From assembly GCA_943788505.1 (NCBI GenBank), contig CALSQR010000001.1, positions 620,001 to 684,000 of the forward strand: a stretch of DNA of 64,000 bases, read 5' to 3'. Below the pieces are notes generated by a model. That model was not told where the DNA came from. It saw only the letters and a list, made by a program, of their open reading frames with translations, and ran no database searches. This document shows positions 1 through 64,000 of this stretch, piece after piece; within the stretch, counting starts at the first letter, position 1; the number at the start of each line of letters is the position of its first letter. The stretch is from an uncultured bacterium. GTDB lineage: Bacteria; Bacteroidota; Rhodothermia; Rhodothermales; UBA10348. The position numbers and the translations under genes were made by a program.

Positions 1-324
1 CCTCATCTGAACGGACAAAGCGCTTCAGCACCTCATGACACCCTGTATTGGAAAATGCAGTGGGGTGCCGCCATTCGCGCTGGCAATTGGAAGCTCGTTC
101 GGACTCCCGATGCCCAGCATTGGCTATTCGACTTAGCCAACGACCTTTCAGAAACGACGGACCTCTCGAACCAGGAGCCGGAACGGGCAGCCGCCCTCAG
201 AAAGAGCCTGGAAGCGTGGGAATCAACGCATCCAGATCCGATCTGGCTGATTAATGATGCATGGCATGCTCGCACGCTGGAGCGTTATGACCAGAGTGTG
301 GTCGAAGGATACGTGCGGAACTGA
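1..324 (+). CDS. Sulfatase family protein, C-terminal end (partial)
   Basis: Reading frame is open from base 1 and stops at 324, so this is the last ~107 residues of a longer protein whose start lies outside the window. The visible pattern W-K-M-x-W-G-A-A-I-R-A-G-x-W-K-L-V, followed by LFDLxxDxxETTDL and a Leu/Glu-rich helix, is the usual C-terminal subdomain of type I (formylglycine) sulfatases, where the strand 'AIR.G.WKL' and 'LYDL..DP.E..NL' close the fold. The catalytic N-terminal half is not visible, so the substrate cannot be judged. It converges on the minus-strand gene ending at 350. A second, complete sulfatase lies at 20342-21823. Confidence 0.8.
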   Translation, partial: PHLNGQSASAPHDTLYWKMQWGAAIRAGNWKLVRTPDAQHWLFDLANDLSETTDLSNQEPERAAALRKSLEAWESTHPDPIWLINDAWHARTLERYDQSVVEGYVRN

Positions 325-349
325 TCTTGCGTAGTCACCCCGACTCTAC

Positions 350-826
350 CTATTGTCCGGACAATGCATCCCACTCCGACTGAGTTGCTGGCGTTTTTTG
401 ATACTCCATCATCATTAGCCAGGTACCTTTCTTAACGAGAAGAGCTGCAAGGTGAATGTGTTGTACAACCTCTTCACCACCTTCCGGCGTGAAATGATAC
501 CGAAAGATGCCAGTTTCGTGTGCCGTCGTTTCAGATAACAACCGCTGAGAGAAACGCAATTCGACGCCCGCGGACTGCTTACCGGCTTTCGTGTCATCAA
601 AACCTGGCTTCCATCCTGCGAGAGCGTCCGCTATCGGATAGCTATTGCTCGAAGCCATGCTGACCAATACCGCATCAGGATGATACGTAGCAGAGTATCC
701 TTCGAAATCCCCCTCAGCGACTGTGCGCCCTACTTCTAACCAGTAAGCATCCAGTTCAGCAACCTGTGCGGATGCCATCAATGGAAGAAACAGAATTGGA
801 AACAGCAGTGATGTGCGACGGATCAT
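350..826 (-). CDS. Secreted NTF2/SnoaL-like (DUF4440-type) protein
   Basis: 158 residues. Starts with a clear signal peptide (MIRRTSLLFPILFLPLMASAQ), so the mature protein is probably periplasmic or exported. The rest, with 'YWLEVGRTVAEGDFEGYSATYHPDAVLVS' near the start and a later strand pattern ending in W-L-M-M-M-E-Y, fits the cone-shaped NTF2-like fold (SnoaL/DUF4440). Its start codon overlaps the stop of the glycogen synthase gene by four bases (ATGA), so the two are probably co-transcribed and translationally coupled. No catalytic role can be assigned; such folds serve as small enzymes or ligand-binding proteins. Confidence 0.75.
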   Translation of the reverse strand: MIRRTSLLFPILFLPLMASAQVAELDAYWLEVGRTVAEGDFEGYSATYHPDAVLVSMASSNSYPIADALAGWKPGFDDTKAGKQSAGVELRFSQRLLSETTAHETGIFRYHFTPEGGEEVVQHIHLAALLVKKGTWLMMMEYQKTPATQSEWDALSGQ

Positions 827-2619
827 TGGCTTAGTACCTGTTGATGTACTTCGTGATAGTGATGGATTAGATGCGTCCAGTCGAAGTTCTGGGCGAATGC
901 TTCAGAGCGGTTCCTCTGAGCGATGCGCTGGCGTCTATTCTGTTGACAGAATCGGAATAACATGTCTGTGAGTTGATTCACAGCTTCCTCCTTTGGCTTG
1001 CCTCTTCGGTTTACAAGATAGAGACCTGCCTTCTCGTGACTCTCCCTAAGCGCTGATGCATACACACCGAAACCAGCCAGATCAGAGCTGACAGCCGGAA
1101 CACCCATCGCAAGGGTTTCTAACGGTGTGTATCCCCAAGGCTCATAAAAACTTGGGAAAATACCAAGATGGCATCCTCTGATGAGTTCTTCATAGTCTAA
1201 ACTAAATAGCGGGTTGGTCGAGCGCACAAAATCCGGATGGTATACAACCTTGACCTTGTCGTGAGCATTGTTGAACAACTCCAGTTCACGAAGCTTATTG
1301 ATGACCTCATCATTGCCATCATCAAGCAAGTCGTGTGTTACGATCGGCGGCAGCCAATCCCTGTGCCATGCATGTTGGGCCCTGCGAATACGAAGCTTCC
1401 AGACTTCAGGCACCATTTCGTTGAGATCTAAGGGATGCCCTGCTGCTAATTCTTCAATCAAATGCTTTCGGATCTCTTCCGTGACGCTCCTAGCAATAGT
1501 CTTGAACTCACGAAACATGGCAGCATACTCAAGACTGCCAACGGACATGCTTCGAACGGGCTGCTTCGTGATAAGCAGGAAAACCACGGTTTTTCTCGAA
1601 CCAGTGTCTATCAAGCGCTGATTCAACTTCGATAGCGCCTCCAGCGTTAAGTCCATTCCTTTATTGCGGAATTCAAATCGCCCGGAGGAAAAGAAATACA
1701 GTGTCTGATCTAGTTCAAAGTTGTAGCTGGGGAAGAAATACCCCATCGTGAATTCATGCAGCTTTTCCTTGTATTCCGTGTGCATCTGCTGGAACTCATG
1801 CAACGCAAGGAAGCGGTTGATATTTAACCCATTGGGTACCAGTTCATCGACTTCTCGCCCTAGAAGATGTTTACATTCTAACGCCGTAATACCTGATACT
1901 GTAGTGAACTTATCGGCGTCACGGGCTGAAGCTTTTTCCAGCATGTGCTGAGCCATTATCCCATGCTTCTTGGCCTCCACCATATCATCAAAGTCTTCAA
2001 TACGGCTATAGAACCGCTCCGAACTCATGGCGATGTACCGACCGATCAGCGTTGCATGGGTCGTGAAAACCGAATGTCCGGACCATCCGTCGTGTTTAAG
2101 TAATGGAAGCGCCACTCCAGACATCCACTCATGAAAATGTGCAATGACGGGTGTCCCCTTCGAAAAACCCTCTAACAGGGTCAAAAACTGATGAACACCA
2201 GCACTGAAGGCAACTACGTCCCGAACCAGTTCATCTTCTGGCGGAATGATGATTTCCTGTTCGTCCAGAAGCCGCTTTGACTGCTCTTTGACCTTCGACT
2301 GCAAACTCTGAACTCCGATCAGAACCGCTCTGGGTCGTCCAGAAACCTGCCACCGTCCAATGCGCACCTCGACCCCCTCCGCTCTCATAGCCTCAACGGT
2401 CAAACTTATCGCGTCCCCTGACTCCTGATCTTCAAATTCAATGTCAGCCTGGGTATGATTCAGCGGCCCCACTAGGCAATAGGCATCTCCCCATTCCTTC
2501 ACCATTTCAGGAGACTTCGATCGCAAGACGGTGTAAATGCCACCAATCTGGTTACATACTTCCCATCCCAGCTCGATGAGCAGGGCCTTCTTTTCGATAG
2601 GTAGTGTTGGTTCATTCAT
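823..2619 (-). CDS. Glycogen synthase, GT3 (eukaryote-type) family
   Basis: 598 residues. Transfers glucose from a nucleotide sugar to the non-reducing end of an alpha-1,4-glucan in the cytoplasm. The N-terminus (LIELGWEVCNQIGGIYTVLRSK) is the GT3 donor-loop signature seen in yeast and animal glycogen synthases rather than in bacterial GlgA (GT5). The C-terminal domain has the retaining-transferase E-x7-E motif in 'PSFYEPWGYTPLETLAMGVP', followed by 'AVSSDLAGFG'. Length is close to the catalytic core of the animal enzyme, without its long phosphorylated tails. GT3 homologues are common in Bacteroidota. Overlaps the downstream NTF2-like gene by four bases and is divergent from the ABC exporter operon at 2765. 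No other glycogen genes are in view. Confidence 0.9.
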   Translation of the reverse strand: MNEPTLPIEKKALLIELGWEVCNQIGGIYTVLRSKSPEMVKEWGDAYCLVGPLNHTQADIEFEDQESGDAISLTVEAMRAEGVEVRIGRWQVSGRPRAVLIGVQSLQSKVKEQSKRLLDEQEIIIPPEDELVRDVVAFSAGVHQFLTLLEGFSKGTPVIAHFHEWMSGVALPLLKHDGWSGHSVFTTHATLIGRYIAMSSERFYSRIEDFDDMVEAKKHGIMAQHMLEKASARDADKFTTVSGITALECKHLLGREVDELVPNGLNINRFLALHEFQQMHTEYKEKLHEFTMGYFFPSYNFELDQTLYFFSSGRFEFRNKGMDLTLEALSKLNQRLIDTGSRKTVVFLLITKQPVRSMSVGSLEYAAMFREFKTIARSVTEEIRKHLIEELAAGHPLDLNEMVPEVWKLRIRRAQHAWHRDWLPPIVTHDLLDDGNDEVINKLRELELFNNAHDKVKVVYHPDFVRSTNPLFSLDYEELIRGCHLGIFPSFYEPWGYTPLETLAMGVPAVSSDLAGFGVYASALRESHEKAGLYLVNRRGKPKEEAVNQLTDMLFRFCQQNRRQRIAQRNRSEAFAQNFDWTHLIHHYHEVHQQVLSQ

Positions 2620-2764
2620 ATCGAATGGTAGAAAAAATCTCGGTAATCATGATTTGAGGGGAAGATCAGATTTCACACTATGCCAACAGCAAACTGGTAA
2701 CAGACTCCCCCATTTCCGATCAAAGGGTCGTTCCATCAATCGGAGCCATCTGTAAGATCATCAA

Positions 2765-3502
2765 ATGACCGACGCCTTCCAACCAAATCAAACCTCGATG
2801 TCCCCACTTCTTCACGTCTCTGGTCTAAGAAAGTCATACACCGAAGGTGATGCGACTCGGGAAGTGTTGAAAGGCATCTCCTGCGAGATCATGCAGGGTG
2901 AACTGATCGTTCTTCTTGGCAGAAGTGGCTCAGGTAAGAGCACGTTTCTCAATATGATCAGTGGCATGGATGCTCCTTCCAGTGGATCAATACAATTCGA
3001 TCAGACAGAGCTAACAGCTCTCTCTGATACGGAAAGAACGCTTTTTCGGCGGCACGCGATCGGAATTATTTTCCAATCTTTCAACCTGATCCCAACGCTT
3101 ACAGTGGCAGAGAACGTCCTGTTGCCTATAGAACTCGCAGGTGCTGGGTCGAAAGAAGACAGGGATACTGCGCTCAAGGTCCTGGAAGAAGTTGGTCTGG
3201 CCGACAGGCATGAAAGCTTCCCCGATCGACTGTCGGGCGGAGAACAACAGCGCGTGGCCATAGCGAGAGCGCTTGCCCACGAACCACGCCTGATTCTGGC
3301 CGATGAGCCGACAGGTAACCTGGATGCAAAAACTGCCGATCTGGTGATGGATATCCTCGAGCGTCTGGTTCACGATGACAATCGGACGATGCTGATTGCA
3401 ACGCATGATCGCGACATTATCCGGCTCGCCGATCGTGTTTTCCTGCTACAAGAAGGTCATTTGACGGAAACAAGTAAAGCTGACGCGCTGGCTAGGAGCT
3501 GA
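2765..3502 (+). CDS. ABC transporter ATP-binding protein (LolD/MacB type)
   Basis: 245 residues. Nucleotide-binding subunit for the permease encoded directly downstream. Visible motifs: Walker A GRSGSGKST (about residue 52), Q-loop in 'IIFQSFNLIPTLT', signature LSGGEQQRVAIARAL, Walker B LILADEPTGNLD and the switch His in 'IATHDRDI'. 'FNLIPTLTVAENVLLP' is typical of the LolD/MacB/FtsE subgroup, which powers lipoprotein release, mechanotransmission export or efflux rather than simple import. A second possible ATG at 2798 would trim 11 residues that precede the conserved fold. Three bases separate it from the permease, so they form an operon with the lipoprotein at 6088. Confidence 0.92.
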   Translation: MTDAFQPNQTSMSPLLHVSGLRKSYTEGDATREVLKGISCEIMQGELIVLLGRSGSGKSTFLNMISGMDAPSSGSIQFDQTELTALSDTERTLFRRHAIGIIFQSFNLIPTLTVAENVLLPIELAGAGSKEDRDTALKVLEEVGLADRHESFPDRLSGGEQQRVAIARALAHEPRLILADEPTGNLDAKTADLVMDILERLVHDDNRTMLIATHDRDIIRLADRVFLLQEGHLTETSKADALARS

Positions 3503-3505
3503 TCG

Positions 3506-6091
3506 ATGACCAATCTCTCCCAGCAACCCTCGCCTTCATTTCCTGGCCGACTGCTACGACGCAGTAGCAGGAGGTATCTACGACAGCACCCGTTGCTGAT
3601 CTTGCTTTCGATTTTAGGTGTGGCCGTTGGCGTATCCGTTGTTGTCGGTATCGACCTCGCCAATTCCAGCGCACGAACTGCCTTTCAGCTTTCGACTGAA
3701 ACCGTTGCAGGTCGGGCTACGCACGCGCTCGTTGCCGGAGATGGTCCGATTGATGATGATATATACCAAGAGGTCCGGGTTGGCCTCGGTGTCCGGCAAG
3801 CGGCCCCAATTCTCGAAGGATATGCCCGCGTAAGCGACCCGACAGGTCCAGTTGTTCAACTTCTTGGAATTGATCCACTAGCAGACGGAGATTTCCGCTC
3901 GTTCGCGGGCGGCCCTGGCGGAGGCTTGGATCTGGGCGGCTTCATGGGAGGATCCTCCTCGGTACTTATGGCTCCTGCCACCGCGTCTCGCTTCGGCCTT
4001 GAAATCGGTTCGTCTTTTTTTCTGTGGGTCGATGGGCGTGCAAAAGAGGTCACCTTGCTGGATATGCTTGACCCATCGGATGATCTGGAAGCGACTGGCC
4101 TCGACAACCTAATCGTTATGGACATTTCCGTTGCCCAAGCGGTGATGGATGCCCCAGGCCAGCTCTCTCGCATCGATCTGCGACTGCCGTTGCCCATCGA
4201 CGTAGAGAACATGACGGCACTGGTCGAGGACCGTTTGCCTGAGAATGTGGAATTGCGCCGTGCTGAGGCACGTTCTTCAACGTTAGATCAGATGACCGAG
4301 GCATTCTCGCTTAATCTTACCGCCATGAGCCTGCTTGCGCTCGTTGTGGGCATGTTTCTCATCTACAACACGATGACATTCTCTGTTGTACAGCGTCGCA
4401 GCCTGATGGGCCGACTGCGCGCGCTCGGAGTCACCCGTCGCGAGATTTTCTGGTTGGTGCTGTCTGAAGCTCTTCTGATCGGCGGCATAGGGGCCATCAT
4501 TGGCGTACTGGGCGGCGTCGCGCTGGGCCGCGTGCTTGTGGGTCTGGTTACACAGACCATTAATGACCTGTATTTCGTGGTGCGGATTCGCGATCTAGAC
4601 CTTTCTTACTGGGCCCTTGCTAAGGGTCTTCTTCTGGGTATAGGAAGCACGTTGCTCTCCACCATTCCTCCGGCTCGGGAGGCGACCCGTGCTGCCGTCA
4701 GCACCGTGCTCCGACGAAGCGAAAACGAGAGCCGAATCTCAGCTATGCTGCCACGGCTCAATTGGTCCGGGTTAGGCCTAGCTGTTTTGGGTGGACTCCT
4801 TTTGTGGGGCTCAGGAACCAATATTGCTGTAAGCTACGTGGGTATTCTTGCGATCATACTTGCCGGTGCCTGCTGGACGCCTGCTCTCGTTTTATTGGGG
4901 AGCCGCCTACTTCGTCCTGTACTGGGTGGGGTATTCGGAATTATTGGTCGAATGGCCGCCTCCGGAATCGGGCAATCTCTTAGCCGATCCGCTGTAGCCG
5001 TTGCGGCCCTTACGATTGCGGTTTCTGCCACGACGGGCGTGGGAGTGATGGTTGAGTCATTCAGAACCACGGTGGACACCTGGCTTACCTATTCTCTTGA
5101 GGCCGATGTCTATATATCACCCCCCGGGACAGTATTTCGGCGCAACGACTCTACCATTACTCCAGAGGCAGAAGCTGTTATCCGCTCGGCAGACGGCGTC
5201 ATTTCCAGCTTCTCTGTCCGCACTGCAAACGTTGTCGTTGATAACGAACCTACAGATCTGATTGTCACAGAGCCTCGTCCTAGCGCTTTAGAGCCTGGTA
5301 GATACAAGGCCATTGCCGACTATGACCATCGCGAAGCTATGCGCTCCCGCGACGTAGTAATGGTTTCTGAGCCCTATTCGTATCGGCATGGGACGCGAGT
5401 AGGTGACGAACTGCTCATTGTAACTGCTAACGGTCCGATTCGCTTCGAAGTCGGAGCCATCTACCATGATTATGCATCCGATCTGGGGGCGGTCCAGATG
5501 ACTCGATCCCGATACGACATACATTTCAATGATCCTTTTGTATCCGGGTTAGCGGTCTACGTGGCGCCCTCCGATTCGGTTGAAACGGTAGTAGAGCAAC
5601 TACGAGAGGCGACTACATCCGTGCAGGGCCTAAACATTCGTTCCAATCGAGATCTGCGACAGGCTTCCCTGGAAGTATTCGATCGGACGTTTACCGTCAC
5701 AACAGTACTGCGCCTTTTGGCCATCCTGGTTGCCTTTGTCGGCGTGCTGACGGCGCTCATGTCATTGCAGCTAGAACGTCGAAGAGAATTGGCGGTCCTA
5801 CGCGCCAATGGCATGACGCCTGTGCAAGTCCGTCGCACGGTAACGCTTCAAACAGTAAGCATGGGACTGATCGCCGGGATCCTCTCCATCCCGATGGGCC
5901 TTGTCTTGTCATGGCTGTTGATATTTGTGATCAACCAACGCTCGTTCGGATGGACGCTACAGTTCATCATTGATCCTATGATTTTAGGACAAGCCGTTCT
6001 CTTGGCGCTACTTGCGGCTTTGTTAGCATCCGTATACCCGACTTGGTCGATGTCACGTGCAAACGCAGCCGACGCGCTGAGAGCCGAATGA
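3506..6091 (+). CDS. ABC transporter permease with two FtsX domains
   Basis: 861 residues. Inner-membrane permease. An N-terminal signal-anchor (LLILLSILGVAVGVSVVVGI) is followed by a large extracytoplasmic MacB_PCD-type domain, three membrane helices near residues 270-400, a second anchor and extracytoplasmic domain (about residues 480-720) and three more helices at the end. This duplicated layout, with 'GRLRALGVTRREI' and 'AVLRANGMTPVQV' as the two coupling helices, is that of long FtsX-like permeases (YbbP-like) that work with a LolD-type ATPase. It likely extracts or exports a lipid-linked or hydrophobic substrate. Its stop overlaps the start of the following lipoprotein gene, so the three genes act together. 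Confidence 0.88.
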   Translation: MTNLSQQPSPSFPGRLLRRSSRRYLRQHPLLILLSILGVAVGVSVVVGIDLANSSARTAFQLSTETVAGRATHALVAGDGPIDDDIYQEVRVGLGVRQAAPILEGYARVSDPTGPVVQLLGIDPLADGDFRSFAGGPGGGLDLGGFMGGSSSVLMAPATASRFGLEIGSSFFLWVDGRAKEVTLLDMLDPSDDLEATGLDNLIVMDISVAQAVMDAPGQLSRIDLRLPLPIDVENMTALVEDRLPENVELRRAEARSSTLDQMTEAFSLNLTAMSLLALVVGMFLIYNTMTFSVVQRRSLMGRLRALGVTRREIFWLVLSEALLIGGIGAIIGVLGGVALGRVLVGLVTQTINDLYFVVRIRDLDLSYWALAKGLLLGIGSTLLSTIPPAREATRAAVSTVLRRSENESRISAMLPRLNWSGLGLAVLGGLLLWGSGTNIAVSYVGILAIILAGACWTPALVLLGSRLLRPVLGGVFGIIGRMAASGIGQSLSRSAVAVAALTIAVSATTGVGVMVESFRTTVDTWLTYSLEADVYISPPGTVFRRNDSTITPEAEAVIRSADGVISSFSVRTANVVVDNEPTDLIVTEPRPSALEPGRYKAIADYDHREAMRSRDVVMVSEPYSYRHGTRVGDELLIVTANGPIRFEVGAIYHDYASDLGAVQMTRSRYDIHFNDPFVSGLAVYVAPSDSVETVVEQLREATTSVQGLNIRSNRDLRQASLEVFDRTFTVTTVLRLLAILVAFVGVLTALMSLQLERRRELAVLRANGMTPVQVRRTVTLQTVSMGLIAGILSIPMGLVLSWLLIFVINQRSFGWTLQFIIDPMILGQAVLLALLAALLASVYPTWSMSRANAADALRAE

Positions 6092-7260
6092 AATACCAAC
6101 TCTACATGGCGCTCCTCGGCCTCGTTCTTACAGGATGCGGCGTCCAGGCACCCACTAAGTCCGACACAGAACCCATGGAGTTGGCAGCAGCCATGGGCGG
6201 TGACACGCTTGGTTATGCGCGAGCAACTGGCCCACAACTCTTTAACATGCCCAGTGACTTAGGTGCCCATCCAGACTTCAAGACTGAATGGTGGTACTTC
6301 ACTGGTAATCTGTTTTCGGATGAAGGTCGAAGGTTTGGGTATGAGTTGACGCTGTTCCGCAGTGCACTCGCCCCGCCTGACGTGGACGATGAATCAGCAG
6401 GAGCTCCTCCTGATAGTGCGTGGGACACTCGTCAGCTGTACATGGGGCACTTCTCCTTAGCGGATCCGGAAACCGGAGAGTTCTATGCCTTTGAGAGATT
6501 CAGTCGTGGCTCCATGGGCCTCGCGGGTGCCCAGTCTCCTCCCTTCAGGATTTGGCTGGACGACTGGAATATGGAATCTGAAAGCATTGAGGACCTTTTC
6601 CCATTACGGCTCATGGCCGAAGAAGACGGCATCGGAATCGACCTCCACCTAGGACGTGCCAAACCGATGGTCTTGCAGGGTAATGATGGTTGGGATCCAA
6701 AGGGAGAAGGCGAAGGCAATGCCAGTTATTACTACTCCTACACCCGAATAGAGACGGAAGGCACCGTATCTCTGCGTGGCGATCGGATTGAAGTATCCGG
6801 ACAGAGTTGGAAGGATCATGAATGGAGCACATCCGCCCTTGGGCCCAAAGAATCTGGGTGGGATTGGTTTGCCCTCCAGCTCAGTGACGGCCGGGAAATC
6901 ATGGTTTATCAGCTTCGTCGCAAAGATGGCTCAGTGAGCCCCTTTACCAGCGGCACGCTTGTTCTGGAAGACGGAAGCAAGCGTGCCCTCGAAGCAGATC
7001 AGTTTGAAATCACCGTCCGCGACACATGGCTTAGTCCGGTAAGTGGAGCCGAATATCCTTCAGGGTGGAGACTCGAGATTCCCTCTGAGGACATATCTCT
7101 GTCAGTCACACCCGTTCAGCCAAATCAGGAACTGAATGTGTCTGTCAGATACTGGGAAGGAGCTGTTGACATCGGTGGCTCGGCTTCCGGGGAGGCGATC
7201 ACAGGAGTTGGGTACGTAGAGTTGACGGGGTACGACACACCCCCCACGGACGCTCAATAG
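6088..7260 (+). CDS. CrtC/AttH-like lipocalin-family lipoprotein
   Basis: 390 residues from the ATG at 6088, which overlaps the permease stop (ATGA); the in-frame ATG at 6043 would lie inside the permease gene and put charged residues ahead of the signal. The start gives a lipobox (LVLTGC). The body shows 'HPDFKTEWWYFTGNL', 'FGYELTLFR', 'SWKDHEWS' and 'GWDWFALQLSDGREIMVYQLR', the set of motifs shared by the carotenoid 1,2-hydratase / AttH family (two lipocalin-like barrels). In many bacteria this family is encoded next to a LolD-FtsX ABC pair, exactly as here; the partnership is established context but the substrate is not known. A role in handling a hydrophobic compound at the membrane is inferred. 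Confidence 0.85.
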   Translation: MKYQLYMALLGLVLTGCGVQAPTKSDTEPMELAAAMGGDTLGYARATGPQLFNMPSDLGAHPDFKTEWWYFTGNLFSDEGRRFGYELTLFRSALAPPDVDDESAGAPPDSAWDTRQLYMGHFSLADPETGEFYAFERFSRGSMGLAGAQSPPFRIWLDDWNMESESIEDLFPLRLMAEEDGIGIDLHLGRAKPMVLQGNDGWDPKGEGEGNASYYYSYTRIETEGTVSLRGDRIEVSGQSWKDHEWSTSALGPKESGWDWFALQLSDGREIMVYQLRRKDGSVSPFTSGTLVLEDGSKRALEADQFEITVRDTWLSPVSGAEYPSGWRLEIPSEDISLSVTPVQPNQELNVSVRYWEGAVDIGGSASGEAITGVGYVELTGYDTPPTDAQ

Positions 7261-7588
7261 TTCGCACTAGCGCACATTTTTTCAAGCCGAAAGGATGCCA
7301 CTGGCGCGCACGCCTAGCCATCTTACTGCGTCGGCAGTTTGTACCTAATTGAAAGGTCTACCATTACTCCACGAGACATAGACAAGCTTTCACTGTCAGA
7401 GTCTGTTCCATAATAGAGTTCGCTTGTCAAGATTTAGGAGGCTTCAACCCGAGCTACGATCGGGCCTGCAATCGGAGTCTCCCCCTCTAGCCCAGCCCTT
7501 CTAATTGATACCTTACGGAGGAAAGTCCGGATTACAAACGACCCGGTAGCCTAGCAGCATCATGCTACCTCTTGGAGCTTGCCCATTA
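7261..7588. other. Intergenic stretch without a gene
   Basis: About 330 bases between the CrtC-like gene and the tRNA-Leu terminator. No convincing reading frame, repeat or known RNA was seen. A short segment near 7517 (GGAGGAAAGTCCGG) resembles one conserved piece of RNase P RNA, but the rest of that RNA is absent. Confidence 0.4.
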
Positions 7589-7636
7589 CAAAAAAGGGAG
7601 TGATTTAAGCCGTTGAGCCACAACTTAAACCACTCC
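7589..7636 (-). terminator. Rho-independent terminator after tRNA-Leu
   Basis: Inverted repeat with 13-base arms (7597-7609 and 7624-7636, one wobble pair) and a 14-base loop. On the minus strand the hairpin is followed by CTTTTTTG, the expected U-run, and it lies 7 bases beyond the 3' end of tRNA-Leu. Confidence 0.85.
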
Positions 7637-7642
7637 TGAGTG

Positions 7643-7726
7643 TGCCCTGGAGAGGACTCGAACCTCCACGCCATTGCTGACACTAGCTCCTGAAGCTAGC
7701 GCGTCTACCAATTCCGCCACCAGGGC
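7643..7726 (-). tRNA. tRNA-Leu (anticodon CAG)
   Basis: 84 bases. The acceptor arms GCCCTGG and CCAGGGC pair perfectly, the discriminator is A, as usual for leucine. The anticodon stem CTAGC/GCTAG holds the loop TTCAGGA, giving anticodon CAG. A long variable arm (GTCAGCAATGGC) marks it as class II, and the T-loop GGTTCGAGTCC is canonical. CCA is not encoded. Confidence 0.97.
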
Positions 7727-7950
7727 TGATGACAAGCGGCACCCGCTTAAACGGGGAAGCAATTCTACGACAATCCACAACTCGATTCAACTTAATGCAC
7801 CGCCCGAGGCATCATTTCGCAACCCTTTCATCACAATTGCGCTAGGAAAGGATATTTTGCAGCGTGATAACAGCAGAACCGGAATCCAGCAAGGTTTTTG
7901 TTCGTCTGCATTTCGTACCCAGCATAAACACCCAACTCACTCAGAACACC

Positions 7951-10164
7951 ATGCAGAAGGCTACCGCTATGCTTTTTGTGCTGTTGGCAGTTACGACGCT
8001 TGCCACAGCACAAGAAACAGACGTCCCCTCTATTGAAGCCACGTTCGCTGATGATTCTCCACGCATAGATGGTCGTCTCGATGACGCCGTCTGGTCTCGA
8101 ATCATGCCAATGACGGATTTCGTCCAGCGCTGGCCGAACGAGGGTCAAGATCCCACAGAAGACTCATGGGCTAAAGTCGCATATGACCGTGATAACCTGT
8201 ACTTCGCCTTTCAGTTTTCTGACAAAGAGCCAGAACTGATCCGCGCCAAAAATATGGAGCGAGGTGGTCGCAATGATCGCGATGATCACGCCTATATCGG
8301 GATCGACACTTTTCTTGATGGTCGTAATGCCTTCCTATTCGAAATGAATGCGTTGGGCACCCAGGACGATGCCCTTATCGCCGACGAACACATGACGATC
8401 GACTCCTATTCTTGGGATGCCGTATTCGAAAGCGAAACACAAATCAACGATAAAGGATGGTCGATGGAAGTGAGAATTCCATTCCGGCAGCTTCGATTCC
8501 CTGAGGGCGATGATCTGACCTTCGGTCTGTTCATGAGACGAACAGTCAACCGGAAAAATGAAATCCAGAACTGGCCGCTTATCCCTCTTACATACGGATC
8601 AGGCTATTCCGATGACATGAAGACGGTTTCTAGATATGGACGCTTGACGGGCATAAAGAACATCCGTCGAGGCAAGAACATCGAACTCAAGCCTTATATC
8701 ATCTCTGGAGCTCAGAAAGTCCGTCCTGACCTTCAGATCAAGGATACGGAGTCAGATAGCAACATTGACGCAGGATTTGACCTCAAATATGGCCTGACAT
8801 CCAACTTGACGTTGGATTTCACTATGAACACTGACTTTGCTCAGGTCGAGGCTGACAACACTCAAATAAATCTGACACGATTCAGCCTGTTCTTTCCCGA
8901 AAAGCGTGAGTTTTTCCTAGAGCGCTCAGGAATTTTCGAGCATGGAGATTCTCGTCGCACTCAGACTTTCTTTTCTCGACGAATTGGACTCACTGAATCA
9001 ATTCTTGCGGGCGCACGAATGACCGGTCAAGTTGGACGATTCAACGTGGGTGTTCTCAACATTGAAACAGGTCCAGACGAAGGCAATATTGGCGATAAAC
9101 TCGGCCGCATTTTCGGAGAGGAATCAGCCAATAATGCTGTTGCACGGCTCCAGACTAATTTCGGACGTCGAGGATCAGCAGGGATAATTCTTACCAGTTA
9201 TGACCGTGGGGAAGACTGGAATCGCGCCGTTGGTTTTGACGTGCGACAGCGTTTTGGTTCTGCTAGTAGTGCCGATGTCTGGTTTACCAGCGTTTCGGAC
9301 AGCAATCCAGACAAAGATGACTGGGCAGGTAGCGCCGCCGTTAGCTATCGAAATGACATTTATGGTGCATCCCTGTCCTACACGAGTGTTGGAGAGAACT
9401 ATGCCCCAGCACTCGGCTTTGTGAGGCGCCGGGACATGAGGCAAAGCATCGGTACTGTTACGTACAGTCCATACTTCGACAAGGGCCCATTTCGCCAGAT
9501 GACCTATCACACTATGGGAATCCACACCGATGGTCAAGATGGAGAGCTGCAGTCATGGTCTGTAAACAACAGCGTAGGGTTCACTTCCCGGGAGCGCGAT
9601 AATGTCCGTTTCTCCTTCAGCCGAGAGTTTGATCGTCTTGAGCGCTCGTTTTACATCAGACCAGATGCCGAGATCGTCTCCAATGACTATACGTTTAACC
9701 GCGTCGGAATTAGCCTGACCTCTGATCCGGGTCGTAAGTTTTCAGGTACGCTCAGCGGCGAAACGGGAGGCTTCTATGGTGGAAACCGTACAGACATGCG
9801 TGCAACAGCCGGTTATCGTCAATCTAAGCACCTCACGTTGGGCGGCGGGTTGAGTAGGAATAGTGTTGATCTTCCCATCGACAATGGAAACTTTAGTGCT
9901 ATTACGGCTTCGCTGGACATTCTGGCTAGCGTTTCTCGCAAGTTGTTCGCCAAGGCGCTCATCCAGACAGATAACTTCTCTCGGGACATCAACGCCAACA
10001 TTCGCATTGACTGGATCCATACGCCAGGCTCAGACCTGTTCCTGGTGATCAACACCTCCTATCACGTGACAGATGACAATGAAATGCTCTTCGACCCGCG
10101 CGCCAATTATGTGATGAACAGCAACATTGGTATCGCTAAGCTTACCTATCTGATCCTGCTTTAA
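7951..10164 (+). CDS. DUF5916 outer-membrane protein with CBM9-like N-terminal domain
   Basis: 737 residues from the ATG at 7951; the longer frame beginning at 7864 adds 29 residues ahead of what is clearly a signal peptide (MQKATAMLFVLLAVTTLATAQ). After it comes a carbohydrate-binding-module-9-like domain (about residues 25-220: 'IDGRLDDAVWSR...DNLYFAFQFSDKEPELIRAK... DGWSMEVRIPFRQLRFP'), then a beta-barrel region with 'LTSNLTLDFTMNTDFAQVEADNTQINLTRFSLFFPEKREFFLE', the hallmark of DUF5916. The end (KLTYLILL) fits an outer-membrane strand. Members are common in Bacteroidota and Gemmatimonadota and often lie near peptidases; the function is not established. Lies between two tRNA genes. Confidence 0.88.
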   Translation: MQKATAMLFVLLAVTTLATAQETDVPSIEATFADDSPRIDGRLDDAVWSRIMPMTDFVQRWPNEGQDPTEDSWAKVAYDRDNLYFAFQFSDKEPELIRAKNMERGGRNDRDDHAYIGIDTFLDGRNAFLFEMNALGTQDDALIADEHMTIDSYSWDAVFESETQINDKGWSMEVRIPFRQLRFPEGDDLTFGLFMRRTVNRKNEIQNWPLIPLTYGSGYSDDMKTVSRYGRLTGIKNIRRGKNIELKPYIISGAQKVRPDLQIKDTESDSNIDAGFDLKYGLTSNLTLDFTMNTDFAQVEADNTQINLTRFSLFFPEKREFFLERSGIFEHGDSRRTQTFFSRRIGLTESILAGARMTGQVGRFNVGVLNIETGPDEGNIGDKLGRIFGEESANNAVARLQTNFGRRGSAGIILTSYDRGEDWNRAVGFDVRQRFGSASSADVWFTSVSDSNPDKDDWAGSAAVSYRNDIYGASLSYTSVGENYAPALGFVRRRDMRQSIGTVTYSPYFDKGPFRQMTYHTMGIHTDGQDGELQSWSVNNSVGFTSRERDNVRFSFSREFDRLERSFYIRPDAEIVSNDYTFNRVGISLTSDPGRKFSGTLSGETGGFYGGNRTDMRATAGYRQSKHLTLGGGLSRNSVDLPIDNGNFSAITASLDILASVSRKLFAKALIQTDNFSRDINANIRIDWIHTPGSDLFLVINTSYHVTDDNEMLFDPRANYVMNSNIGIAKLTYLILL

Positions 10165-10358
10165 ACAATAGGAGCGGTAGGTTTTCCCGCGTTCCTCCCC
10201 GTCCGCTAAACGGACATTCATTGATATAACCCATATATAAAGCCGCATCGGGCCTAAATGTGAGTCACGATTGGGCTGTAGAATTCACTTTTGCACCCCA
10301 ATTTTAGGTCTCTCAGAAATGTAATTTACTTTTCTCGTTGAAAACCCCGCTAAGAGGG

Positions 10359-10389
10359 TTGTCCCACCTGAAAAATCATTTTATCTTTG
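10359..10389 (+). promoter_or_regulatory. Bacteroidota-type promoter for tRNA-Asn
   Basis: TTG at 10359-10361, a 20-base spacer and TATCTTTG at 10382-10389 match the TTG / TANNTTTG consensus used by the main sigma factor of Bacteroidota. It lies 23 bases before tRNA-Asn, a fitting distance. Confidence 0.7.
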
Positions 10390-10412
10390 CGACCGCTTCC
10401 AATGCGAGACCT

Positions 10413-10484
10413 TCCTCGGTAGCTCAGTGGTAGAGCATGCGGCTGTTAACCGCAGGGTCGTAGGTTCAAATCCTACCCGGGGAG
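10413..10484 (+). tRNA. tRNA-Asn (anticodon GTT)
   Basis: 72 bases without CCA. The acceptor arms TCCTCGG and CCGGGGA pair (one G-T wobble), the discriminator is G as expected for asparagine. The anticodon stem TGCGG/CCGCA encloses CTGTTAA, anticodon GTT at 10445-10447. D-arm AGCTCAGTGGTAGAGC and T-loop GGTTCAAATCC are standard. Confidence 0.97.
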
Positions 10485-10490
10485 CGAAGA

Positions 10491-10527
10491 ACGGGAGATC
10501 GGCATCAGCCGGTCTCCCGTTTTGTTA
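10491..10527 (+). terminator. Rho-independent terminator after tRNA-Asn
   Basis: ACGGGAGA (10491-10498) pairs with TCTCCCGT (10513-10520), with an inner CGGC/GCCG stem, and is followed by TTTGTTATTT. It begins seven bases after the tRNA. Confidence 0.85.
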
Positions 10528-10657
10528 TTTAGAAGCCCGACCATTTCAGAAGAAATAATCAGTCGTAGAGATCAGCGAAAGCTATCCGGGTAGTCTTTTC
10601 TCAATATCGAATGCTCACGGTCCATGATAATTACCCGGATCCGACATGTTTATGTTT

Positions 10658-11430
10658 CTACGTAGCTATATCGGACGAAGCAACAATAACATTTCGATAG
10701 AACCGAATTGCTTTTTCTAGATTCTCTAAGCTCATTCGTTTGTTCACTCCGTGGATTCGTTTGGAATCAGGTACATCCAATAAGATCGGTGTGATCTTGA
10801 AAATGGACGAAGTGACACTTGAATAGTGTCTTGAGTCGGTCCGAGCAATCATGAGAGCTGGAACGGGCACCGCATCCGGATGCACCACAAGGAGTTGGTC
10901 CCTAATCACTCCATATTCTGGCGTCTCCGTCGGGGACAAAGCAGATGGTTCGGACGCCCCCTCCAAAAGCATCACTTGTACTCGATCATCGCTCACGATG
11001 CCTTGAAGCTCACTCACTACGCCTTCGACCGTATCGCCGGGACGAATTCGTGCATTAAAGAGTGCCCGGGCTGACGGTGGTAAGATATTCACTTTCGTAC
11101 CGGCTTCAATAATCGTCGGGGCGAGGGTGGTCCGAACCAATGCATTCGTAGATGGTCCCTTTTCAAACTGGTTGATGACCGTACGACATCCATATGAGCC
11201 GCTAAAACGATAGGCGCAAGCGATGGGTTTGTACCCCTCCATTCAAAAAGAAGGCTGAAGTCGCCCACCCGCTCCAACCTCCGGCAACATATCGGCCGGC
11301 CCTCTTGGTCCTTGCTGCACCACGCCTGTCTGCGAACCAGTTTCAGCCCCAAAAAAAGTTCGCACTAGAAGCACGCAAAGAAGGATCACGAGGATCGATA
11401 CGAATCCAGAAATAAAATGAGCACCTTCAT
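10658..11430 (-). pseudogene. Decayed M20-family peptidase (CPS1-like)
   Basis: Two overlapping minus-strand frames together give a broken M20 metallopeptidase. The upstream part has a membrane-anchor-like stretch (FVSILVILLCVLLV, about 11370-11420, in another frame) and 'LLFEWRGTNPSLAPIVLAAHMDVV', which carries the first metal-binding His and Asp of M20 enzymes. The downstream part (10658-11150) reads 'KVNILPPSARALFNARIRPGDT' and 'TDSRHYSSVTSSIFKITPILL', the C-terminal half of the catalytic domain. Between them roughly 250 residues, including the central metal ligands and most of the dimerisation domain, are missing, and at least two frame changes are needed. It cannot encode an active peptidase. 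Confidence 0.8.
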
Positions 11431-11694
11431 GGGGTCGACCAAGTTCGAAAATGAAGCCGTGCCCCAGTCAGCTTTCTACCCAGAGGAAGAGCGACCAATG
11501 ATGGCCTTGGAACCGCCGCTTGGTTGTCCGCCATCGAGGCACAAATCGTACTAAGGATAATGACGCTCCGATATATTAAGACCAATGCGGGGGATGCGTG
11601 CATCCACCTGTCTGGTTCAGACAGGATCAATCACCCATTGGACCGATCCTCTTCACGGCAGGTCGTGCCGATGGAGGACCGGTCCGTATCGGGT

Positions 11695-13116
11695 TTAGTG
11701 CCGGCTACGCGTTCTGACGCCATCTCCGCCAACAGAAGCATTCTTGCTTCCGCGGCCTGGATGGCCACCACTCGCGCTCTGACTGCGCCCTTTATTTCCA
11801 TTTCGGCTGCCACCATTGTTCGGATTGGAGCGACCTGAACGACCAGAACCTCCAGAACGGCCGTTACCAGAACGACCACTTCGTCCTCGACCACCGCCGT
11901 TTGAGCCACCGCCAGATCGGCCGTTCGAGCGAGCACTGTCGCGACCAGATGAATCCGTTGAGTCGCTGAAATCAGGAGCAAATCCATCGGCTGTCAAACG
12001 GACGATCTTTGATCCGATCATTCGCTCTGTAGCACGGAGCCATCCAATGTCTTTGCCTGTCACAAAGGTGTACGCCATCCCTTCAGCTTCCGAACGACCG
12101 GTTCGTCCAATACGATGCGTATAGGCCTGAGGTGTATTAGGAACGTCGTAGTTGATGACGTGAGATACCTTTTCGACATCGATACCACGGGCTGCGATAT
12201 CTGTGGCTACGAGAATATCAAAGTTGCCATCCCTGAAGCCCTGCATAGCTCGATCACGCTGCGCCTGGGACATGTTTCCCTGCAAAGCAATACTGCGATG
12301 TCCCTCGTTGCTCAATCGCTTTGCTAACCGTTTAGCACGGTGCTTCGTTCGCGTGAAAATGATAGCTGTATGACAGTCCTCCATGCCAAGAAGGTGATTC
12401 AGAAGATTGTCTTTCTGGCCTTCTCCAATGCTGTACAGACCATGGTCGATGGTCGAAGCCGGAGCTTGGTCGGCTAGTTCGATAACAAAGGGATCATTGA
12501 GAATCTCGTCAGCCAAGCGACGAATGTCCCTAGGCATCGTAGCAGAAAACAGTAGGTTTTGGCGCTTCGCTGGAATACGGGAAAGGATGCGTCGAATGTC
12601 AGGCAGGAATCCCATGTCGAACATGTGATCAGCCTCATCAAGGACGAGAGTATCTAGTTCGTCCAGGCGAAGATGTCCCTGCTGCATTAGATCGAGAACC
12701 CTGCCCGGGCAACCGACAATAATGTCAGGACGGCGGCGAACGTTGGAGATCTGACGACCCATCGACGTTCCGCCGTAAATCGTCATGAGTGAAACACGTG
12801 TATGCTGCGACAGAAGAAGAATCTCCTCCGCAATCTGATTAGCTAATTCACGCGTAGGCGCAAGAATCAATGCACTCGTGTGGCGCGGGCGAAATCGTAA
12901 AATGGAATCGATGAGGGGTAATGCGAAAGCAGCCGTTTTTCCGGTGCCTGTCTGGGCAAGGCCCAACACATCACGTCCTTCCTGAGCTGGCGCGATGGCT
13001 TCGGCTTGAATTGGACGAGGTTCGGAGAATCCGGCATCCTGTATGCCGCGCATGATGTCCTTGTGGAGTCCGAACCTAGTAAACCCGTTCGAAAGATTGT
13101 TATTGCTGGTAGTCAT
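11695..13116 (-). CDS. DEAD-box ATP-dependent RNA helicase (RhlE/CsdA-like)
   Basis: 473 residues. Unwinds RNA duplexes using ATP; acts in ribosome assembly, RNA decay or cold adaptation. Motifs in order: Q motif 'EPRPIQAEAI', I 'AQTGTGKT', Ia 'PTRELANQI', II 'DEAD', III 'SAT', then 'IIFTRTKHRAKRLAKRL', V 'ATDIAARGID' and VI 'HRIGRTGR'. After residue 385 the chain becomes a low-complexity Gly/Ser/Arg/Asn tail, typical of helicases that bind RNA through a disordered basic end. Preceded by a long untranslated stretch (13117-13517), which in other bacteria often goes with cold-shock control, but no such element was identified here. Confidence 0.95.
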   Translation of the reverse strand: MTTSNNNLSNGFTRFGLHKDIMRGIQDAGFSEPRPIQAEAIAPAQEGRDVLGLAQTGTGKTAAFALPLIDSILRFRPRHTSALILAPTRELANQIAEEILLLSQHTRVSLMTIYGGTSMGRQISNVRRRPDIIVGCPGRVLDLMQQGHLRLDELDTLVLDEADHMFDMGFLPDIRRILSRIPAKRQNLLFSATMPRDIRRLADEILNDPFVIELADQAPASTIDHGLYSIGEGQKDNLLNHLLGMEDCHTAIIFTRTKHRAKRLAKRLSNEGHRSIALQGNMSQAQRDRAMQGFRDGNFDILVATDIAARGIDVEKVSHVINYDVPNTPQAYTHRIGRTGRSEAEGMAYTFVTGKDIGWLRATERMIGSKIVRLTADGFAPDFSDSTDSSGRDSARSNGRSGGGSNGGGRGRSGRSGNGRSGGSGRSGRSNPNNGGSRNGNKGRSQSASGGHPGRGSKNASVGGDGVRTRSRH

Positions 13117-13517
13117 GTAAGATGAAGTTGCCGCACTGGACCGAGAAGATCATTCGATTCCGTGGCAACTCCATCACAAGAAAGACTTTTAGGTCTCTCA
13201 TACGTGGTTCTGCCATACTGCTGGAAACGATCCAGACAGGCGTAATCGCTGCTTCGGTGTCCCGACGACGTTATAATGCGACGAGGACGTCCGGTTGTAC
13301 GGTGAGTGTTCCAACCCGTACAACAGAGAGGGGCAAGAGAAGAAATAAGCGGCGATAACTCCTAGTAATGACTGCCGGCTAATGAGCCGGTTCGCTCATC
13401 GACCTGAAAATGAATGGTCGACGCGACGGGAGTGCTGCTGTCTGCCCGGGAAGGCAGGTAGCCGAAATGTGCCGCTTGAATGTCATGACTCCAGAAAATG
13501 TTCCTTGTACTGACTTC
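13117..13517. other. Intergenic stretch upstream of the helicase gene
   Basis: About 400 bases between the helicase start and the end of the DoxX gene, which is transcribed toward it. A 78-codon plus-strand frame (13122-13358) has an Arg/Thr-rich, unstructured translation and was not accepted. The part next to 13116 probably holds the helicase promoter and leader. Confidence 0.4.
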
Positions 13518-13943
13518 CTAGTTCTTTCCTTCGCTTTTTTTGGACGCAATCCACGCATCCACACTGTATTTACCTGGACCAGTAAACAGGAATGCAATGA
13601 GAACCATCATATTTTTGAACGAATGGCCCGGCGTACCTTGACCAGAGGCAATGTGGCCCGTCCAGGCAACAAACATTGTCACGGCCAAAATGATTGACAT
13701 AGGTGCAAAGAGGAAACCGAGAGCGATCATCAGCGCAGCAATGGATTCAGCAAAAGCAGCCATGAAACCCCAGAATACTGGTAGGAAATCGATCCCAAAT
13801 CGTGACATCGCGCCACCCAGGCCCTCCCATCGTTCAGGTCCACCCATAATTTTGTCCCAACCGTGGTAATAAAGGAATCCGATTCCCATTCCAATGCGGG
13901 CGATGAGTAGTCCAATGTCAAGGTGCTTGTAAAGGCGTTGCAT
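13518..13943 (-). CDS. DoxX family membrane protein
   Basis: 141 residues with four predicted membrane helices. The start 'MQRLYKHLDIGLLIARIGMGIGFLYYHGWDKIMGG' and the later 'AAFAESIAALMIALGFLFAPMSIILAVTMFVAWTGHI' are the standard DoxX pattern (helix 1 with a conserved R-x-G, H/Y-G, then a glycine-rich helix pair). Family members are small quinone- or redox-associated inner-membrane proteins; the precise role here is unknown. It ends in a lysine-rich tail. Single gene, transcribed alone. Confidence 0.88.
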   Translation of the reverse strand: MQRLYKHLDIGLLIARIGMGIGFLYYHGWDKIMGGPERWEGLGGAMSRFGIDFLPVFWGFMAAFAESIAALMIALGFLFAPMSIILAVTMFVAWTGHIASGQGTPGHSFKNMMVLIAFLFTGPGKYSVDAWIASKKSEGKN

Positions 13944-14135
13944 ACGGCTTCGGTGTCTTCTTCTAGTTTTGGCCTCTGAGAGTTAGTTGGACGCCGGGCA
14001 CCTCAACAGATTCCGTTAGGTCTAGAGTACGCCTATATGACAACTCAATTCACAGTTTATCATTTAGGACGTCGCAATGGAAAGATGTCCTTTTCAGGCC
14101 GCCGGAATATCCGCTACTAATCTTGAATTCAACCA

Positions 14136-14594
14136 CTAATTACGAACCAAGCGAATCACTTGAGTAGCTGCAACTGCAGGTTGTCCTTGCAAAGTGAAGT
14201 CGAATTCGGCATCCATGCGTGTCAGTGTCGCTACGCCCCCGTCCAGCTGAAACTGATATTGCACAGTTGGACGTCCTTCCTCTACAGGGTCTGATGTAAA
14301 AAAACTGCCACTGACGCTAAGCTGAGCGTCCCATTCATCATGGAAGTCACCAAAATCGACCCACGTACGAGCACCTCCTCCAGCGAGCACTGTCATTCTG
14401 GTTTCTCCCCCGAGGGCAATAATGTCGACTACCTGAGACGAATTCGCATTGTTTGTAAACATGTGAGAAGACGCCTTCCAACTTCCAACAAAGTCTTCTG
14501 CGCTAACAGGGTCATCAGATGAAGATGTTGAATCACAACCGGTAAGTACGACCGCAACCATTAACAGAAGAAAAAGGCGGGATAAGTAGAACAT
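14136..14594 (-). CDS. Small lipocalin-like lipoprotein
   Basis: 152 residues. Lipobox 'VVLTGC' near residue 20, followed by an Asp/Ser linker typical of Bacteroidota surface lipoproteins. The mature part begins 'DFVGSWKASSHMFTN' and continues as alternating beta strands ('VQYQFQLDGGVATLTRMDAEFDFTLQ'), the general pattern of lipocalin-like or DUF4488-type barrels. No residue pattern points to a ligand. It stands alone between a DoxX gene and a repeat-containing gap. Confidence 0.65.
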   Translation of the reverse strand: MFYLSRLFLLLMVAVVLTGCDSTSSSDDPVSAEDFVGSWKASSHMFTNNANSSQVVDIIALGGETRMTVLAGGGARTWVDFGDFHDEWDAQLSVSGSFFTSDPVEEGRPTVQYQFQLDGGVATLTRMDAEFDFTLQGQPAVAATQVIRLVRN

Positions 14595-14782
14595 GATTAT
14601 TACTCGGCTGATGAATAGTTCGCTGGCATTGGCTCATCAATGTACTTGCGCTTCCGCAGCCAATCCCCTCTCATAGGTATTGAATTGGCTGAAGGAGACA
14701 TTCGATACTAAGTAATATTAAAGACTTACGCCGGATTATGTTGATGCCGGAGCTATCTATCATTTGCAGAAGAGCAGCTTCA

Positions 14783-14818
14783 ACTGTCTATATCTAGATC
14801 ACTGTCTATATCTAGATC
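14783..14818. repeat. Tandem duplication of an 18-base unit
   Basis: Two perfect copies of ACTGTCTATATCTAGATC stand head to tail. The unit contains the palindrome TCTAGA. It lies in a 367-base gap (14595-14961) that otherwise shows no gene. Confidence 0.85.
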
Positions 14819-14961
14819 TATGTGCAAATGCGAAAATCGACCACAAACATCGGCAACAGCATCGAAACATAGGCTAATAGGTCCCATGGATCGAACACCG
14901 AACCGCACAACTCCCAGAAGGGTCGCAATCAGTGCATGTAGAAATAGTACACAAAATGCCT

Positions 14962-16179
14962 CTAAGCGGCTAGGGCTGCATCTGACGGCTGCTTCTTCAT
15001 CCAGAAATGCAGGACCGTAAAGAGAACAATTAAGATGGCAGGGAAAAGAACCATGGTTCCTAAAGTAGCTTGTCCTGCTACCAATTCTAATTCGTCCCCT
15101 GTAAACCCTGCAGCCATTCCGGCGGCGCGGTCACCATCGATCCATCCACCGATGATTGGCTGGAAGATCGAGGTTGAGAACATTCCAACTGCTCCAACAA
15201 TAGACATGCCCAAGGCGCCACTCTTCGGAATTTTGTCGGCAACAAAACCGATCATGTTTGGCCAGAAATAAGCAATTCCCAACGCATAAACGATGGCTGC
15301 TACGTACGCCATAGCCCCTGTTTGGGTGCTGAATAGATAGACTCCGATGGTGGCAAGTACAGCCGACCCAAGCAATACTCCAGTTTGACTGAATTTGCCA
15401 ACTACATCTCCTCCAAAATACCTAGCTACAGCCATGAGACCTGTTACAAGTGCTAAAATCAGCATCGGCTGAGCACCACTCTTCGACAAAATGAGACCAA
15501 CCCACTGTTGTGGTCCGAACTCAGAGATTGCGGTTAACGCCATACAAGCAAAAATGAATAGGAACAGAGGAGAAAGCATCGCCTGGAAATTCTTCGACAC
15601 AGAAGTCGACTCGGCCTCTTTAGCTGCCGGGAAAGTCTGACCCCAAAAGAGATAGGCGTAAATCAACGTTGGAATCATAATCATCCAAATCTGAGCCTGC
15701 CATCCGAATCCAAAATCAGTCATGAATTTCGACACCAGTGCGCCTATCACGATTCCACCTGGAAACCACATATGGAAGCGGTTCATCATGGTGCTCATCT
15801 TGACGCCTTCGTACGTGTCGGCGATCATCGGATTACATGCCGCTTCAGTACATCCATTTCCGAGGCCGATCAGCAATGTGGAGATCAAAAGCCCAATGAA
15901 GCTGCCAGAGTAAATGGTCATTACGATTCCGACCGCATGGGCCAAGAACGCAAATTGCATGATCTTTTTCGGTCCCACGGTGTGATAAACAAGACCTCCA
16001 ATTACCATAGAAATTGGGAATCCTAGAAACCACATAGAGTTAATCCACCCTAACTGCTCGGCAGAAAAGCTTAACTCAGTTCCCAATTGGCCAAGAATAC
16101 CGGCTCGAATACTAAATGAGAGAGCAGTTGTTATTAGTGCAAAACAACTTCCGTAAAAAAGTCGACGATCGTTATTCAT
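14962..16179 (-). CDS. MFS transporter
   Basis: 405 residues from the ATG at 16179; the frame extends to 16272 but those 31 extra residues are Cys/Pro-rich and precede the first membrane helix. Twelve hydrophobic segments are visible, starting 'RLFYGSCFALITTALSFSIRAGILGQLG'. 'LLIGLGNGCTEAACNPMIADTY' and 'WFPGGIVIGALV' follow the FucP / nucleoside-proton symporter style, pointing to a sugar or nucleoside-like substrate, though the substrate cannot be read from sequence. A 69-residue membrane protein gene lies upstream (16326-16535), 146 bases away, on the same strand. Confidence 0.85.
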   Translation of the reverse strand: MNNDRRLFYGSCFALITTALSFSIRAGILGQLGTELSFSAEQLGWINSMWFLGFPISMVIGGLVYHTVGPKKIMQFAFLAHAVGIVMTIYSGSFIGLLISTLLIGLGNGCTEAACNPMIADTYEGVKMSTMMNRFHMWFPGGIVIGALVSKFMTDFGFGWQAQIWMIMIPTLIYAYLFWGQTFPAAKEAESTSVSKNFQAMLSPLFLFIFACMALTAISEFGPQQWVGLILSKSGAQPMLILALVTGLMAVARYFGGDVVGKFSQTGVLLGSAVLATIGVYLFSTQTGAMAYVAAIVYALGIAYFWPNMIGFVADKIPKSGALGMSIVGAVGMFSTSIFQPIIGGWIDGDRAAGMAAGFTGDELELVAGQATLGTMVLFPAILIVLFTVLHFWMKKQPSDAALAA

Positions 16180-16325
16180 GAGCGTATTGGCTACGTGGGG
16201 TGTAAGACTTGGACAAAGTGCTATGCAAACAGCCTTAAACCGATTGCACGGAAAAGAAAAGGGCTCTCTCACTCATAAACAAGAAGTGGGTACATCTTGA
16301 TGACAGAATAGAATCCTTCTCCTTT

Positions 16326-16535
16326 CTAATCATTCCGCTTCTGTTGTCGACTTAGCTTCTCATACTGAAAATAGGATCCGATTGTTGATGCAATGGCTAC
16401 CAAGATCAAAAACAGGAAAATGGGTTCTTTGACAGGCGACGTCAAATAAAAGTATAGCATCACAATCACTAACCCGATGCCCAAGAGCAGAGAGCTCAAT
16501 GATCCGTGTTTAAAGGGATTTCCAAAGTCTGCCAT
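16326..16535 (-). CDS. Small two-helix membrane protein
   Basis: 69 residues. Two hydrophobic stretches (LLLGIGLVIVMLYFYLTS and EPIFLFLILVAIASTIGSYF) joined by a short polar turn, with a basic C-terminus (KLSRQQKRND) that probably stays in the cytoplasm. No family was recognised. It could be cotranscribed with the MFS gene downstream. Confidence 0.55.
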   Translation of the reverse strand: MADFGNPFKHGSLSSLLLGIGLVIVMLYFYLTSPVKEPIFLFLILVAIASTIGSYFQYEKLSRQQKRND

Positions 16536-16591
16536 ATTTTTTAGCTCAGAGAATGTGTAAATACACGAGGGGGCATCCCTCTATCTAGAAT

Positions 16592-17110
16592 TCATCGCTC
16601 AACAAGATCGATGAGCCAAATATCGCCATCCGTCTCTCTGAAGGCATAGTACAACGTTGAATCTTTCAACCGAGCATTACTACTAACATGGCTACTGAGC
16701 GGTAAAGAGAGAACCATTCGGGCAGTCCCGTCAGCGGCCGATACTGAAAATAATCAAGTTTCATTATTCTGCACATCAATTACTTCCGCATATAAGAAGG
16801 CAGCATCATCGGAGCGGAAGACCGCTCATTGTCGCAGAAATCCGAATATCGCGAAGAGATCAGTGGCAGGAGTATTAGACAATATATCCCCACCAAACTG
16901 ATACAAATCACGAACTACCTCCGGATTGCTCCACGTTCCCGTTTTGTCTCGCTGAACGATATCCTTCGTGTTAGCAGCCTCCAGAGCAGTCGCAACTTCG
17001 CTCGCTATGCGAATTGCATCCTCAAGTCAAAGTGGTCCCTCATTAATTTTAGCATCAAGGGTCTATCCCTGGATAAACTCCCCGGTTGTGAGGCCATCAT
17101 TCCTGCGATA
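16592..17110 (-). pseudogene. Remnant of a Ser/Thr kinase with C-terminal beta-propeller
   Basis: No intact frame. Read on the minus strand with frame changes, 16950-17060 gives 'TLDAKINEGPL' and 'DAIRIASEVATALEAANTKDIVQRD', closely matching the segment just before and at the catalytic HRD loop of bacterial Ser/Thr kinases; the H is now Q. The sequence then jumps to a propeller-like end: 'VFRSDDAAFLYAEVIDVQN', a stop or frameshift near 16755, and 'LFSVSAADGTARMV...GDIWLIDLVE' before the stop at 16592. Kinases with such TolB-like ends are common in this lineage. At least two stops, one frameshift and an internal deletion show it is dead. Confidence 0.65.
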
Positions 17111-17133
17111 AAGATAAGTTGCCGCTTGCACCT

Positions 17134-17547
17134 TCAATTCAGACTTGCGAACACGCTAGATAGCAAAGTGCGCTGCTCTTTGGACAAGGAGGTAAGCAAT
17201 TCCGAAGAAACGTGATCTACCGTAGTTGAGGCGTCTCGATAGATTGATGCCCCTGAGTCAGACAGTTTAACCAAGCTCATTCTTGCGTCGCGTACGTTTG
17301 ACTCCTTGTGCACTAAACCGATCTTCTCCATCGGTGCAAGCATTCTGGTGACACCTGACGCCGATAGGCCTACTAAACGCGCAAGTTCAATACGAGGAAG
17401 CATCGATGCGGGGCTTTGCGAAAGGTGATGCAGCACTTGGTATTCGGAAAAACTAATACCATGGATGCTGAGATTCGCATCCATGCGCTTTACCGCTGCA
17501 CTGTTGAAGGTGACAAGGTTGATAAAAAGAGTACTTGAGGATTCCAT
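17134..17547 (-). CDS. MarR-family transcriptional regulator
   Basis: 137 residues. Winged-helix DNA-binding domain: 'SFSEYQVLHHLSQSP...RIELARLVGLSASGVTRMLAPMEKIGLVHKESNVRDARMSLVKLSDSG', with the recognition helix in 'LSASGVTRMLAPME' and the wing containing the usual D-x-R. The flanking helices form the dimer interface. MarR proteins normally repress a neighbouring efflux or catabolic gene; here the neighbours are two pseudogenes, so its target may be lost or elsewhere. Confidence 0.9.
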   Translation of the reverse strand: MESSSTLFINLVTFNSAAVKRMDANLSIHGISFSEYQVLHHLSQSPASMLPRIELARLVGLSASGVTRMLAPMEKIGLVHKESNVRDARMSLVKLSDSGASIYRDASTTVDHVSSELLTSLSKEQRTLLSSVFASLN

Positions 17548-17712
17548 GATACACTTTGTTGATTTATGCTTGAGCTATCAAGTACCCATCAACAATCTGT
17601 AACACCTAATTTCCATCCAAAACGTTTTAAAACTGGTTGTTTCACGTAGCTGAGTTAGCACGTAATCAGCGTCCTGCACCTTGCACTTTTGCCAATCTTC
17701 AATGCACTCCAA

Positions 17713-17925
17713 TCATCTGAGCTCGTCAACTGCGCGAAAAGCCTCTTCTATGGCTGCTTGAGTATACGCGGATGCCGCTGCGTCTGAGTTAGCAATCACA
17801 ATATTGCCTGTCGGCCGCCGCGCGATTTCATGAGGAGCGTGGCCTTCTTCCCATTCTGGATCCCAGAGATCAAGATATCCATACGCGCGGCATGTGGGAA
17901 GAGTGGGGCGAAAGGGTCACGCGCG
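17713..17925 (-). pseudogene. C-terminal remnant of a spermidine-dehydrogenase-like flavoprotein
   Basis: About 65 codons on the minus strand read 'YGYLDLWDPEWEEGHAPH', 'EIARRPTGNIVIANSDAAAS' and 'AYTQAAIEEAFRAVDEL' and end in a stop at 17713. This is the FAD-binding C-terminus of spermidine-dehydrogenase-like oxidoreductases (the A-N-S-D-A segment contacts the flavin). The remaining ~500 residues are absent: immediately upstream is the tandem repeat at 17950 and then the end of another gene. It is a deletion remnant. Confidence 0.7.
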
Positions 17926-17949
17926 GCCAGCTGGGCAAGTGTAGCGCGG

Positions 17950-17981
17950 GCGCACGGGCGCACGGGCGCACGGGCGCACGG
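17950..17981. repeat. Four tandem copies of GCGCACGG
   Basis: Four perfect 8-base units, with a degenerate unit before them. GC content is far above the surroundings. The array sits exactly between the truncated flavoprotein remnant and the end of the HI0933-type gene, so it marks or caused a rearrangement. Confidence 0.9.
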
Positions 17982-17986
17982 GGAAG

Positions 17987-19222
17987 TTACTGTAGCGACG
18001 TTCCCACAACGTAGCCACTAGCCCAAGCCCATTGAAAGTTGAATCCGCCAATGGGCCCGTCTACATCACATATTTCACCACACAGATACAATCCTGGGCA
18101 ACTGCGGGATTCCATTCGCTGAAGAACCAGCTCGCTTAAAGGCACACCACCTGCTGTTACTTCCGCGAAGGTATAACCACGGTTTCCCGTAATATCGAGG
18201 CGCATTTCAGTAGTTGCCTGAGTGAGGCGCCGTCGCTCGCTCCGCAGAAGTTGGTCTCCCAGGATATCAAACTCGAGATCGCAATAGGTGAGCAGCATTT
18301 TTACTAATCGCTCAGGCAGTAAGCATCTTTGTAAATACTGACGTACTGAGGTATGCCCCAATGATTGCAGATCCGCATCAAGGTCTTTGGTTGCTTTGTT
18401 GGGGAGCCAGTTGATCGATATATACGCTCCCGGATCATTGGACTTGAAGTCCAAATAATAGCGACTGATATCTAAGACAGACGGCCCTGATAGGCCAAAA
18501 TGTGCACAAAGCGTCGAGTCCGTGAACTCAATTATGCGTTTCCCAGTATTGGAATGAAGGCGCAGTGTCGTCTGGAGGGTTAATCCACTCAATAGGCAAA
18601 TATGATCATGCTTTGGCAATGTTATAGGGACCAAGGCCGGAAACGTCCGCGTCACTTTATGCCCGAAGGAATGAACGAAATCATACCCCTTTCCGTCTGA
18701 ACCAGACTTTGGCAGACTCTTGCCACCTGTTGCAAGAACAAGTTGTCCGCATTCCATTCGGCCCCACTGTCCCGAAACAAAAAATCCAGACGACGTGTGA
18801 CCAACAGCATCAACACGGCATGGATTGTGAATACGGACTTTTGCTTTCTTAGCTGCGCTTAGCAAGGCATTTAAAACATCCCTTGAACTGTCAGTCGTGG
18901 GAAACAACTTCCCAGTATCCTCGCGCTTCAGGTCTACGCCTAGATCGCTAAAGAACTGCGTGGTTTCTGGTACATCAAATTGCCGCAGAACTCGCGATAT
19001 CGCTGATTTCGTTGAGCCGGCATACCTTGATGGATCTACCTGATGATGCGTGACATTGCACCGTCCGCCACCGGCAACCAAGATTTTGGCGCCTAGCTTT
19101 TTTGCCCCGTCTAAAAGGACTATTGACCGTCCCGGATGGGTTCGTCCAGCCCAAATGGCCGCCATCAAGCCTGCTGCTCCGGCACCCACAATAACTACGT
19201 CAGACTGTTCGATACTTCCCAT
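17987..19222 (-). CDS. HI0933/YhiN-family NAD(P)/FAD-dependent oxidoreductase
   Basis: 411 residues. Rossmann FAD-binding start 'DVVIVGAGAAGLMAAIWAG' (GxGxxG), then the family signature 'KLGAKILVAGGGRCNVTH'. Further on 'LVLATGGKSLPKSGSDGKGY', 'LCAHFGLSGPSVLDISRY' and the C-terminal 'YTFAEVTAGGVPLSEL...GLYLCGEICDVDGPIGGFNFQWAWASGYVVG', which completes the FAD site. Length and motif order match the BaiN/YhiN (HI0933) family, flavoproteins of uncertain physiological role, annotated variously as aminoacetone oxidase-like. It is complete although both flanks are damaged. Confidence 0.9.
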   Translation of the reverse strand: MGSIEQSDVVIVGAGAAGLMAAIWAGRTHPGRSIVLLDGAKKLGAKILVAGGGRCNVTHHQVDPSRYAGSTKSAISRVLRQFDVPETTQFFSDLGVDLKREDTGKLFPTTDSSRDVLNALLSAAKKAKVRIHNPCRVDAVGHTSSGFFVSGQWGRMECGQLVLATGGKSLPKSGSDGKGYDFVHSFGHKVTRTFPALVPITLPKHDHICLLSGLTLQTTLRLHSNTGKRIIEFTDSTLCAHFGLSGPSVLDISRYYLDFKSNDPGAYISINWLPNKATKDLDADLQSLGHTSVRQYLQRCLLPERLVKMLLTYCDLEFDILGDQLLRSERRRLTQATTEMRLDITGNRGYTFAEVTAGGVPLSELVLQRMESRSCPGLYLCGEICDVDGPIGGFNFQWAWASGYVVGTSLQ

Positions 19223-19283
19223 TGACTGTAGTTTGTGTGATTATCCGTAAACGTCCTAAAGAAGAATCTGTGCTGTGGTGAAT

Positions 19284-20033
19284 TCAGTTTTTTTCGGCCA
19301 TTGCCAATATCTCGTCGGGTGAGAGCATGCTAAGCTCAATAATTCCTTTTCCAGATTGTTTAGCTGCTCGGTGTATAATAAACCTACCAACTCGGTAGCC
19401 AATAGAGTTGCGCCCGTCAGGATGCTTGCCCATCATCCAAATCTGGTAGTTAGCATCAGTTGGGAGAGCCTGAATTTCGGCTAACCAGTCTGCTACATCC
19501 TCAGGACAACTGTACGCTGCTTTGAAATAGACTCCTGTGTACGTCTCCGAAAAGACGCTGGCAAGCCCTTCATTAACTGCTGCAATCGGAATTCCTTGTC
19601 CGAAACGGTTATCCTGAATGGTCCAACCTCGGAAGAGATGATGAAACTCGTGAAAGATGGTAGAGGAAAGTGCCGTCTCAGCCGCAGCCAGTATACCTCC
19701 GGGGTAGGTTGAGGACAATTGGATGGTGACTTTACCTGGGGCTTCTGCACGCCCTGAAACGCCTCCCACCACATCAATATCCCGGTCAACAACCTCGATG
19801 TTTACCAGGATGGAATCAGGAAGACTGGGTAATAGTGCTCGCACCTCAATTTCCGAATCAGAGATCATCTGCCTGATAATTCTACTTGCAGAATCACCAA
19901 GAGCTTCAGAACTGACTTCGTCAAAGGCAACCACTAAAGAAGATAATGCAGGCTGTGACCCAAGACCCTTTTCTACCTCATTCGCACACGCTGATACCAG
20001 GATCACTAAGGTAAGCGCGAAGATTCGATACAT
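19284..20033 (-). CDS. DUF2268-like putative zinc-protease lipoprotein
   Basis: 249 residues from the ATG at 20033, which places a lipobox (ILVSAC) near residue 16; the frame to 20081 only adds Cys-rich residues ahead of it. The central 'LSSTIFHEFHHLFRGW' has the HExxH zinc motif, and 'IAAVNEGLASVFSETYTG' supplies a likely third ligand Glu, the arrangement of DUF2268 (predicted Zn-dependent proteases). It would act outside the inner membrane. No partner gene is apparent. Confidence 0.75.
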   Translation of the reverse strand: MYRIFALTLVILVSACANEVEKGLGSQPALSSLVVAFDEVSSEALGDSASRIIRQMISDSEIEVRALLPSLPDSILVNIEVVDRDIDVVGGVSGRAEAPGKVTIQLSSTYPGGILAAAETALSSTIFHEFHHLFRGWTIQDNRFGQGIPIAAVNEGLASVFSETYTGVYFKAAYSCPEDVADWLAEIQALPTDANYQIWMMGKHPDGRNSIGYRVGRFIIHRAAKQSGKGIIELSMLSPDEILAMAEKN

Positions 20034-20341
20034 CGGATGGGCGAAGTAAGTGTCAGTGCATTTCCGGGCGTCGAAGCACAAAGTTGAGAGAGCCTACAAC
20101 ATACGTCTGCTACGTACCCTGACCTGTCCGTTAAGAGGTCGCAACGAAACCAACGTATTCTTTATTCTCACGATGATGAGGGCCAGTCACAGCACGACAT
20201 TAAAAAAGAAAAACAACAAACGCCACTAGGAAACAATCACCTAAATGGTCATCCTTGTTCCTTCTTCGCTAACTCCACATCACTTCGTGAAAAGCTTGGT
20301 CTAAGCCTTCTAACGGTCTGCGTAGCTACTCCCTGAGTGGA
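20034..20341. other. Intergenic stretch
   Basis: About 308 bases between the DUF2268-like start and the end of the sulfatase gene. An AT-rich A-tract region lies at 20200-20220. No gene or known RNA was recognised; the right half may hold the sulfatase terminator and the left half the promoter of the lipoprotein gene. Confidence 0.35.
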
Positions 20342-21823
20342 TTACTCATACTGCCATTTCAAATACCACGGATCCCAAGTACGAATCTGATGGCCTTTGA
20401 GCTTCTCTTTGTAGTTGGCCACTTCATCAGAATAAGCTAAATCCAATGCCAGGTTTTTAGACTCGTATGGATCTGTCAACATGTCATACAACTCGAACTC
20501 TGGCCGGTGGATATATTCGTTGACCGTTCGAGGACCAAACTGAGCCTGGGGACCTTCGGCATAGACATCCTGCCATGATGGTGATTCCCAAAGATCAGCT
20601 GCAAAAGGGAATGGCAATTGATACGCTACGTTCCAAATAAATTTGAATTCTCGATCCCGTACCGCTCGCATCGGGTAGTACATTTGGATCTCATGGAACG
20701 TGTGCGAGGCAAATACTTCATCCCATCCTACAGGATCTTGAGTCCCAACAATGTCTAGGAATGAGCGCCCATGAAGGCCCCCGTTTGCTGGAAACGCCTC
20801 TTTCAACGGTTCGAGGCCAATATGCTGGTCATAAACTGGCATTTCGATTCCGGCAAAGTCTAGGATTGTCGGAGTGATGTCGACCATGCTTGTCAATGCA
20901 CTGCTGGTCCCTCCCCCTTCAAGGTTCGGGTGTCTTACTATTAACGGTACCCGGAGGCCTGGTTCATAGACCGTGGTTTTCGCTCCCGGAAAAGCAATCC
21001 CGTGATCTGATGTATAGATAATTAGCGTGTCATCGAGACGACCAGATGACTCGAGAATGCTCAGCAAGCGACCAACGCCTTGGTCAACTCGAGATATAGC
21101 CTGGTAGTATTGGGCAATTTCCGCCCGAACTGTTGGGGTATCTGGCAGATAGTCCGGGACAATAACATCATCGGGATCGTACACAACAGACTCAACACCA
21201 GGAAAGCCTTCAACGCGATTACCGAATCGGTCCGGCGCATAGGGTTGGTCGGTTGCAAACCCAGCACCGCGATGAGGATCAGACGACGCGTAGTACAGAA
21301 AGAATGGTGCCTCGTCGTCTGACTCGATTACGGTACGAGCAGCCTCCGCCATCTCGATTGAGCTGCGGGAATGACCGGCAAGAAAGGAGTCAAATTGGTA
21401 GACATCTCGTGGAGCTACATGAAACGTACCAACTGTTGCAGTCCTGTACCCCGAATCTGACAACAAGACGGGAAGACTACGGACGTGATCGAAACTCACG
21501 AAATGGTGAAAGTCGTGCTGATGGCCGTACTGACCGGTTGCGTGATTCTGGAGGCCTGATAGAATCACAGAACGGCTCGCCGAACAACTGGCTGTGGTCG
21601 CGTAATGATGTTTAAAAACCGTTCCTTCGGCTGCTAGCCGATCCAAATTCGGAGTCCGGACTACTGGGTTGCCGTACGCACCAAGATCTTGGCTGTGATC
21701 ATCCGCAACGATCAAGACAACATTGCGCCGAGGAATTTCGTCCACCCTTTTTGCATCGCCAGTACATCCAGAAATGACGACCGAATACAACAGGACCAGA
21801 AGTAGTGCAACCAGTTTGTTCAT
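20342..21823 (-). CDS. Sulfatase lipoprotein (heparan N-sulfatase-like)
   Basis: 493 residues. Hydrolyses a sulfate ester, probably from a marine polysaccharide. Signal peptide with lipobox 'VVISGC' shows it is lipid-anchored outside the cytoplasm. 'NVVLIVADDHSQDLGAYGNP' carries the metal-binding aspartates; 'CSASRSVILSGL' fits the C-x-A/P-x-R sequence whose Cys is oxidised to formylglycine; 'YTSDHGIAFPGAKTTVYEPGLRVPLIVR' supplies the D-H metal ligands. The N-terminal 'RTPNLDRLAAEGTVF' is standard. A formylglycine-generating enzyme is not seen in the window. Confidence 0.93.
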   Translation of the reverse strand: MNKLVALLLVLLYSVVISGCTGDAKRVDEIPRRNVVLIVADDHSQDLGAYGNPVVRTPNLDRLAAEGTVFKHHYATTASCSASRSVILSGLQNHATGQYGHQHDFHHFVSFDHVRSLPVLLSDSGYRTATVGTFHVAPRDVYQFDSFLAGHSRSSIEMAEAARTVIESDDEAPFFLYYASSDPHRGAGFATDQPYAPDRFGNRVEGFPGVESVVYDPDDVIVPDYLPDTPTVRAEIAQYYQAISRVDQGVGRLLSILESSGRLDDTLIIYTSDHGIAFPGAKTTVYEPGLRVPLIVRHPNLEGGGTSSALTSMVDITPTILDFAGIEMPVYDQHIGLEPLKEAFPANGGLHGRSFLDIVGTQDPVGWDEVFASHTFHEIQMYYPMRAVRDREFKFIWNVAYQLPFPFAADLWESPSWQDVYAEGPQAQFGPRTVNEYIHRPEFELYDMLTDPYESKNLALDLAYSDEVANYKEKLKGHQIRTWDPWYLKWQYE

Positions 21824-22022
21824 GCTTTCGGAAATCTAGATAACGGCTAAAGGTTTTACGTGTTTAGTCCTCGGTTTCCCACCTTCGTGGGCGGCAAGCT
21901 AAGACACTCAAACTAGAAATAATTAGGTTCTCAAATGCCTCTAATAGTGGTACAACCCATCGGAAAATCTTTTTCAAACAAGAATAGAAGTAGTACAAAT
22001 TCCTTGCAGATCGACAAAAAAT

Positions 22023-22427
22023 CTAGTCAATAGGCCTTAGCTGACGGTTAAAATCCGCCTCGTCATAATACCCGTCAGCAGAAATGATGAGTCCATGTAA
22101 ATCGAGCACAATTGTCTCGTAGCCAGAAATATCAATTATTCTCCCAGAGCCATCGGGTCCAGAATTTGTACCCCTCATTGTCCAGCACCACTTAATCGCT
22201 TTTTCCTCAACGATTACTTGGTCACACTGCACATCTAGATCAGGAAAGGTCGACATAAAACCTAAAGCGACCTCAGCAATCGCAGCGCGGCCAATGGCCG
22301 GTTGGTTACCATTGATTGTGATGTAGCCTTCTGGAGAAAACATGTCGGCTACCTTGGTAGGAAGCTGACTGCTCCAGGCCTCAGCATATCGTCTTCCAAA
22401 ATCGTCGTATAGTTGAGAAGCGAGCAC
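22023..22427 (-). CDS. SnoaL/NTF2-like protein
   Basis: 134 residues without a signal peptide. 'RYAEAWSSQLPTKVADMFSPEGYITINGNQPAIGRAAIAEVALGFMSTFPDLDVQCDQVI' followed by 'IKWCWTMRGTNSGPDGSGRIIDISGYETI' is the characteristic SnoaL / polyketide-cyclase-like NTF2 fold. Related proteins act as small cyclases, hydrolases or isomerases; the specific role is unknown. It lies next to the truncated nuclease gene on the same strand. Confidence 0.75.
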   Translation of the reverse strand: MLASQLYDDFGRRYAEAWSSQLPTKVADMFSPEGYITINGNQPAIGRAAIAEVALGFMSTFPDLDVQCDQVIVEEKAIKWCWTMRGTNSGPDGSGRIIDISGYETIVLDLHGLIISADGYYDEADFNRQLRPID

Positions 22428-22471
22428 AGCGAAAGTGTTTTAGATGTTATACCTGTGGCGGACTTACTTGG

Positions 22472-23085
22472 TTAATTTGATCCTTGGGCTCTAATCAATC
22501 TGTGATTTCGGTTATCGTCCGCAAACCGACGCAGGCCTTCGAGAAGCGAGTCCACTACCAGTTCGATCACCAAGGCTCGGTGGTCAGAAATGACCTCTTC
22601 TGCGAGCAACTCCTGACTAATGATGGAGAAGCTGTCGAGTGGTCGCCACATGAAGAAGTCGATTTCTTTCACCGGGTCAAAGGATGAAAAGGTGAGATAA
22701 TCCTCTCCTTTGTCGACTACGTACCAGGACTTCTCAAGATATGTCAGGACGGAATCACCGCGCTCGGAGTTGAAGTCTCCAGCTAAAATGGTTGGCAGGA
22801 CCTCATCATCCTCAGAGTACTCCTCCAGTCTTACGGCCTGAGCAAGACGCTCTTCCTCTGTCCGGTAGAAGTGTATTCCGATGAAACGAAGAAGCTGACC
22901 TGTTTGAGGAAGCTCTACGACCGCTGATAACGCCGTCCGAGGCTCATTTCCATCTGGCAATCGATAATTCGTGGAGCTAACAATGGGTAACTTGGAAAGC
23001 AGAGCCATACCGTAAGCTCCCCCCTGGTAGTCCATAAATGCACCAAAGAGCGGCTCCATTCCAGTCAGATCAGCCAACACGCCAA
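22472..23085 (-). pseudogene. Endonuclease/exonuclease/phosphatase-family gene lacking its 5' end
   Basis: About 200 codons. 'YGMALLSKLPIVSS', 'FIGIHF', 'TILAGDFNSERGDSVLTYLE' and 'EIDFFMWRPLD...VISDHRALVIEL' are the middle and C-terminal motifs of the EEP fold (catalytic Asp-Asn pair in GDFN, terminal SDH). The first ~70-90 residues, which carry the N-terminal Asn and the metal-binding Glu (Q-E-V), are missing: upstream the reading runs directly into a truncated kinase gene at about 23085. Without the Glu it should be inactive. It reads like the downstream half of a deletion that fused two unrelated genes. Confidence 0.75.
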
Positions 23086-23513
23086 CGCACTATTTCTTTG
23101 GCGTGAGCCGCCTTCAAGGCCTCGGTCACTTGCGCCGCCACATTCACGGCGTCCGCCAGCTTCATCGGACCCTTTTTGATGAGCTCTTGAAGGGTTTCTC
23201 CTTCGATGAATTCCATCACGATATAGGGCCGCGGGCCATCGGAGGCCGCTACTTCGTTTCCATCCGCGTCTACGGGAATCGTTTCGTCGATTTCAAAGAC
23301 GGTGGCAATGTTCGGGTGATGAAGCTGCGCGGCGGACTGGGCCTCGCGAAAGAATCGGGCTCGGTCTTCTTCGCTTGCCAGCGCTGCAGCGGGGAGAATC
23401 TTGAGGGCGACCTCACGGTTCAGCTTCGTGTCCGTCGCCCGGTACACGATGCCCATTCCGCCGCGCCCAAGCTCGGAGGTGATTTCGTAATGTGCGAGTG
23501 AGTAGCCGATCAT
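23070..23513 (-). pseudogene. Ser/Thr protein kinase, N-lobe only
   Basis: 147 residues. 'YEITSELGRGGMGIVYRATD' is the glycine-rich ATP loop, 'VALKIL' supplies the ATP-binding Lys, and 'PYIVMEFIEGETLQELIKKG' is the hinge. The chain ends at 'ALKAAHAKEIV' plus five unrelated residues, exactly where the catalytic HRD loop should begin. No catalytic or activation loop remains, so it cannot phosphorylate. The sequence continues without a gap into the truncated EEP-family gene, giving a clear junction near 23085-23092. It might still be translated as a non-catalytic fragment. Confidence 0.75.
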
Positions 23514-23668
23514 GTTAGTTCAGAGTGTGTGAACCAAGAAAAGGTGTAGGTTGACGAAACACAAAATATCTGCCGGCACACAGTTGATAAATCATCTGAT
23601 ACCATAACTAACGTTTTTTAGGTACTTTGCTCACCCCATATGTTTTTTCTTCTTCAACCTCTTATATC

Positions 23669-24661
23669 ATGCCCCGCCCAATCGTCTTAGCGCTTTGTTT
23701 CTTTCTTGCTGCCTGTTCACAGGAACTTGTCACGCCGAAAGCAGACATTACTCCAGAACCGGAATTTACGATTACAGCAGAAAATGGTCACAACAAGTGG
23801 AGCCAGACTTTTGAGCCCGTATTGACCGTGGACTCAGGAGCGATAGTCGAAGCATTTCTCGTTGAAGCTTCAGGTGGCCATGTAACCGTAGACACCAAGG
23901 CTGAAGACCTGGATGCCATCTTGGCTGCCGGACCTTTCCATGCGCTTACCGGGCCTGTGTACGTTAATGGAGCCGAGCCAGGGGATCTGCTTGCAGTTAC
24001 GCTTCATGAGATCGAAGTGCAAGATTGGGGTTGGTCAGCCGTATTTCCGGGATTTGGTTTTCTCGCCGATGAATTCACCGAGCCATTCATGAAGGTATTT
24101 CATTTTGAGCCCGGAGATACAGAGGCAGATTTTGGCAACGGTATCACGATTCCGTTCAGGCCGTTTCCAGGTGTGATGGGAGTTGCACCGGCCACGGATT
24201 CACTGCTTTCCACCGTGCCACCGAGACATAACGGAGGGAATATGGACGACAAAGACCTCGTAGAAGGCACTACGTCCTATTTCCCTGTTTTTGTTGACGG
24301 AGCTCTGTTTTCTATTGGCGATCCGCACGTCGCGCAGGGTGATGGCGAGGTGTCGGGCACGGCTATAGAAGGTCCACTTCGAGTGGTCTACGAGATTCAT
24401 GTTGTCAAAGAGGGTAGAGACATCCCATCTCCACAGTATGAAACCGATCATTCATACTCGGTTACGGGATATGGGGTCACGATAGACGACGCTGCGAAAA
24501 TGGCCATCCGTGCCATGATCGACTACATTGTTGACCAAACCGGAATGTCCCGAACAGAAGCATACGTGCTGGCATCTCTTTCGGCAGACCTGAAGATTGC
24601 TGAGACTGTTGATGTCCCCCACATGCTGGTCACGATGACCATTCCCAAGCACATTTTCTGA
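23669..24661 (+). CDS. Acetamidase/formamidase-family lipoprotein
   Basis: 330 residues from the ATG at 23669, which gives a lipobox 'FFLAAC'; the frame's earlier ATG at 23627 is less likely. 'LTGPVYVNGAEPGDLLAVTLHEIE', 'RPFPGVMGVAPA', 'PPRHNGGNMDDKDLVEGTTSYFPVFVDGALFSIGDPHVAQGDGEVSGTAIE' are the diagnostic blocks of the FmdA/AmdA amidase family, which frees ammonia from short amides. An exported, lipid-anchored form is known in several marine phyla; its natural substrate is uncertain. The cassette array begins 18 bases after its stop. Confidence 0.88.
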   Translation: MPRPIVLALCFFLAACSQELVTPKADITPEPEFTITAENGHNKWSQTFEPVLTVDSGAIVEAFLVEASGGHVTVDTKAEDLDAILAAGPFHALTGPVYVNGAEPGDLLAVTLHEIEVQDWGWSAVFPGFGFLADEFTEPFMKVFHFEPGDTEADFGNGITIPFRPFPGVMGVAPATDSLLSTVPPRHNGGNMDDKDLVEGTTSYFPVFVDGALFSIGDPHVAQGDGEVSGTAIEGPLRVVYEIHVVKEGRDIPSPQYETDHSYSVTGYGVTIDDAAKMAIRAMIDYIVDQTGMSRTEAYVLASLSADLKIAETVDVPHMLVTMTIPKHIF

Positions 24662-24678
24662 GCACCGATCGAAAGACG

Positions 24679-24832
24679 CATAACGGCTGGCGGATTTACT
24701 CGTGGCTTCGCCACTGCGTTAGTCGAAGGCTTTGCCCTCTCGTTTGCGGCGAACTGGCGCCCATCTCCCAGAAAGTAATCGTTTCCAACGGCCTCTGCCA
24801 GTTGTGCGAGTCCGTAACATGCCCTTGTTATC
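24679..24832 (-). repeat. attC-like recombination site 1
   Basis: Outer arms ATAAC (24680) and GTTAT (24827) are complementary. Inside them the left end matches the other two sites for 16 bases (ATAACGGCTGGCGGAT) and the right end has a diverged form of the shared pattern (GTAACATGCCCTTGTTAT). On the minus strand this reads AACAAGGGCATG..., like the first arm of known integron attC sites. It is longer (154 bases) than sites 2 and 3 and contains an extra hairpin (CGTGGCTTCGCCACTGCG). It follows the RelE/Phd genes on their coding strand. Confidence 0.65.
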
Positions 24833-24843
24833 CGCACGAGTAA

Positions 24844-25137
24844 TCAGATTCGGGCAAGCTGGGCGTCGTGCCATACTCCAACCACCCATACAACATTCTT
24901 CTCGACGCGATAGAAGAAGCGATACGGCTTAACAATCACCTGTTGGAATTCAGAGTCAGGAAACTCCGGGATAAGACTTCCGGAATCTGGATAGTCTTCG
25001 AGGCGACTGAGAATGCGCTCTGCTTTGACGCGAAAGTTCTTGGCCGCCGATGGCTTGTCCGCCTTGATATAGCGAAGCGCGTCCAAATACTGTCGCCTTG
25101 CTGGGGGCGTGTACTGAATGGAGAGTTTACTCGCCAA
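24844..25137 (-). CDS. RelE/ParE-family toxin
   Basis: 97 residues. 'MASKLSIQYTPPARRQYLDALRYI' and 'LSRLEDYPDSGSLIPEFPDSEFQQVIVKPYRFFYRVEKNVVWVVGVWHDAQ' match the ParE/RelE fold (plasmid-stabilisation family), with the 'G..IPE......R......YR..Y' pattern and a C-terminal 'W.HDAQ'. RelE members cleave ribosome-bound mRNA, ParE members inhibit gyrase; the sequence does not decide which. The start overlaps the antitoxin's end by 11 bases, the usual antitoxin-first operon. The pair sits between attC-like sites 1 and 2 as one cassette. Confidence 0.88.
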   Translation of the reverse strand: MASKLSIQYTPPARRQYLDALRYIKADKPSAAKNFRVKAERILSRLEDYPDSGSLIPEFPDSEFQQVIVKPYRFFYRVEKNVVWVVGVWHDAQLARI

Positions 25138-25399
25138 GGATCTCGTCAGCCTCCTTCATCACGTCAGCCATCGTGTAGCCCACGCCAGCTTCAATGTCCT
25201 TCTCGCCCTGCACCAGGATCTTGAGAATCTCGAGCTCTTTCTGGGAGCGCTGATATGCTTCGGCTCCCACCATGACCACGGCTGCCTTGCCGCGCTGGGT
25301 GATTACGAGAGGCTCCTTCGATCCGGCGACCTGCTTGACGAGGCCAGCGGCTTCTTTTCTGAATTCAGAGATCGGGACGATCTGGGGGATGGTTTTCAT
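25127..25399 (-). CDS. Phd/YefM-family antitoxin
   Basis: 90 residues. 'PQIVPISEFRKEAAGLVKQVAGSKEPLVITQRGKAAVVMVGAEAYQRS' is the DNA-binding N-terminal domain of the Phd/YefM family; the C-terminal part ('DIEAGVGYTMADVMKEADEIL') would wrap around and block the toxin. It should bind its own promoter and repress the operon. Encoded directly upstream of, and overlapping, the RelE/ParE toxin gene. An intact antitoxin is consistent with the pair still being functional. Confidence 0.9.
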   Translation of the reverse strand: MKTIPQIVPISEFRKEAAGLVKQVAGSKEPLVITQRGKAAVVMVGAEAYQRSQKELEILKILVQGEKDIEAGVGYTMADVMKEADEILGE

Positions 25400-25462
25400 A
25401 GCGCTCGGACCAGCTTAGTTGTACAATAGAATGTACGACCATGAGGACAAGTTCCGAGTGCG

Positions 25463-25572
25463 GATAACGGCTGGCGGATTTGCGGCGAGCATCCACACCC
25501 ACCCTTTCAGAACATAACTCTTTCCAACCAGCATGTCAGGTCAATGCGAGCCCGCAACATGCGCTTGTTATG
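25463..25572 (-). repeat. attC-like recombination site 2
   Basis: 110 bases. Outer arms ATAAC (25464) and GTTAT (25567) pair; inner arms TTGCGG (near 25482) and CCGCAA (near 25551) also pair, which is the R/L double-arm layout of attC. On the minus strand it begins CATAACAAGCGCATGTTGCG, the form of canonical attC sites, and is identical there to site 3. It follows the DUF5615/DUF433 genes on their coding strand. Confidence 0.8.
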
Positions 25573-25589
25573 GCGCGAAAGAAAACACG

Positions 25590-25922
25590 CTAACTTAATA
25601 GAAGTATTCCGAAGGGAGCAGATTCTTCTAAATTCAGAATGTTGGCACTGTTTTCTCGGAGTAGTTGCTCGATGTCAGCTGTCGAGCAATTTCCCCTTCT
25701 GATCCAGATTACTCTGGGAGGAAAACCGCGAACCATCCCGATTTCACTCAGGTCTGAATCTTTACTGGCGATGGAAAATCCATGCTCTTTGGCATAGTCC
25801 CATACTCGGAAGTCAGACTCGGACTCCAATCCAACCTCTGAAACGTGTTTGGAATCTGGAAAAAGATCTTGCAGACGATCGACCAGCTTTGGAGACAAGT
25901 TTTGATCGAATAGGATTTTCAT
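25590..25922 (-). CDS. DUF5615 PIN-like toxin
   Basis: 110 residues. 'MKILFDQNLSPKLVDRLQDLFPDSKHV' and 'VWDYAKEHGFSIASKDSDLSEI' carry the acidic residues (FD-x-N-L-S-P and S-K-D-x-D) of the DUF5615/Mut7-C PIN-like nuclease fold. These proteins pair with DUF433 antitoxins, as here. The start overlaps the antitoxin's stop by four bases. The likely action is RNA cleavage, by analogy with VapC-type toxins; not shown by the sequence. Confidence 0.85.
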   Translation of the reverse strand: MKILFDQNLSPKLVDRLQDLFPDSKHVSEVGLESESDFRVWDYAKEHGFSIASKDSDLSEIGMVRGFPPRVIWIRRGNCSTADIEQLLRENSANILNLEESAPFGILLLS

Positions 25923-26143
25923 GCGCTGGCCGTCAGCGTAACACGTTCACGTTCGGCTGCATATTCAAGGCTAGCCAAAATGTCTTCCTTGGCTAGAGAT
26001 GGAAAATCGGACAGGATCTCTTGAGTAGACATTCCAGATGCCAAGTAGCTCAAAACATCATAAACGGTAATTCTCAAACCTCGAATACAAGGTTTACCAC
26101 CGCGTTTTCCGGCTTCAATCGTAATTCTATTTAAATAAGACAT
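25919..26143 (-). CDS. DUF433 antitoxin
   Basis: 74 residues from the ATG at 26143 (MSYLNRITIEAGKRGGKPCIRG...); the frame extends to 26170 but those nine residues are not conserved in type. 'GGKPCIRGLRITVYDVLSYLASGMSTQEILSDFPSLAKEDILASLEYAA' is the full DUF433 signature, a small helix-turn-helix antitoxin. It is first in the two-gene cassette bounded by attC-like sites 2 and 3, and should repress the pair. Confidence 0.9.
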   Translation of the reverse strand: MSYLNRITIEAGKRGGKPCIRGLRITVYDVLSYLASGMSTQEILSDFPSLAKEDILASLEYAAERERVTLTASA

Positions 26144-26216
26144 TGAATCACACCAATTGTTAGCTAACAATCTAACCCAACTCGCCTAAACCTGTTTCAG
26201 ATGTCAACAGAAGCGC

Positions 26217-26322
26217 CATAACGGCTGGCGGATTTGCGGCGAGCCAACGCTCACCTAACAGAAAGTAATTGGTAACAGACCGGCACGCCAGAACTGCGAG
26301 CCCGCAACATGCGCTTGTTATG
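26217..26322 (-). repeat. attC-like recombination site 3
   Basis: 106 bases. Outer arms CATAAC (26217) and GTTATG (26317) are perfectly complementary; TTGCGG (near 26235) pairs with CCGCAA (near 26302). Its first 27 bases on the minus strand equal those of site 2, while the centre differs in sequence and length, as expected of attC sites, whose centres vary. It follows the HNH fragment on its coding strand. Confidence 0.8.
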
Positions 26323-26342
26323 TGTCTTTTGCCTTTGTCTCC

Positions 26343-26657
26343 TCATTCCTTGAATACTTTCTGGCGATGATAATCCAGATAAGGATAGTGAGAGGGCTCT
26401 GTTTCAATAGACATCAAATGGTCAACTCCAAGCGTTTGAGGGTCTTTGAACAAAGTGGAGATAATCACTTCACCCGAGTCTCGAAAGGCGATCAACCCTG
26501 AATCAAAGGCAGTATCTAAATTAGGAACCAACAACAAGCCGTTAAAATGGTCGAGTCTTTCGTAGTCGTTCGAAACTCTCCAAGGCTTGATATGTGATGC
26601 TTTGAGCAGTGAGCAGAAAGAAATCTGCAGGTGGTGCAGCAGCATGAAAGTGGCCAC
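26343..26657 (-). pseudogene. HNH endonuclease, C-terminal fragment
   Basis: 104 codons. 'KASHIKPWRVSNDYERLDHFNGLLLVPNLDTAFDSGLIAFRDSGEVIIST' is the core of the HNH_2 (PF13391-type) restriction-like nuclease domain, with the catalytic H-I-K-P-W and the N-G-L-L-L metal loop. Full-length relatives have 150-250 residues ahead of this point; here the frame opens only 26 codons earlier with unrelated-looking residues, so the N-terminal, DNA-recognition part is missing. It lies as the outermost cassette next to the imuB promoter. Whether a short HNH protein is still made is unclear. Confidence 0.65.
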
Positions 26658-26788
26658 TAAGTAGATTAACGTGCATGAGAGGCGCTTCCGACAAGCCTCA
26701 TGTCAAGTCAACGTATGGCCGGAAGTGATTGTTACACGCTACTCTCCGTACCTAACTCATCGGAAAATCTCTTTTTCATGGCTAGGCA

Positions 26789-26818
26789 TTGACACACATA
26801 TATTACATATGTTATGCT
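26789..26818 (+). promoter_or_regulatory. Damage-inducible-type promoter and operator of imuB
   Basis: TTGACA (26789-26794), an 18-base spacer and TATGCT (26813-26818). The spacer contains a perfect palindrome, ACATAT-N5-ATATGT (26796-26812), a likely repressor site. It aligns base for base with promoters at 30918 and 33214. Confidence 0.75.
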
Positions 26819-26909
26819 AGGGGGCCATTCCTTCATCGGCGGGTGCCAACAGACCCGCAGTACATACCGCACGAATCCCACCGGATTCACGCGCACCACA
26901 AGGCCCATC

Positions 26910-28121
26910 ATGGAAGCACGATCATTCCTCACCCCATCTCCTGCTCCCGATCCAGAGCGCACCTCGAACCTGGATACGCAGCATTTCGGCTGCCTGACCA
27001 TCAAGCACTTCCCGGCATGGGCCATTTCGCTCATTCGGCATCATGACTCGGTCAAGCCCCTCATTGTGCAGGAGGAGAACCACATCATCGCAGTAAATCG
27101 GGCGGCGGCCATGGTAGGCCTCGAACGGGGTATGACGGCCGCGCGGGCCATGTCTCTCTGCCCTGAAGCAGCACTTTATGTGCGGGATCCGGTCGCGGAG
27201 TTCAGCGCATGGGAGTATGTGCTCGAACGCATGAACCGCATCACGCCGTTCATGGAAAGCGATTCACCTCGGCTCTGGTTTGCCGCCGATACGGAAGAGG
27301 TACGCATGACGGCGCGCTTTCTCGGCGCGTCAATCGGCTTCGGCCCGCACCGCTCAACAGCGTGGCTTGCCTCCATTCAGGCGGGCGCCGGACAGGTTCT
27401 TTCGGTGGATGAGGACGAAGTCGATGGCTTTCAGGACAACTTCCCGGTCGCTTTCCTCGAGGAAGCGGACTTTGGATATGAATGTATCGAGGGTCTGGAG
27501 ATGCTCGGATGTGCGACACTTGGAACGGCGCGAGCGATGAGCGAGCGCCATTTGAAACTGGCTTGGGACGATGAAGGCACGCACTTGCACCGCCTCATCC
27601 ATCCAGAGGATGCAACGGCCATCTCCCTCTTCCGTCCGGCGCCGGTCATCCGTAAGCATTTCACGCTCTTCACGCCTTGCTACGACGCCCCGTACGTTAT
27701 TCCCATCGTACACCGGCTCGTGCAGAAGACCCACGAGAAGCTCAAGTCGAACATCGTTGGGCAGGTCCGAGTGGTGCTACATCTCGAGGGTCATCCCCCC
27801 GAACACGCAGCACGTGTTCTCACTCATCCCACAGCTCGCCTCGATGCGCTCATCAGGTTTGCCGAACGGCTCACGGAGGACATGTTTACTGAATTAATGC
27901 AGTCGAAGGGCCGCGTGGGAATCGAAAAGGTAGAAGTCATTCTGGCTGGGCTGCTCACGGGAGATATGATTCAGATGTCTCTTTTCGACCGCAAACGGCG
28001 TCAAGTCAAGGAAGCCGTCAGCAAGGTGCACCGCCGCTTCCCCCGCTCACTCAAACGGTCGATGGTGCGCGAAGGCGCTCATTTCCACGAGGACCGCTAC
28101 AGCTACGTTGTCTGGGAATAG
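26910..28121 (+). CDS. imuB: ImuB-like Y-family DNA polymerase homologue
   Basis: 403 residues. The ATG at 26814 overlaps the promoter's -10, so the ATG at 26910 is chosen. The fold follows Y-family polymerases: palm-like 'IVQEENHIIAVNRAAAMVGLERGMTAARAMSLCPEAALYVRD', fingers/thumb 'FPVAFLEEADFGYECIEGLEMLGCATLGTARAMSERHL'. The usual catalytic acids are not seen: the N-terminus has 'CLTIKHFPAW' in place of D-x-D, and the S-x-D-E motif is absent, as in ImuB, which is a non-catalytic hub. 'QMSLFD' (about residue 355) is a beta-clamp-binding motif. ImuB brings DnaE2/ImuC to damaged DNA; that polymerase is encoded at 33313. The gene overlaps the TspO-like gene by 19 bases, tail to tail. Confidence 0.85.
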   Translation: MEARSFLTPSPAPDPERTSNLDTQHFGCLTIKHFPAWAISLIRHHDSVKPLIVQEENHIIAVNRAAAMVGLERGMTAARAMSLCPEAALYVRDPVAEFSAWEYVLERMNRITPFMESDSPRLWFAADTEEVRMTARFLGASIGFGPHRSTAWLASIQAGAGQVLSVDEDEVDGFQDNFPVAFLEEADFGYECIEGLEMLGCATLGTARAMSERHLKLAWDDEGTHLHRLIHPEDATAISLFRPAPVIRKHFTLFTPCYDAPYVIPIVHRLVQKTHEKLKSNIVGQVRVVLHLEGHPPEHAARVLTHPTARLDALIRFAERLTEDMFTELMQSKGRVGIEKVEVILAGLLTGDMIQMSLFDRKRRQVKEAVSKVHRRFPRSLKRSMVREGAHFHEDRYSYVVWE

Positions 28122-28897
28122 CGCCCGCCCATGGCCCTCATAACAATATGCGCCACAATGCCTAGCACGCACACACCACTCAGAATCATGGCGACGATAC
28201 CAATCACCGAACCATCCGGCTGGCTGGCCTGAATGCCGTAGGCAGCCCAGGCAATCACGCCAATGAATGCAGCATCACGGCTTGAGCGATAGACCACAAA
28301 ACCAACCGTAGCCGCAACCAGCAGCTTGAGAAGCGTCCATATGGTTTCAGAGACGAGGAAATCATTCAGATCCCACACGCTCTGCAACACGCTGATGTTG
28401 GCAATCGTCGCCATGCAGATCCAGCCGAAGTAAATGCTCATCGGCAGGCGGACACTTGTCCAGAACACCGGCCCAACGGGTGCTCGGTCATCGGACAAGG
28501 TGCGGTGAATGATGACGAGCGTAGCCAGGATGCCCAGCATGATGGCCATCGACAGGAGCAAGAGGTTATAGTGCCAAGCCAGTATCCATCCCGCATTGAG
28601 CAGACAGTTCACCTGGAAGAGCCGATCGATGCGGGCCAAAACCTCACTGTGGCGAAACCGGGGCAATGCCTGCACAATGATAAAGAAAAACAGACCCAGG
28701 TAGATCACGCCCCAGATTGAGAACGTGAAGCCGGCAGGGGTGAACATGGATTGGAATCGATCCGAAATCTCACCGGTCATCTGCCCATTAATAGGAAGGA
28801 TGTTGGCCAGCGCATTGGTGCCAAGCATCACGACATAAGCAAGCACATTGCCAGCCACGTTGGGAATACTTCTGGAAAGAGTCATCGGATGGGTCAA
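28103..28897 (-). CDS. TspO/MBR-related tryptophan-rich membrane protein
   Basis: 264 residues with about eight hydrophobic segments, longer than the five-helix TspO core. 'PAGFTFSIWGVIYLGLFFFIIVQALP' (W-G-x-x-Y) and 'NAGWILAWHYNLLLLSM' and 'PMSIYFGWICMATIANISV' mirror the TspO motifs for porphyrin/sterol binding. Bacterial long forms of this type exist and are usually annotated as tryptophan-rich sensory proteins. The gene ends inside the 3' end of imuB on the opposite strand. Confidence 0.75.
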   Translation of the reverse strand: MTHPMTLSRSIPNVAGNVLAYVVMLGTNALANILPINGQMTGEISDRFQSMFTPAGFTFSIWGVIYLGLFFFIIVQALPRFRHSEVLARIDRLFQVNCLLNAGWILAWHYNLLLLSMAIMLGILATLVIIHRTLSDDRAPVGPVFWTSVRLPMSIYFGWICMATIANISVLQSVWDLNDFLVSETIWTLLKLLVAATVGFVVYRSSRDAAFIGVIAWAAYGIQASQPDGSVIGIVAMILSGVCVLGIVAHIVMRAMGGRYSQTT

Positions 28898-28998
28898 TGT
28901 CGTATCTACTCGATTGAATGATCGCAGCCAGACACCTTGAATTGGCGCCGGTCACACGCCTAAAAGTACACCCGCCAATCATACAAACCATAGAACGC

Positions 28999-29089
28999 AG
29001 CGCGGGGCTCTCGCCCCGCGCTATCTACAAAGGCGCAGAGCTTCCGCCCACTCTATCTACAAAGGGCGCGGGGCTCTCGCCCCGCGCCC
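28999..29089. repeat. Short palindromic repeat cluster
   Basis: Two near-perfect hairpins with 10-11-base arms and a TCTC loop (28999-29022 and 29064-29089; core GCGCGGGGC-TCTC-GCCCCGCGC), separated by a degenerate third unit. The units are linked by the repeated spacer CTATCTACAAAG (29021 and 29053), so the period is about 32 bases. It lies between the TspO-like start and the end of the htrA-like gene. Confidence 0.85.
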
Positions 29090-29120
29090 CACAAGCACCC
29101 AATCCGATTGGACAGACGCT

Positions 29121-30677
29121 TTACTTGACGAGCGCTGTCAACATCGAGGAATCATTCTCTAGAATGCGAACCCGCACAAGGAATGAATCTCCCTCATCCA
29201 AGCTCTCAACGATCTTTTCAAAGTCTTTCACACTTTCCACTTTCTGCCGGTTGGCCTCAATAATCAAGAAGCCTGGACGAAGGTTAGCATCACGAAACGC
29301 GAGGCTGCTTTCATCGACATCTGTGATCAAGACCCCGTTCAGATCCGATTCGATGTTGTAGCGCCGAGCGACATCTTCCGTGAGCGACGTGTAGCTCAGT
29401 CCGAGTGCTTCAGAGACTGAGTCTTCGGACGTATCCTCCACAGCAGCCACAGACTCACTTTCCTCAGCTGCCCCAAGGGTCACTGTTAGCGTCTTCTGCT
29501 CCCCTTCCCGGTTAATCTTCATATCGATCTTCTGTCCGGGACGTAAACCTCCAATAATCGTCGAAAGCGCAAGCGCATTGTCTAGCTTTTGGCCATCAAC
29601 TTCAAGGATGACATCGCCCTCATGAATGCCAGCCTTATCAGCTGCACTACCTTCAATGACATTACCGACCTGGGCGGCGCCCAGTGGTAGATCCAGCGCA
29701 TTGATCAGCGCGTTCGATGCCGCACCATACTCGACACCCAAACGAGCGCGCTGAACGCCACCTTTGGCAATCAACTGTCTGGTAATCGCCTCCACCGTGT
29801 TAACGGGAATAGCGAAACCGATTCCTTGATAACCACCAGTCCGAGTGAAAATAGCCGTGTTGATGCCCACCAATTCTCCATTCAAGTTGATGAGTGCACC
29901 GCCCGAGTTACCCGGATTGATGGCTGCATCCGTCTGGATGTAGTGCTGAACACTGGTACCATTACTAGAGTAGCGACCTTTAGCGCTAACGATTCCTGTC
30001 GTGACGGTATTAGCGAGCTCGGCCGAGAGAGGCGACCCGAATGCCATCACCCATTGTCCGACACGCAAATCATCCGCGTTGCCGAATCCTACAACCGGGA
30101 GATCATCTGTTTCGACTTTCAGGACAGCCAAGTCAGTAAACTCGTCTCCCCCGACTAGAGTCGCTTCGAGCTCGCTACCATCGAGCAACATCACAGAGAA
30201 GTTCTCTGCGCCATCAACCACATGGTTGTTGGTTACGATGTACCCATCACCCCGAATGATAACTCCTGATCCGAGTCCTTCAGAGCGGTACTCTCGCTGT
30301 GTGCCGCCGCCTGGGGTCCCTCGCTCTGCTTGGGGTAGACCAAACTGTCTGAAAAAGTCGTCGAAGGGAGTACCGCGCAATTGGGATGCATCAGGCATCT
30401 GCTGACGAACCACCCGTTCAGCTCGGATTTGGACAACGGCCGGGTTGATGCGCTCTGCGACGTTGACGAAGGCCGACTCAAATTCAAAGACAGACGGCGC
30501 GACGTCCGGCTCCGTCCAGTCCATAGTTGGTTCTATTTCAGCCCGATCGGAAGCTAGGCTGATGGTTGCAACGCGATCCTCCGATCCAAGAAAATTGGCG
30601 CCGGCGGTGGTAAACAATACTCCGCTGACAAACATGGCTGCCGCAATGACCGGAATAGAAAACTTCTTTCTCAACAT
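29121..30677 (-). CDS. Do/HtrA-family serine protease
   Basis: 518 residues. Periplasmic protease/chaperone that removes misfolded envelope proteins. N-terminal signal anchor (FSIPVIAAAMFVSGVLFTTAG). Catalytic triad: His in 'NNHVVDG', Asp in 'FTDLAVLKV', Ser in 'NPGNSGGALINLNGELVGINTAIF'. Two PDZ domains follow (about residues 285-380, 'VIEGSAADKAGIHEGDVILEVDG', and 410-515, 'LITDVDESSLAFRDANLRPGFLIIEAN'). A GGAAGG ribosome-site-like stretch precedes the ATG. Length and order match DegP/DegQ. The 5' region back-to-back with the DUF6504 promoter is 240 bases. Confidence 0.95.
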   Translation of the reverse strand: MLRKKFSIPVIAAAMFVSGVLFTTAGANFLGSEDRVATISLASDRAEIEPTMDWTEPDVAPSVFEFESAFVNVAERINPAVVQIRAERVVRQQMPDASQLRGTPFDDFFRQFGLPQAERGTPGGGTQREYRSEGLGSGVIIRGDGYIVTNNHVVDGAENFSVMLLDGSELEATLVGGDEFTDLAVLKVETDDLPVVGFGNADDLRVGQWVMAFGSPLSAELANTVTTGIVSAKGRYSSNGTSVQHYIQTDAAINPGNSGGALINLNGELVGINTAIFTRTGGYQGIGFAIPVNTVEAITRQLIAKGGVQRARLGVEYGAASNALINALDLPLGAAQVGNVIEGSAADKAGIHEGDVILEVDGQKLDNALALSTIIGGLRPGQKIDMKINREGEQKTLTVTLGAAEESESVAAVEDTSEDSVSEALGLSYTSLTEDVARRYNIESDLNGVLITDVDESSLAFRDANLRPGFLIIEANRQKVESVKDFEKIVESLDEGDSFLVRVRILENDSSMLTALVK

Positions 30678-30864
30678 AATTCACCTTCCTTGAGTGTTGG
30701 TCGTGAGTCATCCCGCTAGTTCGGTGATGACGTGTGGCGGTGGGTGCATGGGGAGGTTTGCAAGCAGTGTGCCAATTGTAGTCCAACCCTCCCTCTTGTT
30801 CGGCTTCCTGTCATAGTGAAGCACTCAAAAGTCATAACGAGTCATATTGTCATTTTATTGTAGA

Positions 30865-30892
30865 AAAAATGACACGCTACCCTGTCATTTTT
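30865..30892. promoter_or_regulatory. Inverted repeat AAAAATGACA...TGTCATTTTT
   Basis: Ten-base perfect arms (30865-30874 and 30883-30892) around an eight-base loop. TGTCATTTT occurs again at 30848-30856. It lies between the divergent htrA and DUF6504-like genes; it may be a regulator site or a bidirectional terminator-like hairpin. Confidence 0.5.
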
Positions 30893-30917
30893 ACATACAC
30901 TTTCTGCCGCACATGTC

Positions 30918-30947
30918 TTGACACACATATTCTGCACATATTATCGT
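30918..30947 (+). promoter_or_regulatory. Damage-inducible-type promoter of the DUF6504-like gene
   Basis: TTGACA (30918-30923), 18-base spacer, TATCGT (30942-30947). The spacer starts CACATAT and contains a second ACATAT, as at 33214. An ATGTC preceding TTGACA is shared with the dnaE2 promoter. Confidence 0.7.
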
Positions 30948-30981
30948 GCCTATTCACAATCACCTCTATTTCCACGAGCGA

Positions 30982-31221
30982 ATGAAGCGTAGAAGACGAG
31001 AGACAGAAGTCCGATTTGAGGGAGATCGCCCCACCATTCTGATCCGGGGCAAGGAACGACACCCAGTCCGGGAGATCATCGAGCAATGGGATGTGCGAGG
31101 AACGTGGTGGGCTATAGAGCGGCATCGCCGCTACGTCACGTTGCGCACCGACCGGGGCACATTCGATGTGGCACGAGATATGAAAACCGGCAAATGGACC
31201 CTCGTCGGCGTACACGACTGA
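30982..31221 (+). CDS. DUF6504-like small protein linked to translesion genes
   Basis: 79 residues from the ATG at 30982; the frame's earlier GTG at 30946 falls on the promoter's -10. Basic start (MKRRRRETEV), then 'VRFEGDRPTILIRGKERHPVREIIEQWDVRGTWWAIERHRRYVTLRTDRGTFDVARDMKTGKWTLVGVHD'-like strands: a conserved R-G-T-W-W, R-x-Y-x-x-L-x-T and a final W-x-L-x-G-V-x-D. This is the pattern of DUF6504, a family often encoded beside Y-family/DnaE2 mutasome genes in other phyla. Function unknown. Here it has its own copy of the shared promoter. Family assignment is from recall of motifs. Confidence 0.65.
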   Translation: MKRRRRETEVRFEGDRPTILIRGKERHPVREIIEQWDVRGTWWAIERHRRYVTLRTDRGTFDVARDMKTGKWTLVGVHD

Positions 31222-31260
31222 TCAAATCGCAGCTGCTTCCTTTGCGAATCCGACGACTGA

Positions 31261-32586
31261 TCATTTCAAGCGGCGCATCACCAAGTATCCGATACTCGAC
31301 ACCACAAGTAGCGTACCGAGGCCCATGAACTCTGCCTGCGTCATGTTCGAGAGTAGCCACAGCACAACAAGGGAGCTGGCGATCGGGACAGTGGGCCCAC
31401 CTGGCACGGTAAAGACCGGTCCTTCCGGATTGGGGTTCATCCGACGAAGCTTGAGAACGGCAAGGCTACAGCCTAAATAGAGCAGTAGGAGTGACCCACT
31501 TGAGACAATTGCTAGCATCTTAAAAGCACCCGTGAGGGCAAAAGCACAGGCTAGACCCGCACTGAAGACAACTGCCACATGAGGTGTATGGTACGTTGGA
31601 TGAACTGATGCCAATACCCTAGGCAATAACCCGTCCCGGGCAGAGGCAAACACCGCTCTAGGATGGTTTAGTACATGTCCACTCGTGACGCCAAAAATTG
31701 AGATGCCTGCCCCGATGAGCATAAAGGTTCGCGCCCATCCTCCCCAGGCTCGCTCGGCCGTCGCTACGAGAGGAGCCTCCATATTATCAAGCAGATCTGG
31801 ACCCATCACACCTTGCGCGACACCCTGAATAGCCAAATACAGGACGAAAACAAGCGATATCCCATAAAAGAGGGACAAAGGCACCGTCCTCGACGGATTT
31901 TTTACCTCGCCACCTGCATTCAGAGCAAGTTCGCCACCACCAAATGCAAACACCAACATTAGCGTCCCAGCGCCCAGGCTCGCGAGCGAAGGCATCGTTT
32001 CGATCACTAGATTATCCCACTCGACGAAAAACGCGCCAAAGATAGCAAGCAGAAAAAGCGGTATAAGCTTGCCGTATGTGTTGAAGGTTGTGATGCGAAC
32101 ACCCCACTTGACGCCGCGGATGTTGACCCAAGCCAGTAGAGAAAAAAGGGAAATTAACAGAATCGACCGGGGTACAACCTCTCCCATTGGAGGCCAAGCG
32201 ATGGCAATCAACTCTGCAAAGGCGATGGCAACAGCAGCATTCGACAAGATTCCCCAGCCGAACCACAACAAGACGGACGATAGAAAACCGGGGTATGGAC
32301 CGAAAGCATCCTCAATGTAGGCATACGTCCCGCCACTGCGCGTCACACGGCTTCCAGCTTCAGCGAAGCACAGGAATACCAGCGCGACAGCTACCGAGCA
32401 GATGAAGTAGGCGATGATGGCAGCCGGTCCGAGCAGTTCTGCTATACGCCCTGGCAAGACGAAAATGCCCGCTCCAACAATCATATTGACGATGCCCAGA
32501 CTGAGGGCGCGCACGCCCATCACCCGGACAAGGCCTTCATTGGTGACGCCGCCTGAAGACGGGTTCGTATTAGTAGCAGATTCCAT
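31261..32586 (-). CDS. APC-family amino-acid permease
   Basis: 441 residues from the ATG at 32586; the frame to 32646 adds 20 polar residues. Twelve hydrophobic segments. 'RALSLGIVNMIVGAGIFVLPGRIAELLGPAA' is the broken first helix of APC (amino acid-polyamine-organocation) permeases with its G-A-G-I-F substrate-binding loop, and 'FAFGGGELALNAGGEVKNPSRTVPLSL' is the helix 6-7 signature. Most similar in style to the amino-acid/polyamine antiporter-like group. It lies between two parts of the damage regulon on the opposite strand. Confidence 0.92.
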   Translation of the reverse strand: MESATNTNPSSGGVTNEGLVRVMGVRALSLGIVNMIVGAGIFVLPGRIAELLGPAAIIAYFICSVAVALVFLCFAEAGSRVTRSGGTYAYIEDAFGPYPGFLSSVLLWFGWGILSNAAVAIAFAELIAIAWPPMGEVVPRSILLISLFSLLAWVNIRGVKWGVRITTFNTYGKLIPLFLLAIFGAFFVEWDNLVIETMPSLASLGAGTLMLVFAFGGGELALNAGGEVKNPSRTVPLSLFYGISLVFVLYLAIQGVAQGVMGPDLLDNMEAPLVATAERAWGGWARTFMLIGAGISIFGVTSGHVLNHPRAVFASARDGLLPRVLASVHPTYHTPHVAVVFSAGLACAFALTGAFKMLAIVSSGSLLLLYLGCSLAVLKLRRMNPNPEGPVFTVPGGPTVPIASSLVVLWLLSNMTQAEFMGLGTLLVVSSIGYLVMRRLK

Positions 32587-32669
32587 TGGAATTCTCTCGA
32601 GACGATTGGGATGTCCGAGAGTAGGCATTCTATAGTGTGAAAACAACGCCTACTGCTGATTCAGATCCT

Positions 32670-33152
32670 TCACCTTCCCTGACCAAAGTCCCGTTTCATG
32701 GCTTCATTAAATCGCTCCAACTGCGCAGAAATGGGCTCCATTCCGATTTCAGTGCGACGTTTGTCTACATTCTCGAGGTCAAGCAAGGTCTGAGGTACAT
32801 ACCTGCCTAGCTCCTCATTCATTTCCATCTGGGTACCATAAACCTGCGGCCGTCCTGACTCGAGTTCGGTACGATCTAAGGATGGAGCATACTCCGTCCA
32901 ATCGGCTTCTCCCGCTTCACAGGCCACTTTGAGCATCGGCAAATAGGTCTGTCGTGCCTCTAAACCCATGTGAGTCAGCACATTCATTGCTGCATATGCA
33001 GCCTCTTCGCCCACACTCGACACACTAGGCCACCCTGGTTCGTCCAGAATGTCAATGAGTGCTTCTTCGTTCATTTTGTGGCGATCACCCATAGCGTCGG
33101 ATAGCATGGCCAACGCCGGCGACTGACCTCCTGTTTGGCGAAAGAGCAGCAT
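32670..33152 (-). CDS. DUF6624-like protein, possibly 5'-truncated
   Basis: 160 residues from the ATG at 33152; the frame extends to 33233, into the dnaE2 promoter, with Cys-rich residues. 'LIDILDEPGWPSVSSVGEEAAYAAMNVLTHMGLEARQTYLPMLKVACEAGEADWTEYAPSLDRTEL' and 'GRPQVYGTQM...NVDKRRTEIGMEPI' are the DUF6624 motifs (G-W-P, D-R, Q-x-Y-G-T-Q, V-D-x-R-R). Typical members have a longer N-terminal region, often with a signal peptide; none is here, so the 5' end may have been lost when the neighbouring dnaE2 locus arrived. Function unknown. Confidence 0.65.
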   Translation of the reverse strand: MLLFRQTGGQSPALAMLSDAMGDRHKMNEEALIDILDEPGWPSVSSVGEEAAYAAMNVLTHMGLEARQTYLPMLKVACEAGEADWTEYAPSLDRTELESGRPQVYGTQMEMNEELGRYVPQTLLDLENVDKRRTEIGMEPISAQLERFNEAMKRDFGQGR

Positions 33153-33213
33153 AACGTCACTGTCCCCAGCACCTTTTTCACATTTTACACGGCACTTTTC
33201 ATGCGCACATGTC

Positions 33214-33243
33214 TTGACACACATATGATGCACATATTATTGT
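33214..33243 (+). promoter_or_regulatory. Damage-inducible-type promoter of dnaE2
   Basis: TTGACA (33214-33219), 18-base spacer, TATTGT (33238-33243). Matches the promoter at 30918 at nearly every position from GCACATGTC upstream to TGCACATATTAT downstream. CACA-N6-TGTG (33231-33244) forms an inverted repeat over the -10. The dnaE2 ATG is 70 bases downstream. Confidence 0.75.
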
Positions 33244-33312
33244 GGAGACCCACCAAACTCATCGCCGTCACCACCACCTCGGAGCGCTCGCCCTCCGCCA
33301 ACCGTCACCTGC

Positions 33313-36300
33313 ATGTTCGTCCACCTGCATGCCCGCAGCTGGTATTCCTTCCGCGCGGCTGGGTCATCGCCCGAAGCGCTCGTCGCTGAAGCTGCTCGGC
33401 TCGGCATGCCTGTCATGGGTATCACCGATCGTCACGGCGCCTATGGCGTTGTCCGATTTCAGCAAGCCTGCAAGGAGCACGGCATCCGCCATGTCTTCGG
33501 GGCCGAGGTGCCCATCCGCTGGGCGCCAGAGAGCCAAGGCAACCCCACAGCCCTAGCTGGTCCCCCCACGCCCGGGCCCCACGCCCTCACCGGAGATCTC
33601 GTCCTTCTTGCCCGCTCTCGCAAGGGGTACGCTAACCTGTGCCGTCTCATCACAAATGCCCACCTCGCTGCTGGTGAACGAGATGACAGGAATCACCCCT
33701 GGACAACATTCGAAGACCTCGCTGCCCACAGCGCTGATCTGATCTGCCTGACAGGGTCAGACGAAGGCCTCCTGTACCCGCTTATTGATGCTGGCATGAA
33801 TACCTTGGCCGGCGAACTGACGGGCACCCTCCAAGACATATTCGATAACCGTCTTTTCCTCGAACTCACCCACCAGCGGCGCAAGGGTGATGACCGCCGC
33901 CTTGGGCGGCTCCTACGCCTCGCTGATCAAACGGGCATCCCAACGGTGGCTACGGGTGATGTTCGCTTCGCCGTCCCTCGGGACTACTGGCGCTACGATC
34001 TCGTAACATGCATCCGCAACGGCATCACCGTCTTCGACAATCACCCAGAACGCCCTGCGAACGCCATGGCTTACGTGCAGCCCGAAGCAGAGCTCGCACG
34101 GCGTGGCTTGCCCCATGATGCCTTGCATCGGTCAGGAGAGATTGCGGCCATGTGTGAGGTGGATCTGATCCCCGGACATATTATTCCTCCCGGAGCGCAG
34201 CTACCCGAAGGCATTACATCGAGCGAGCTCTTTCTACAGAAGGTGCGCACGGGGTTCGAACGCAAGTATCCTAAAGGAGCAAAGCACCGAGAAGCCGGTC
34301 GGATTCGGTTAGAGAAAGAAATTGCCATCATCATGGACCTCGACATCCAGGACTTCTTCCTGGTTGTGAACGAAGTCATCGAGGAAGCCCTTCGGCGTGG
34401 CATTCGCTGCCTCGGTCGTGGGTCAGCGGCGAACTCCATCGTAACGTACCTGCTGGACATCACAAGGGTCTGTCCCGTCGAGCATAACTTATTATTCGAA
34501 CGCTTTTTGCACCGCGGACGCAAGGGAACGCCCGATATCGACCTGGATTTTGATTCCAGCCGCCGCCTCGAGATCATCGAATGGATGGAGGAGCGTTTTG
34601 GTGCGGAGCATACCGGCATGGCTGCCACCATTGACCGCTATCTCACGAAGTCTGCCGTGCAAGACACGGCCAAGGCGCTCGGTTGGCCTGCTGAAATGGC
34701 TACGCAGATGTCGAAACGCTGCTCCCATGCCCCCCCGACAGACCCTTCGAATGCGGCCCACATCGAAAGTGTGGCTGGCGGCAAGACACCTTTACTGCGC
34801 ATCCTGCTCTCCGCCTCGCAGGCTCTCATGGAGTGCCCACGCCACCTTGGGCAGCACTCGGGTGGGATGGTTCTTACACGCGAGCCCATGCCGTACTTCT
34901 CCCCGCTCCAGCAGAGTGCGAATGGAGTGCGCGTCGTACAGTTCGACAAGAACGATCTCGAATTCCTTGGGCTCGTCAAGCTGGATGTGCTGGGACTACG
35001 CATGCTCGGCGCTATCGCTGAGGCCAGAGACATCGTCGCAGACCGGCAGAATGAGGTGATCGACCTGGACAACCTGCCTTTCGATGACGAGAAGGTGTAC
35101 GATATGATCTGCGAGGGCGATGTCTTGGGGCTCTTCCAGATCGAATCCCCGGCGCAGATGAGCGCGGGCGCGCGTATTCAGGCCCGGTCGATGCAGGACC
35201 TCATCAAACAGATCTCTCTCGTGCGTCCAGGCCCTATCCTGGGCGGACTCATGCACCCGTTCATCCGCCGCCATCAAGGCATTGAGCCGGTCCGCTTCGA
35301 GCACCCGATTCTCGAAGAAATCCTCACCGATACATACGGTGTGATTGTCTTTCAGGAGCAGGTCCTTGAGGTCGCCCACCGCTTTGCCAATTGGCCCCTC
35401 GAGCGCGCCGACCAATTCCGTCGCCTCATGTCCCGTTTCCGCGACCCCGCTGAAATGGAAAGTATGCGGGACGGTTTCGTGGAGTCGGCGATGGCCAACC
35501 CGACGCATCCGCGTATCAGCCGGCAAGTCGCAGGCCGCGTGTTCGATCAGGTGTCAAAGTTCGTGGGGTACGGGTTCTGCCGCTCACACGCTGCTTCATT
35601 TGCCCTCACTGTTTATCACAGTGCCTACTTGAAGGCCTATCACCCGGCCGCCTTCCACGCCGCCGTGATGCAACATCGGCCCGGCATGTATGCCCAAATG
35701 ACGCTCGAACAGGAAGCGCGCCGGCATGGCGTACGCGTGCTAGTGCCCGATGTAAACGCTTCCGGTTTGCGCTTTGACTTAGAAAACGTACAGTACGCAT
35801 GGGCCATTCGAAAACCTCTGACCTCCGTGAAAGGCATCTCGGAATCACTCGCCAGAGACGTCATACTTGAACGGCAATGTGGCCTATTTACCAGCTTTGA
35901 GGATTTTTTCTACCGTGTGCCAGCGGATGCGAAGGAACTGAAAGCACTAGCCAAGGCAGGTGCCTTTGATCAACTTGAAGGCGCTAACCGAACGGTGCTT
36001 TACAAGATGCAGGTCCTCCTACGTCGGCGCCTAGCTGGTGGAGAACTAGATTTTCGTTCGAGTACCGAGGCGCTTCGAGCCTCACCCACCTTACTTGAAA
36101 TGCATAGCCTACAGGAGAAGGACATTCCGGCGCTGCCCGGCATAACACTGCGCACTCGCCTCGAATGGGATCTCCGTATGCACAGTGGCCCACGCGTTCA
36201 CCCCATGGTCGTACTACGCCGTCATCTTGCCGACTGGGAAATCCGGCCGATCGATACAGCGCGTCAGTTCGGCATCACGCTTCCTTACGAAGAACGCCGT

Positions 36301-36657
36301 CCACCCACTATGACGGCGGCTGGATTAGTGATGTTCAGACAACGGCCCGGTACGGCAAACGGAACTATGTTCATCTTCCTCGAAGACGAGACGGGCTATA
36401 TACAATGTATCTGCAAGCCAGACATTCGGGAGAAACTCGGCGATGTACTAACCGAAAGCGCCCTCATTGTGAAGGGTAAGTTGCAGGCCGTCGGCCCATG
36501 GCGGGGCATCATGATAGAGGAGGCTTGGGGGCTTGCCGGGGTAATAGGAGGCTACCGAGGACGACCAGGAGGACATACATTTGGACGGGACGAACGCGAC
36601 ATTGCCTTCGAGCCCATTCCGCATCATGGGAGCAAGAAATCGACGCGATCCGTATGA
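33313..36657 (+). CDS. dnaE2: Error-prone DNA polymerase DnaE2 (ImuC)
   Basis: 1114 residues. C-family polymerase that copies past damaged bases and causes induced mutation. PHP domain at the start ('HLHARSWYSFRAAGSSPEALVAEAARLG...ITDRHGAYGVVRF'), polymerase palm with 'GRGSAANSIVTYLLDI' and the catalytic 'PDIDLDFDSSRR', then 'FQEQVLEVAHRFANWPLERADQFRRLMSRF' and 'CRSHAASFALTVYHSAYLKAYHPAAFHAAV'. A C-terminal OB fold ('GLVMFRQRPGTANGTMFIFLEDETG') follows. Length agrees with ImuC and is shorter than replicative DnaE. It should work with ImuB at 26910. Followed after 74 bases by a SRAP gene in the same orientation. Confidence 0.95.
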   Translation: MFVHLHARSWYSFRAAGSSPEALVAEAARLGMPVMGITDRHGAYGVVRFQQACKEHGIRHVFGAEVPIRWAPESQGNPTALAGPPTPGPHALTGDLVLLARSRKGYANLCRLITNAHLAAGERDDRNHPWTTFEDLAAHSADLICLTGSDEGLLYPLIDAGMNTLAGELTGTLQDIFDNRLFLELTHQRRKGDDRRLGRLLRLADQTGIPTVATGDVRFAVPRDYWRYDLVTCIRNGITVFDNHPERPANAMAYVQPEAELARRGLPHDALHRSGEIAAMCEVDLIPGHIIPPGAQLPEGITSSELFLQKVRTGFERKYPKGAKHREAGRIRLEKEIAIIMDLDIQDFFLVVNEVIEEALRRGIRCLGRGSAANSIVTYLLDITRVCPVEHNLLFERFLHRGRKGTPDIDLDFDSSRRLEIIEWMEERFGAEHTGMAATIDRYLTKSAVQDTAKALGWPAEMATQMSKRCSHAPPTDPSNAAHIESVAGGKTPLLRILLSASQALMECPRHLGQHSGGMVLTREPMPYFSPLQQSANGVRVVQFDKNDLEFLGLVKLDVLGLRMLGAIAEARDIVADRQNEVIDLDNLPFDDEKVYDMICEGDVLGLFQIESPAQMSAGARIQARSMQDLIKQISLVRPGPILGGLMHPFIRRHQGIEPVRFEHPILEEILTDTYGVIVFQEQVLEVAHRFANWPLERADQFRRLMSRFRDPAEMESMRDGFVESAMANPTHPRISRQVAGRVFDQVSKFVGYGFCRSHAASFALTVYHSAYLKAYHPAAFHAAVMQHRPGMYAQMTLEQEARRHGVRVLVPDVNASGLRFDLENVQYAWAIRKPLTSVKGISESLARDVILERQCGLFTSFEDFFYRVPADAKELKALAKAGAFDQLEGANRTVLYKMQVLLRRRLAGGELDFRSSTEALRASPTLLEMHSLQEKDIPALPGITLRTRLEWDLRMHSGPRVHPMVVLRRHLADWEIRPIDTARQFGITLPYEERRPPTMTAAGLVMFRQRPGTANGTMFIFLEDETGYIQCICKPDIREKLGDVLTESALIVKGKLQAVGPWRGIMIEEAWGLAGVIGGYRGRPGGHTFGRDERDIAFEPIPHHGSKKSTRSV

Positions 36658-36731
36658 TGACAATCAGCAGCGCCAGAATGGCCCCAATGTGGCGCCATCG
36701 CTAACCTCAAAACCAGCCCAAACCGACACCT

Positions 36732-37415
36732 ATGTGTGGACGAATCGTCAACCAGATGCCATCGGGTTACCTACGCGAGCAGTTTGATGAAACAGCTGCT
36801 GCTGACATCCTTGAAGAGCCCGGCCTATTGCCCAGATTCAACCTCGCGCCGTCTGAATTCCTACCTGGTATTCGGACAGCTTCTGACGGAGGTACGGAAT
36901 GGGCGATCATGCGATGGGGGCTTATTCCTCGATGGGCCAAACCAGATCGTATACCTGAGCGCACATTTAATGCACGAAGCGAGACAGTGGCGGAGAAACC
37001 TACGTTCCGCGACGCATGGAAAAAGCGGAGGTGCGTGATTCCGGTAAGCGGATATTATGAATGGACTGGGGAAAAAGGATCAAAGCAACCCTTCTATTTC
37101 CATCCAGAAAACAATACGCCCCTATTACTTGCTGGCCTATGGGAGACATGGCGCTTCGAGGACAACATCGTAGACTCATGCACGATACTAACACGACCTG
37201 CGAAGGGACAGCTTGCTGATTTCCATCATCGAATGCCGGTTTTCCTTAAAAAAGAAGACACGACGGATTGGCTAGTAGGAAACTCGGACCAACTGAATCA
37301 AATGATCGAATCAGTAAATAATGATTTTATTGCCATTGATACTGTTAGTCGCGAGGTGAATAATAGTCGTAATGATTACCCGGCTTTGATTATACCAATA
37401 TCAGCAGAAAACTAA
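36732..37415 (+). CDS. SRAP/HMCES-family abasic-site shield protein (YedK-like)
   Basis: 227 residues. Forms a protective covalent link with abasic sites in single-stranded DNA. The catalytic Cys is residue 2 (MCGRIV), exposed after Met removal; 'TFNARSETVAEKPTFRDAW' has the conserved Asn, 'CVIPVSGYYEW' the Glu and 'FHHRMPVFL' the His. All key residues are present. It lies just after dnaE2, in keeping with its family name (SOS response-associated peptidase), so the two probably share the promoter at 33214. Confidence 0.95.
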   Translation: MCGRIVNQMPSGYLREQFDETAAADILEEPGLLPRFNLAPSEFLPGIRTASDGGTEWAIMRWGLIPRWAKPDRIPERTFNARSETVAEKPTFRDAWKKRRCVIPVSGYYEWTGEKGSKQPFYFHPENNTPLLLAGLWETWRFEDNIVDSCTILTRPAKGQLADFHHRMPVFLKKEDTTDWLVGNSDQLNQMIESVNNDFIAIDTVSREVNNSRNDYPALIIPISAEN

Positions 37416-37447
37416 CTACTTCCATCTTCACCAAGTCCGGAGCCAAT

Positions 37448-37480
37448 CAAAAAAGGGCAGCAACTCGATGGTCACTGCCC
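37448..37480 (-). terminator. Rho-independent terminator of the H-NS-like gene
   Basis: GGGCAG (37455-37460) pairs with CTGCCC (37475-37480). On the minus strand it is followed by TTTTTTG, 36 bases after the stop of the H-NS-like gene. It could also stop transcripts coming from the SRAP gene on the plus strand, less efficiently. Confidence 0.8.
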
Positions 37481-37515
37481 TCTCTTGAAGATCAAAAAGA
37501 AGATTCTGGAGTCAA

Positions 37516-37824
37516 TTAAACGGCAAAATCATCTTTCTTCTTGCCTTTTTTCACCTCAGCAGCCATCCATAATGGCATCCGACCGCGACCTGACCAAGTA
37601 TTGTCTGCATTCTTAGGATCGCGATACTTGATCTTAGCTTTTGCGCGCTTTTTGCCTGCTGATGCCCCAAATAGCTCTTCTACAGAAAAACCAGCATCGG
37701 CCGCCATGGCTGTTAATTTTTTACGGGTTTCAGTCCTTTCCCTTTCCTCACGCTTCTTCATTTCTTTCGTGATATCCGTAGAAAGTTTACGAAGATCAGC
37801 GCGGGACAGTTTTGAGAGATCCAT
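37516..37824 (-). CDS. H-NS-family DNA-binding protein
   Basis: 102 residues from the ATG at 37824; an extension to 37890 adds unrelated residues. The N-terminal half is a coiled coil (SRADLRKLSTDITKEMKKREERERTETRKKL); the C-terminal half 'AKIKYRDPKNADNTWSGRGRMPLWM' carries the H-NS core motif (Y-R-D-P-x-N-x-x-x-T-W-S-G-R-G-R), which inserts Q/R-G-R into the minor groove of AT-rich DNA. It likely acts as a nucleoid protein that silences foreign AT-rich DNA. H-NS proteins are mainly proteobacterial, so transfer is possible. Ends in a strong terminator; the upstream gap is AT-rich. Confidence 0.88.
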   Translation of the reverse strand: MDLSKLSRADLRKLSTDITKEMKKREERERTETRKKLTAMAADAGFSVEELFGASAGKKRAKAKIKYRDPKNADNTWSGRGRMPLWMAAEVKKGKKKDDFAV

Positions 37825-38263
37825 GGAATAACTTGAATGGATTAATTGAATAGTTCGAACAATGTTAGTCACTATTAAACTTTCTAGCAACCAATTATTA
37901 AGCCTAATTACTTGAATTAATCAATAAACAACAAAATCATTCACTGACTAAGTACTAATTCTCCTTTGCCTATCACAATGGTCGTCCGTCGCTGATCAGC
38001 ACAGACGTGAGTTAAGTAATGATAGTCTTGTCAGCTACTCCAGCCGTTGCTATCAATTACCACCAGTTAAGAGGGCAAAACTCAGATATCGAACCAAACC
38101 TACAATCTTTCAAGCGAGTCAAAATTCACATACCACAATATTGGGTATTGACGTAGTTTTCGGTGTTCGTGCATCAAACGCAATGCGACCTTTTCTGCCG
38201 GTAACTTTCCAGGTAGGATCGCATCTACTTCTTCATCAAGGCAGCTCACCCTGAGCTCCTTTT
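37825..38263. other. AT-rich divergent intergenic region
   Basis: About 440 bases between the H-NS-like gene and the Asp-rich protein gene. The part 37825-38000 is strongly AT-rich with many AATTAAT-type runs, a plausible binding and autoregulation region for the H-NS-like protein. No gene or RNA was recognised; promoters for both divergent units must lie here. Confidence 0.4.
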
Positions 38264-38593
38264 ATGCCACTTAGCCCAATAGACGAGGTGATCATTATGT
38301 TGCTCTCACCGGAAGACATGCTGCAGAATTCGGACGTTAGAGAACTCGAACAGGAATACACAGATTGGACGTATGCGGACGAGATTCTCGACACTATCTC
38401 GAACTCATTTGAAGATGACGATGACGATTTTGACGAGGACGATTTCGACGATGACGATTTTGCCCTCGGTGACGACGATGAGGACGATGACGAGGACTCA
38501 GACGACGAAGACGAGGAAGACGACTGGGATTTGGATGATACTGATGATGATGACGACGAAGATGATTGGGACACTGGAGACGATGAATGGTAA
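38264..38593 (+). CDS. Extremely Asp-rich acidic small protein
   Basis: 109 residues, or 98 from a second ATG at 38297, which is preceded by GAGG. The first 45 residues look ordinary (LLSPEDMLQNSDVRELEQEYTDWTYADEILDTISNSFE); from residue 50 to the end almost every residue is Asp or Glu, broken by W, F and L. The predicted isoelectric point must be extremely low. The stop overlaps the start of the deoxyhypusine-synthase-like gene by seven bases, so translation is coupled and the products are probably equimolar partners. No family recognised. A polyanionic tail could bind polyamines or a basic protein; that is inference. Confidence 0.7.
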   Translation: MPLSPIDEVIIMLLSPEDMLQNSDVRELEQEYTDWTYADEILDTISNSFEDDDDDFDEDDFDDDDFALGDDDEDDDEDSDDEDEEDDWDLDDTDDDDDEDDWDTGDDEW

Positions 38594-39636
38594 ATCCTAA
38601 AAGCACATCCGATTCCCCTGGGAACGGCGCAGACCGGGGACAGAATCGCAATCGTGCGGGGATGACCGGTACTGTCGACTTCATCGAATATCATTTCAGA
38701 CATTTCAATGCTGCGGCTCTTGTAGACGCTGCCAAAGGCTATGTGGCGCATCTCGAAGAGGATGGGCTCATGATGGTCACATTGGCTGGCGCAATGAGTA
38801 CGGCTGAGATAGGCCTTTCCCTCGCCGAGATGATCCGCGATGGCCATGTTCACGCCATAACGTGCACAGGAGCCAACCTTGAAGAGGATGTGTTCAATTT
38901 GGTCGCTCATGACCATTACGTACGGATCCCCAACTACCGAGATTTGACGCCAAGTGATGAGCAAGCACTACTTGCCCGGCATCTCAATCGGGTTACGGAT
39001 ACGTGTATTCCGGAAGAGGAAGCGATTCGTCGAATCGAGAAGGTGATTCTCAAGGCGTGGCAGGATGCTGACGCAAGCGGAGAACGTCTTCTTCCTCATC
39101 AGTTTCTGTACCGCATTCTTCTAAGCGGAGATCTTGAGGAGCATTACCAAGTCGACCCAGCCGACTCATGGCTGTTGGCTGCTGCCAAGGCTGACCTCCC
39201 AATGGTGGTGCCCGGTTGGGAAGACTCCACTTTGGGCAACATCTATGCAGCACACTGTATCCAAGGCGATATCAAAAACATTCACACGGTTCGATCTGGG
39301 ATCGAATACATGATGGATCTCGCTGAGTGGTACACCGAGGTTTCTTCTAAACATGACATCGGGTTTTTCCAGATCGGTGGAGGCATTGCAGGAGATTTTC
39401 CGATCTGTGTCGTCCCAATGCTTGAGCAAGATCTGCTCAGAGATACCCGTAAATGGGCGTATTTCTGCCAGATTAGCGACTCAACTACCAGTTATGGTTC
39501 CTATTCCGGCGCTGTACCAAACGAAAAGATCACGTGGGGCAAACTGGATGAATCCAGTAAGTCATTTGTGATCGAGTCAGACGCTACTATTGTGGCTCCT
39601 CTGGTTTTCGCGTACGTACTCGAGCGCTCCCGCTGA
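38587..39636 (+). CDS. Deoxyhypusine-synthase-like enzyme (polyamine aminobutyltransferase)
   Basis: 349 residues. DHS-fold enzymes use NAD to move an aminobutyl group from spermidine to a lysine or another amine. 'MVTLAGAMSTAEIGLSLAEMIRDGHVHAITCTGANLEEDVF' is the NAD-binding start; 'DIGFFQIGGGIAGDFPICVVPML' and 'GSYSGAVPNEKITWGKL' follow, with the active-site Lys in W-G-K (residue 319). Bacteria lack eIF5A, the target of true DHS; the neighbouring arginine decarboxylase, amidase and deiminase genes suggest it makes homospermidine or a related amine from putrescine. Coupled to the Asp-rich gene upstream and overlapping speA downstream. Confidence 0.88.
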   Translation: MVNPKSTSDSPGNGADRGQNRNRAGMTGTVDFIEYHFRHFNAAALVDAAKGYVAHLEEDGLMMVTLAGAMSTAEIGLSLAEMIRDGHVHAITCTGANLEEDVFNLVAHDHYVRIPNYRDLTPSDEQALLARHLNRVTDTCIPEEEAIRRIEKVILKAWQDADASGERLLPHQFLYRILLSGDLEEHYQVDPADSWLLAAAKADLPMVVPGWEDSTLGNIYAAHCIQGDIKNIHTVRSGIEYMMDLAEWYTEVSSKHDIGFFQIGGGIAGDFPICVVPMLEQDLLRDTRKWAYFCQISDSTTSYGSYSGAVPNEKITWGKLDESSKSFVIESDATIVAPLVFAYVLERSR

Positions 39637-41665
39637 GTCTTTTCACTTCCAGACACCCCCTCTATTGATCAAGAACACTGCTGCAACCTCGCAAGGCGCG
39701 GTTCAAGACGACATTAAACCATGGACTCCGGCTAGCGCTGAAGACATGTATCTCATGTCTGCATGGTCGGACGGTTTTTTTTCTGTCAATGAAGCAGGCC
39801 ATGTTCGCGTCAATGTCTCTGACGAATCGTCAAATGGTATCGACATAACAAAAGTAGTCGAGCATCTCGAACGCAAAGGCATCACATTCCCCTTATTGAT
39901 CCGTTTCCAGGATGTGTTGAAAGGGCGAATACAGCAGCTTTATAGTGCCTTTCATGATGCCATTAAGGACGTAGACTATGCGTCGCAGTACACGGCGGTC
40001 TATCCTATCAAGGTGAATCAGCTACACGAAGTAGTTGAGGAAATTCTCGATGCGGGAAAATCTTTTGGGATGGGCCTTGAATGCGGTTCAAAAGCTGAGT
40101 TGATTGCGGCGCTTCCCCTGCTCGATGATGATGACACATTGCTCATCTGCAATGGGTACAAGGATCAGTCGATGTTGGACCTGATTCTTTCTGGGCAAAA
40201 AATTGGCAAGTCCGTCCTTCCAGTGATCGAGAAGATGGATGAATTCCGAACGTATGATGGACGCGCCGAGGAATTAGGCTTGCATGCTCCATTCGGCGTT
40301 CGCTTGCGCCTAACTACCGCTGGAGCGGGTAAATGGGCTGATTCAGGTGGTGATCAGTCGAAATTCGGCATTTCAGTGCCTGAACTGCTCAGAGTTGTTG
40401 CGCTCCTAGAGGAGAGGAATCAGCAAGATCGCTTTCAATTACTTCATTTTCATTTGGGTAGCCAGATTTCGGATATCCGTACGCTGAAAAAGGCCGTAAG
40501 AGAAATTACTCAGGTGTACTCACAGCTTACACGGCGAGGATTGGGCATCAAATTCTTGGATGTAGGAGGTGGACTGGGCATTAATTACGGTGGCTCGTAT
40601 GCCAGCCACGACGACGCGATCAACTATTCCTTGAGTGAATACGCGAATGCTATCGTATCGACGGTCAAGGATGTTTGCGATGCAGAAGGGGTAGCGCATC
40701 CACGCATTATTTCAGAAAGTGGTCGCGCCCTCACAGCTCACCATTCTGTTTTGATCATCAATGCGATCGGACTTTATGCAAAGGAGGAAATGGAGGAAGA
40801 CTTCGTACCCTCTGCTGAGAGCCATCGTCTAGTGAATGACATACATGCCTTAAGGACATGGTTATTGGAAGAGCCAGAGATGGCGATTCCCGAATTGCTC
40901 GAAGCTTTCCACGATGCTTCTGGAAAACGTGCTGAAGCTGATTCGCTTTTCTCTTTGGGATATCTCCCCCTTGAGGAAAAGGCTGTCATCGAAAAGCTCT
41001 ATTGGGCAGTTTGTCGTCAAATCAATGACCGGGTTCAGCATTTTGACTCCGAAGTCCTACCCCCCGAATTGGACCGACTGGATTCTCATCTAATAGATCA
41101 GTGCCTGTGCGATTTTTCAGTCTTCCAGTCCTTATTAGACCACTGGGCGATTGGTCAACGATTCCCAATCATTCCCATGCAACGGCTGAATGAAGAGCCT
41201 ACCCGCCGCGCGGTGCTGGTCGATCTTACCTGCGATTCGGATGGTAAGGTCTCCTCCTACGTAGGCCTAGGAAACAAGGAACATGAGTTCTTGCATATGC
41301 ATGGTTTTGATGCTGACGAGCCCTACCGCTTCGGCATCTTTCTCGTGGGAGCCTATCAGGACATCATGGGCGACACGCACAATCTGTTCGGGCGCGTGAC
41401 CGAAGCTCATATTTATGCCGATGCTGATGAGCCAGAAGGGTTTTACGTCGAAAAAGTGATCCGTGGAACCGCCGTAAAGGATATGCTAGCCCTTGTGCAG
41501 TATTTCCCGAATGACCTGTACAATAGGATGAATAAGCATATCCGCGCTCGTATTCAGGAGGGAAAATTGAAGGCAAGTGAGGGGTATGAGTTGCTCGAAC
41601 GATACGCTGAGACTTTCAACGAATCGACCTATTACACGATGCCGAAAAACCGAGAAATGGAATGA
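39590..41665 (+). CDS. speA: Biosynthetic arginine decarboxylase
   Basis: Up to 691 residues. PLP enzyme that turns arginine into agmatine, first step to putrescine. 'YTAVYPIKVNQLHEVVEEIL' holds the PLP Lys (about 141), 'GMGLECGSKAELIAALPLL', 'LLHFHLGSQISDI' and 'LDVGGGLGINYGGS' give the alanine-racemase-fold barrel, and 'ISESGRALTAHHSVLI' the phosphate site. Start is uncertain: the ATG at 39590 overlaps the DHS-like gene by 47 bases, and a TTG at 39665 or ATG at 39746 would still retain the barrel. It overlaps the next gene by four bases (ATGA). Confidence 0.93.
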   Translation: MWLLWFSRTYSSAPAESFHFQTPPLLIKNTAATSQGAVQDDIKPWTPASAEDMYLMSAWSDGFFSVNEAGHVRVNVSDESSNGIDITKVVEHLERKGITFPLLIRFQDVLKGRIQQLYSAFHDAIKDVDYASQYTAVYPIKVNQLHEVVEEILDAGKSFGMGLECGSKAELIAALPLLDDDDTLLICNGYKDQSMLDLILSGQKIGKSVLPVIEKMDEFRTYDGRAEELGLHAPFGVRLRLTTAGAGKWADSGGDQSKFGISVPELLRVVALLEERNQQDRFQLLHFHLGSQISDIRTLKKAVREITQVYSQLTRRGLGIKFLDVGGGLGINYGGSYASHDDAINYSLSEYANAIVSTVKDVCDAEGVAHPRIISESGRALTAHHSVLIINAIGLYAKEEMEEDFVPSAESHRLVNDIHALRTWLLEEPEMAIPELLEAFHDASGKRAEADSLFSLGYLPLEEKAVIEKLYWAVCRQINDRVQHFDSEVLPPELDRLDSHLIDQCLCDFSVFQSLLDHWAIGQRFPIIPMQRLNEEPTRRAVLVDLTCDSDGKVSSYVGLGNKEHEFLHMHGFDADEPYRFGIFLVGAYQDIMGDTHNLFGRVTEAHIYADADEPEGFYVEKVIRGTAVKDMLALVQYFPNDLYNRMNKHIRARIQEGKLKASEGYELLERYAETFNESTYYTMPKNREME

Positions 41666-42567
41666 CAACGACTGAAGGCATTCGCATTGCTGCCCTGCAG
41701 TTTTCCTGCTCGACCGATTCAGTCGCCAATTTGGCGAAAGCAGAGAGGCTGTCTCGTGAAGCGGCAGCTGACGGGGCAAAACTTATTTGTCTTCCCGAGC
41801 TATTCCAGACTCGTTATTTCTGCCAGACAGAAACGGGTGATCATTTCGCATTGGCAGAGCCCATTCCCGGACCGACGACCTCGTATTTCGAAAAGCTGTC
41901 CGCTGAATTGGGCGTATCATTTGTTTTGAGCTTGTTCGAGAAGCGTACCGAGGGGCTGTATCACAACACGGCAGCGGTTATTGATCCTGAAAAAGGCTAC
42001 CTCGGCAAGTATCGCAAGATGCACATTCCAGATGACCCCTTGTTCTTAGAAAAATTCTATTTCACCCCAGGAGATCTCGGATTTAAGGTTTTCGAAACAT
42101 CAGGTATTAAAGTAGGTGTGCTAATCTGCTGGGACCAGTGGTTTCCCGAAGGCGCGCGCATGACCGCGCTAAAAGGTGCACAAGTTCTCGTCTACCCAAC
42201 TGCTATTGGTTGGCACCCATCAGAGAAGGAAACGCACGGCGATGCACAGCTATCCGCCTGGCAGACTATTCAGCGCTCCCACGCCGTGGCAAACGGTGTG
42301 TATGTCGTTGCGGTCAATCGCACGGGCTTTGAGCCCACCAATGAAGACGAAGGCTATCCAGATGGTATCCAGTTTTGGGGTAACTCGTTCATAGCCGGTC
42401 CAGACGGCGTGCCCGTTGCATCGGCTGAGGAAAAGGACGAAGGACACATTATGACGGACTTCAATGTCAAAGACATTGCCGACCAGCGTCACGGGTGGCC
42501 GTTTCTTCGAGATCGACGAGTGGATGCGTACGATGGCCTCAATAAGAAGTACCTCGACGAGGACTAG
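41662..42567 (+). CDS. aguB: N-carbamoylputrescine amidase
   Basis: 301 residues. Nitrilase-fold enzyme that hydrolyses N-carbamoylputrescine to putrescine, CO2 and ammonia. Catalytic triad: Glu in 'LICLPELFQTRYFCQ', Lys in 'YRKMHIPDDP', Cys in 'VGVLICWDQWFPEGAR'. The 'PELFQ..YFCQ' and 'WFPEGAR..AL.GA..L.YPTAIGWHP' patterns are diagnostic for the AguB branch. Its start overlaps speA by four bases, and aguA starts four bases after its stop, so the pathway enzymes are one unit. Confidence 0.95.
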   Translation: MTTTEGIRIAALQFSCSTDSVANLAKAERLSREAAADGAKLICLPELFQTRYFCQTETGDHFALAEPIPGPTTSYFEKLSAELGVSFVLSLFEKRTEGLYHNTAAVIDPEKGYLGKYRKMHIPDDPLFLEKFYFTPGDLGFKVFETSGIKVGVLICWDQWFPEGARMTALKGAQVLVYPTAIGWHPSEKETHGDAQLSAWQTIQRSHAVANGVYVVAVNRTGFEPTNEDEGYPDGIQFWGNSFIAGPDGVPVASAEEKDEGHIMTDFNVKDIADQRHGWPFLRDRRVDAYDGLNKKYLDED

Positions 42568-42571
42568 TCCC

Positions 42572-43588
42572 GTGTCGAAACGAATATTTCCTGCTGAATG
42601 GGCCTTGCATGCCGCCTCTTGGTTTACTTGGCCTGCTAATCCAGATACGTGGACAGACGCTATTGATGCCGTCCGTCGAGACTTGGCGTCCGCCTTCGTT
42701 GAAATCGCCCGTGGTGAACCTGTACTTGTCAATGTGGCCTCTGCAGAGGAGGCAGAACAGGTCCATGAATTGACGGGCGGCCACCCTGATGTGGTAACGC
42801 TCAATTTGCCGTCGAACGACTCCTGGTGCCGCGACCACGGACCGACTATCGTGATGGAGGGTGGCCGCCCGAAAGCCATCACATGGAACTACAATGCTTG
42901 GGGAGGCAAGTATCCTCCCTATGACCTAGATGCGAAGCTCGGCGCTCAAATGGCAGCCTGCATCGGTGTCCCGCATGAGAAGGCGTCCATTACGCTCGAA
43001 GGTGGTGCTTTAGAGTCAAATGGAGAAGACATCCTTCTAACCACCGCCTCTTGCGTACTTAACCCAAACCGCAATCCGGGCCTCACCCGCGAAGATGCGG
43101 AACGCCACCTAATCGAGCGACTTGGTTTGCCGATCGTGGGCTGGCTCGAAGGTGAGCTCGATGGCGATGACACCGATGGTCATATCGACAACCTAGTCCG
43201 ATTCTCCGGACCTTACTCGATACTGATCGCAGAATCCATCGCTGGATTAGCAAACATCCTCGAATTAAATCGCCTTGAGCAAATCAGTGGCAGGACGTTC
43301 CGAATGGACACGTTACCGTCCCCGCCCGTGCTTTTGCATGAGGGACATCCCCTTCCCTGCTCCCACATGAACTTCTACGTCACCAACGCTTGCGTCATTC
43401 TGCCCACGTATGGTGGCGAGTCCGATCAAACGGCGCAACGGACTTTGACAGAGCACTTTCCAAGCCACAACATCGTTCCAGTAGACTGCCGGAGCATCAT
43501 CCGAGGCCTGGGTGCGATCCACTGCTTGAGCCAGCAGATTCCGGCCTTTGATGGCTTTATACGACCAACCGACGATTTCCTATCTTGA
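42572..43588 (+). CDS. aguA: Agmatine deiminase
   Basis: 338 residues from the GTG at 42572 (VSKRIFPAEWALHAASW...), placed four bases after aguB; an in-frame ATG at 42464 lies deep inside aguB and is rejected. Converts agmatine to N-carbamoylputrescine. Motifs of the guanidino-group-modifying (PAD-like) fold: 'SNDSWCRDHGPTIV', 'ITLEGGALESNGEDILLTTASCVLN', 'DTDGHIDNLVRF' with His, and 'LGAIHCLSQQIP' with the catalytic Cys near the end. All are present. It completes arginine to putrescine together with SpeA and AguB. Confidence 0.95.
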   Translation: MSKRIFPAEWALHAASWFTWPANPDTWTDAIDAVRRDLASAFVEIARGEPVLVNVASAEEAEQVHELTGGHPDVVTLNLPSNDSWCRDHGPTIVMEGGRPKAITWNYNAWGGKYPPYDLDAKLGAQMAACIGVPHEKASITLEGGALESNGEDILLTTASCVLNPNRNPGLTREDAERHLIERLGLPIVGWLEGELDGDDTDGHIDNLVRFSGPYSILIAESIAGLANILELNRLEQISGRTFRMDTLPSPPVLLHEGHPLPCSHMNFYVTNACVILPTYGGESDQTAQRTLTEHFPSHNIVPVDCRSIIRGLGAIHCLSQQIPAFDGFIRPTDDFLS

Positions 43589-43819
43589 CTGACCCACTGC
43601 CGTCCGTAGGCCGAGATTTTTCAGATCGACTAATGGCCCGTTCGTGGAAGCCTTTCTGATCGTCAGGCCCGTTAATATGGCGTAGACACCCATATGGATG
43701 AGCAGGAAAGCGATGCTATCGGCAACTTTTTTGCCATTCCATTTCAGGCGTACCGGCGAAGACTCGATCCACCACTCGAAGAAGAACAGGACATCCTCAA
43801 ACCATGATGCTACTCGCAA
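43580..43819 (-). CDS. Possible small membrane protein
   Basis: 79 residues, one clear hydrophobic segment (VADSIAFLLIHMGVYAILTGLTI) after a basic patch (RLKWNGKK). It overlaps the end of aguA by nine bases and the start of the gene at 43804 by 16 bases, both on the opposite strand, so it may be real but is poorly supported. No family recognised. Confidence 0.4.
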   Translation of the reverse strand: MRVASWFEDVLFFFEWWIESSPVRLKWNGKKVADSIAFLLIHMGVYAILTGLTIRKASTNGPLVDLKNLGLRTAVGQSR

Positions 43820-44061
43820 CTATTATAGCATGGACCATGACTGGCTGGCTCTTGGTTGGCCTTGTATGCATGCCATGGATAATCCTTCGTGGTTTAGATC
43901 GAATTGATCCGGCAGTCTCCGGCTCATCGCGGGGTTTTCGATTAATAATGATTCCTTCGGCAATAGCTTTTTGGCCCCTTCTCTTGAAGCGGGCGCTTCA
44001 AAGACAGTCCCCGTCTGAAGAACGGACAGCCCACAAACAGGCAGCCGGGGGAAGGTCATGA
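43804..44061 (+). CDS. Small membrane protein of the Rieske/reductase operon
   Basis: 85 residues. Two hydrophobic stretches (LATIIAWTMTGWLLVGLVCMPWIIL and IMIPSAIAFWPLLLKRAL), then a polar C-terminus. Overlaps the next short gene by four bases (ATGA) and begins a unit of four genes joined by four- to five-base overlaps. It is probably a membrane subunit or assembly aid for the ferric-reductase-like protein; that is inference. No family recognised. Confidence 0.65.
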   Translation: MMLLATIIAWTMTGWLLVGLVCMPWIILRGLDRIDPAVSGSSRGFRLIMIPSAIAFWPLLLKRALQRQSPSEERTAHKQAAGGRS

Positions 44062-44195
44062 TTACCAATCTCAGGCGACGTCATAGGATCACTGTCCTTG
44101 TTCTAGCACTTATTCTAATCGCTATTGGATTGGTGTCGATGGCCAACCGTGAGGCTAACCAGGTGGACGAAATTAAGACGGAGGCTACCTCCTAA
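44058..44195 (+). CDS. 45-residue single-pass membrane protein
   Basis: ATG at 44058 overlaps the previous stop, and its TAA (44193-44195) overlaps the next ATG. Translation starts MITNLRRRHRITVLVLAL and continues with a hydrophobic helix (LILIAIGLVSM) and a charged tail (NREANQVDEIKTEATS). The positive-inside basic head suggests the N-terminus is cytoplasmic. The tight coupling on both sides is the main evidence that it is real. Function unknown. Confidence 0.6.
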   Translation: MITNLRRRHRITVLVLALILIAIGLVSMANREANQVDEIKTEATS

Positions 44196-45235
44196 TGGGC
44201 GCCTCATACCAAAGCATCGGTTTCAATCGGCATAAGTGGCGATATGACGTGTTCGCCATGGTCGGAATCATCCTCTTTTTGGCGCTATTCATTGGGGCTG
44301 GTAGTGTTTTATATCCATCAGCCGCTCCCGAGACATTCTTGATCCGGGGCTTCTCAACAGCTGCGTTCGGTCTTTTGCACATCATTTTGTCCATCGGACC
44401 TCTTGCTCGACTTAACCCTCGTTTTCTCCCGCTACTCTATAACCGGCGGCACCTGGGTGTTCTAATGTCCTTGATCGCAAGTGCCCACGCGCTCATCTCC
44501 ATTATTCAGTTTCATGCTTTCGGAGACTTGCACCCGCTGACAAGTGTGCTGATTTCAGACGGGTCCTTTGAACGCCTTGGCAGTCTCCCATTCCAACCGT
44601 TCGGACTCCTGGCTTGGATCATCATACTTCTTATGGCCGTGACTAGCCATGATTTTTGGCTCAGACAACTCTCTGCCCCCACATGGAAACGACTCCACAT
44701 GCTCGTCTACGTTGCCTGGGCCGCACTTGTAGCGCATGTCCTACTCGGTATCGGAAGCGATGCCGTATCTAGCGCGCCAATATGGCTAACTCTAGCAGGC
44801 AGTGCTTGGTTGATTACGATTCATGTAGCAGCAGCTTTTAGGAGCGCACCTGGCCCGGATAAACAACTCCTGGATGACCCTCTCGAAGTCGATGCAGGGA
44901 CTGCTCTCGACATCCCTGATCAGCGTGCCATTGCTGTGCAGGTTGTAGGGGAAACAGTTGCTGTGTTTAGGGACGGTCATCGCGTATTCGCTCTTTCAGG
45001 CGTTTGTCAGCATCAAAATGGTCCATTGGCCGAGGGTAAGCTCGTCGATGGAAAGGTTGTCTGCCCGTGGCACGGGTATGAGTACTGCCCCCTCAAAGGC
45101 ACATCTCCCCCACCTTTCGACGAATGGGTGCCTACATTCGATGTTCGTATTAGCGAAGGCCAAGTGTTGGTATCTGCCTCACCCAATCCTCGGGGCACGG
45201 AATCCACAGCTGGTCTGATTGAGGACGCCTCATGA
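44195..45235 (+). CDS. Ferric-reductase-like membrane domain fused to Rieske 2Fe-2S domain
   Basis: 346 residues. Residues 20-210 form six hydrophobic helices in the pattern of the ferric reductase-like transmembrane domain (heme-ligand His candidates in 'HIILSIGPLARLNP', 'ASAHALISIIQFHAFG', 'KRLHMLVYVAWAALVAHVLLG'). Residues 240-330 are a Rieske domain with 'CQH' and 'CPWHGYEYCP', the C-x-H / C-x2-H cluster ligands. Such a fusion would pass electrons between quinol, b-type heme and an iron-sulfur centre at the membrane. Encoded between overlapping genes at 44058 and 45232. Electron donor and acceptor are unknown. Confidence 0.88.
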   Translation: MGASYQSIGFNRHKWRYDVFAMVGIILFLALFIGAGSVLYPSAAPETFLIRGFSTAAFGLLHIILSIGPLARLNPRFLPLLYNRRHLGVLMSLIASAHALISIIQFHAFGDLHPLTSVLISDGSFERLGSLPFQPFGLLAWIIILLMAVTSHDFWLRQLSAPTWKRLHMLVYVAWAALVAHVLLGIGSDAVSSAPIWLTLAGSAWLITIHVAAAFRSAPGPDKQLLDDPLEVDAGTALDIPDQRAIAVQVVGETVAVFRDGHRVFALSGVCQHQNGPLAEGKLVDGKVVCPWHGYEYCPLKGTSPPPFDEWVPTFDVRISEGQVLVSASPNPRGTESTAGLIEDAS

Positions 45236-45972
45236 GCAATCCCTTCTACATTGGATATTATCCCAAGATGGACCGATCCAACGCACGGTGGATAGCCTTG
45301 AGTGCGGGGATCCTATTGTTGGCTTTTCTTGGTGCCGCGTGGATGTGGCTACCCATCATGCAGGATGCTGGTGATGGGCAGTACGACTACGGAGAGGTAC
45401 GATCATGGAGCGGACTGGTACTCAATGATGCGTACCCCATTCTATCCGTCCTGGATGAAGACAACAATCCACGAGAGGTATTACTCGTCGCACCATTCAA
45501 AAAGGGTGCGGATGAATTTGTTAGCGGCCGTCAGGGCCAAATGATTGAGGTCATCGGTACCCGCATCGAACGGGGCGGAATAATGATGATTGAGCTCGAT
45601 GGCTCGCCAGTTCACCAGCATGCGTCAGAATCTGTCCCAGAGGCTAGTAGGACCATCGATGGTGTCGCTGTGACCGCTTCGGGGGAGATCGTCGACTCAA
45701 AATGCTGGCTTGGAGTCATGAACCCGGGAGAAGGATCCGTCCATCGCGCCTGCGCCAACCTGTGCATCCGCGGGGGTATCCCTCCTGCCTTCCGCTACCG
45801 TGAGGCAGATGGAACTCAGCAAACGGCTCTACTGTACGGCCCCAACGGCGAACACGCCTCGAGCGCTCTTCACGACCTCGCTGGCCGTCTCATTTCGCTA
45901 TCAGGGACTTACACTCGATCCCAGTCTGGCAGTTTGCCACGTTTCGTACTAAACGAGTGGCCCTCGAACTGA
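45232..45972 (+). CDS. Unrecognised membrane-anchored protein with paired Cys motif
   Basis: 246 residues. One N-terminal membrane helix (WIALSAGILLLAFLGAAWMWLP); the rest should be outside the cytoplasm. Residues 55-125 look like an OB-type beta domain ('WSGLVLNDAYPILSVL...QGQMIEVIGTRI'). Around residue 160-180 is 'GEIVDSKCWLGVMNPGEGSVHRACANLCIRGGIPP', a strikingly motif-like run with three Cys and one His, followed by another OB-like region. No named family was recalled for it. ATGA overlap with the Rieske fusion implies a common function, perhaps metal or heme binding. Confidence 0.7.
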   Translation: MSNPFYIGYYPKMDRSNARWIALSAGILLLAFLGAAWMWLPIMQDAGDGQYDYGEVRSWSGLVLNDAYPILSVLDEDNNPREVLLVAPFKKGADEFVSGRQGQMIEVIGTRIERGGIMMIELDGSPVHQHASESVPEASRTIDGVAVTASGEIVDSKCWLGVMNPGEGSVHRACANLCIRGGIPPAFRYREADGTQQTALLYGPNGEHASSALHDLAGRLISLSGTYTRSQSGSLPRFVLNEWPSN

Positions 45973-45976
45973 TCCT

Positions 45977-47812
45977 CTAGCGATTAGTATTGCGGAAAAA
46001 CATTACACCACCTGAGACGCCACCGACGAATAAGTCCAGATCCCCATCCCCATCGATGTCAGCGAACTCTGGAGCAGCAATGGCCTGAGTATCCACATCG
46101 AGAATACCCCACTCCTGAAAGTCGAATACTTCGGGCGTGCCGATGTTTACATATAGCATCAGGCCTTCCAACTCAGTACCGATGATCATATCCTGATCAC
46201 CGTCACCATCTAGGTCAGCAAACGTTGGGAAGCTGCGTCGTCCGGTGTCGATGTCCAACCATGTGTCAGAAACGAGCTCATACATTGGCTCCTGCGGCGT
46301 TCCATTATTGACCCAGTAGTTCATGTTTCCAGATGCCTCGCCTGCCACTAGATCGAGGTCACCATCATTGTCTAGGTCAACCAACGCCGGAGCAGCATTC
46401 TGTCCCCTCGTAAGTGCCTGGTAAACTGGGTCTACTTCGGTAAATGCATACTCGGAAGCCGATCCATCATTGCGGAACAGTGCCATTTCCTTGTTCCATT
46501 TACCAATCATGAAGTCCAAATCACCGTCAGCATCAAGATCAGCAATGGCTGGGTTCTGATGATAGGTGCTTATCAGATCTAGTGTCTCCCAGTAGGCAAA
46601 TTCGGGCGCCGACGACGATCCGACATTGCGGAAGACAAACATGAGCGAGGTCTTCTGATTACTCGGCTCAATCTTGTTGCCAATGATCATGTCTAGGTCC
46701 CCATCATCATCCAGGTCTGCAAACTTCACGACACTCTCTGAGCCTGAGTCCAAGTCATAGAGAAAACGCTTTGTGGCGACATCGAACACACCGTCTTTTT
46801 GCTCCATGAGATAGAAGTTATCTCGGGTAGTCGCGTTGGCATTGAATGCACCGCCAAGCACGCCGAATACCATGTCGAGATCATCGTCAGCATCGATATC
46901 GATCAATACAGGGGCGTTATAACCGCTTGTCGTGACAGGGTTATTGATAGGCCAGTTGATTGGCTCACTTCGCAATGATGGTGCACCACACGATCCAAGA
47001 TTGCGGACTAGAAGAATGCCCGCTTCGAAGAAGTCTCCCCAAAACAAGTCGAGGTCACCATCGAGGTCTACATCGGCGAAATTCATCGTGTTGGCGCCGT
47101 GTAGTGATACGTTTTCGCCCACAATTTCGATGTCTTCCCACCGATCTGTCACAAAACGAAATCTCGGAATACCTTCGGCATCGTCTCCAACAGATTCATA
47201 GTGGGTGATCGTACCCGTTACGCGTCCGATAAACAGGTCAAGCAACCCGTCACAATCGATATCTACGATGTGTGGAATGTTCTGGCGATCAGCAAAGATC
47301 GGTGTGCCAGTGGCATCGAGTAAGGTATCCACAGCAACTACAAATCGAGGGTCAGAGGCAGTTCCTTCATTGCGGTAGAACCGGATGTAACTGAACCGTT
47401 CTTCAGTCAGAACATCCATGTCTCCATCTCGGTCCAGGTCTACGATCCGATACCACTCTCCTGTGTCTAGGCCACCATACTCATTGGTCCTCCAGGTAAA
47501 ACGAGCATCCTGCGGCGTACCCGTGTTCTCGAACTTCATTATCCGACCAGATTCTTCCTGGATAAACATGTCCTGATCACCATCTGCGTCCATGTCCGCA
47601 AATTGGGGCCGAGGAACGTTCAGACCACCCTGGAAAGGCAGCTCATAGGCTCGTCCCAAACCGTCCGTAACGCGGAACGGTTCGACTTCTCGAACAAAGG
47701 TTGGCGGAAAGGTTGAAGAACCGTCGTCAGCGGTCTGACCCGTTGAGGCACAACCTGTTACTAACAGCATGAATGCTGTTAGTATAGTCGCAAAAACACC
47801 TGAATAGCGCAT
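45977..47812 (-). CDS. FG-GAP/VCBS-repeat lipoprotein
   Basis: 611 residues from the ATG at 47812 (lipobox 'LLVTGC'); the frame to 47869 runs into a hairpin. The mature chain has about ten copies of a ~55-residue unit with the Ca-binding pattern D-x-D-x-D-G-D ('ADMDADGDQDMFI', 'VDLDRDGDMDVLT', 'ADLDADGDLDFMI'), the beta-propeller FG-GAP/VCBS repeats. Likely a cell-surface protein, perhaps for adhesion or polymer binding. Ends without a type IX sorting domain. Follows the cytochrome/beta-propeller gene across a perfect hairpin. Confidence 0.85.
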   Translation of the reverse strand: MRYSGVFATILTAFMLLVTGCASTGQTADDGSSTFPPTFVREVEPFRVTDGLGRAYELPFQGGLNVPRPQFADMDADGDQDMFIQEESGRIMKFENTGTPQDARFTWRTNEYGGLDTGEWYRIVDLDRDGDMDVLTEERFSYIRFYRNEGTASDPRFVVAVDTLLDATGTPIFADRQNIPHIVDIDCDGLLDLFIGRVTGTITHYESVGDDAEGIPRFRFVTDRWEDIEIVGENVSLHGANTMNFADVDLDGDLDLFWGDFFEAGILLVRNLGSCGAPSLRSEPINWPINNPVTTSGYNAPVLIDIDADDDLDMVFGVLGGAFNANATTRDNFYLMEQKDGVFDVATKRFLYDLDSGSESVVKFADLDDDGDLDMIIGNKIEPSNQKTSLMFVFRNVGSSSAPEFAYWETLDLISTYHQNPAIADLDADGDLDFMIGKWNKEMALFRNDGSASEYAFTEVDPVYQALTRGQNAAPALVDLDNDGDLDLVAGEASGNMNYWVNNGTPQEPMYELVSDTWLDIDTGRRSFPTFADLDGDGDQDMIIGTELEGLMLYVNIGTPEVFDFQEWGILDVDTQAIAAPEFADIDGDGDLDLFVGGVSGGVMFFRNTNR

Positions 47813-47836
47813 GGGTGGGGAGTTTGGCTTGAGGAA

Positions 47837-47874
47837 TTGAGTTGGCCCGGGCGAAGACGCCCGGGCCAACTCAA
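47837..47874. promoter_or_regulatory. Perfect 17-bp hairpin between two lipoprotein genes
   Basis: Stem TTGAGTTGGCCCGGGCG (47837-47853) and its complement (47858-47874), four-base loop. It lies between the stop of the cytochrome/propeller gene and the start of the FG-GAP gene on the same strand. No T-run follows on the minus strand, so it may reduce read-through or stabilise mRNA rather than end it. Confidence 0.8.
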
Positions 47875-47905
47875 CTCAAAGATGTCAATAAAGAAGTAAG
47901 TAGGA

Positions 47906-49348
47906 TTAGCGTAAGGCACGGCCTGCAGTACCTGCTGGCATGGCTCCGGCTTCGAGAACCTTGATAATCTCCTGGCTCTGTGTGTCAATTACGACGATCG
48001 TTCCAGGATGATTATCCATCATTTCTGTGCCACCAAAATTATGACGCCGGGTGTAAGCCATATTCATGTTTTGGTTGCTTACGTACAAATAACGGCCATC
48101 TGCAGAAAGAGCGGTGCCATGAGGTTGGGCAAGGCCGTTTCCTTTGATGACAGCCTCAACTTCTTCCGTTTCCATATTCAGTATGGTTACAGCATCAGCC
48201 ATCTTGTTGGCGAAGTAGGCACGTGATCCGTCTGCATTGAACACTGGGTGCCAAGGTGCAGCTTCGACGTCAATGGTTTTTTCAATTGGAACACCCGAGC
48301 CATCTTCCGCATCGAAAAAGAAGAACTTGCCTGTCATCTGAGCGCCGGAAACCATCGTGTGTCCATCAGGGGAAATCTGAAGATCTACCAGCGTGTGGAT
48401 AGGCCCGTCAAGCGTGTGAAACTCGCTGTCGCCCGTCTCCATATCGACGGCAATCATACGGTTTTCTGAAAGACTGGCTGAATAAACATAGCGGCCATCC
48501 TGTGAAACGGCGAGGGCGTGTGGCCTATGTAGAAACACCTCGATCTCTTCGATCTCCATGGTTTCCGTTTCAATCATTCCAATGCGCTGCGGTGGATTCA
48601 CAGCAGCCATAGACCGACCTACATAAAGACGTCCTGGATTAGCTGGGTCCAGTTCCAGAAGGCCTGGCACTTCAAATACGCCCTGGCCGACCAGTTCGTT
48701 ATCGCGAGTAAATTTGAGGATGCGACCGGCAGAGATAAGCGTCACATACCAATGCGCACCATCAGCTTCGACTGCAACGTGATGTGGTTTTGAGCCAACG
48801 TCAAAACCAAGCTTCGTCAAATCCACCCTGCGTGCGATCACGTTTGTCTCTACATCAACTACGTTGACCGTGCCTTCGCCCTGGTTCGTGATATAGACGA
48901 ATTCCCTATCGCCTGAAAAGGGTGCATTTCCTTGGGGACCTACCGCTCCCCCATCGATCCATTCCATAATCTTCGAGACTTCAGCATCGGTGAGTGCAGC
49001 CTCTCCCGCTTCTGCTGGGTGGCTGCCTGCTGCCAGCTGACTCACCATTTTCATCATTACGCTGTTCGCTGCATCGTAGGCGATGATGGCTTCGCTATTG
49101 TCAGACCCTTGAATGAGTGTATCCCAAGAAGACAAGTCCAAACCGGCCTCCTTTCGCTCGCCACTATGACAGCTTGCACATTTCGCTGCGAAGATCGGCT
49201 GAATGTCAGACGTATATACACTGGAGGATTGCGCTGAAGAGCCGGTCTGAGCACATGCACTCGAGACGATTCCTGAACACACAACAAAGGCCAATTGGAG
49301 AAGGCGTTTCACAACAGTTCGGGATTGTTTGATGGTGATGCCGGACAA
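47906..49348 (-). CDS. Cytochrome c / YncE-like beta-propeller lipoprotein
   Basis: 480 residues. Signal peptide with lipobox-like 'IVSSAC'. Residues 45-140 are a small cytochrome domain: 'IQPIFAAKCASCHSGERKEAGLDLSSWDTLIQG' contains CxxCH, the planctomycete-cytochrome-like pattern, with 'DAEVSKIMEWIDGG' at its end. Residues 150-470 form a seven-bladed propeller of YVTN/lactonase type ('REFVYITNQGEGTVNVVDVETNVIARRVDL', 'SQDGRYVYSASLSENRMIAVDMETGDSEFH'). Exported heme protein, probably redox-active; substrate unknown. Upstream partner of the FG-GAP gene. Confidence 0.9.
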   Translation of the reverse strand: MSGITIKQSRTVVKRLLQLAFVVCSGIVSSACAQTGSSAQSSSVYTSDIQPIFAAKCASCHSGERKEAGLDLSSWDTLIQGSDNSEAIIAYDAANSVMMKMVSQLAAGSHPAEAGEAALTDAEVSKIMEWIDGGAVGPQGNAPFSGDREFVYITNQGEGTVNVVDVETNVIARRVDLTKLGFDVGSKPHHVAVEADGAHWYVTLISAGRILKFTRDNELVGQGVFEVPGLLELDPANPGRLYVGRSMAAVNPPQRIGMIETETMEIEEIEVFLHRPHALAVSQDGRYVYSASLSENRMIAVDMETGDSEFHTLDGPIHTLVDLQISPDGHTMVSGAQMTGKFFFFDAEDGSGVPIEKTIDVEAAPWHPVFNADGSRAYFANKMADAVTILNMETEEVEAVIKGNGLAQPHGTALSADGRYLYVSNQNMNMAYTRRHNFGGTEMMDNHPGTIVVIDTQSQEIIKVLEAGAMPAGTAGRALR

Positions 49349-49558
49349 ATCTTATTCCCTCAAAAGGGTTAGATCAAAAAGCGTTGACGAAATCTGGCAA
49401 GAAAGGTTCAGTTGTAACTGACTCCAGCTCTCAAAATACCGAATATTCCTGTAATCTGTTGATTTCCTCGACCCGTGAACATCGCGTCAATCCCCAACGG
49501 GATATTCGCTGGAAGCGCTTCTACCGTTATCTTCGCTTTCCCGAATAAACGAGGTGTC

Positions 49559-50521
49559 ATGATTCTTATTACCGGAGCATCCGGCCAGATCGGCGTAGAC
49601 TTAGCCGACGCCCTCGTAGATCGTTATGGACCGGGCAAGGTCCTTGTAACTGATCTGCGTGTGCCTGAAAAGGTGCGGCCCAACCGGCTGTACGACGTGC
49701 TAGATGTCACGTACATGGAGTCTATCGAAAAGATCATCCAGGCCCATGACATTAAGACGATCTTTCATCTGGCAGGCATTCTGTCCGCAACTGGTGAAAG
49801 ACACCCTGAATTGGCCTGGAATGTCAATGTAAATGGCGTCCGGAATATCTTGGAGGCAGCCCGACGTTTCGGTTGCCGGGTCTTCTGGCCTAGCTCCATT
49901 GCCGTATTCGGGCCTACGACGCCCAAGTTGAATACTCCTCAGGAGACGGTGACGGAACCGGGCACGATGTACGGCGCCACGAAGGTAACTGGGGAATTGC
50001 TGTGCAAATTCCACGCGACACATCACGACCTAGACGTGCGTAGTGTTCGCTTTCCTGGCATCATTAGCCACTCCGCCCCTCCGGGAGGCGGCACGACGGA
50101 TTGGGCCGTGGACATGTTTTTCCAGGCTGTTCGACATGGCCATTATGAGTGTTTTGTGACACAAGAGACCCGTTTGCCTATGATGTACATGCCGGACGCT
50201 GTGAAGTCTGTCCTGGACTTAATGGATGCCGACGAAAACGGGATCACCATACGGACGTCCTACAATCTAACTGCGTTTAGTTTTTCTGCAGGAGAACTTG
50301 CTGCCGCCATCCGACGTCGGATACCTGATTTCATCGTCGAGTACAAGCCAGATTTTCGGCAGGATATTGCAGATTCTTGGCCACAGTCGATCAACGACAG
50401 CCGCGCGCGCAGGGACTGGAATTGGACGCCGCAGTATTCGCTGGATGACATGGTCGATGACATGCTGAAGCATGTAGCAGAGCGTGTCGCGAACGAACCC
50501 CCGGATACAAATCCTGCTTGA
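49559..50521 (+). CDS. L-threonine 3-dehydrogenase, epimerase-like (SDR) type
   Basis: 320 residues from the ATG at 49559, preceded by GAGG; the upstream frame to 49475 only adds residues ahead of the Rossmann fold. Oxidises threonine to 2-amino-3-oxobutyrate with NAD. 'ILITGASGQIGVDLADAL' (GxxGxxG), 'TIFHLAGILSATGE' and 'YGATKVTGELLCKF' (Y-x3-K) are as in extended SDR enzymes; 'RSVRFPGIISHSAPPGGGTTDWAVDMFFQAV' is the block typical of the UDP-epimerase-like TDH. The gene for the next step (KBL) begins 31 bases downstream. Confidence 0.93.
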   Translation: MILITGASGQIGVDLADALVDRYGPGKVLVTDLRVPEKVRPNRLYDVLDVTYMESIEKIIQAHDIKTIFHLAGILSATGERHPELAWNVNVNGVRNILEAARRFGCRVFWPSSIAVFGPTTPKLNTPQETVTEPGTMYGATKVTGELLCKFHATHHDLDVRSVRFPGIISHSAPPGGGTTDWAVDMFFQAVRHGHYECFVTQETRLPMMYMPDAVKSVLDLMDADENGITIRTSYNLTAFSFSAGELAAAIRRRIPDFIVEYKPDFRQDIADSWPQSINDSRARRDWNWTPQYSLDDMVDDMLKHVAERVANEPPDTNPA

Positions 50522-50552
50522 AGACCAACTATAATCCAATCCCCCATCCGAC

Positions 50553-51743
50553 ATGTTTGACACAGCACGAACCCAACTGCAGACCACGCTCAACGAAATC
50601 AAGGAAGCGGGTCTGTACAAGGAGGAACGGATTATCACGTCGCAGCAGTCCGCTGAGATCGAAGTGTCCTCCGGGGATCATGTAATCAACTTCTGTGCGA
50701 ACAATTACCTCGGCCTCGCCAACCATCCGGACTTGATTGAGGCGGCAAAAGACGGTGTCGACAAGTACGGATTTGGACTTTCTTCGGTGCGCTTCATTTG
50801 TGGGACGCAAGACGTCCACAAGGAACTGGAGCGTCGAATTGCGGAATATCTTGGCACCGAAGACACCATTCTCTATGCCGCCTGTTTCGACGCCAATGGC
50901 GGATTGTTTGAAACGCTACTAGACAAAGAATGTGCAGTCATCTCAGATGCGTTGAATCACGCATCTATCATCGATGGCATTCGATTGAGCAAAGCAGCAC
51001 GATTCCGCTATAATCACTCGGATATGGCTGATCTCGAGCGCTGCTTGCAGGAATCATCCGATGCTAAACGAAGGGTTATTGCGACAGATGGCGTGTTCTC
51101 TATGGACGGCGCCATTGCCAAACTTGACCAAATCTGTGACCTCGCAGACAAGTACGATGCCATGGTTATGGTCGATGAGTGCCACGCCACAGGGTTCTTT
51201 GGCCCGACGGGGCGCGGCTCCATCGAGTATAAAAACGTTATGGGCCGTGTGGACATCATTACGAGTACGCTAGGCAAGGCACTCGGCGGCGCCATGGGTG
51301 GCTTTACTACTGGTCGCAAAGAGATCATCGACTTGCTACGTCAGCGCTCACGTCCCTACCTCTTCTCCAACTCCTTGGCCCCAGTCATCGCCCATACCTC
51401 TTTAACGGTGTTGGACATGCTAAGCGGCTCTACGGCACTGCGCGACGAGCTAGAAGAGAACACGAAGCATTTCCGCACGGCAATGACTAACGCTGGCTTT
51501 GAGATCAAACCGGGCGTTCACCCGATTGTCCCAATCATGCTTTATGAAGCCCGTCTGGCTCAGAATATGGCCGCAGACTTACTCGCAGAAGGGATTTACG
51601 TCATCGGATTTTCTTACCCAGTTGTTCCACAGGGTCAGGCGCGCATTCGGGTGCAGATCTCGGCCGGCCATTCGACTGAACACATTGAAAAATGCGTAGA
51701 TGCATTTGTGCGCGTGGGTAAGAAACACGGCGTCATTAGCTAA
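50553..51743 (+). CDS. kbl: Glycine C-acetyltransferase (2-amino-3-ketobutyrate CoA ligase)
   Basis: 396 residues. Splits 2-amino-3-oxobutyrate with CoA into glycine and acetyl-CoA. PLP-dependent alpha-oxoamine synthase: '[16 protein letters not shown]', '[22 protein letters not shown]' and the PLP Lys in '[15 protein letters not shown]'. '[17 protein letters not shown]' agrees with KBL rather than BioF or ALA synthase. With the dehydrogenase upstream it forms the two-step threonine-to-glycine pathway. Followed by a strong terminator. Confidence 0.95.
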
Positions 51744-51767
51744 GACGAGAGTAAAATGTACTGACCG

Positions 51768-51792
51768 GGGCGACATGGGCGACATGGGCGAC
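51768..51792. repeat. Tandem GGGCGACAT repeat
   Basis: Two full and one partial copies of the 9-base unit GGGCGACAT, just after the stop of kbl. Confidence 0.8.
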
Positions 51793-51817
51793 CGAACCTA
51801 CCAAGTCTTTACAAGCA

Positions 51818-51855
51818 TAAAGGGGCGGATCGCTTTGCGATCCGCCCCTTTATTA
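51818..51855. terminator. Bidirectional rho-independent terminator
   Basis: Arms TAAAGGGGCGGATCGC (51818-51833) and its perfect complement (51840-51855), six-base loop. T-rich on both sides (TTTATTATTT to the right, AAATAA-type complement to the left). It separates kbl from the convergent secretion-domain gene and serves both. Confidence 0.88.
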
Positions 51856-51889
51856 TTTCAATCTCTCTGCGCTAAAGTGTCCCCTCGGA

Positions 51890-52258
51890 CTACTTCATTA
51901 GCACCAGCGTTTTTGTTGCCTGGAAGGACTCAGTTTCCATGCGATAAATGTACAAGCCACTAGACACGCTAGCGCCACTCTGATCGGTCGCATCCCATGA
52001 AACGCGATGAATTCCAGGTGGCAACGTACCATTGACCAACGTCTTTACGACTTGACCAAGCACATTGTAGACCCTGACGCTAACTCCTGCAGCGAGAGGC
52101 ATGCTGAACTCGATGGTCAGACCAGTATCCGCAACGCGCATCGCGTCGGTGACACCGAGGCCGCCGTCAGTCTGAGCAAATACGGGAGTAGCAGCTATAA
52201 AAATGAACAGCAGCAGGAAGCCGGCAAGTGCCGAAGTAAATTCGTAACGAACTTTCAT
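51890..52258 (-). CDS. Stand-alone T9SS type A sorting (FlgD-like) domain
   Basis: 122 residues from the ATG at 52258; the frame to 52390 lacks a signal-like start. A signal peptide (FLLLFIFIAATPVFA) is followed by almost nothing but the ~85-residue sorting domain: 'LTIEFSMPLAAGVSVRVYNVLGQVVKTLVNGTLPPGIHRVSWDATDQSGASVSSGLYIYRMETESFQATKTLVLMK'. That is the C-terminal type IX secretion signal, normally attached to large cargo proteins, here with no cargo. It could be a decoy, a competitor, or the end of a lost protein. Its presence supports a type IX secretion system in the host. Confidence 0.85.
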   Translation of the reverse strand: MKVRYEFTSALAGFLLLFIFIAATPVFAQTDGGLGVTDAMRVADTGLTIEFSMPLAAGVSVRVYNVLGQVVKTLVNGTLPPGIHRVSWDATDQSGASVSSGLYIYRMETESFQATKTLVLMK

Positions 52259-52585
52259 AGTGTTCTGAGCGAGCGTCAAACCCGGTAAAACCGTCATTTT
52301 TGATCCAATACGACGCTTTTGCGTCGGACAGGTCACCACAACGAGGTTCTGTGATATTGTATTACATGGTTGGATAACGCTAAAAACCACAGTATTTGCG
52401 ATACATGATAGAAAAATGTCTTCTTTTTAATTGATCTCTCAATAGGATATTTCATCTCGCCTTTCCAATTCGCAAACCTATCTTCAGTGGCACTATCCTC
52501 TGTTCACCGTCGCGCCCTGTCATCAAAGGACGTTGAATTGTTGGACCTTTAGACGTACCACTCACTTACTAGTACCTGAATCAAC
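52259..52585. other. Divergent intergenic region
   Basis: About 327 bases between the sorting-domain gene and the DAHP synthase gene. It must hold two divergent promoters. The run 52422-52440 is AT-rich (TTTTTAATTGATC). No RNA or repeat recognised. Confidence 0.35.
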
Positions 52586-53704
52586 GTGATTCTGATCCTC
52601 GAACCTAACGTAGATCGTAGTTCCGAAAGCTACGCGCACCTAATCAAGTACCTTGATTCTTCCGACAGAGTGGAGTATTCGATGCATGATGTGCAGGGTG
52701 CTGGCCAGGTCCTGACAGAGATCTATCTCATCGGAAACACTGCAGCGCTTTCGATACATCAGATGAAAAGCCTCCCATGTGTTAGGCGAGTCGTCAGAGT
52801 TCAAGACTCTTATCGCATTCTCGGACGACATGGTGAGGACGACCTCCAGACAGGTTTCACGTACAATGGCGTTGAGTTCAGCCAAGACACGCTGCACGTA
52901 TTTGCGGGTCTGTGTGCGGTAGACACTCCTCAGCATGTGGAAATCATGATGTCCGCCCTTCGGGACCTTGGACAGGAATGTACTCGGATGGGCGCCTATA
53001 AGCCTCGTACCAATCCATATTCCTTTCAAGGACACGGTGCTGAGTGTCTTCCATGGGTGTTTGATCTCGCCGGGAAATATGGCATCAAAGTTATCGCCAT
53101 GGAAGTGACTCATGAGTCGCATGTGGAGGAGATTAACCGTGCACTCGAGCAGACCGGAAACCCGACTGGGGTCATGCTTCAGATCGGCACGAGGAATACG
53201 CAGAATTTTGAGCTTCTCAAGAGTGTAGGAAGGCAGAAAGTGCATCCAGTATTATTCAAACGAGGGTTTGGAATTACGCTCGATGAATCGCTGAACGCTG
53301 CTGAGTATCTGGCAAGTGAAGGGAATCCAAATGTGATTTTTGCCTTGAGAGGAATGAAGAACCAAGGGGGCGATCCACACAGAAACATGGTTGATTTCAC
53401 GCATGTCCCTGTTGTAAAACGCCTTACCAGGATGCCAGTCTGTGTTGACCCTTCTCATTCCGTTGGCTCCAGAGATCATTCGCCTGACAGTATCATGGAT
53501 GTTTTTCATGCGACAGCTCAAGGGGTGATTGCTGGCGCAAACATGGTCCTGGTAGACTTTCATCCAGCACCTGCAGGGGCGCTCGTTGATGGCCCACAAG
53601 CACTTAGAATGAATGAGCTAGAATGGTTTCTGCAGGACGTCGCAGTATCACGTGATGCCTATCTTAAGCGGCGTGCTCTTGCTCAAAAAGCTCATACTAG
53701 TTGA
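52586..53704 (+). CDS. 3-deoxy-7-phosphoheptulonate (DAHP) synthase, AroF/AroG-related
   Basis: 372 residues from a GTG at 52586. Condenses phosphoenolpyruvate with erythrose 4-phosphate, first step of aromatic amino-acid synthesis. Residues 1-80 look like a ferredoxin-like regulatory domain ('[23 protein letters not shown]'). The barrel has '[18 protein letters not shown]', '[18 protein letters not shown]', '[21 protein letters not shown]', '[16 protein letters not shown]' with the metal His, matching the Bacillus/Thermotoga-type (AroA-beta) synthase. The next gene begins 18 bases downstream. Confidence 0.9.
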
Positions 53705-53721
53705 TCGAATCCATCAAAATC

Positions 53722-54456
53722 ATGAACGTACTTGGCATCGATATCGGCGGGACGGGCATCAAAGGCGCTCCTGTAAACGTGAAAACGGGTGAATTGATTG
53801 GCGAGCGGTTTCGGATTCCCACGCCAAACCCTGCCACGCCTGACGCTGTAGCAGATGTTGTCCGGCAAATAGCAGAGCATTTCAAGTGGAAAGGACCCAT
53901 CGGGTGCACTATTCCAGCGCGCGTCGAACACGGCTTGGTCCGAACAGCGGCGAACATTCATGAGGATTGGATCGATACCCCAGTTGATGACTTGATGCAG
54001 AAAGCGACTGGCTGCCCCGTCACAACCCTCAACGACGCTGACGCTGCTGGGTTGGCGTCGATGCGCTACGGAACTGGCAAAGGTCGCGACGGCCTGGTGC
54101 TCTTCATTACCGTGGGCACGGGCATAGGATCGGCTATGTTCTACGATCAAGTGTTAATACCAGGCATCGAACTTGGACACCTTCGTTTGAAGGGCGCGGC
54201 CGCTGAGCTTTATGCGTCAGATCGTACGCGCAAACAGAAAGAATTGTCTTGGAAACGATGGGCAAAACGCTTCCAGAAGTACTTGGATCGGGTCGAATTC
54301 CTATTTGCTCCGGATACCATCATCATCGGTGGAGGTATTTCGCGGCCATCAAAGGCGGAACAATACCTTCCACGGCTTTCTACGAAATGCGAACTCATCG
54401 TAGCTGAACTAGAGAACGAAGCGGGAATCATTGGAGCCGCTGCGGCAACTACCTGA
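53722..54456 (+). CDS. Polyphosphate-dependent glucokinase (ROK family)
   Basis: 244 residues from the ATG at 53722; a TTG at 53701 would overlap the previous stop. Phosphorylates glucose using polyphosphate. '[41 protein letters not shown]' is the PPGK start; '[38 protein letters not shown]' contains the catalytic N-D-A-D-A and phosphate loop; '[10 protein letters not shown]'-type segment ('[24 protein letters not shown]') replaces the zinc motif of other ROK kinases. Ends close to, and overlaps by eight bases with, the convergent SPOR gene. Confidence 0.9.
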
Positions 54457-55024
54457 TAACAGTTACACGGTCAGGTACTACTAGGGCGCCCGGAAAAGAC
54501 CGGTTCATGGCCTCAGCCAACCGAACAGCGCGGTCTCGTCGTTCAAAGTCACCCACCCGCACCCGGTAATAAGGTGAGCGGTATAGAGTGTACACCTGAA
54601 CAGGACCACTCAAACCCCACGCGTTTTGTTGGCCTTCAGACAGGCCTGAGAGCCAGCGGCGAACGGCATCTTCGCTGTCGGCCGTTTCCTCGCGTTCGGC
54701 AGAAGAAAATATCTGGACGCGATATCCATCAACTTCGACGATCGTTCCGTCATCTGCTGTGCTGTTCATCAAGGGCGCCGGAACGTCATGTTCGACTCGC
54801 GCATCCACGACTGGTAGCGTTTCTGGAAACTCACCGAGATCTACCGATTCCACGTCAGACCATGATGTCGGACCCACCACTACTTCCTCGGGCGATTCAA
54901 TAACGAGAGGAGCAGGTGCTGCGCAAGCTGACAGGAATACAATGGAGACCAGCGCAAAGGCAAGCTTGGCCGTTGCAGAATGACGACTACTCGAAGTGCG
55001 AAAGACGACTGGAAGTTGGATCAT
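54449..55024 (-). CDS. SPOR-domain lipoprotein
   Basis: 191 residues. Lipobox 'VFLSAC' near residue 33, a 60-residue acidic linker, then a C-terminal SPOR domain ('[28 protein letters not shown]...[42 protein letters not shown]'). SPOR binds denuded peptidoglycan at division sites. The protein is thus outer-membrane or periplasmic and likely linked to cell-wall turnover. It starts nine bases after the end of the deoC gene on the same strand. Confidence 0.88.
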
Positions 55025-55032
55025 GCCCTGAC

Positions 55033-55959
55033 TTAATAATCTGACGTGGTTTTGGCGCCCTTCAGGATAGCCACCGAGGCACTGGCTCCGATACGAGTCG
55101 CGCCGTGGGCAATCATCAATTCAGCATCTTCTTTGGTTCGGACACCACCGGATGCTTTCACGCCCATGCCTGATCCAACCACCCTGCGCATGAGGGCAAT
55201 GTCAGCAGCCGTTGCACCGCCGCTCGAGAAACCGGTCGATGTTTTTACGAAATCAGCACCGGCATTCTGAGCCAGAACGGACGCAATTACTTTTTCTTCG
55301 TCCGTCAAAAGGGCTGTCTCTAAAATCACCTTAACCACGATGTGGCCCCGATTCGAACGCTGAGATTCTGCCGCTCTAGCTGCATCCACGACGGCATGTA
55401 TATCCAATTCCACCGTGTCGTATTGCCCACTTTTCATCAAGCCAACATTCATGACCATGTCCACCTCCGTTGCACCATCTCGAATGGCGCACGTAGCTTC
55501 AAGGGCTTTGACTTCGGTCGCAGAGGCGCCAAATGGAAATCCAATCACGGTGCAAACAGCGACGGGCGACCCTGCAAGCATCTCTGAGGCGAGGGCAACA
55601 TGGCATGGATTGACACATACGGAGGCGAAACAATACGTGCGCGCCTCTTTACACAACTCACGAATCTGATCCTGCGTGACGTCAGGTTTGAGTGCCGTAT
55701 GGTCAATCATTCGCGCTAGCGGTGGTGCTAAGTCACAAGATGCGAAGCTGTATCGCTCAGGTTGATCGGCACAAACGCCAAATCGGGATGCTCCGATGTC
55801 GACGAGGGTCGATAACCGACCATGTGCGCCGCTGGTGTCTTTGCCAGCGCCAGAAGAAGCACCTGAAGCGCCGCTGCCCATCGATTGATGCACCCCGCCA
55901 TCAAGCCGGGCCTTCAATCGATCTACAATTTGTTGTTTTTCGTGTTCGGTCATGTCCAA
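55033..55959 (-). CDS. deoC: Deoxyribose-phosphate aldolase
   Basis: 308 residues, longer than the usual 220-260 because of a Gly/Ser-rich N-terminal extension (residues 15-50). Cleaves 2-deoxyribose 5-phosphate to glyceraldehyde 3-phosphate and acetaldehyde. Motifs: '[15 protein letters not shown]', '[21 protein letters not shown]', '[13 protein letters not shown]', the Schiff-base Lys in '[17 protein letters not shown]' and the second Lys in '[15 protein letters not shown]'. All present. The gene precedes the SPOR gene by nine bases. Confidence 0.95.
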
Positions 55960-56063
55960 AGATACGCATCGTACGGAAGCGGGTGCCGCCTGATCAGAAC
56001 TTTTGTATAAATCATTCTCCCACTGATACGTTCAATGAGCCTGGTGTATCAAGACAAGATCGA

Positions 56064-57011
56064 TTAGAGAAGGTCAGGAGCTGCGGCCGGCACAATCACG
56101 TTCAGCGACCCAGGCTGAACATCTACTTGAATGGTGCGCGCCTGCAAGGATAGGATTTCACCATCTGCATGAATCGGGAGACCCCGGTCTGTTTCAATGT
56201 TGAGCGATTCTAGACGTACGTACGTTACCCCTTTTAAGCCAATATGCCCCCCATTCCGAGCCTTCGGCAGCAACATGAGTGCCCGGGGTATAGACATGTT
56301 TTCGACAATACACGGATCTAGCTTGCCGTCTGTTATGAGCGCGCCAGGATTGACCGTGTATCCACCTCCTGAATCCTGTGCGTTTCCAATCGTTACGAAC
56401 ATCAGCCGGCCGTTAAAAACAACGTCTCCGTTGCGGGTGCCGCTTCTAAGAGTCGCTCCCCCAGAAACCCATGTTTTGAGACCTGCAAGTATGGCCACCG
56501 TGTACCCAATGCCAAACGGCATGCCTTTGTACGCGGGTGCCAATGACGCGGTGTGAGCATCGAACCCTACGCCAAGGGCATTGATAAAAAATCCTTCGTG
56601 TTCTTCGGCTTCTTCCATCCACGATACCCGTCCGGTATCCGAAGCAATCATGCGACCATTCGAGATGGCTTGAAGCGCTGCCTTGATGGCCAGCGGCATA
56701 TGAAGCGCCCGGGCATAATCATTCCCAGATCCCAGAGGAAGAACCCCCATGGGCACATTCGTACTTGATTGCACAAGCCCTTTTGCTACTTCATGCACCG
56801 TCCCGTCGCCTCCACACGCAATAACTAGATCAGCCTTCTTGCCCTCTGACAAAGCAATTTCTGTTGCATGTCCTTTCTGCGTGGTCAACCGAAGCGTCAC
56901 CTCGCCGAATATCGATTCTGCGGCCTCGCGAATGGACGGGACCAACTGAGCCGTTCTTCCTGTTCTGGAAAATGGGTTCAGGATCAGAAGTACGTGCTTA
57001 AAATGCATCAT
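56064..57011 (-). CDS. Diacylglycerol/lipid kinase (YegS/DgkB family)
   Basis: 315 residues. Phosphorylates a lipid alcohol, using ATP, at the membrane face. 'LILNPFSRTGRTAQLVPSIREAAESIF' and 'LVIACGGDGTVHEVAKGL' (G-G-D-G-T) are the ATP-binding hallmark of the DAGK catalytic fold; 'PMGVLPLGSGNDYARAL' and 'DTGRV' follow; a C-terminal beta domain ends the chain. Complete length. It is divergent from the btuF-like gene at 57122. Confidence 0.92.
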   Translation of the reverse strand: MMHFKHVLLILNPFSRTGRTAQLVPSIREAAESIFGEVTLRLTTQKGHATEIALSEGKKADLVIACGGDGTVHEVAKGLVQSSTNVPMGVLPLGSGNDYARALHMPLAIKAALQAISNGRMIASDTGRVSWMEEAEEHEGFFINALGVGFDAHTASLAPAYKGMPFGIGYTVAILAGLKTWVSGGATLRSGTRNGDVVFNGRLMFVTIGNAQDSGGGYTVNPGALITDGKLDPCIVENMSIPRALMLLPKARNGGHIGLKGVTYVRLESLNIETDRGLPIHADGEILSLQARTIQVDVQPGSLNVIVPAAAPDLL

Positions 57012-57121
57012 GACGCAATCTACACGTTGCGTTGGAAATTTATCCGCCCTACCCCTCTCTTCGCCCTATCTTTCGACTTCTACCCCTTACGTCCGACATA
57101 CCCAAAGCGATCATACGACTG

Positions 57122-58090
57122 ATGTCTAATCTACGACGAGTGGTGGCGCACCTTGCCTCATTCCTGCAATTTTTTCTGCTGTTCGGCCTCCTCACAGGCT
57201 GCCAGTCCGGTTCAGAACCTGGCAGCGAAGATCTCAACGGACACTCGTTAACTGATCGCGTAATCGTGATTGATGGTCTGGGAAGAGAACTCTCTTTCAC
57301 CTCTCCCCCTTCTCGAATTGTCTCCATTGCTCCGAGTGCAACGGAAATTCTGGTTGCTGCGGGTGGGCTGGACCGGTTGGTAGGGGTCACGAATGTTGAT
57401 GACTATCCTCCAGAAATTGCTGGATTACCTGTTTTTTCCGCCTTACCCCTGGACATTGAATCCGTTGCTGCGATGGATCCCGATTTAGTCATGGCCTCTG
57501 ATCAAGTAAATGATCCAAACCATGTAGAGCTCTTCACGGCACTCGGTATCCCGATCTTCTATCAGGAAGCTGGATCGTGGGCTGGTATCCGCTCGGCCCT
57601 ATTGGATGTGTCAATGATCTTGGGCACTGAAGATGTAGCTCGCAAAACTGTTGACTCTCTCGACGCTCGCATCAGTGCGCTCAAGCAAATGACGTCTAGC
57701 GCAGAGCCTGTAACAGGTATTTTTCTTGTTTCTGATGTCACTTCCTATTCCTTCGGACAGGGTAGCTACGCCTTGGATCTGATGGAATGGGCTGGAATTA
57801 CACCGTTGACCCGAGAATTCGATACGCCAGCCCCAGTTTTGTCGGATGAATGGGTACTCATGGCCAATCCCGATGTTATTATTGGAACGTTTGGGGACGG
57901 GTTCACTATTGAAGATCTTTTAGAGCACCATCCAGCATGGAGTTCGCTGGACGCCGTTCGTTTGGGCAGGGTGTATGCTGTAGATGGCGATAGTATTCTT
58001 CGGCCTGGTCCACGTAACGTACTTGCTGTTGAGCAGATGGCTAGGCTTGTTTTTCCAGAGTATTTTACCACGGAGCGGACGGACAGGTGA
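57122..58090 (+). CDS. Substrate-binding lipoprotein, BtuF/FepB family
   Basis: 322 residues from the ATG at 57122 (lipobox 'LLTGC'); an earlier ATG at 57032 adds 30 hydrophobic and Pro-rich residues ahead of the signal. Binds cobalamin or a ferric siderophore/hemin complex outside the inner membrane. 'RIVSIAPSATEILVAAGGLDRLVGVTNVDDYPPE' and 'DPDLVMASDQVND' and 'NPDVIIGTF' show the two-lobed helical-backbone (cluster A-III) fold. Its stop overlaps the permease start (GTGA). Confidence 0.9.
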   Translation: MSNLRRVVAHLASFLQFFLLFGLLTGCQSGSEPGSEDLNGHSLTDRVIVIDGLGRELSFTSPPSRIVSIAPSATEILVAAGGLDRLVGVTNVDDYPPEIAGLPVFSALPLDIESVAAMDPDLVMASDQVNDPNHVELFTALGIPIFYQEAGSWAGIRSALLDVSMILGTEDVARKTVDSLDARISALKQMTSSAEPVTGIFLVSDVTSYSFGQGSYALDLMEWAGITPLTREFDTPAPVLSDEWVLMANPDVIIGTFGDGFTIEDLLEHHPAWSSLDAVRLGRVYAVDGDSILRPGPRNVLAVEQMARLVFPEYFTTERTDR

Positions 58091-59112
58091 AGAAGGAATT
58101 GGCCATACTACTGGGTTTACTTACCCTCGTTTTGCCGGTGCTAGCAACGGGTGTAGCTCTTGGCCCCGTGTCACTGCCGTTTGCTTTTTCTATGCAAACC
58201 ATAGTGGATGCGCTGATGGGGCAAGCGGCAGATCCCACGGATCGCATGGCGCAGATCATTTTGCAGATTCGATTGCCGCGTGTTCTGACTTCGTTCACAG
58301 TGGGGGCCGGTTTATCCGTGGTGGGTGTAGCCATGCAAGCACTGGTTCGCAATCCATTAGCTGAACCCTACGTGCTAGGAATATCAAGCGGAGCCTCTGC
58401 AGGCGCCTCTCTGTTCTATCTCGGGTTCCTACCGGCATTCATCGCTGCCCGCATCGACATTACGTTGGCAGCCTTTCTTGGCGCCCTCGTTTCCATTTCC
58501 ATCGTGTACGTTGTTGCCCGGGGCGGCGGTAGCCTCTCCGTATCTCGTCTATTGCTTGCCGGTGTTGCGTTGGCCTCGTTCATGGCGGCCGTTTCTTCGT
58601 TTGTCACGTTTGCCTCCCCCGACCTAAACCGCATGCGCGCCGTACTTTTTTGGTTAATGGGGTCCTTTAGCGGCATCACATGGAGCGACCTGCCAACGGC
58701 TGTCATCGTTACCGTAGTCGGCACGCTCGTTCTGATTTCTCAATCACGCTCTCTAGATGCTCTCCTGACGGGCGAAGAGCCGGCACGTAGCCTAGGTGTC
58801 AGGGTTGAGGGGCTAAAGAAAGTCTTAATTGTTCTAGCTGCTCTCGTCACCGGCGTGCTTGTTTCGATTTCAGGGGCTATCGGGTTTATCGGACTAATCA
58901 TACCGCACTCCATCCGCAGCCTAGTCGGAGTAAACCACCGGTTTGTTCTGCCCGGATCATTCCTGGCTGGGGGGCTTTTCTTGGTCCTCGCTGACACAAT
59001 TTCACAAGTTATACTCCCTGGACAGCAGATCCCTGTAGGTATCGTTACCGCCTTGGCAGGCGTTCCATTTTTTCTCTACCTGCTGCGCAGATCCGACTAT
59101 CAATTCAAATAA
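58087..59112 (+). CDS. FecCD/BtuC-family ABC permease
   Basis: 341 residues, GTG start overlapping the previous stop. About ten helices. 'QIILQIRLPRVLTSFTVGAGLSVVGVAMQALVRNPLAEPYVLGISSGAS' is the FecCD helix 2 and 3 signature, and 'GAIGFIGLIIPHSIRSLVGVNHRFVLPGSFLAGGLFLVLADTISQ' carries the coupling loop (G-F-I-G-L-I-x-P-H-x-x-R). Works with the lipoprotein upstream to import cobalamin or iron chelate. The expected ATP-binding gene is absent downstream, where a prenyl synthase follows. Confidence 0.92.
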   Translation: MKKELAILLGLLTLVLPVLATGVALGPVSLPFAFSMQTIVDALMGQAADPTDRMAQIILQIRLPRVLTSFTVGAGLSVVGVAMQALVRNPLAEPYVLGISSGASAGASLFYLGFLPAFIAARIDITLAAFLGALVSISIVYVVARGGGSLSVSRLLLAGVALASFMAAVSSFVTFASPDLNRMRAVLFWLMGSFSGITWSDLPTAVIVTVVGTLVLISQSRSLDALLTGEEPARSLGVRVEGLKKVLIVLAALVTGVLVSISGAIGFIGLIIPHSIRSLVGVNHRFVLPGSFLAGGLFLVLADTISQVILPGQQIPVGIVTALAGVPFFLYLLRRSDYQFK

Positions 59113-59190
59113 TGTACACAACCTGAACGGTGTGAGGCCGTTAGAGCGCCTCAAGCATCCAGACCGAACCCCTTCCTCAGTACCCTACTA

Positions 59191-60198
59191 ATGCCCGAAT
59201 CATCCGACGTAGTACTCAGCCGACCGACGAGCTCGCTGAACGACATTCGTCGGCCAGTCGAGAGTGAGCTGTCAGAGTTCAAATCCTACTTTCGGGATGC
59301 GATGAAGTCGCGGGTGTTCCTTCTGGATCAGGTCGTGCAGTACCTATTGAGACAGAAGGGGAAGCAGTTGCGGCCCATTCTGGTTCTTTTGACTGCCAGA
59401 GCATGCGGAGGCGTCACTGAATCTACCTACCGAGCTGCAGCGCTCGTCGAGCTCTTGCACACGGCCACGTTGGTGCACGATGATGTGGTTGATGAAGCAG
59501 ACCGCCGGCGCGGAATGTTTTCGATCAATGCGCTATGGAAAAACAAAGTTGCCGTATTACTCGGCGACTTTTTGCTGAGTAGAGGCCTGTTGTTAGCGCT
59601 TGATCATCGAGAGTATGAATTGCTTCATATAGTCTCGGACGCCGTACGGCGCATGAGTGAGGGCGAACTACTTCAGATTGAGAAGGCTCGCAAGTTGGAT
59701 ATCGACGAGGCGACCTACTTCACGATCATTTCCGACAAGACAGCGTCTCTCCTTTCCGCTTGCACGGGGTGTGGAGCCGCAAGTGCCGACGCAGATGATG
59801 ATGTCCAGCAACGCATGCGGGACTTCGGTCAGGCTCTTGGAATGGCATTCCAAATCAAGGATGACCTATTTGATTTTGGCGTCGATGACATCGGAAAACC
59901 GCTTGGGATTGATCTGCAAGAGAAAAAGATGACACTTCCGCTCATCCACTCCCTTAAGGAGGCTGATCGAACTACTCGAAAGAACATCATGCGGATTGTT
60001 CGTCAGAAGTCGAAGTCTCAAAAAGACATAGCGTTTGTATCACGCTTTGTAGAGGAGCAAGGGGGCATCGCCTATGCTCATCAAGTCATGATGGAACAAG
60101 CTCAAAAAGCCATTGGATTACTGGAAGAACTGCCTGAAAGCGACGCGAAAGAAGCGCTAGCTGATCTTATCCGCTTTACGGTTACTCGGAAAAAGTAG
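59191..60198 (+). CDS. Trans-polyprenyl diphosphate synthase
   Basis: 335 residues. Extends an allylic diphosphate with isopentenyl diphosphate, supplying the side chain of menaquinone or ubiquinone. First aspartate motif in 'LVHDDVVDEADRRRG' (DDxxD) and second in 'QIKDDLFDFGVDDIGK'; 'KQLRPILVLLTARACGG' and 'GKPLGIDLQEKKMTLPLIHSL' are usual. Length matches octaprenyl/heptaprenyl synthases; the chain length cannot be read with certainty. It overlaps the hydrolase gene's end by 17 bases. Confidence 0.93.
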   Translation: MPESSDVVLSRPTSSLNDIRRPVESELSEFKSYFRDAMKSRVFLLDQVVQYLLRQKGKQLRPILVLLTARACGGVTESTYRAAALVELLHTATLVHDDVVDEADRRRGMFSINALWKNKVAVLLGDFLLSRGLLLALDHREYELLHIVSDAVRRMSEGELLQIEKARKLDIDEATYFTIISDKTASLLSACTGCGAASADADDDVQQRMRDFGQALGMAFQIKDDLFDFGVDDIGKPLGIDLQEKKMTLPLIHSLKEADRTTRKNIMRIVRQKSKSQKDIAFVSRFVEEQGGIAYAHQVMMEQAQKAIGLLEELPESDAKEALADLIRFTVTRKK

Positions 60199-60982
60199 TC
60201 TTGCTAGGAGAGGCTCCATCCAAGAACGCGATTGCGAGCTGATTGAACACGCCAGGGCGCTCGATATTACAAACGTGCCCCACTCCGTCGATCACCTGAA
60301 GGAACGACGAGTCCGAACGAGAAGCCATCCGTCTCGCAGGAGGCAGAAAAAGGTGGTCCTTGCCTCCCATCAGATATAAGCTACGACAGTCCGGAATCCG
60401 CGATGACCACTCTTTTAGCCGACGTCGAACTTCCGGGATAAGCTGAATCCAGCGGTGGAATTCCTCGGGGGCCACCTGCCTTGCTTCCTGCTTAAAAATG
60501 CGTCGGGATTCTTGCGCTTTCGGGCCTGGCATGATAATCCAGGCGAACGTAGCGTACAGCGTATGAAAAGGGATCAGATAGCGAAGTGCCTGTCCAACAC
60601 TGATTAGAGAACGGGCTGACACCGTGAATCCGGCCACTGCTCCCGCATAAATGACCGATTTGACACGACTAGGAGCGATATCCACGATCATTCGAATTAG
60701 GATTGTCCCAAGAGATACACCCACAAAATGGGCCGATTCAATCCCTTCTCGTTCGAGCACATCAACCACATCTTGAGATATAGATTTCAAGGTGTACCGC
60801 TTTTCATTCCCGTGATAGTCCGAGGACCTTCCATGACCACGAAGGTCAACCAAAAGAATGTTGAACCGCTGCCGAAAATCTCGTAACTGCTTGAACCACA
60901 CGGCGGAACTGCCGCCTGCTCCGTGTATAAACACGACCCAGTCGCTCGAAGCATCATGTACGAAAGTCTTGTAAGAAAGCAT
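60182..60982 (-). CDS. Alpha/beta-fold hydrolase
   Basis: 266 residues, no signal peptide. 'WVVFIHGAGGSSAVWFKQLRDFRQRFNILLVDLRGHGRSSD' is the oxyanion-hole His-Gly and the loop; 'SAHFVGVSLGTILIRMIVDIAP' holds the nucleophile (G-V-S-L-G); 'LYLMGGKDHLFLPPA' the acid and 'VIDGVGHVCNIERPGVFN' the His. A complete triad, so it is likely active on an ester or lactone. Substrate unknown. It is convergent with the prenyl synthase. Confidence 0.88.
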   Translation of the reverse strand: MLSYKTFVHDASSDWVVFIHGAGGSSAVWFKQLRDFRQRFNILLVDLRGHGRSSDYHGNEKRYTLKSISQDVVDVLEREGIESAHFVGVSLGTILIRMIVDIAPSRVKSVIYAGAVAGFTVSARSLISVGQALRYLIPFHTLYATFAWIIMPGPKAQESRRIFKQEARQVAPEEFHRWIQLIPEVRRRLKEWSSRIPDCRSLYLMGGKDHLFLPPARRMASRSDSSFLQVIDGVGHVCNIERPGVFNQLAIAFLDGASPSKTTFSE

Positions 60983-61087
60983 GTTCAGGGTGGAAATCGG
61001 AGTCGTCTATACGTCGAACTGCGCCCCGAGTTGTTTCTCTATTCGTTTTCTTTCACGCACTGTTCGAAATTTCATTCTATCATGTGA

Positions 61088-61107
61088 GGTGCCAGTTCGT
61101 TGGCACC
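61088..61107. promoter_or_regulatory. Hairpin in the galK leader
   Basis: GGTGCCA (61088-61094) and TGGCACC (61101-61107) form a perfect seven-base stem 28 bases before the galK ATG. There is no T-run on the plus strand. Confidence 0.5.
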
Positions 61108-61135
61108 CCTCCCGTTCGGAACCGAAAGTACGTCC

Positions 61136-62383
61136 ATGCAACATCCTCCTACGCCCGACGCACCGGGCTTATTTAAATCTCATTTCGACTATCCTGCTGC
61201 ACACGTTGCTTCTGCTCCTGGTCGGGTTGAAGTGTTGGGCAACCATACCGACTATAATGGCGGTACGGTGGTAGGAGCAGGCATTAACCTCCGCCTGGAG
61301 GTCGCTGCGCATGTCAGATCAGATGATGTCATCCGTCTCGTTTCCAGTGGGGATGGCCTCAATACGACTGTAGTAACAACCAGTATAGATACGTATTCAA
61401 CGGACACCCTCCCTGACTGGACGCGGTATTTGTTGGGTGTGCTTGACGAATTTCGGCTACAAGGACTTTGGTCAGATCAAGGAGTCGACCTTGCCGTCGA
61501 TTCCGCCCTCCCGATTGGTATGGGTCTATCCAGTAGCGCCGCAATTGAGCTCTCCACAGCAGGAGTTCTCACTTCTATCAGGCAGACGCTCGAGCCAAAA
61601 CCCGGGACTGACTCCAAACAAGACGGTGCGGTGGCGGCACCACAGGCCCATTTCGGTATAGACGTCCTTGTGGGAATCGCTCATTGGGCTGAAAACCGAT
61701 ACGTTGGCGTTCCATGTGGCTTGCTTGATCAGACAGTAGTTGGACACGCGCAGAAGGGCTCGCTGATAGTGCTCGATGCATCAACAAACCGCCACTTGGC
61801 CATCGCGCTCCCGCCGGGTGTGTCCTTTGTCTTATTCCGCACCCACATATCCCATCGGCTGATAGACTCGCCCTATGAAAGCAGGCATCGAGAATGCCGC
61901 ACTGCGCTCATGGGATTACAGCGAATGATTCCTGGCGTCCGCCACCTAGCTCGCCTCCACCCAGTAGATATCGACGCCTACGAGGTCGTAATTGACCCTG
62001 TGTCGGTTCGTCGATCACGTCACGTCGTGGAAGAACAGCGTCGTGTTGGCCGGTTTCTTCGTGCCTTAGTCGAAGGTGATGTGACAACAGCTGGACAATT
62101 GATGCGTGCATCTCACGACAGCTCACGTGTACTGTTTGAAAACTCGACACCCGAGTTGGACATTCTTGTCGAGCGACTAATGGAAAAGCCCGGCGTGAAG
62201 GGAGCCCGACTCTCTGGCGCTGGATGGGGCGGAGCCGTCATGGCAATGGTCGATGAATCGTTTGATGATGAAGCAGCTGAGTCTGTTTGCGATGCGTACG
62301 AAGAGCTGTTCGAAGCTCGTCCATATTGGTGGCGTACCGATGCAGAAGAAGGCCTGCGCATGGAAGCCTTGGCAACCGACTGA
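61136..62383 (+). CDS. galK: Galactokinase
   Basis: 415 residues from the ATG at 61136; the ATG at 61100 adds 12 unlikely residues. Phosphorylates galactose at C1, first Leloir step. GHMP fold: 'APGRVEVLGNHTDYNGGTVV' is the galactokinase signature, 'LPIGMGLSSSAAIELSTAGVL' the ATP-binding loop and 'GARLSGAGWGGAVMAMVD' the third motif. 'DQTVVGHAQKGSLIVLDAST' includes the catalytic Asp region. No galE or galT is in the window. Confidence 0.92.
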   Translation: MQHPPTPDAPGLFKSHFDYPAAHVASAPGRVEVLGNHTDYNGGTVVGAGINLRLEVAAHVRSDDVIRLVSSGDGLNTTVVTTSIDTYSTDTLPDWTRYLLGVLDEFRLQGLWSDQGVDLAVDSALPIGMGLSSSAAIELSTAGVLTSIRQTLEPKPGTDSKQDGAVAAPQAHFGIDVLVGIAHWAENRYVGVPCGLLDQTVVGHAQKGSLIVLDASTNRHLAIALPPGVSFVLFRTHISHRLIDSPYESRHRECRTALMGLQRMIPGVRHLARLHPVDIDAYEVVIDPVSVRRSRHVVEEQRRVGRFLRALVEGDVTTAGQLMRASHDSSRVLFENSTPELDILVERLMEKPGVKGARLSGAGWGGAVMAMVDESFDDEAAESVCDAYEELFEARPYWWRTDAEEGLRMEALATD

Positions 62384-62433
62384 CACCTTATGCACGACGC
62401 GTAACCGTTTCCAATCGGAATCTACCTATCCCC

Positions 62434-63048
62434 ATGAGCAAACAAGCAAAGAAAACTCGTCGCCCCCGGATTCGGACAATCGTTGAATGGAGTGTTTTCA
62501 TCTTGTTTTTTCTGTTCCTCCGTTACACGGATCAAGGAACGACTGTGCAGGGATGGATGCAGCAAGCTGTTCTTGCCACCGGACTTTTTCAGGCCAACAC
62601 CGTTTATGTCGCTGAGGAAGCCGAGCCGGCCAGCTACCAGTTAGCTCTTGAAACGCTCGATGGCCGCCCTGATCACCTTTCTGCCTATGAGGGCAAAACG
62701 ATATTTCTGAACCTTTGGGCTACCTGGTGTGCTCCTTGTTTAGCCGAAATGCCTTACATCCAGGATCTCTACGAAGAGACGAAGGACGAGGGTGTGGTCT
62801 TCATCACAATTGCAACGGATGATGATTTAGACCTTTCGCGCCGGTACATGGAGTCCAAGGAGTACACGTTTCCAGCATACAGAGTCGTTGGGCCCATGCC
62901 GCCAGTGTATCAGTCCCCCACGTTGCCTACCACATGGGTGATATCTCCAGAAGGTAAAATCGCAACCGTTCACGCTGGAATGGCCAATTACGCCACCCGC
63001 GGGTTCAGACAATTCCTACGCGACTTATCAAATGTTCAGGCGCCATGA
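62434..63048 (+). CDS. TlpA/ResA-like membrane-anchored thioredoxin
   Basis: 204 residues from the ATG at 62434; the frame to 62287 lies inside galK. One N-terminal helix (IVEWSVFILFFLFLRY) anchors a periplasmic thioredoxin domain: 'GKTIFLNLWATWCAPCLAEMPYIQDLYEETKDEGVVFITIATDD' with the W-C-A-P-C active site, and 'SPTLPTTWVISPEGKIATVHAG' with the cis-Pro. Reduces disulfides outside the cytoplasm, for example in cytochrome c maturation. The C-terminus ends 'FRQFLRDLSNVQAP'. Confidence 0.9.
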   Translation: MSKQAKKTRRPRIRTIVEWSVFILFFLFLRYTDQGTTVQGWMQQAVLATGLFQANTVYVAEEAEPASYQLALETLDGRPDHLSAYEGKTIFLNLWATWCAPCLAEMPYIQDLYEETKDEGVVFITIATDDDLDLSRRYMESKEYTFPAYRVVGPMPPVYQSPTLPTTWVISPEGKIATVHAGMANYATRGFRQFLRDLSNVQAP

Positions 63049-63109
63049 CGGTCCGGAGCTAGCTTTGTGCGCCGTCAAACTTTGGTCATTTTTAGGCGCT
63101 TGAGGATAG

Positions 63110-63502
63110 TTATCGACGAAGATAGTCGTCAGTCTTGTCCAACCAATCCTGGCGAGGAGGACTAAAAATATCTACATCCAACGTGTCTTCAAGAGCCTGT
63201 GCTTTGTGCCACACATTTGAAGGAATGTGTAGGACTTCACCTTCATGTACATCCACAACCTCTGATTCATCTTCGCCAATCCAGAACCGTAATGTTCCTT
63301 TCAGGATGTAGGTGATCTGTTCGTTGTCATGTTGATGTAGCGGTACGATGCAATCCTTGTCGAGATACACATGCGCTAACATTACGCGATCGCCACTAAT
63401 GAGCTTGCGCCCGAGGCTAGGAGAAAGCTGTTCCATAGGAAGTTCATCCCAGGAAATCTTTGTGACGGAGGAAGAATTGGTAGTAGACATAACTGATTTC
63501 AA
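63110..63502 (-). CDS. Cupin-domain protein
   Basis: 130 residues, with a possible second ATG four codons later. 'VPLHQHDNEQITYILKGTLRFWIGEDESEVVDVHEGEVLHIPSNVWHKAQALEDTLDVDIFSP' contains both cupin motifs, with the metal-binding H-x-H, E and the second His (V-W-H). Single-domain cupin of unknown substrate; members of this size include sugar- or amino-acid-derived-product sensors and small isomerases. It is transcribed alone. Confidence 0.85.
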   Translation of the reverse strand: MKSVMSTTNSSSVTKISWDELPMEQLSPSLGRKLISGDRVMLAHVYLDKDCIVPLHQHDNEQITYILKGTLRFWIGEDESEVVDVHEGEVLHIPSNVWHKAQALEDTLDVDIFSPPRQDWLDKTDDYLRR

Positions 63503-63618
63503 AATGTGCGGTTGAACGGGATGTAAGAATGATAATCAATTCGTACCCAATCTCCCGAATCACTCAGGCATTGAAAGCGTTGCACGGCACAGGTTAACCC
63601 ATCTTCCTGCCAAGATAC

Positions 63619-64000
63619 ATGGCTGCTGACCCTTCCTTATCGTTGAATCGCTCCCCTTCCCAAGGAGACTTCCCATGCTTTGCTGCGGGGCTTCCCACGG
63701 CCTTACCCGGAGAGGGTGAATATGAGCTTCGTTTTGCCTGCTCACTGCAAGAGTTGACAGCCATCCAACGCCTTCGATATCGCGTGTTTAACATTGAGAT
63801 GAATGAAGGGCTGGCCAACTCGCACACCCGTCAGTTGGATGCCGATGAGTTTGACAAACAGTGCCACCATGTGTATGTCAGGCATCGAGAATCGGGAGAC
63901 ATTGTTGGGACGTACCGAATGCAAACCCAAAATATGGCTCAGGCCGGGAAGGGCTTCTATTCATCCACTGAGTATGACCTCGCAGCAATGAGTACTGCAT
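63619..64000 (+). CDS. GNAT-family / OlsB-like N-acyltransferase (partial)
   Basis: Starts at the ATG at 63619 and is open to the window's end (127 codons seen). 'YELRFACSLQELTAIQRLRYRVFNIEMNEGL', 'LDADEFDKQCHHVYVRHRESGDIVGTYRMQT' and 'GFYSSTEYDL' are the start of the OlsB / hemolysin-like (autoinducer-synthase-fold) acyltransferase family: R-x-x-V-F, D-x-x-D-x-x-C-x-H, and G-x-Y-R. Members make ornithine or glycine lipids, or acylate other amines. The last ~130 residues lie outside the window. Confidence 0.8.
   Translation, partial: MAADPSLSLNRSPSQGDFPCFAAGLPTALPGEGEYELRFACSLQELTAIQRLRYRVFNIEMNEGLANSHTRQLDADEFDKQCHHVYVRHRESGDIVGTYRMQTQNMAQAGKGFYSSTEYDLAAMSTA

Follow-up and report, generated by a model that had tools for sequence, protein, structure and literature searches.

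The closest described counterparts of the locus analysed here are bacterial operons built around a deoxyhypusine synthase (DHS) homologue of the SpeY type, of which Anabaena reportedly provides an example. SpeY is a DHS homologue that makes homospermidine, as stated in the accessible portions of two reports (PMC9992855, PMC10407285), and in one of the two its gene is drawn in a cluster with ADC, AIH and NCPAH genes. In the spermidine-binding protein PotD, according to the accessible part of its description, the ligand is gripped by eight residues, four of them acidic and four aromatic (PMC11414716). We found that the 64,000-nucleotide stretch of DNA under analysis (the window) carries an operon of the SpeY kind, which is already known, together with a new element, a gene for a small acidic protein. 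Among the matches listed from the open-licence literature, none describes an acidic protein partnered with SpeY or with bacterial enzymes of the DHS-like kind. To our knowledge, the sensing and holding of polyamines in the bacterial cytosol are poorly understood, and proteins dedicated to binding them there are little known. For such binding, the conserved acidic-aromatic protein, linked to what is probably a homospermidine synthase, is a small and concrete candidate. The locus comprises:

37519 to 37890, minus strand: H-NS family protein gene (PF00816, 62 bits), divergent from the operon that begins with the acidic ORF
38121 to 38155, plus strand: promoter- or operator-like element AAAATTCAYR-N12-GGGTATTGnCGTA, 109-143 bases upstream of the acidic ORF
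38264 to 38593, plus strand: acidic-aromatic small protein, 109 aa (an alternative start at 38297 is possible), laid out as about 50 N-terminal residues with predicted helices, then about 60 residues of Asp/Glu (D/E) tract with W, F and L, and a C-terminal EW
38587 to 38593, plus strand: 7-nt overlap, the last bases of the acidic ORF being also the first of the DHS-like ORF
38587 to 39636, plus strand: SpeY-like DHS-fold enzyme, 349 aa (PF01916, E=5e-44, 151 bits)
39590 to 41665, plus strand: speA, biosynthetic arginine decarboxylase (TIGR01273, 670 bits, over cut-off; true start probably downstream)
41662 to 42567, plus strand: aguB-like N-carbamoylputrescine amidase (TIGR03381, the best family, 305 bits against a cut-off of 410; PF00795)
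42464 to 43588, plus strand: aguA-like agmatine deiminase (PF04371, 315 bits, over cut-off; true start probably downstream)

Downstream of the DHS-like gene, speA, aguB and aguA constitute a route from arginine to putrescine; the aguA-like ORF scores 219 bits against TIGR03380, below the cut-off of 382. All four genes stand in the order enzyme-speA-aguB-aguA in 13 of the 16 enzyme-bearing genomes of the window's family, and contig ends cut the other three. Judged by layout, the acidic ORF appears to be the operon's first gene. Its upstream neighbours are an SRAP gene and, on the opposite strand, the H-NS family gene; an ORF that from its sequence we take to encode a DnaE-type polymerase also lies upstream of the operon. 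The AAAATTCAYR-N12-GGGTATTGnCGTA element is found with at most one mismatch in all eight enzyme-bearing g1 and g2 genomes, and its strict pattern occurs once each in six of the 27 family genomes, every time at this operon. It was not found, allowing up to five mismatches, at the g10, g4, g7, f4, f6 and other loci, some of which have little upstream DNA, and one g10 locus is similar by eye at the site. The element has the appearance of a promoter or operator belonging to the operon itself. A terminator-like hairpin at 38243-38257 (+), just upstream of the acidic start, is at chance level (four found and 2.4 expected in the stretch scanned).

The seven-base overlap between the acidic ORF and the enzyme gene is present as originally noted. 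Measured from the first base of the acidic stop codon, the DHS ATG is 4 nt upstream in all eight g1 and g10 genomes. Enzyme starts downstream of that base are seen in other groups: three of four g2 genomes have a GTG as the nearest start, 9 nt on, the first candidates in g4 come 3, 6 and 15 nt on, and the distance is 34 nt in f6 and 98 nt in f4. The overlap suggests that translational coupling of the two ORFs is probable. A structured RNA leader before the enzyme was looked for and not found: at all six junctions folded the RNA (141 nt, single-sequence folding) folds no better than shuffles (z of -0.79 to 2.11), and Rfam gives no match at the junction.

The 109-residue acidic protein contains 58 acidic residues (43 Asp and 15 Glu), one Arg and no Lys. 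Its last 60 residues had been described as nearly all Asp/Glu; residues 50-109 are indeed strongly acidic with interspersed aromatics (three Trp and three Phe), but their D/E share is 77%, the remainder being mostly Trp, Phe, Leu, Gly, Thr, Ser and Ala. When every stop-to-stop frame of the window is scanned, this one has the top D/E share over 30 residues, 0.87, and the runner-up has 0.37. A run of eight D/E codons occurs at three sites in the genome, namely in the acidic ORF, in a gene whose product has a DivIVA domain and towards the 3' end of the gene for a putative UvrA. The DivIVA-domain protein (L111 1263-2279 (-); C1 about 350,700) has a long acidic tail with Tyr and Trp in its D/E runs, resembling the acidic ORF in style, and an acidic tail also ends the ABC protein that we take to be UvrA, for which Pfam shows only ABC_tran over cut-off. 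On the opposite strand, a poly-Ser ORF (38236-38964 (-)) mirrors the Asp codons of the acidic ORF.

Between relatives, the dN/dS of the acidic ORF is 0.08-0.22 in six of nine pairs, perhaps somewhat low since aligning a repetitive tract favours identity, and the remaining three pairs are saturated. Synonymous change is plentiful (pS 0.34-0.83, with pN 0.05-0.30), and the DHS-like enzyme, for comparison, has a dN/dS of 0.03-0.09 in the six pairs giving a value. By these substitution measures the acidic ORF is a genuine coding gene in its frame, under purifying selection. A chance repeat was ruled out as its origin by the dN/dS values and by its absence elsewhere.

In 13 complete family sequences the acidic tract is 44-92 residues long and consists of 51.8% Asp, 22.6% Glu, 7.3% Trp and 0.8% Lys plus Arg, so that the D/E share is 74% and Trp ranks third among its residues; the acidic ORFs as a whole span 57-192 codons. 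(The ORFs of G022 and G025, cut by contig ends, are excluded from the composition, dN/dS and alignment, and the composition figure also excludes L013, L099 and L108.) Because no Asp or Glu codon can become TGG by fewer than two changes, the Trp residues are not simple repeat drift. The aromatics are dispersed along the tract, with gaps of 1 to 43 residues among family members. A mid-tract D/E-Y/F-x-L/F motif is found in all ten complete g1, g2 and g10 proteins, a final Trp in all 12 proteins of these genera (as Glu-Trp in 11), and a Y-A-D-x-I-L motif in three of four g1 proteins and in the g10 members uncut at that point. The three g4 proteins lack this ending. The acidic ORFs of G017 and G045 (loci L013 and L099) run on into a C-terminal part that is more basic and rich in Arg, and in which both have an LESRF motif.

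AlphaFold places helices at residues 5-14, 16-19, 22-32 and 37-50 and coil thereafter, with low confidence (mean pLDDT 63, about 55-63 in the tail, pTM 0.23), which is in line with a predicted disordered chain. At E limits of 0.01 for Pfam and NCBIfam, 1 for PHROGs and 0.001 for PDB sequences, the window's acidic protein has no match, and three Pfam families, each matching one of 13 acidic members at E 0.053 or worse, are not credible. The suggestion that this protein might be the enzyme's Lys-bearing substrate did not survive the comparison: ten of 16 complete sequences lack Lys and the other six have one to three. The alignment of 13 acidic proteins has no conserved Lys column, and the sole Lys position seen to be shared is that of two g4 members, the third having Arg.

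A PF01916 gene is present in 16 of the 27 genomes of the window's family, and in all 16 an acidic ORF lies directly upstream of it, which bears out the predicted conserved and close linkage. Moreover, speA scores over its cut-off in exactly the same 16 genomes. In G022 and G025 the contig begins inside the acidic ORF, and the missing half of the G025 ORF was located, along with the SRAP and H-NS genes, where another contig ends. Some of the 11 family genomes without the enzyme are incomplete assemblies, and others are >95% complete (G009, G019); in G011 a fragment of speA at the edge of a contig means that the assembly may conceal the operon. A profile found no acidic homologue in these 11 genomes, a weak result given that it missed six of the 16 carriers.

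The expectation that enzyme-bearing relatives would keep the acidic ORF, which holds throughout the family, largely fails beyond it. In the rest of the order, the ORF precedes the enzyme in only two of 14 genomes with the enzyme gene (G045, from f4, and G053, the sole carrier among three f6 genomes), and in the rest of the class in none of 30. In G056 and G061, from other families, the identical four genes are present and no frame reaches a D/E share of 0.55 in 10-11 kb. Among 79 loci from named genomes (from the best 80 listed; L017, a contig of G006, entered neither the counts nor the tree), there is no acidic ORF within up to 1200 nt before the enzyme, and the highest upstream 30-residue D/E share is 0.53, on the opposite strand at L085. 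In the 775,247 nt around these 79 DHS-like genes no frame has a 30-residue D/E share of at least 0.6. L032 and L098 are apparently one contig, and each was retained in its own set (the 79 and the 14). In the g2 genomes L153, L155, L157 and L160, a frame some kb past the enzyme reaches 0.57 D/E per 30 residues, and in L153 this frame, at 9540-10163, has a short acidic tail at its end.

The acidic ORF is mostly absent outside the family, and its link to the enzyme is therefore lineage-specific. On this genomic survey the acidic gene is a lineage-specific accessory that the enzyme in general does not need; close enzyme homologues without it, some labelled Gammaproteobacteria, indicate that it is presumably dispensable for catalysis. 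In the enzyme tree, family members are mixed with Gammaproteobacteria-labelled loci and with other families of the order (key node support 0.48), a placement suggesting either that the enzyme gene was transferred while the acidic gene was not, or that binning went wrong. The enzymes of L019, L020, L022, L025, L038, L055 and L056, with Gammaproteobacteria, Woeseia and Chromatiales labels, group among Rhodothermales.

The identity of the enzyme as DHS-like, also part of the original prediction, is supported by its PF01916 match and by its fold. The model is DHS-like (pLDDT 82, pTM 0.82), and the best 50 Foldseek hits listed are all DHS structures (best E 1.1e-9, prob 1.00, TM about 0.56-0.67 by query). 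W317 and K319 of a W-G-K motif, whose Lys we take to be equivalent to human K329, are invariant in all 39 aligned enzymes (39 of 109 sequences; L027 and L049, with a stop inside the stretch, were left out). Among the DHS-type models of NCBIfam, PRK00770 (homospermidine) scores best, at 128 bits against a cut-off of 450, and the enzyme is therefore filed as SpeY-like only; PRK02492 (caldomycin synthase) gives 91 bits, below its cut-off of 500. In the genome (2.75 Mb, two contigs, 96.87% complete) eIF5A has no match by PF01287, a search positive in three of 14 control genomes, all archaea. A true deoxyhypusine synthase is disfavoured on this ground, the eIF5A substrate not having been found. The DHS fold and the speA, aguB and aguA genes match published SpeY clusters, from which we infer that the enzyme probably makes homospermidine from two putrescines.

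Nor, among the alternative triamine routes searched for, was one found in the genome: the spermidine-synthase family and the saccharopine-dehydrogenase C-terminal domain that we take as the marker of HSS and CASDH gave no match, and CASDC gave none over cut-off, a 39.6-bit CASDC match on a 409-aa frame being perhaps diaminopimelate decarboxylase. Spermidine, which had been proposed as a ligand of the acidic protein, is therefore unlikely, and putrescine and homospermidine are the expected ligands.

Within the family, the enzyme core has a mean net charge of -19.9 (16 members) compared with -13.8 in 93 others, and 12 order members without the acidic ORF have similar values (-15 to -28). The family-specific columns are V53, I147, K226 (12 of 16), E280, S326 and E/D346. 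A basic docking patch was looked for by sequence comparison and rejected, no family-specific basic cluster being present. Together with the acidic core, this argues against simple electrostatic docking of the acidic protein. An N-terminal extension with N-R-x-G is found on the enzyme in all eight g1 and g10 genomes; six genomes that do have the acidic ORF, three of g2 and three of g4, lack it.

In enzyme-bearing family genomes the pair is never apart, and the acidic protein may for this reason be a binder or sensor of polyamines for the pathway. Our preferred reading, put forward tentatively and as something short of probable, is that it serves a SpeY-type operon as a polyamine-binding accessory or feedback protein, disordered and multivalent. 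The acidic tract with its scattered Trp, Tyr and Phe would bind polyamines, in effect repeating a PotD-like acidic-plus-aromatic chemistry many times over. On a polyanion, a trivalent product should out-compete a divalent substrate, as is general for polyelectrolytes, and homospermidine would thus be held more strongly than putrescine. Product uptake beside the enzyme could pull a reversible reaction forward; Park in 2003 reportedly described reversal of the DHS reaction, yielding spermidine or homospermidine. The acidic protein might also, or instead, relay the product level to the enzyme, using its N-terminal helices together with two short hydrophobic motifs, the mid-tract D/E-Y/F-x-L/F and the C-terminal Trp. 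Against buffering as such, the millimolar polyamine pool exceeds what a low-abundance protein could buffer. A more specific proposal, which we regard as rather doubtful, is an antizyme-like logic in bacteria in which the disordered polyanion senses homospermidine through its Trp-bearing D/E tract and sets SpeY output by product-dependent binding. The acidic protein would also be a simple model of a disordered chain that selectively binds small polycations.

Other roles have to be weighed against a polyamine-binding accessory. The ORF could act in cis as a leader whose nascent acidic chain destabilises or pauses the ribosome according to the Mg2+ or polyamine level and so meters re-initiation at the enzyme, the free protein being functionless. 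The overlap or closeness of the two ORFs would suit such a leader, as would an operon product that is a cation and hence a possible signal. Acidic residues destabilise ribosomes and the Asp/Glu codons of MgtQ govern a downstream Mg2+ transporter gene, as reported in the accessible part of PMC8092293, and a polyamine-responsive nascent peptide is known in antizyme mRNA, by the accessible part of PMC4505036. We nevertheless consider this unlikely. The EttA-dependent effect in E. coli requires acidic residues in about the first 30, according to the portion available of PMC11282234, but the first dense acidic window begins after residue 30 in eight of 16 sequences and by residue 30 in the other eight, a count that depends on the start codon. 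A tract of 44-92 residues with conserved Trp exceeds the need, the junction RNA shows only shuffle-level folding and no Rfam family, and simple drop-off at low cation would reduce enzyme output, the wrong sign for homeostasis. Quite unlikely, in our view, is a structural or solubility partner, in which the N-terminal helices would attach to the enzyme while the tail maintains the tetramer in a soluble or assembled state, with no sensing of polyamines. Obligate partners are often encoded by overlapping genes, as here, and the short conserved motifs of the acidic protein (Y-A-D-x-I-L and D/E-Y/F-x-L/F) also speak for such a partner, along with the N-R-x-G extension of the g1 and g10 enzymes. However, the N-terminal region of the acidic protein differs between genera, the extension is absent from six genomes that retain the ORF, and the enzyme has relatives without such an upstream gene.

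There are two further readings. The acidic protein could be a generic Mg2+ or Ca2+ binder, or a salt-adaptation protein, placed in the operon by positional accident, which we judge decidedly unlikely. The acidic tails of the DivIVA-domain protein and the putative UvrA indicate that such tails are not polyamine-specific, but the ORF accompanies the operon in every enzyme-bearing family genome, its Trp is conserved, and the profile search of the enzyme-less family genomes, insensitive as it is, detected no homologue. A nucleic-acid mimic or other trans function, for example as an antagonist of the divergent H-NS family protein, draws on the possibility of DNA mimicry by polyanions and on the position of the H-NS family gene, which adjoins the acidic ORF in the window and in all five g1 and g10 relatives with contigs long enough. 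It is very unlikely: tblastn gives no H-NS family match in the g2, g4, g7, f4 and f6 regions (some short upstream), where the pairing is still kept, and the enzyme is the constant neighbour of the acidic ORF.

The polyamine-binding reading can be set beside several described systems. The MgtL and MgtQ leaders, which work by intrinsic ribosome destabilization, are alike in having an acid-containing ORF upstream of a cation-homeostasis gene. MgtQ, in the part of its description available, has eight codons, whereas the ORF here has 57-192 with a long tract and conserved Trp, and, unlike at these leaders, no controlling RNA structure was found at the six junctions or by Rfam. The acidic and aromatic side chains with which PotD binds spermidine, as given in the accessible part of its description, parallel the composition of the tract, yet PotD is a folded, two-lobe, periplasmic transport protein and the tract is predicted to be unstructured, its binding putative. 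The caldomycin synthase CdmS of Thermus, which in the portion of the source available homocouples agmatine, is likewise a bacterial DHS-related polyamine enzyme; the operon here differs in converting agmatine to putrescine via AguA and AguB, the enzyme falls far short of the PRK02492 cut-off, and the accessible part of the CdmS description names no acidic partner. Closest are the SpeY clusters of Ca. Pelagibacter and Fonsibacter, in which a DHS-fold enzyme is likewise found with arginine decarboxylase, agmatine deiminase and N-carbamoylputrescine amidohydrolase, a likeness to which the failure to find eIF5A in the window's genome adds. The decarboxylase is SpeA here and an ODC-derived ADC in the published clusters, the PRK00770 cut-off is missed here, and, in contrast to those clusters, a gene for a small acidic protein overlaps the start of the enzyme.
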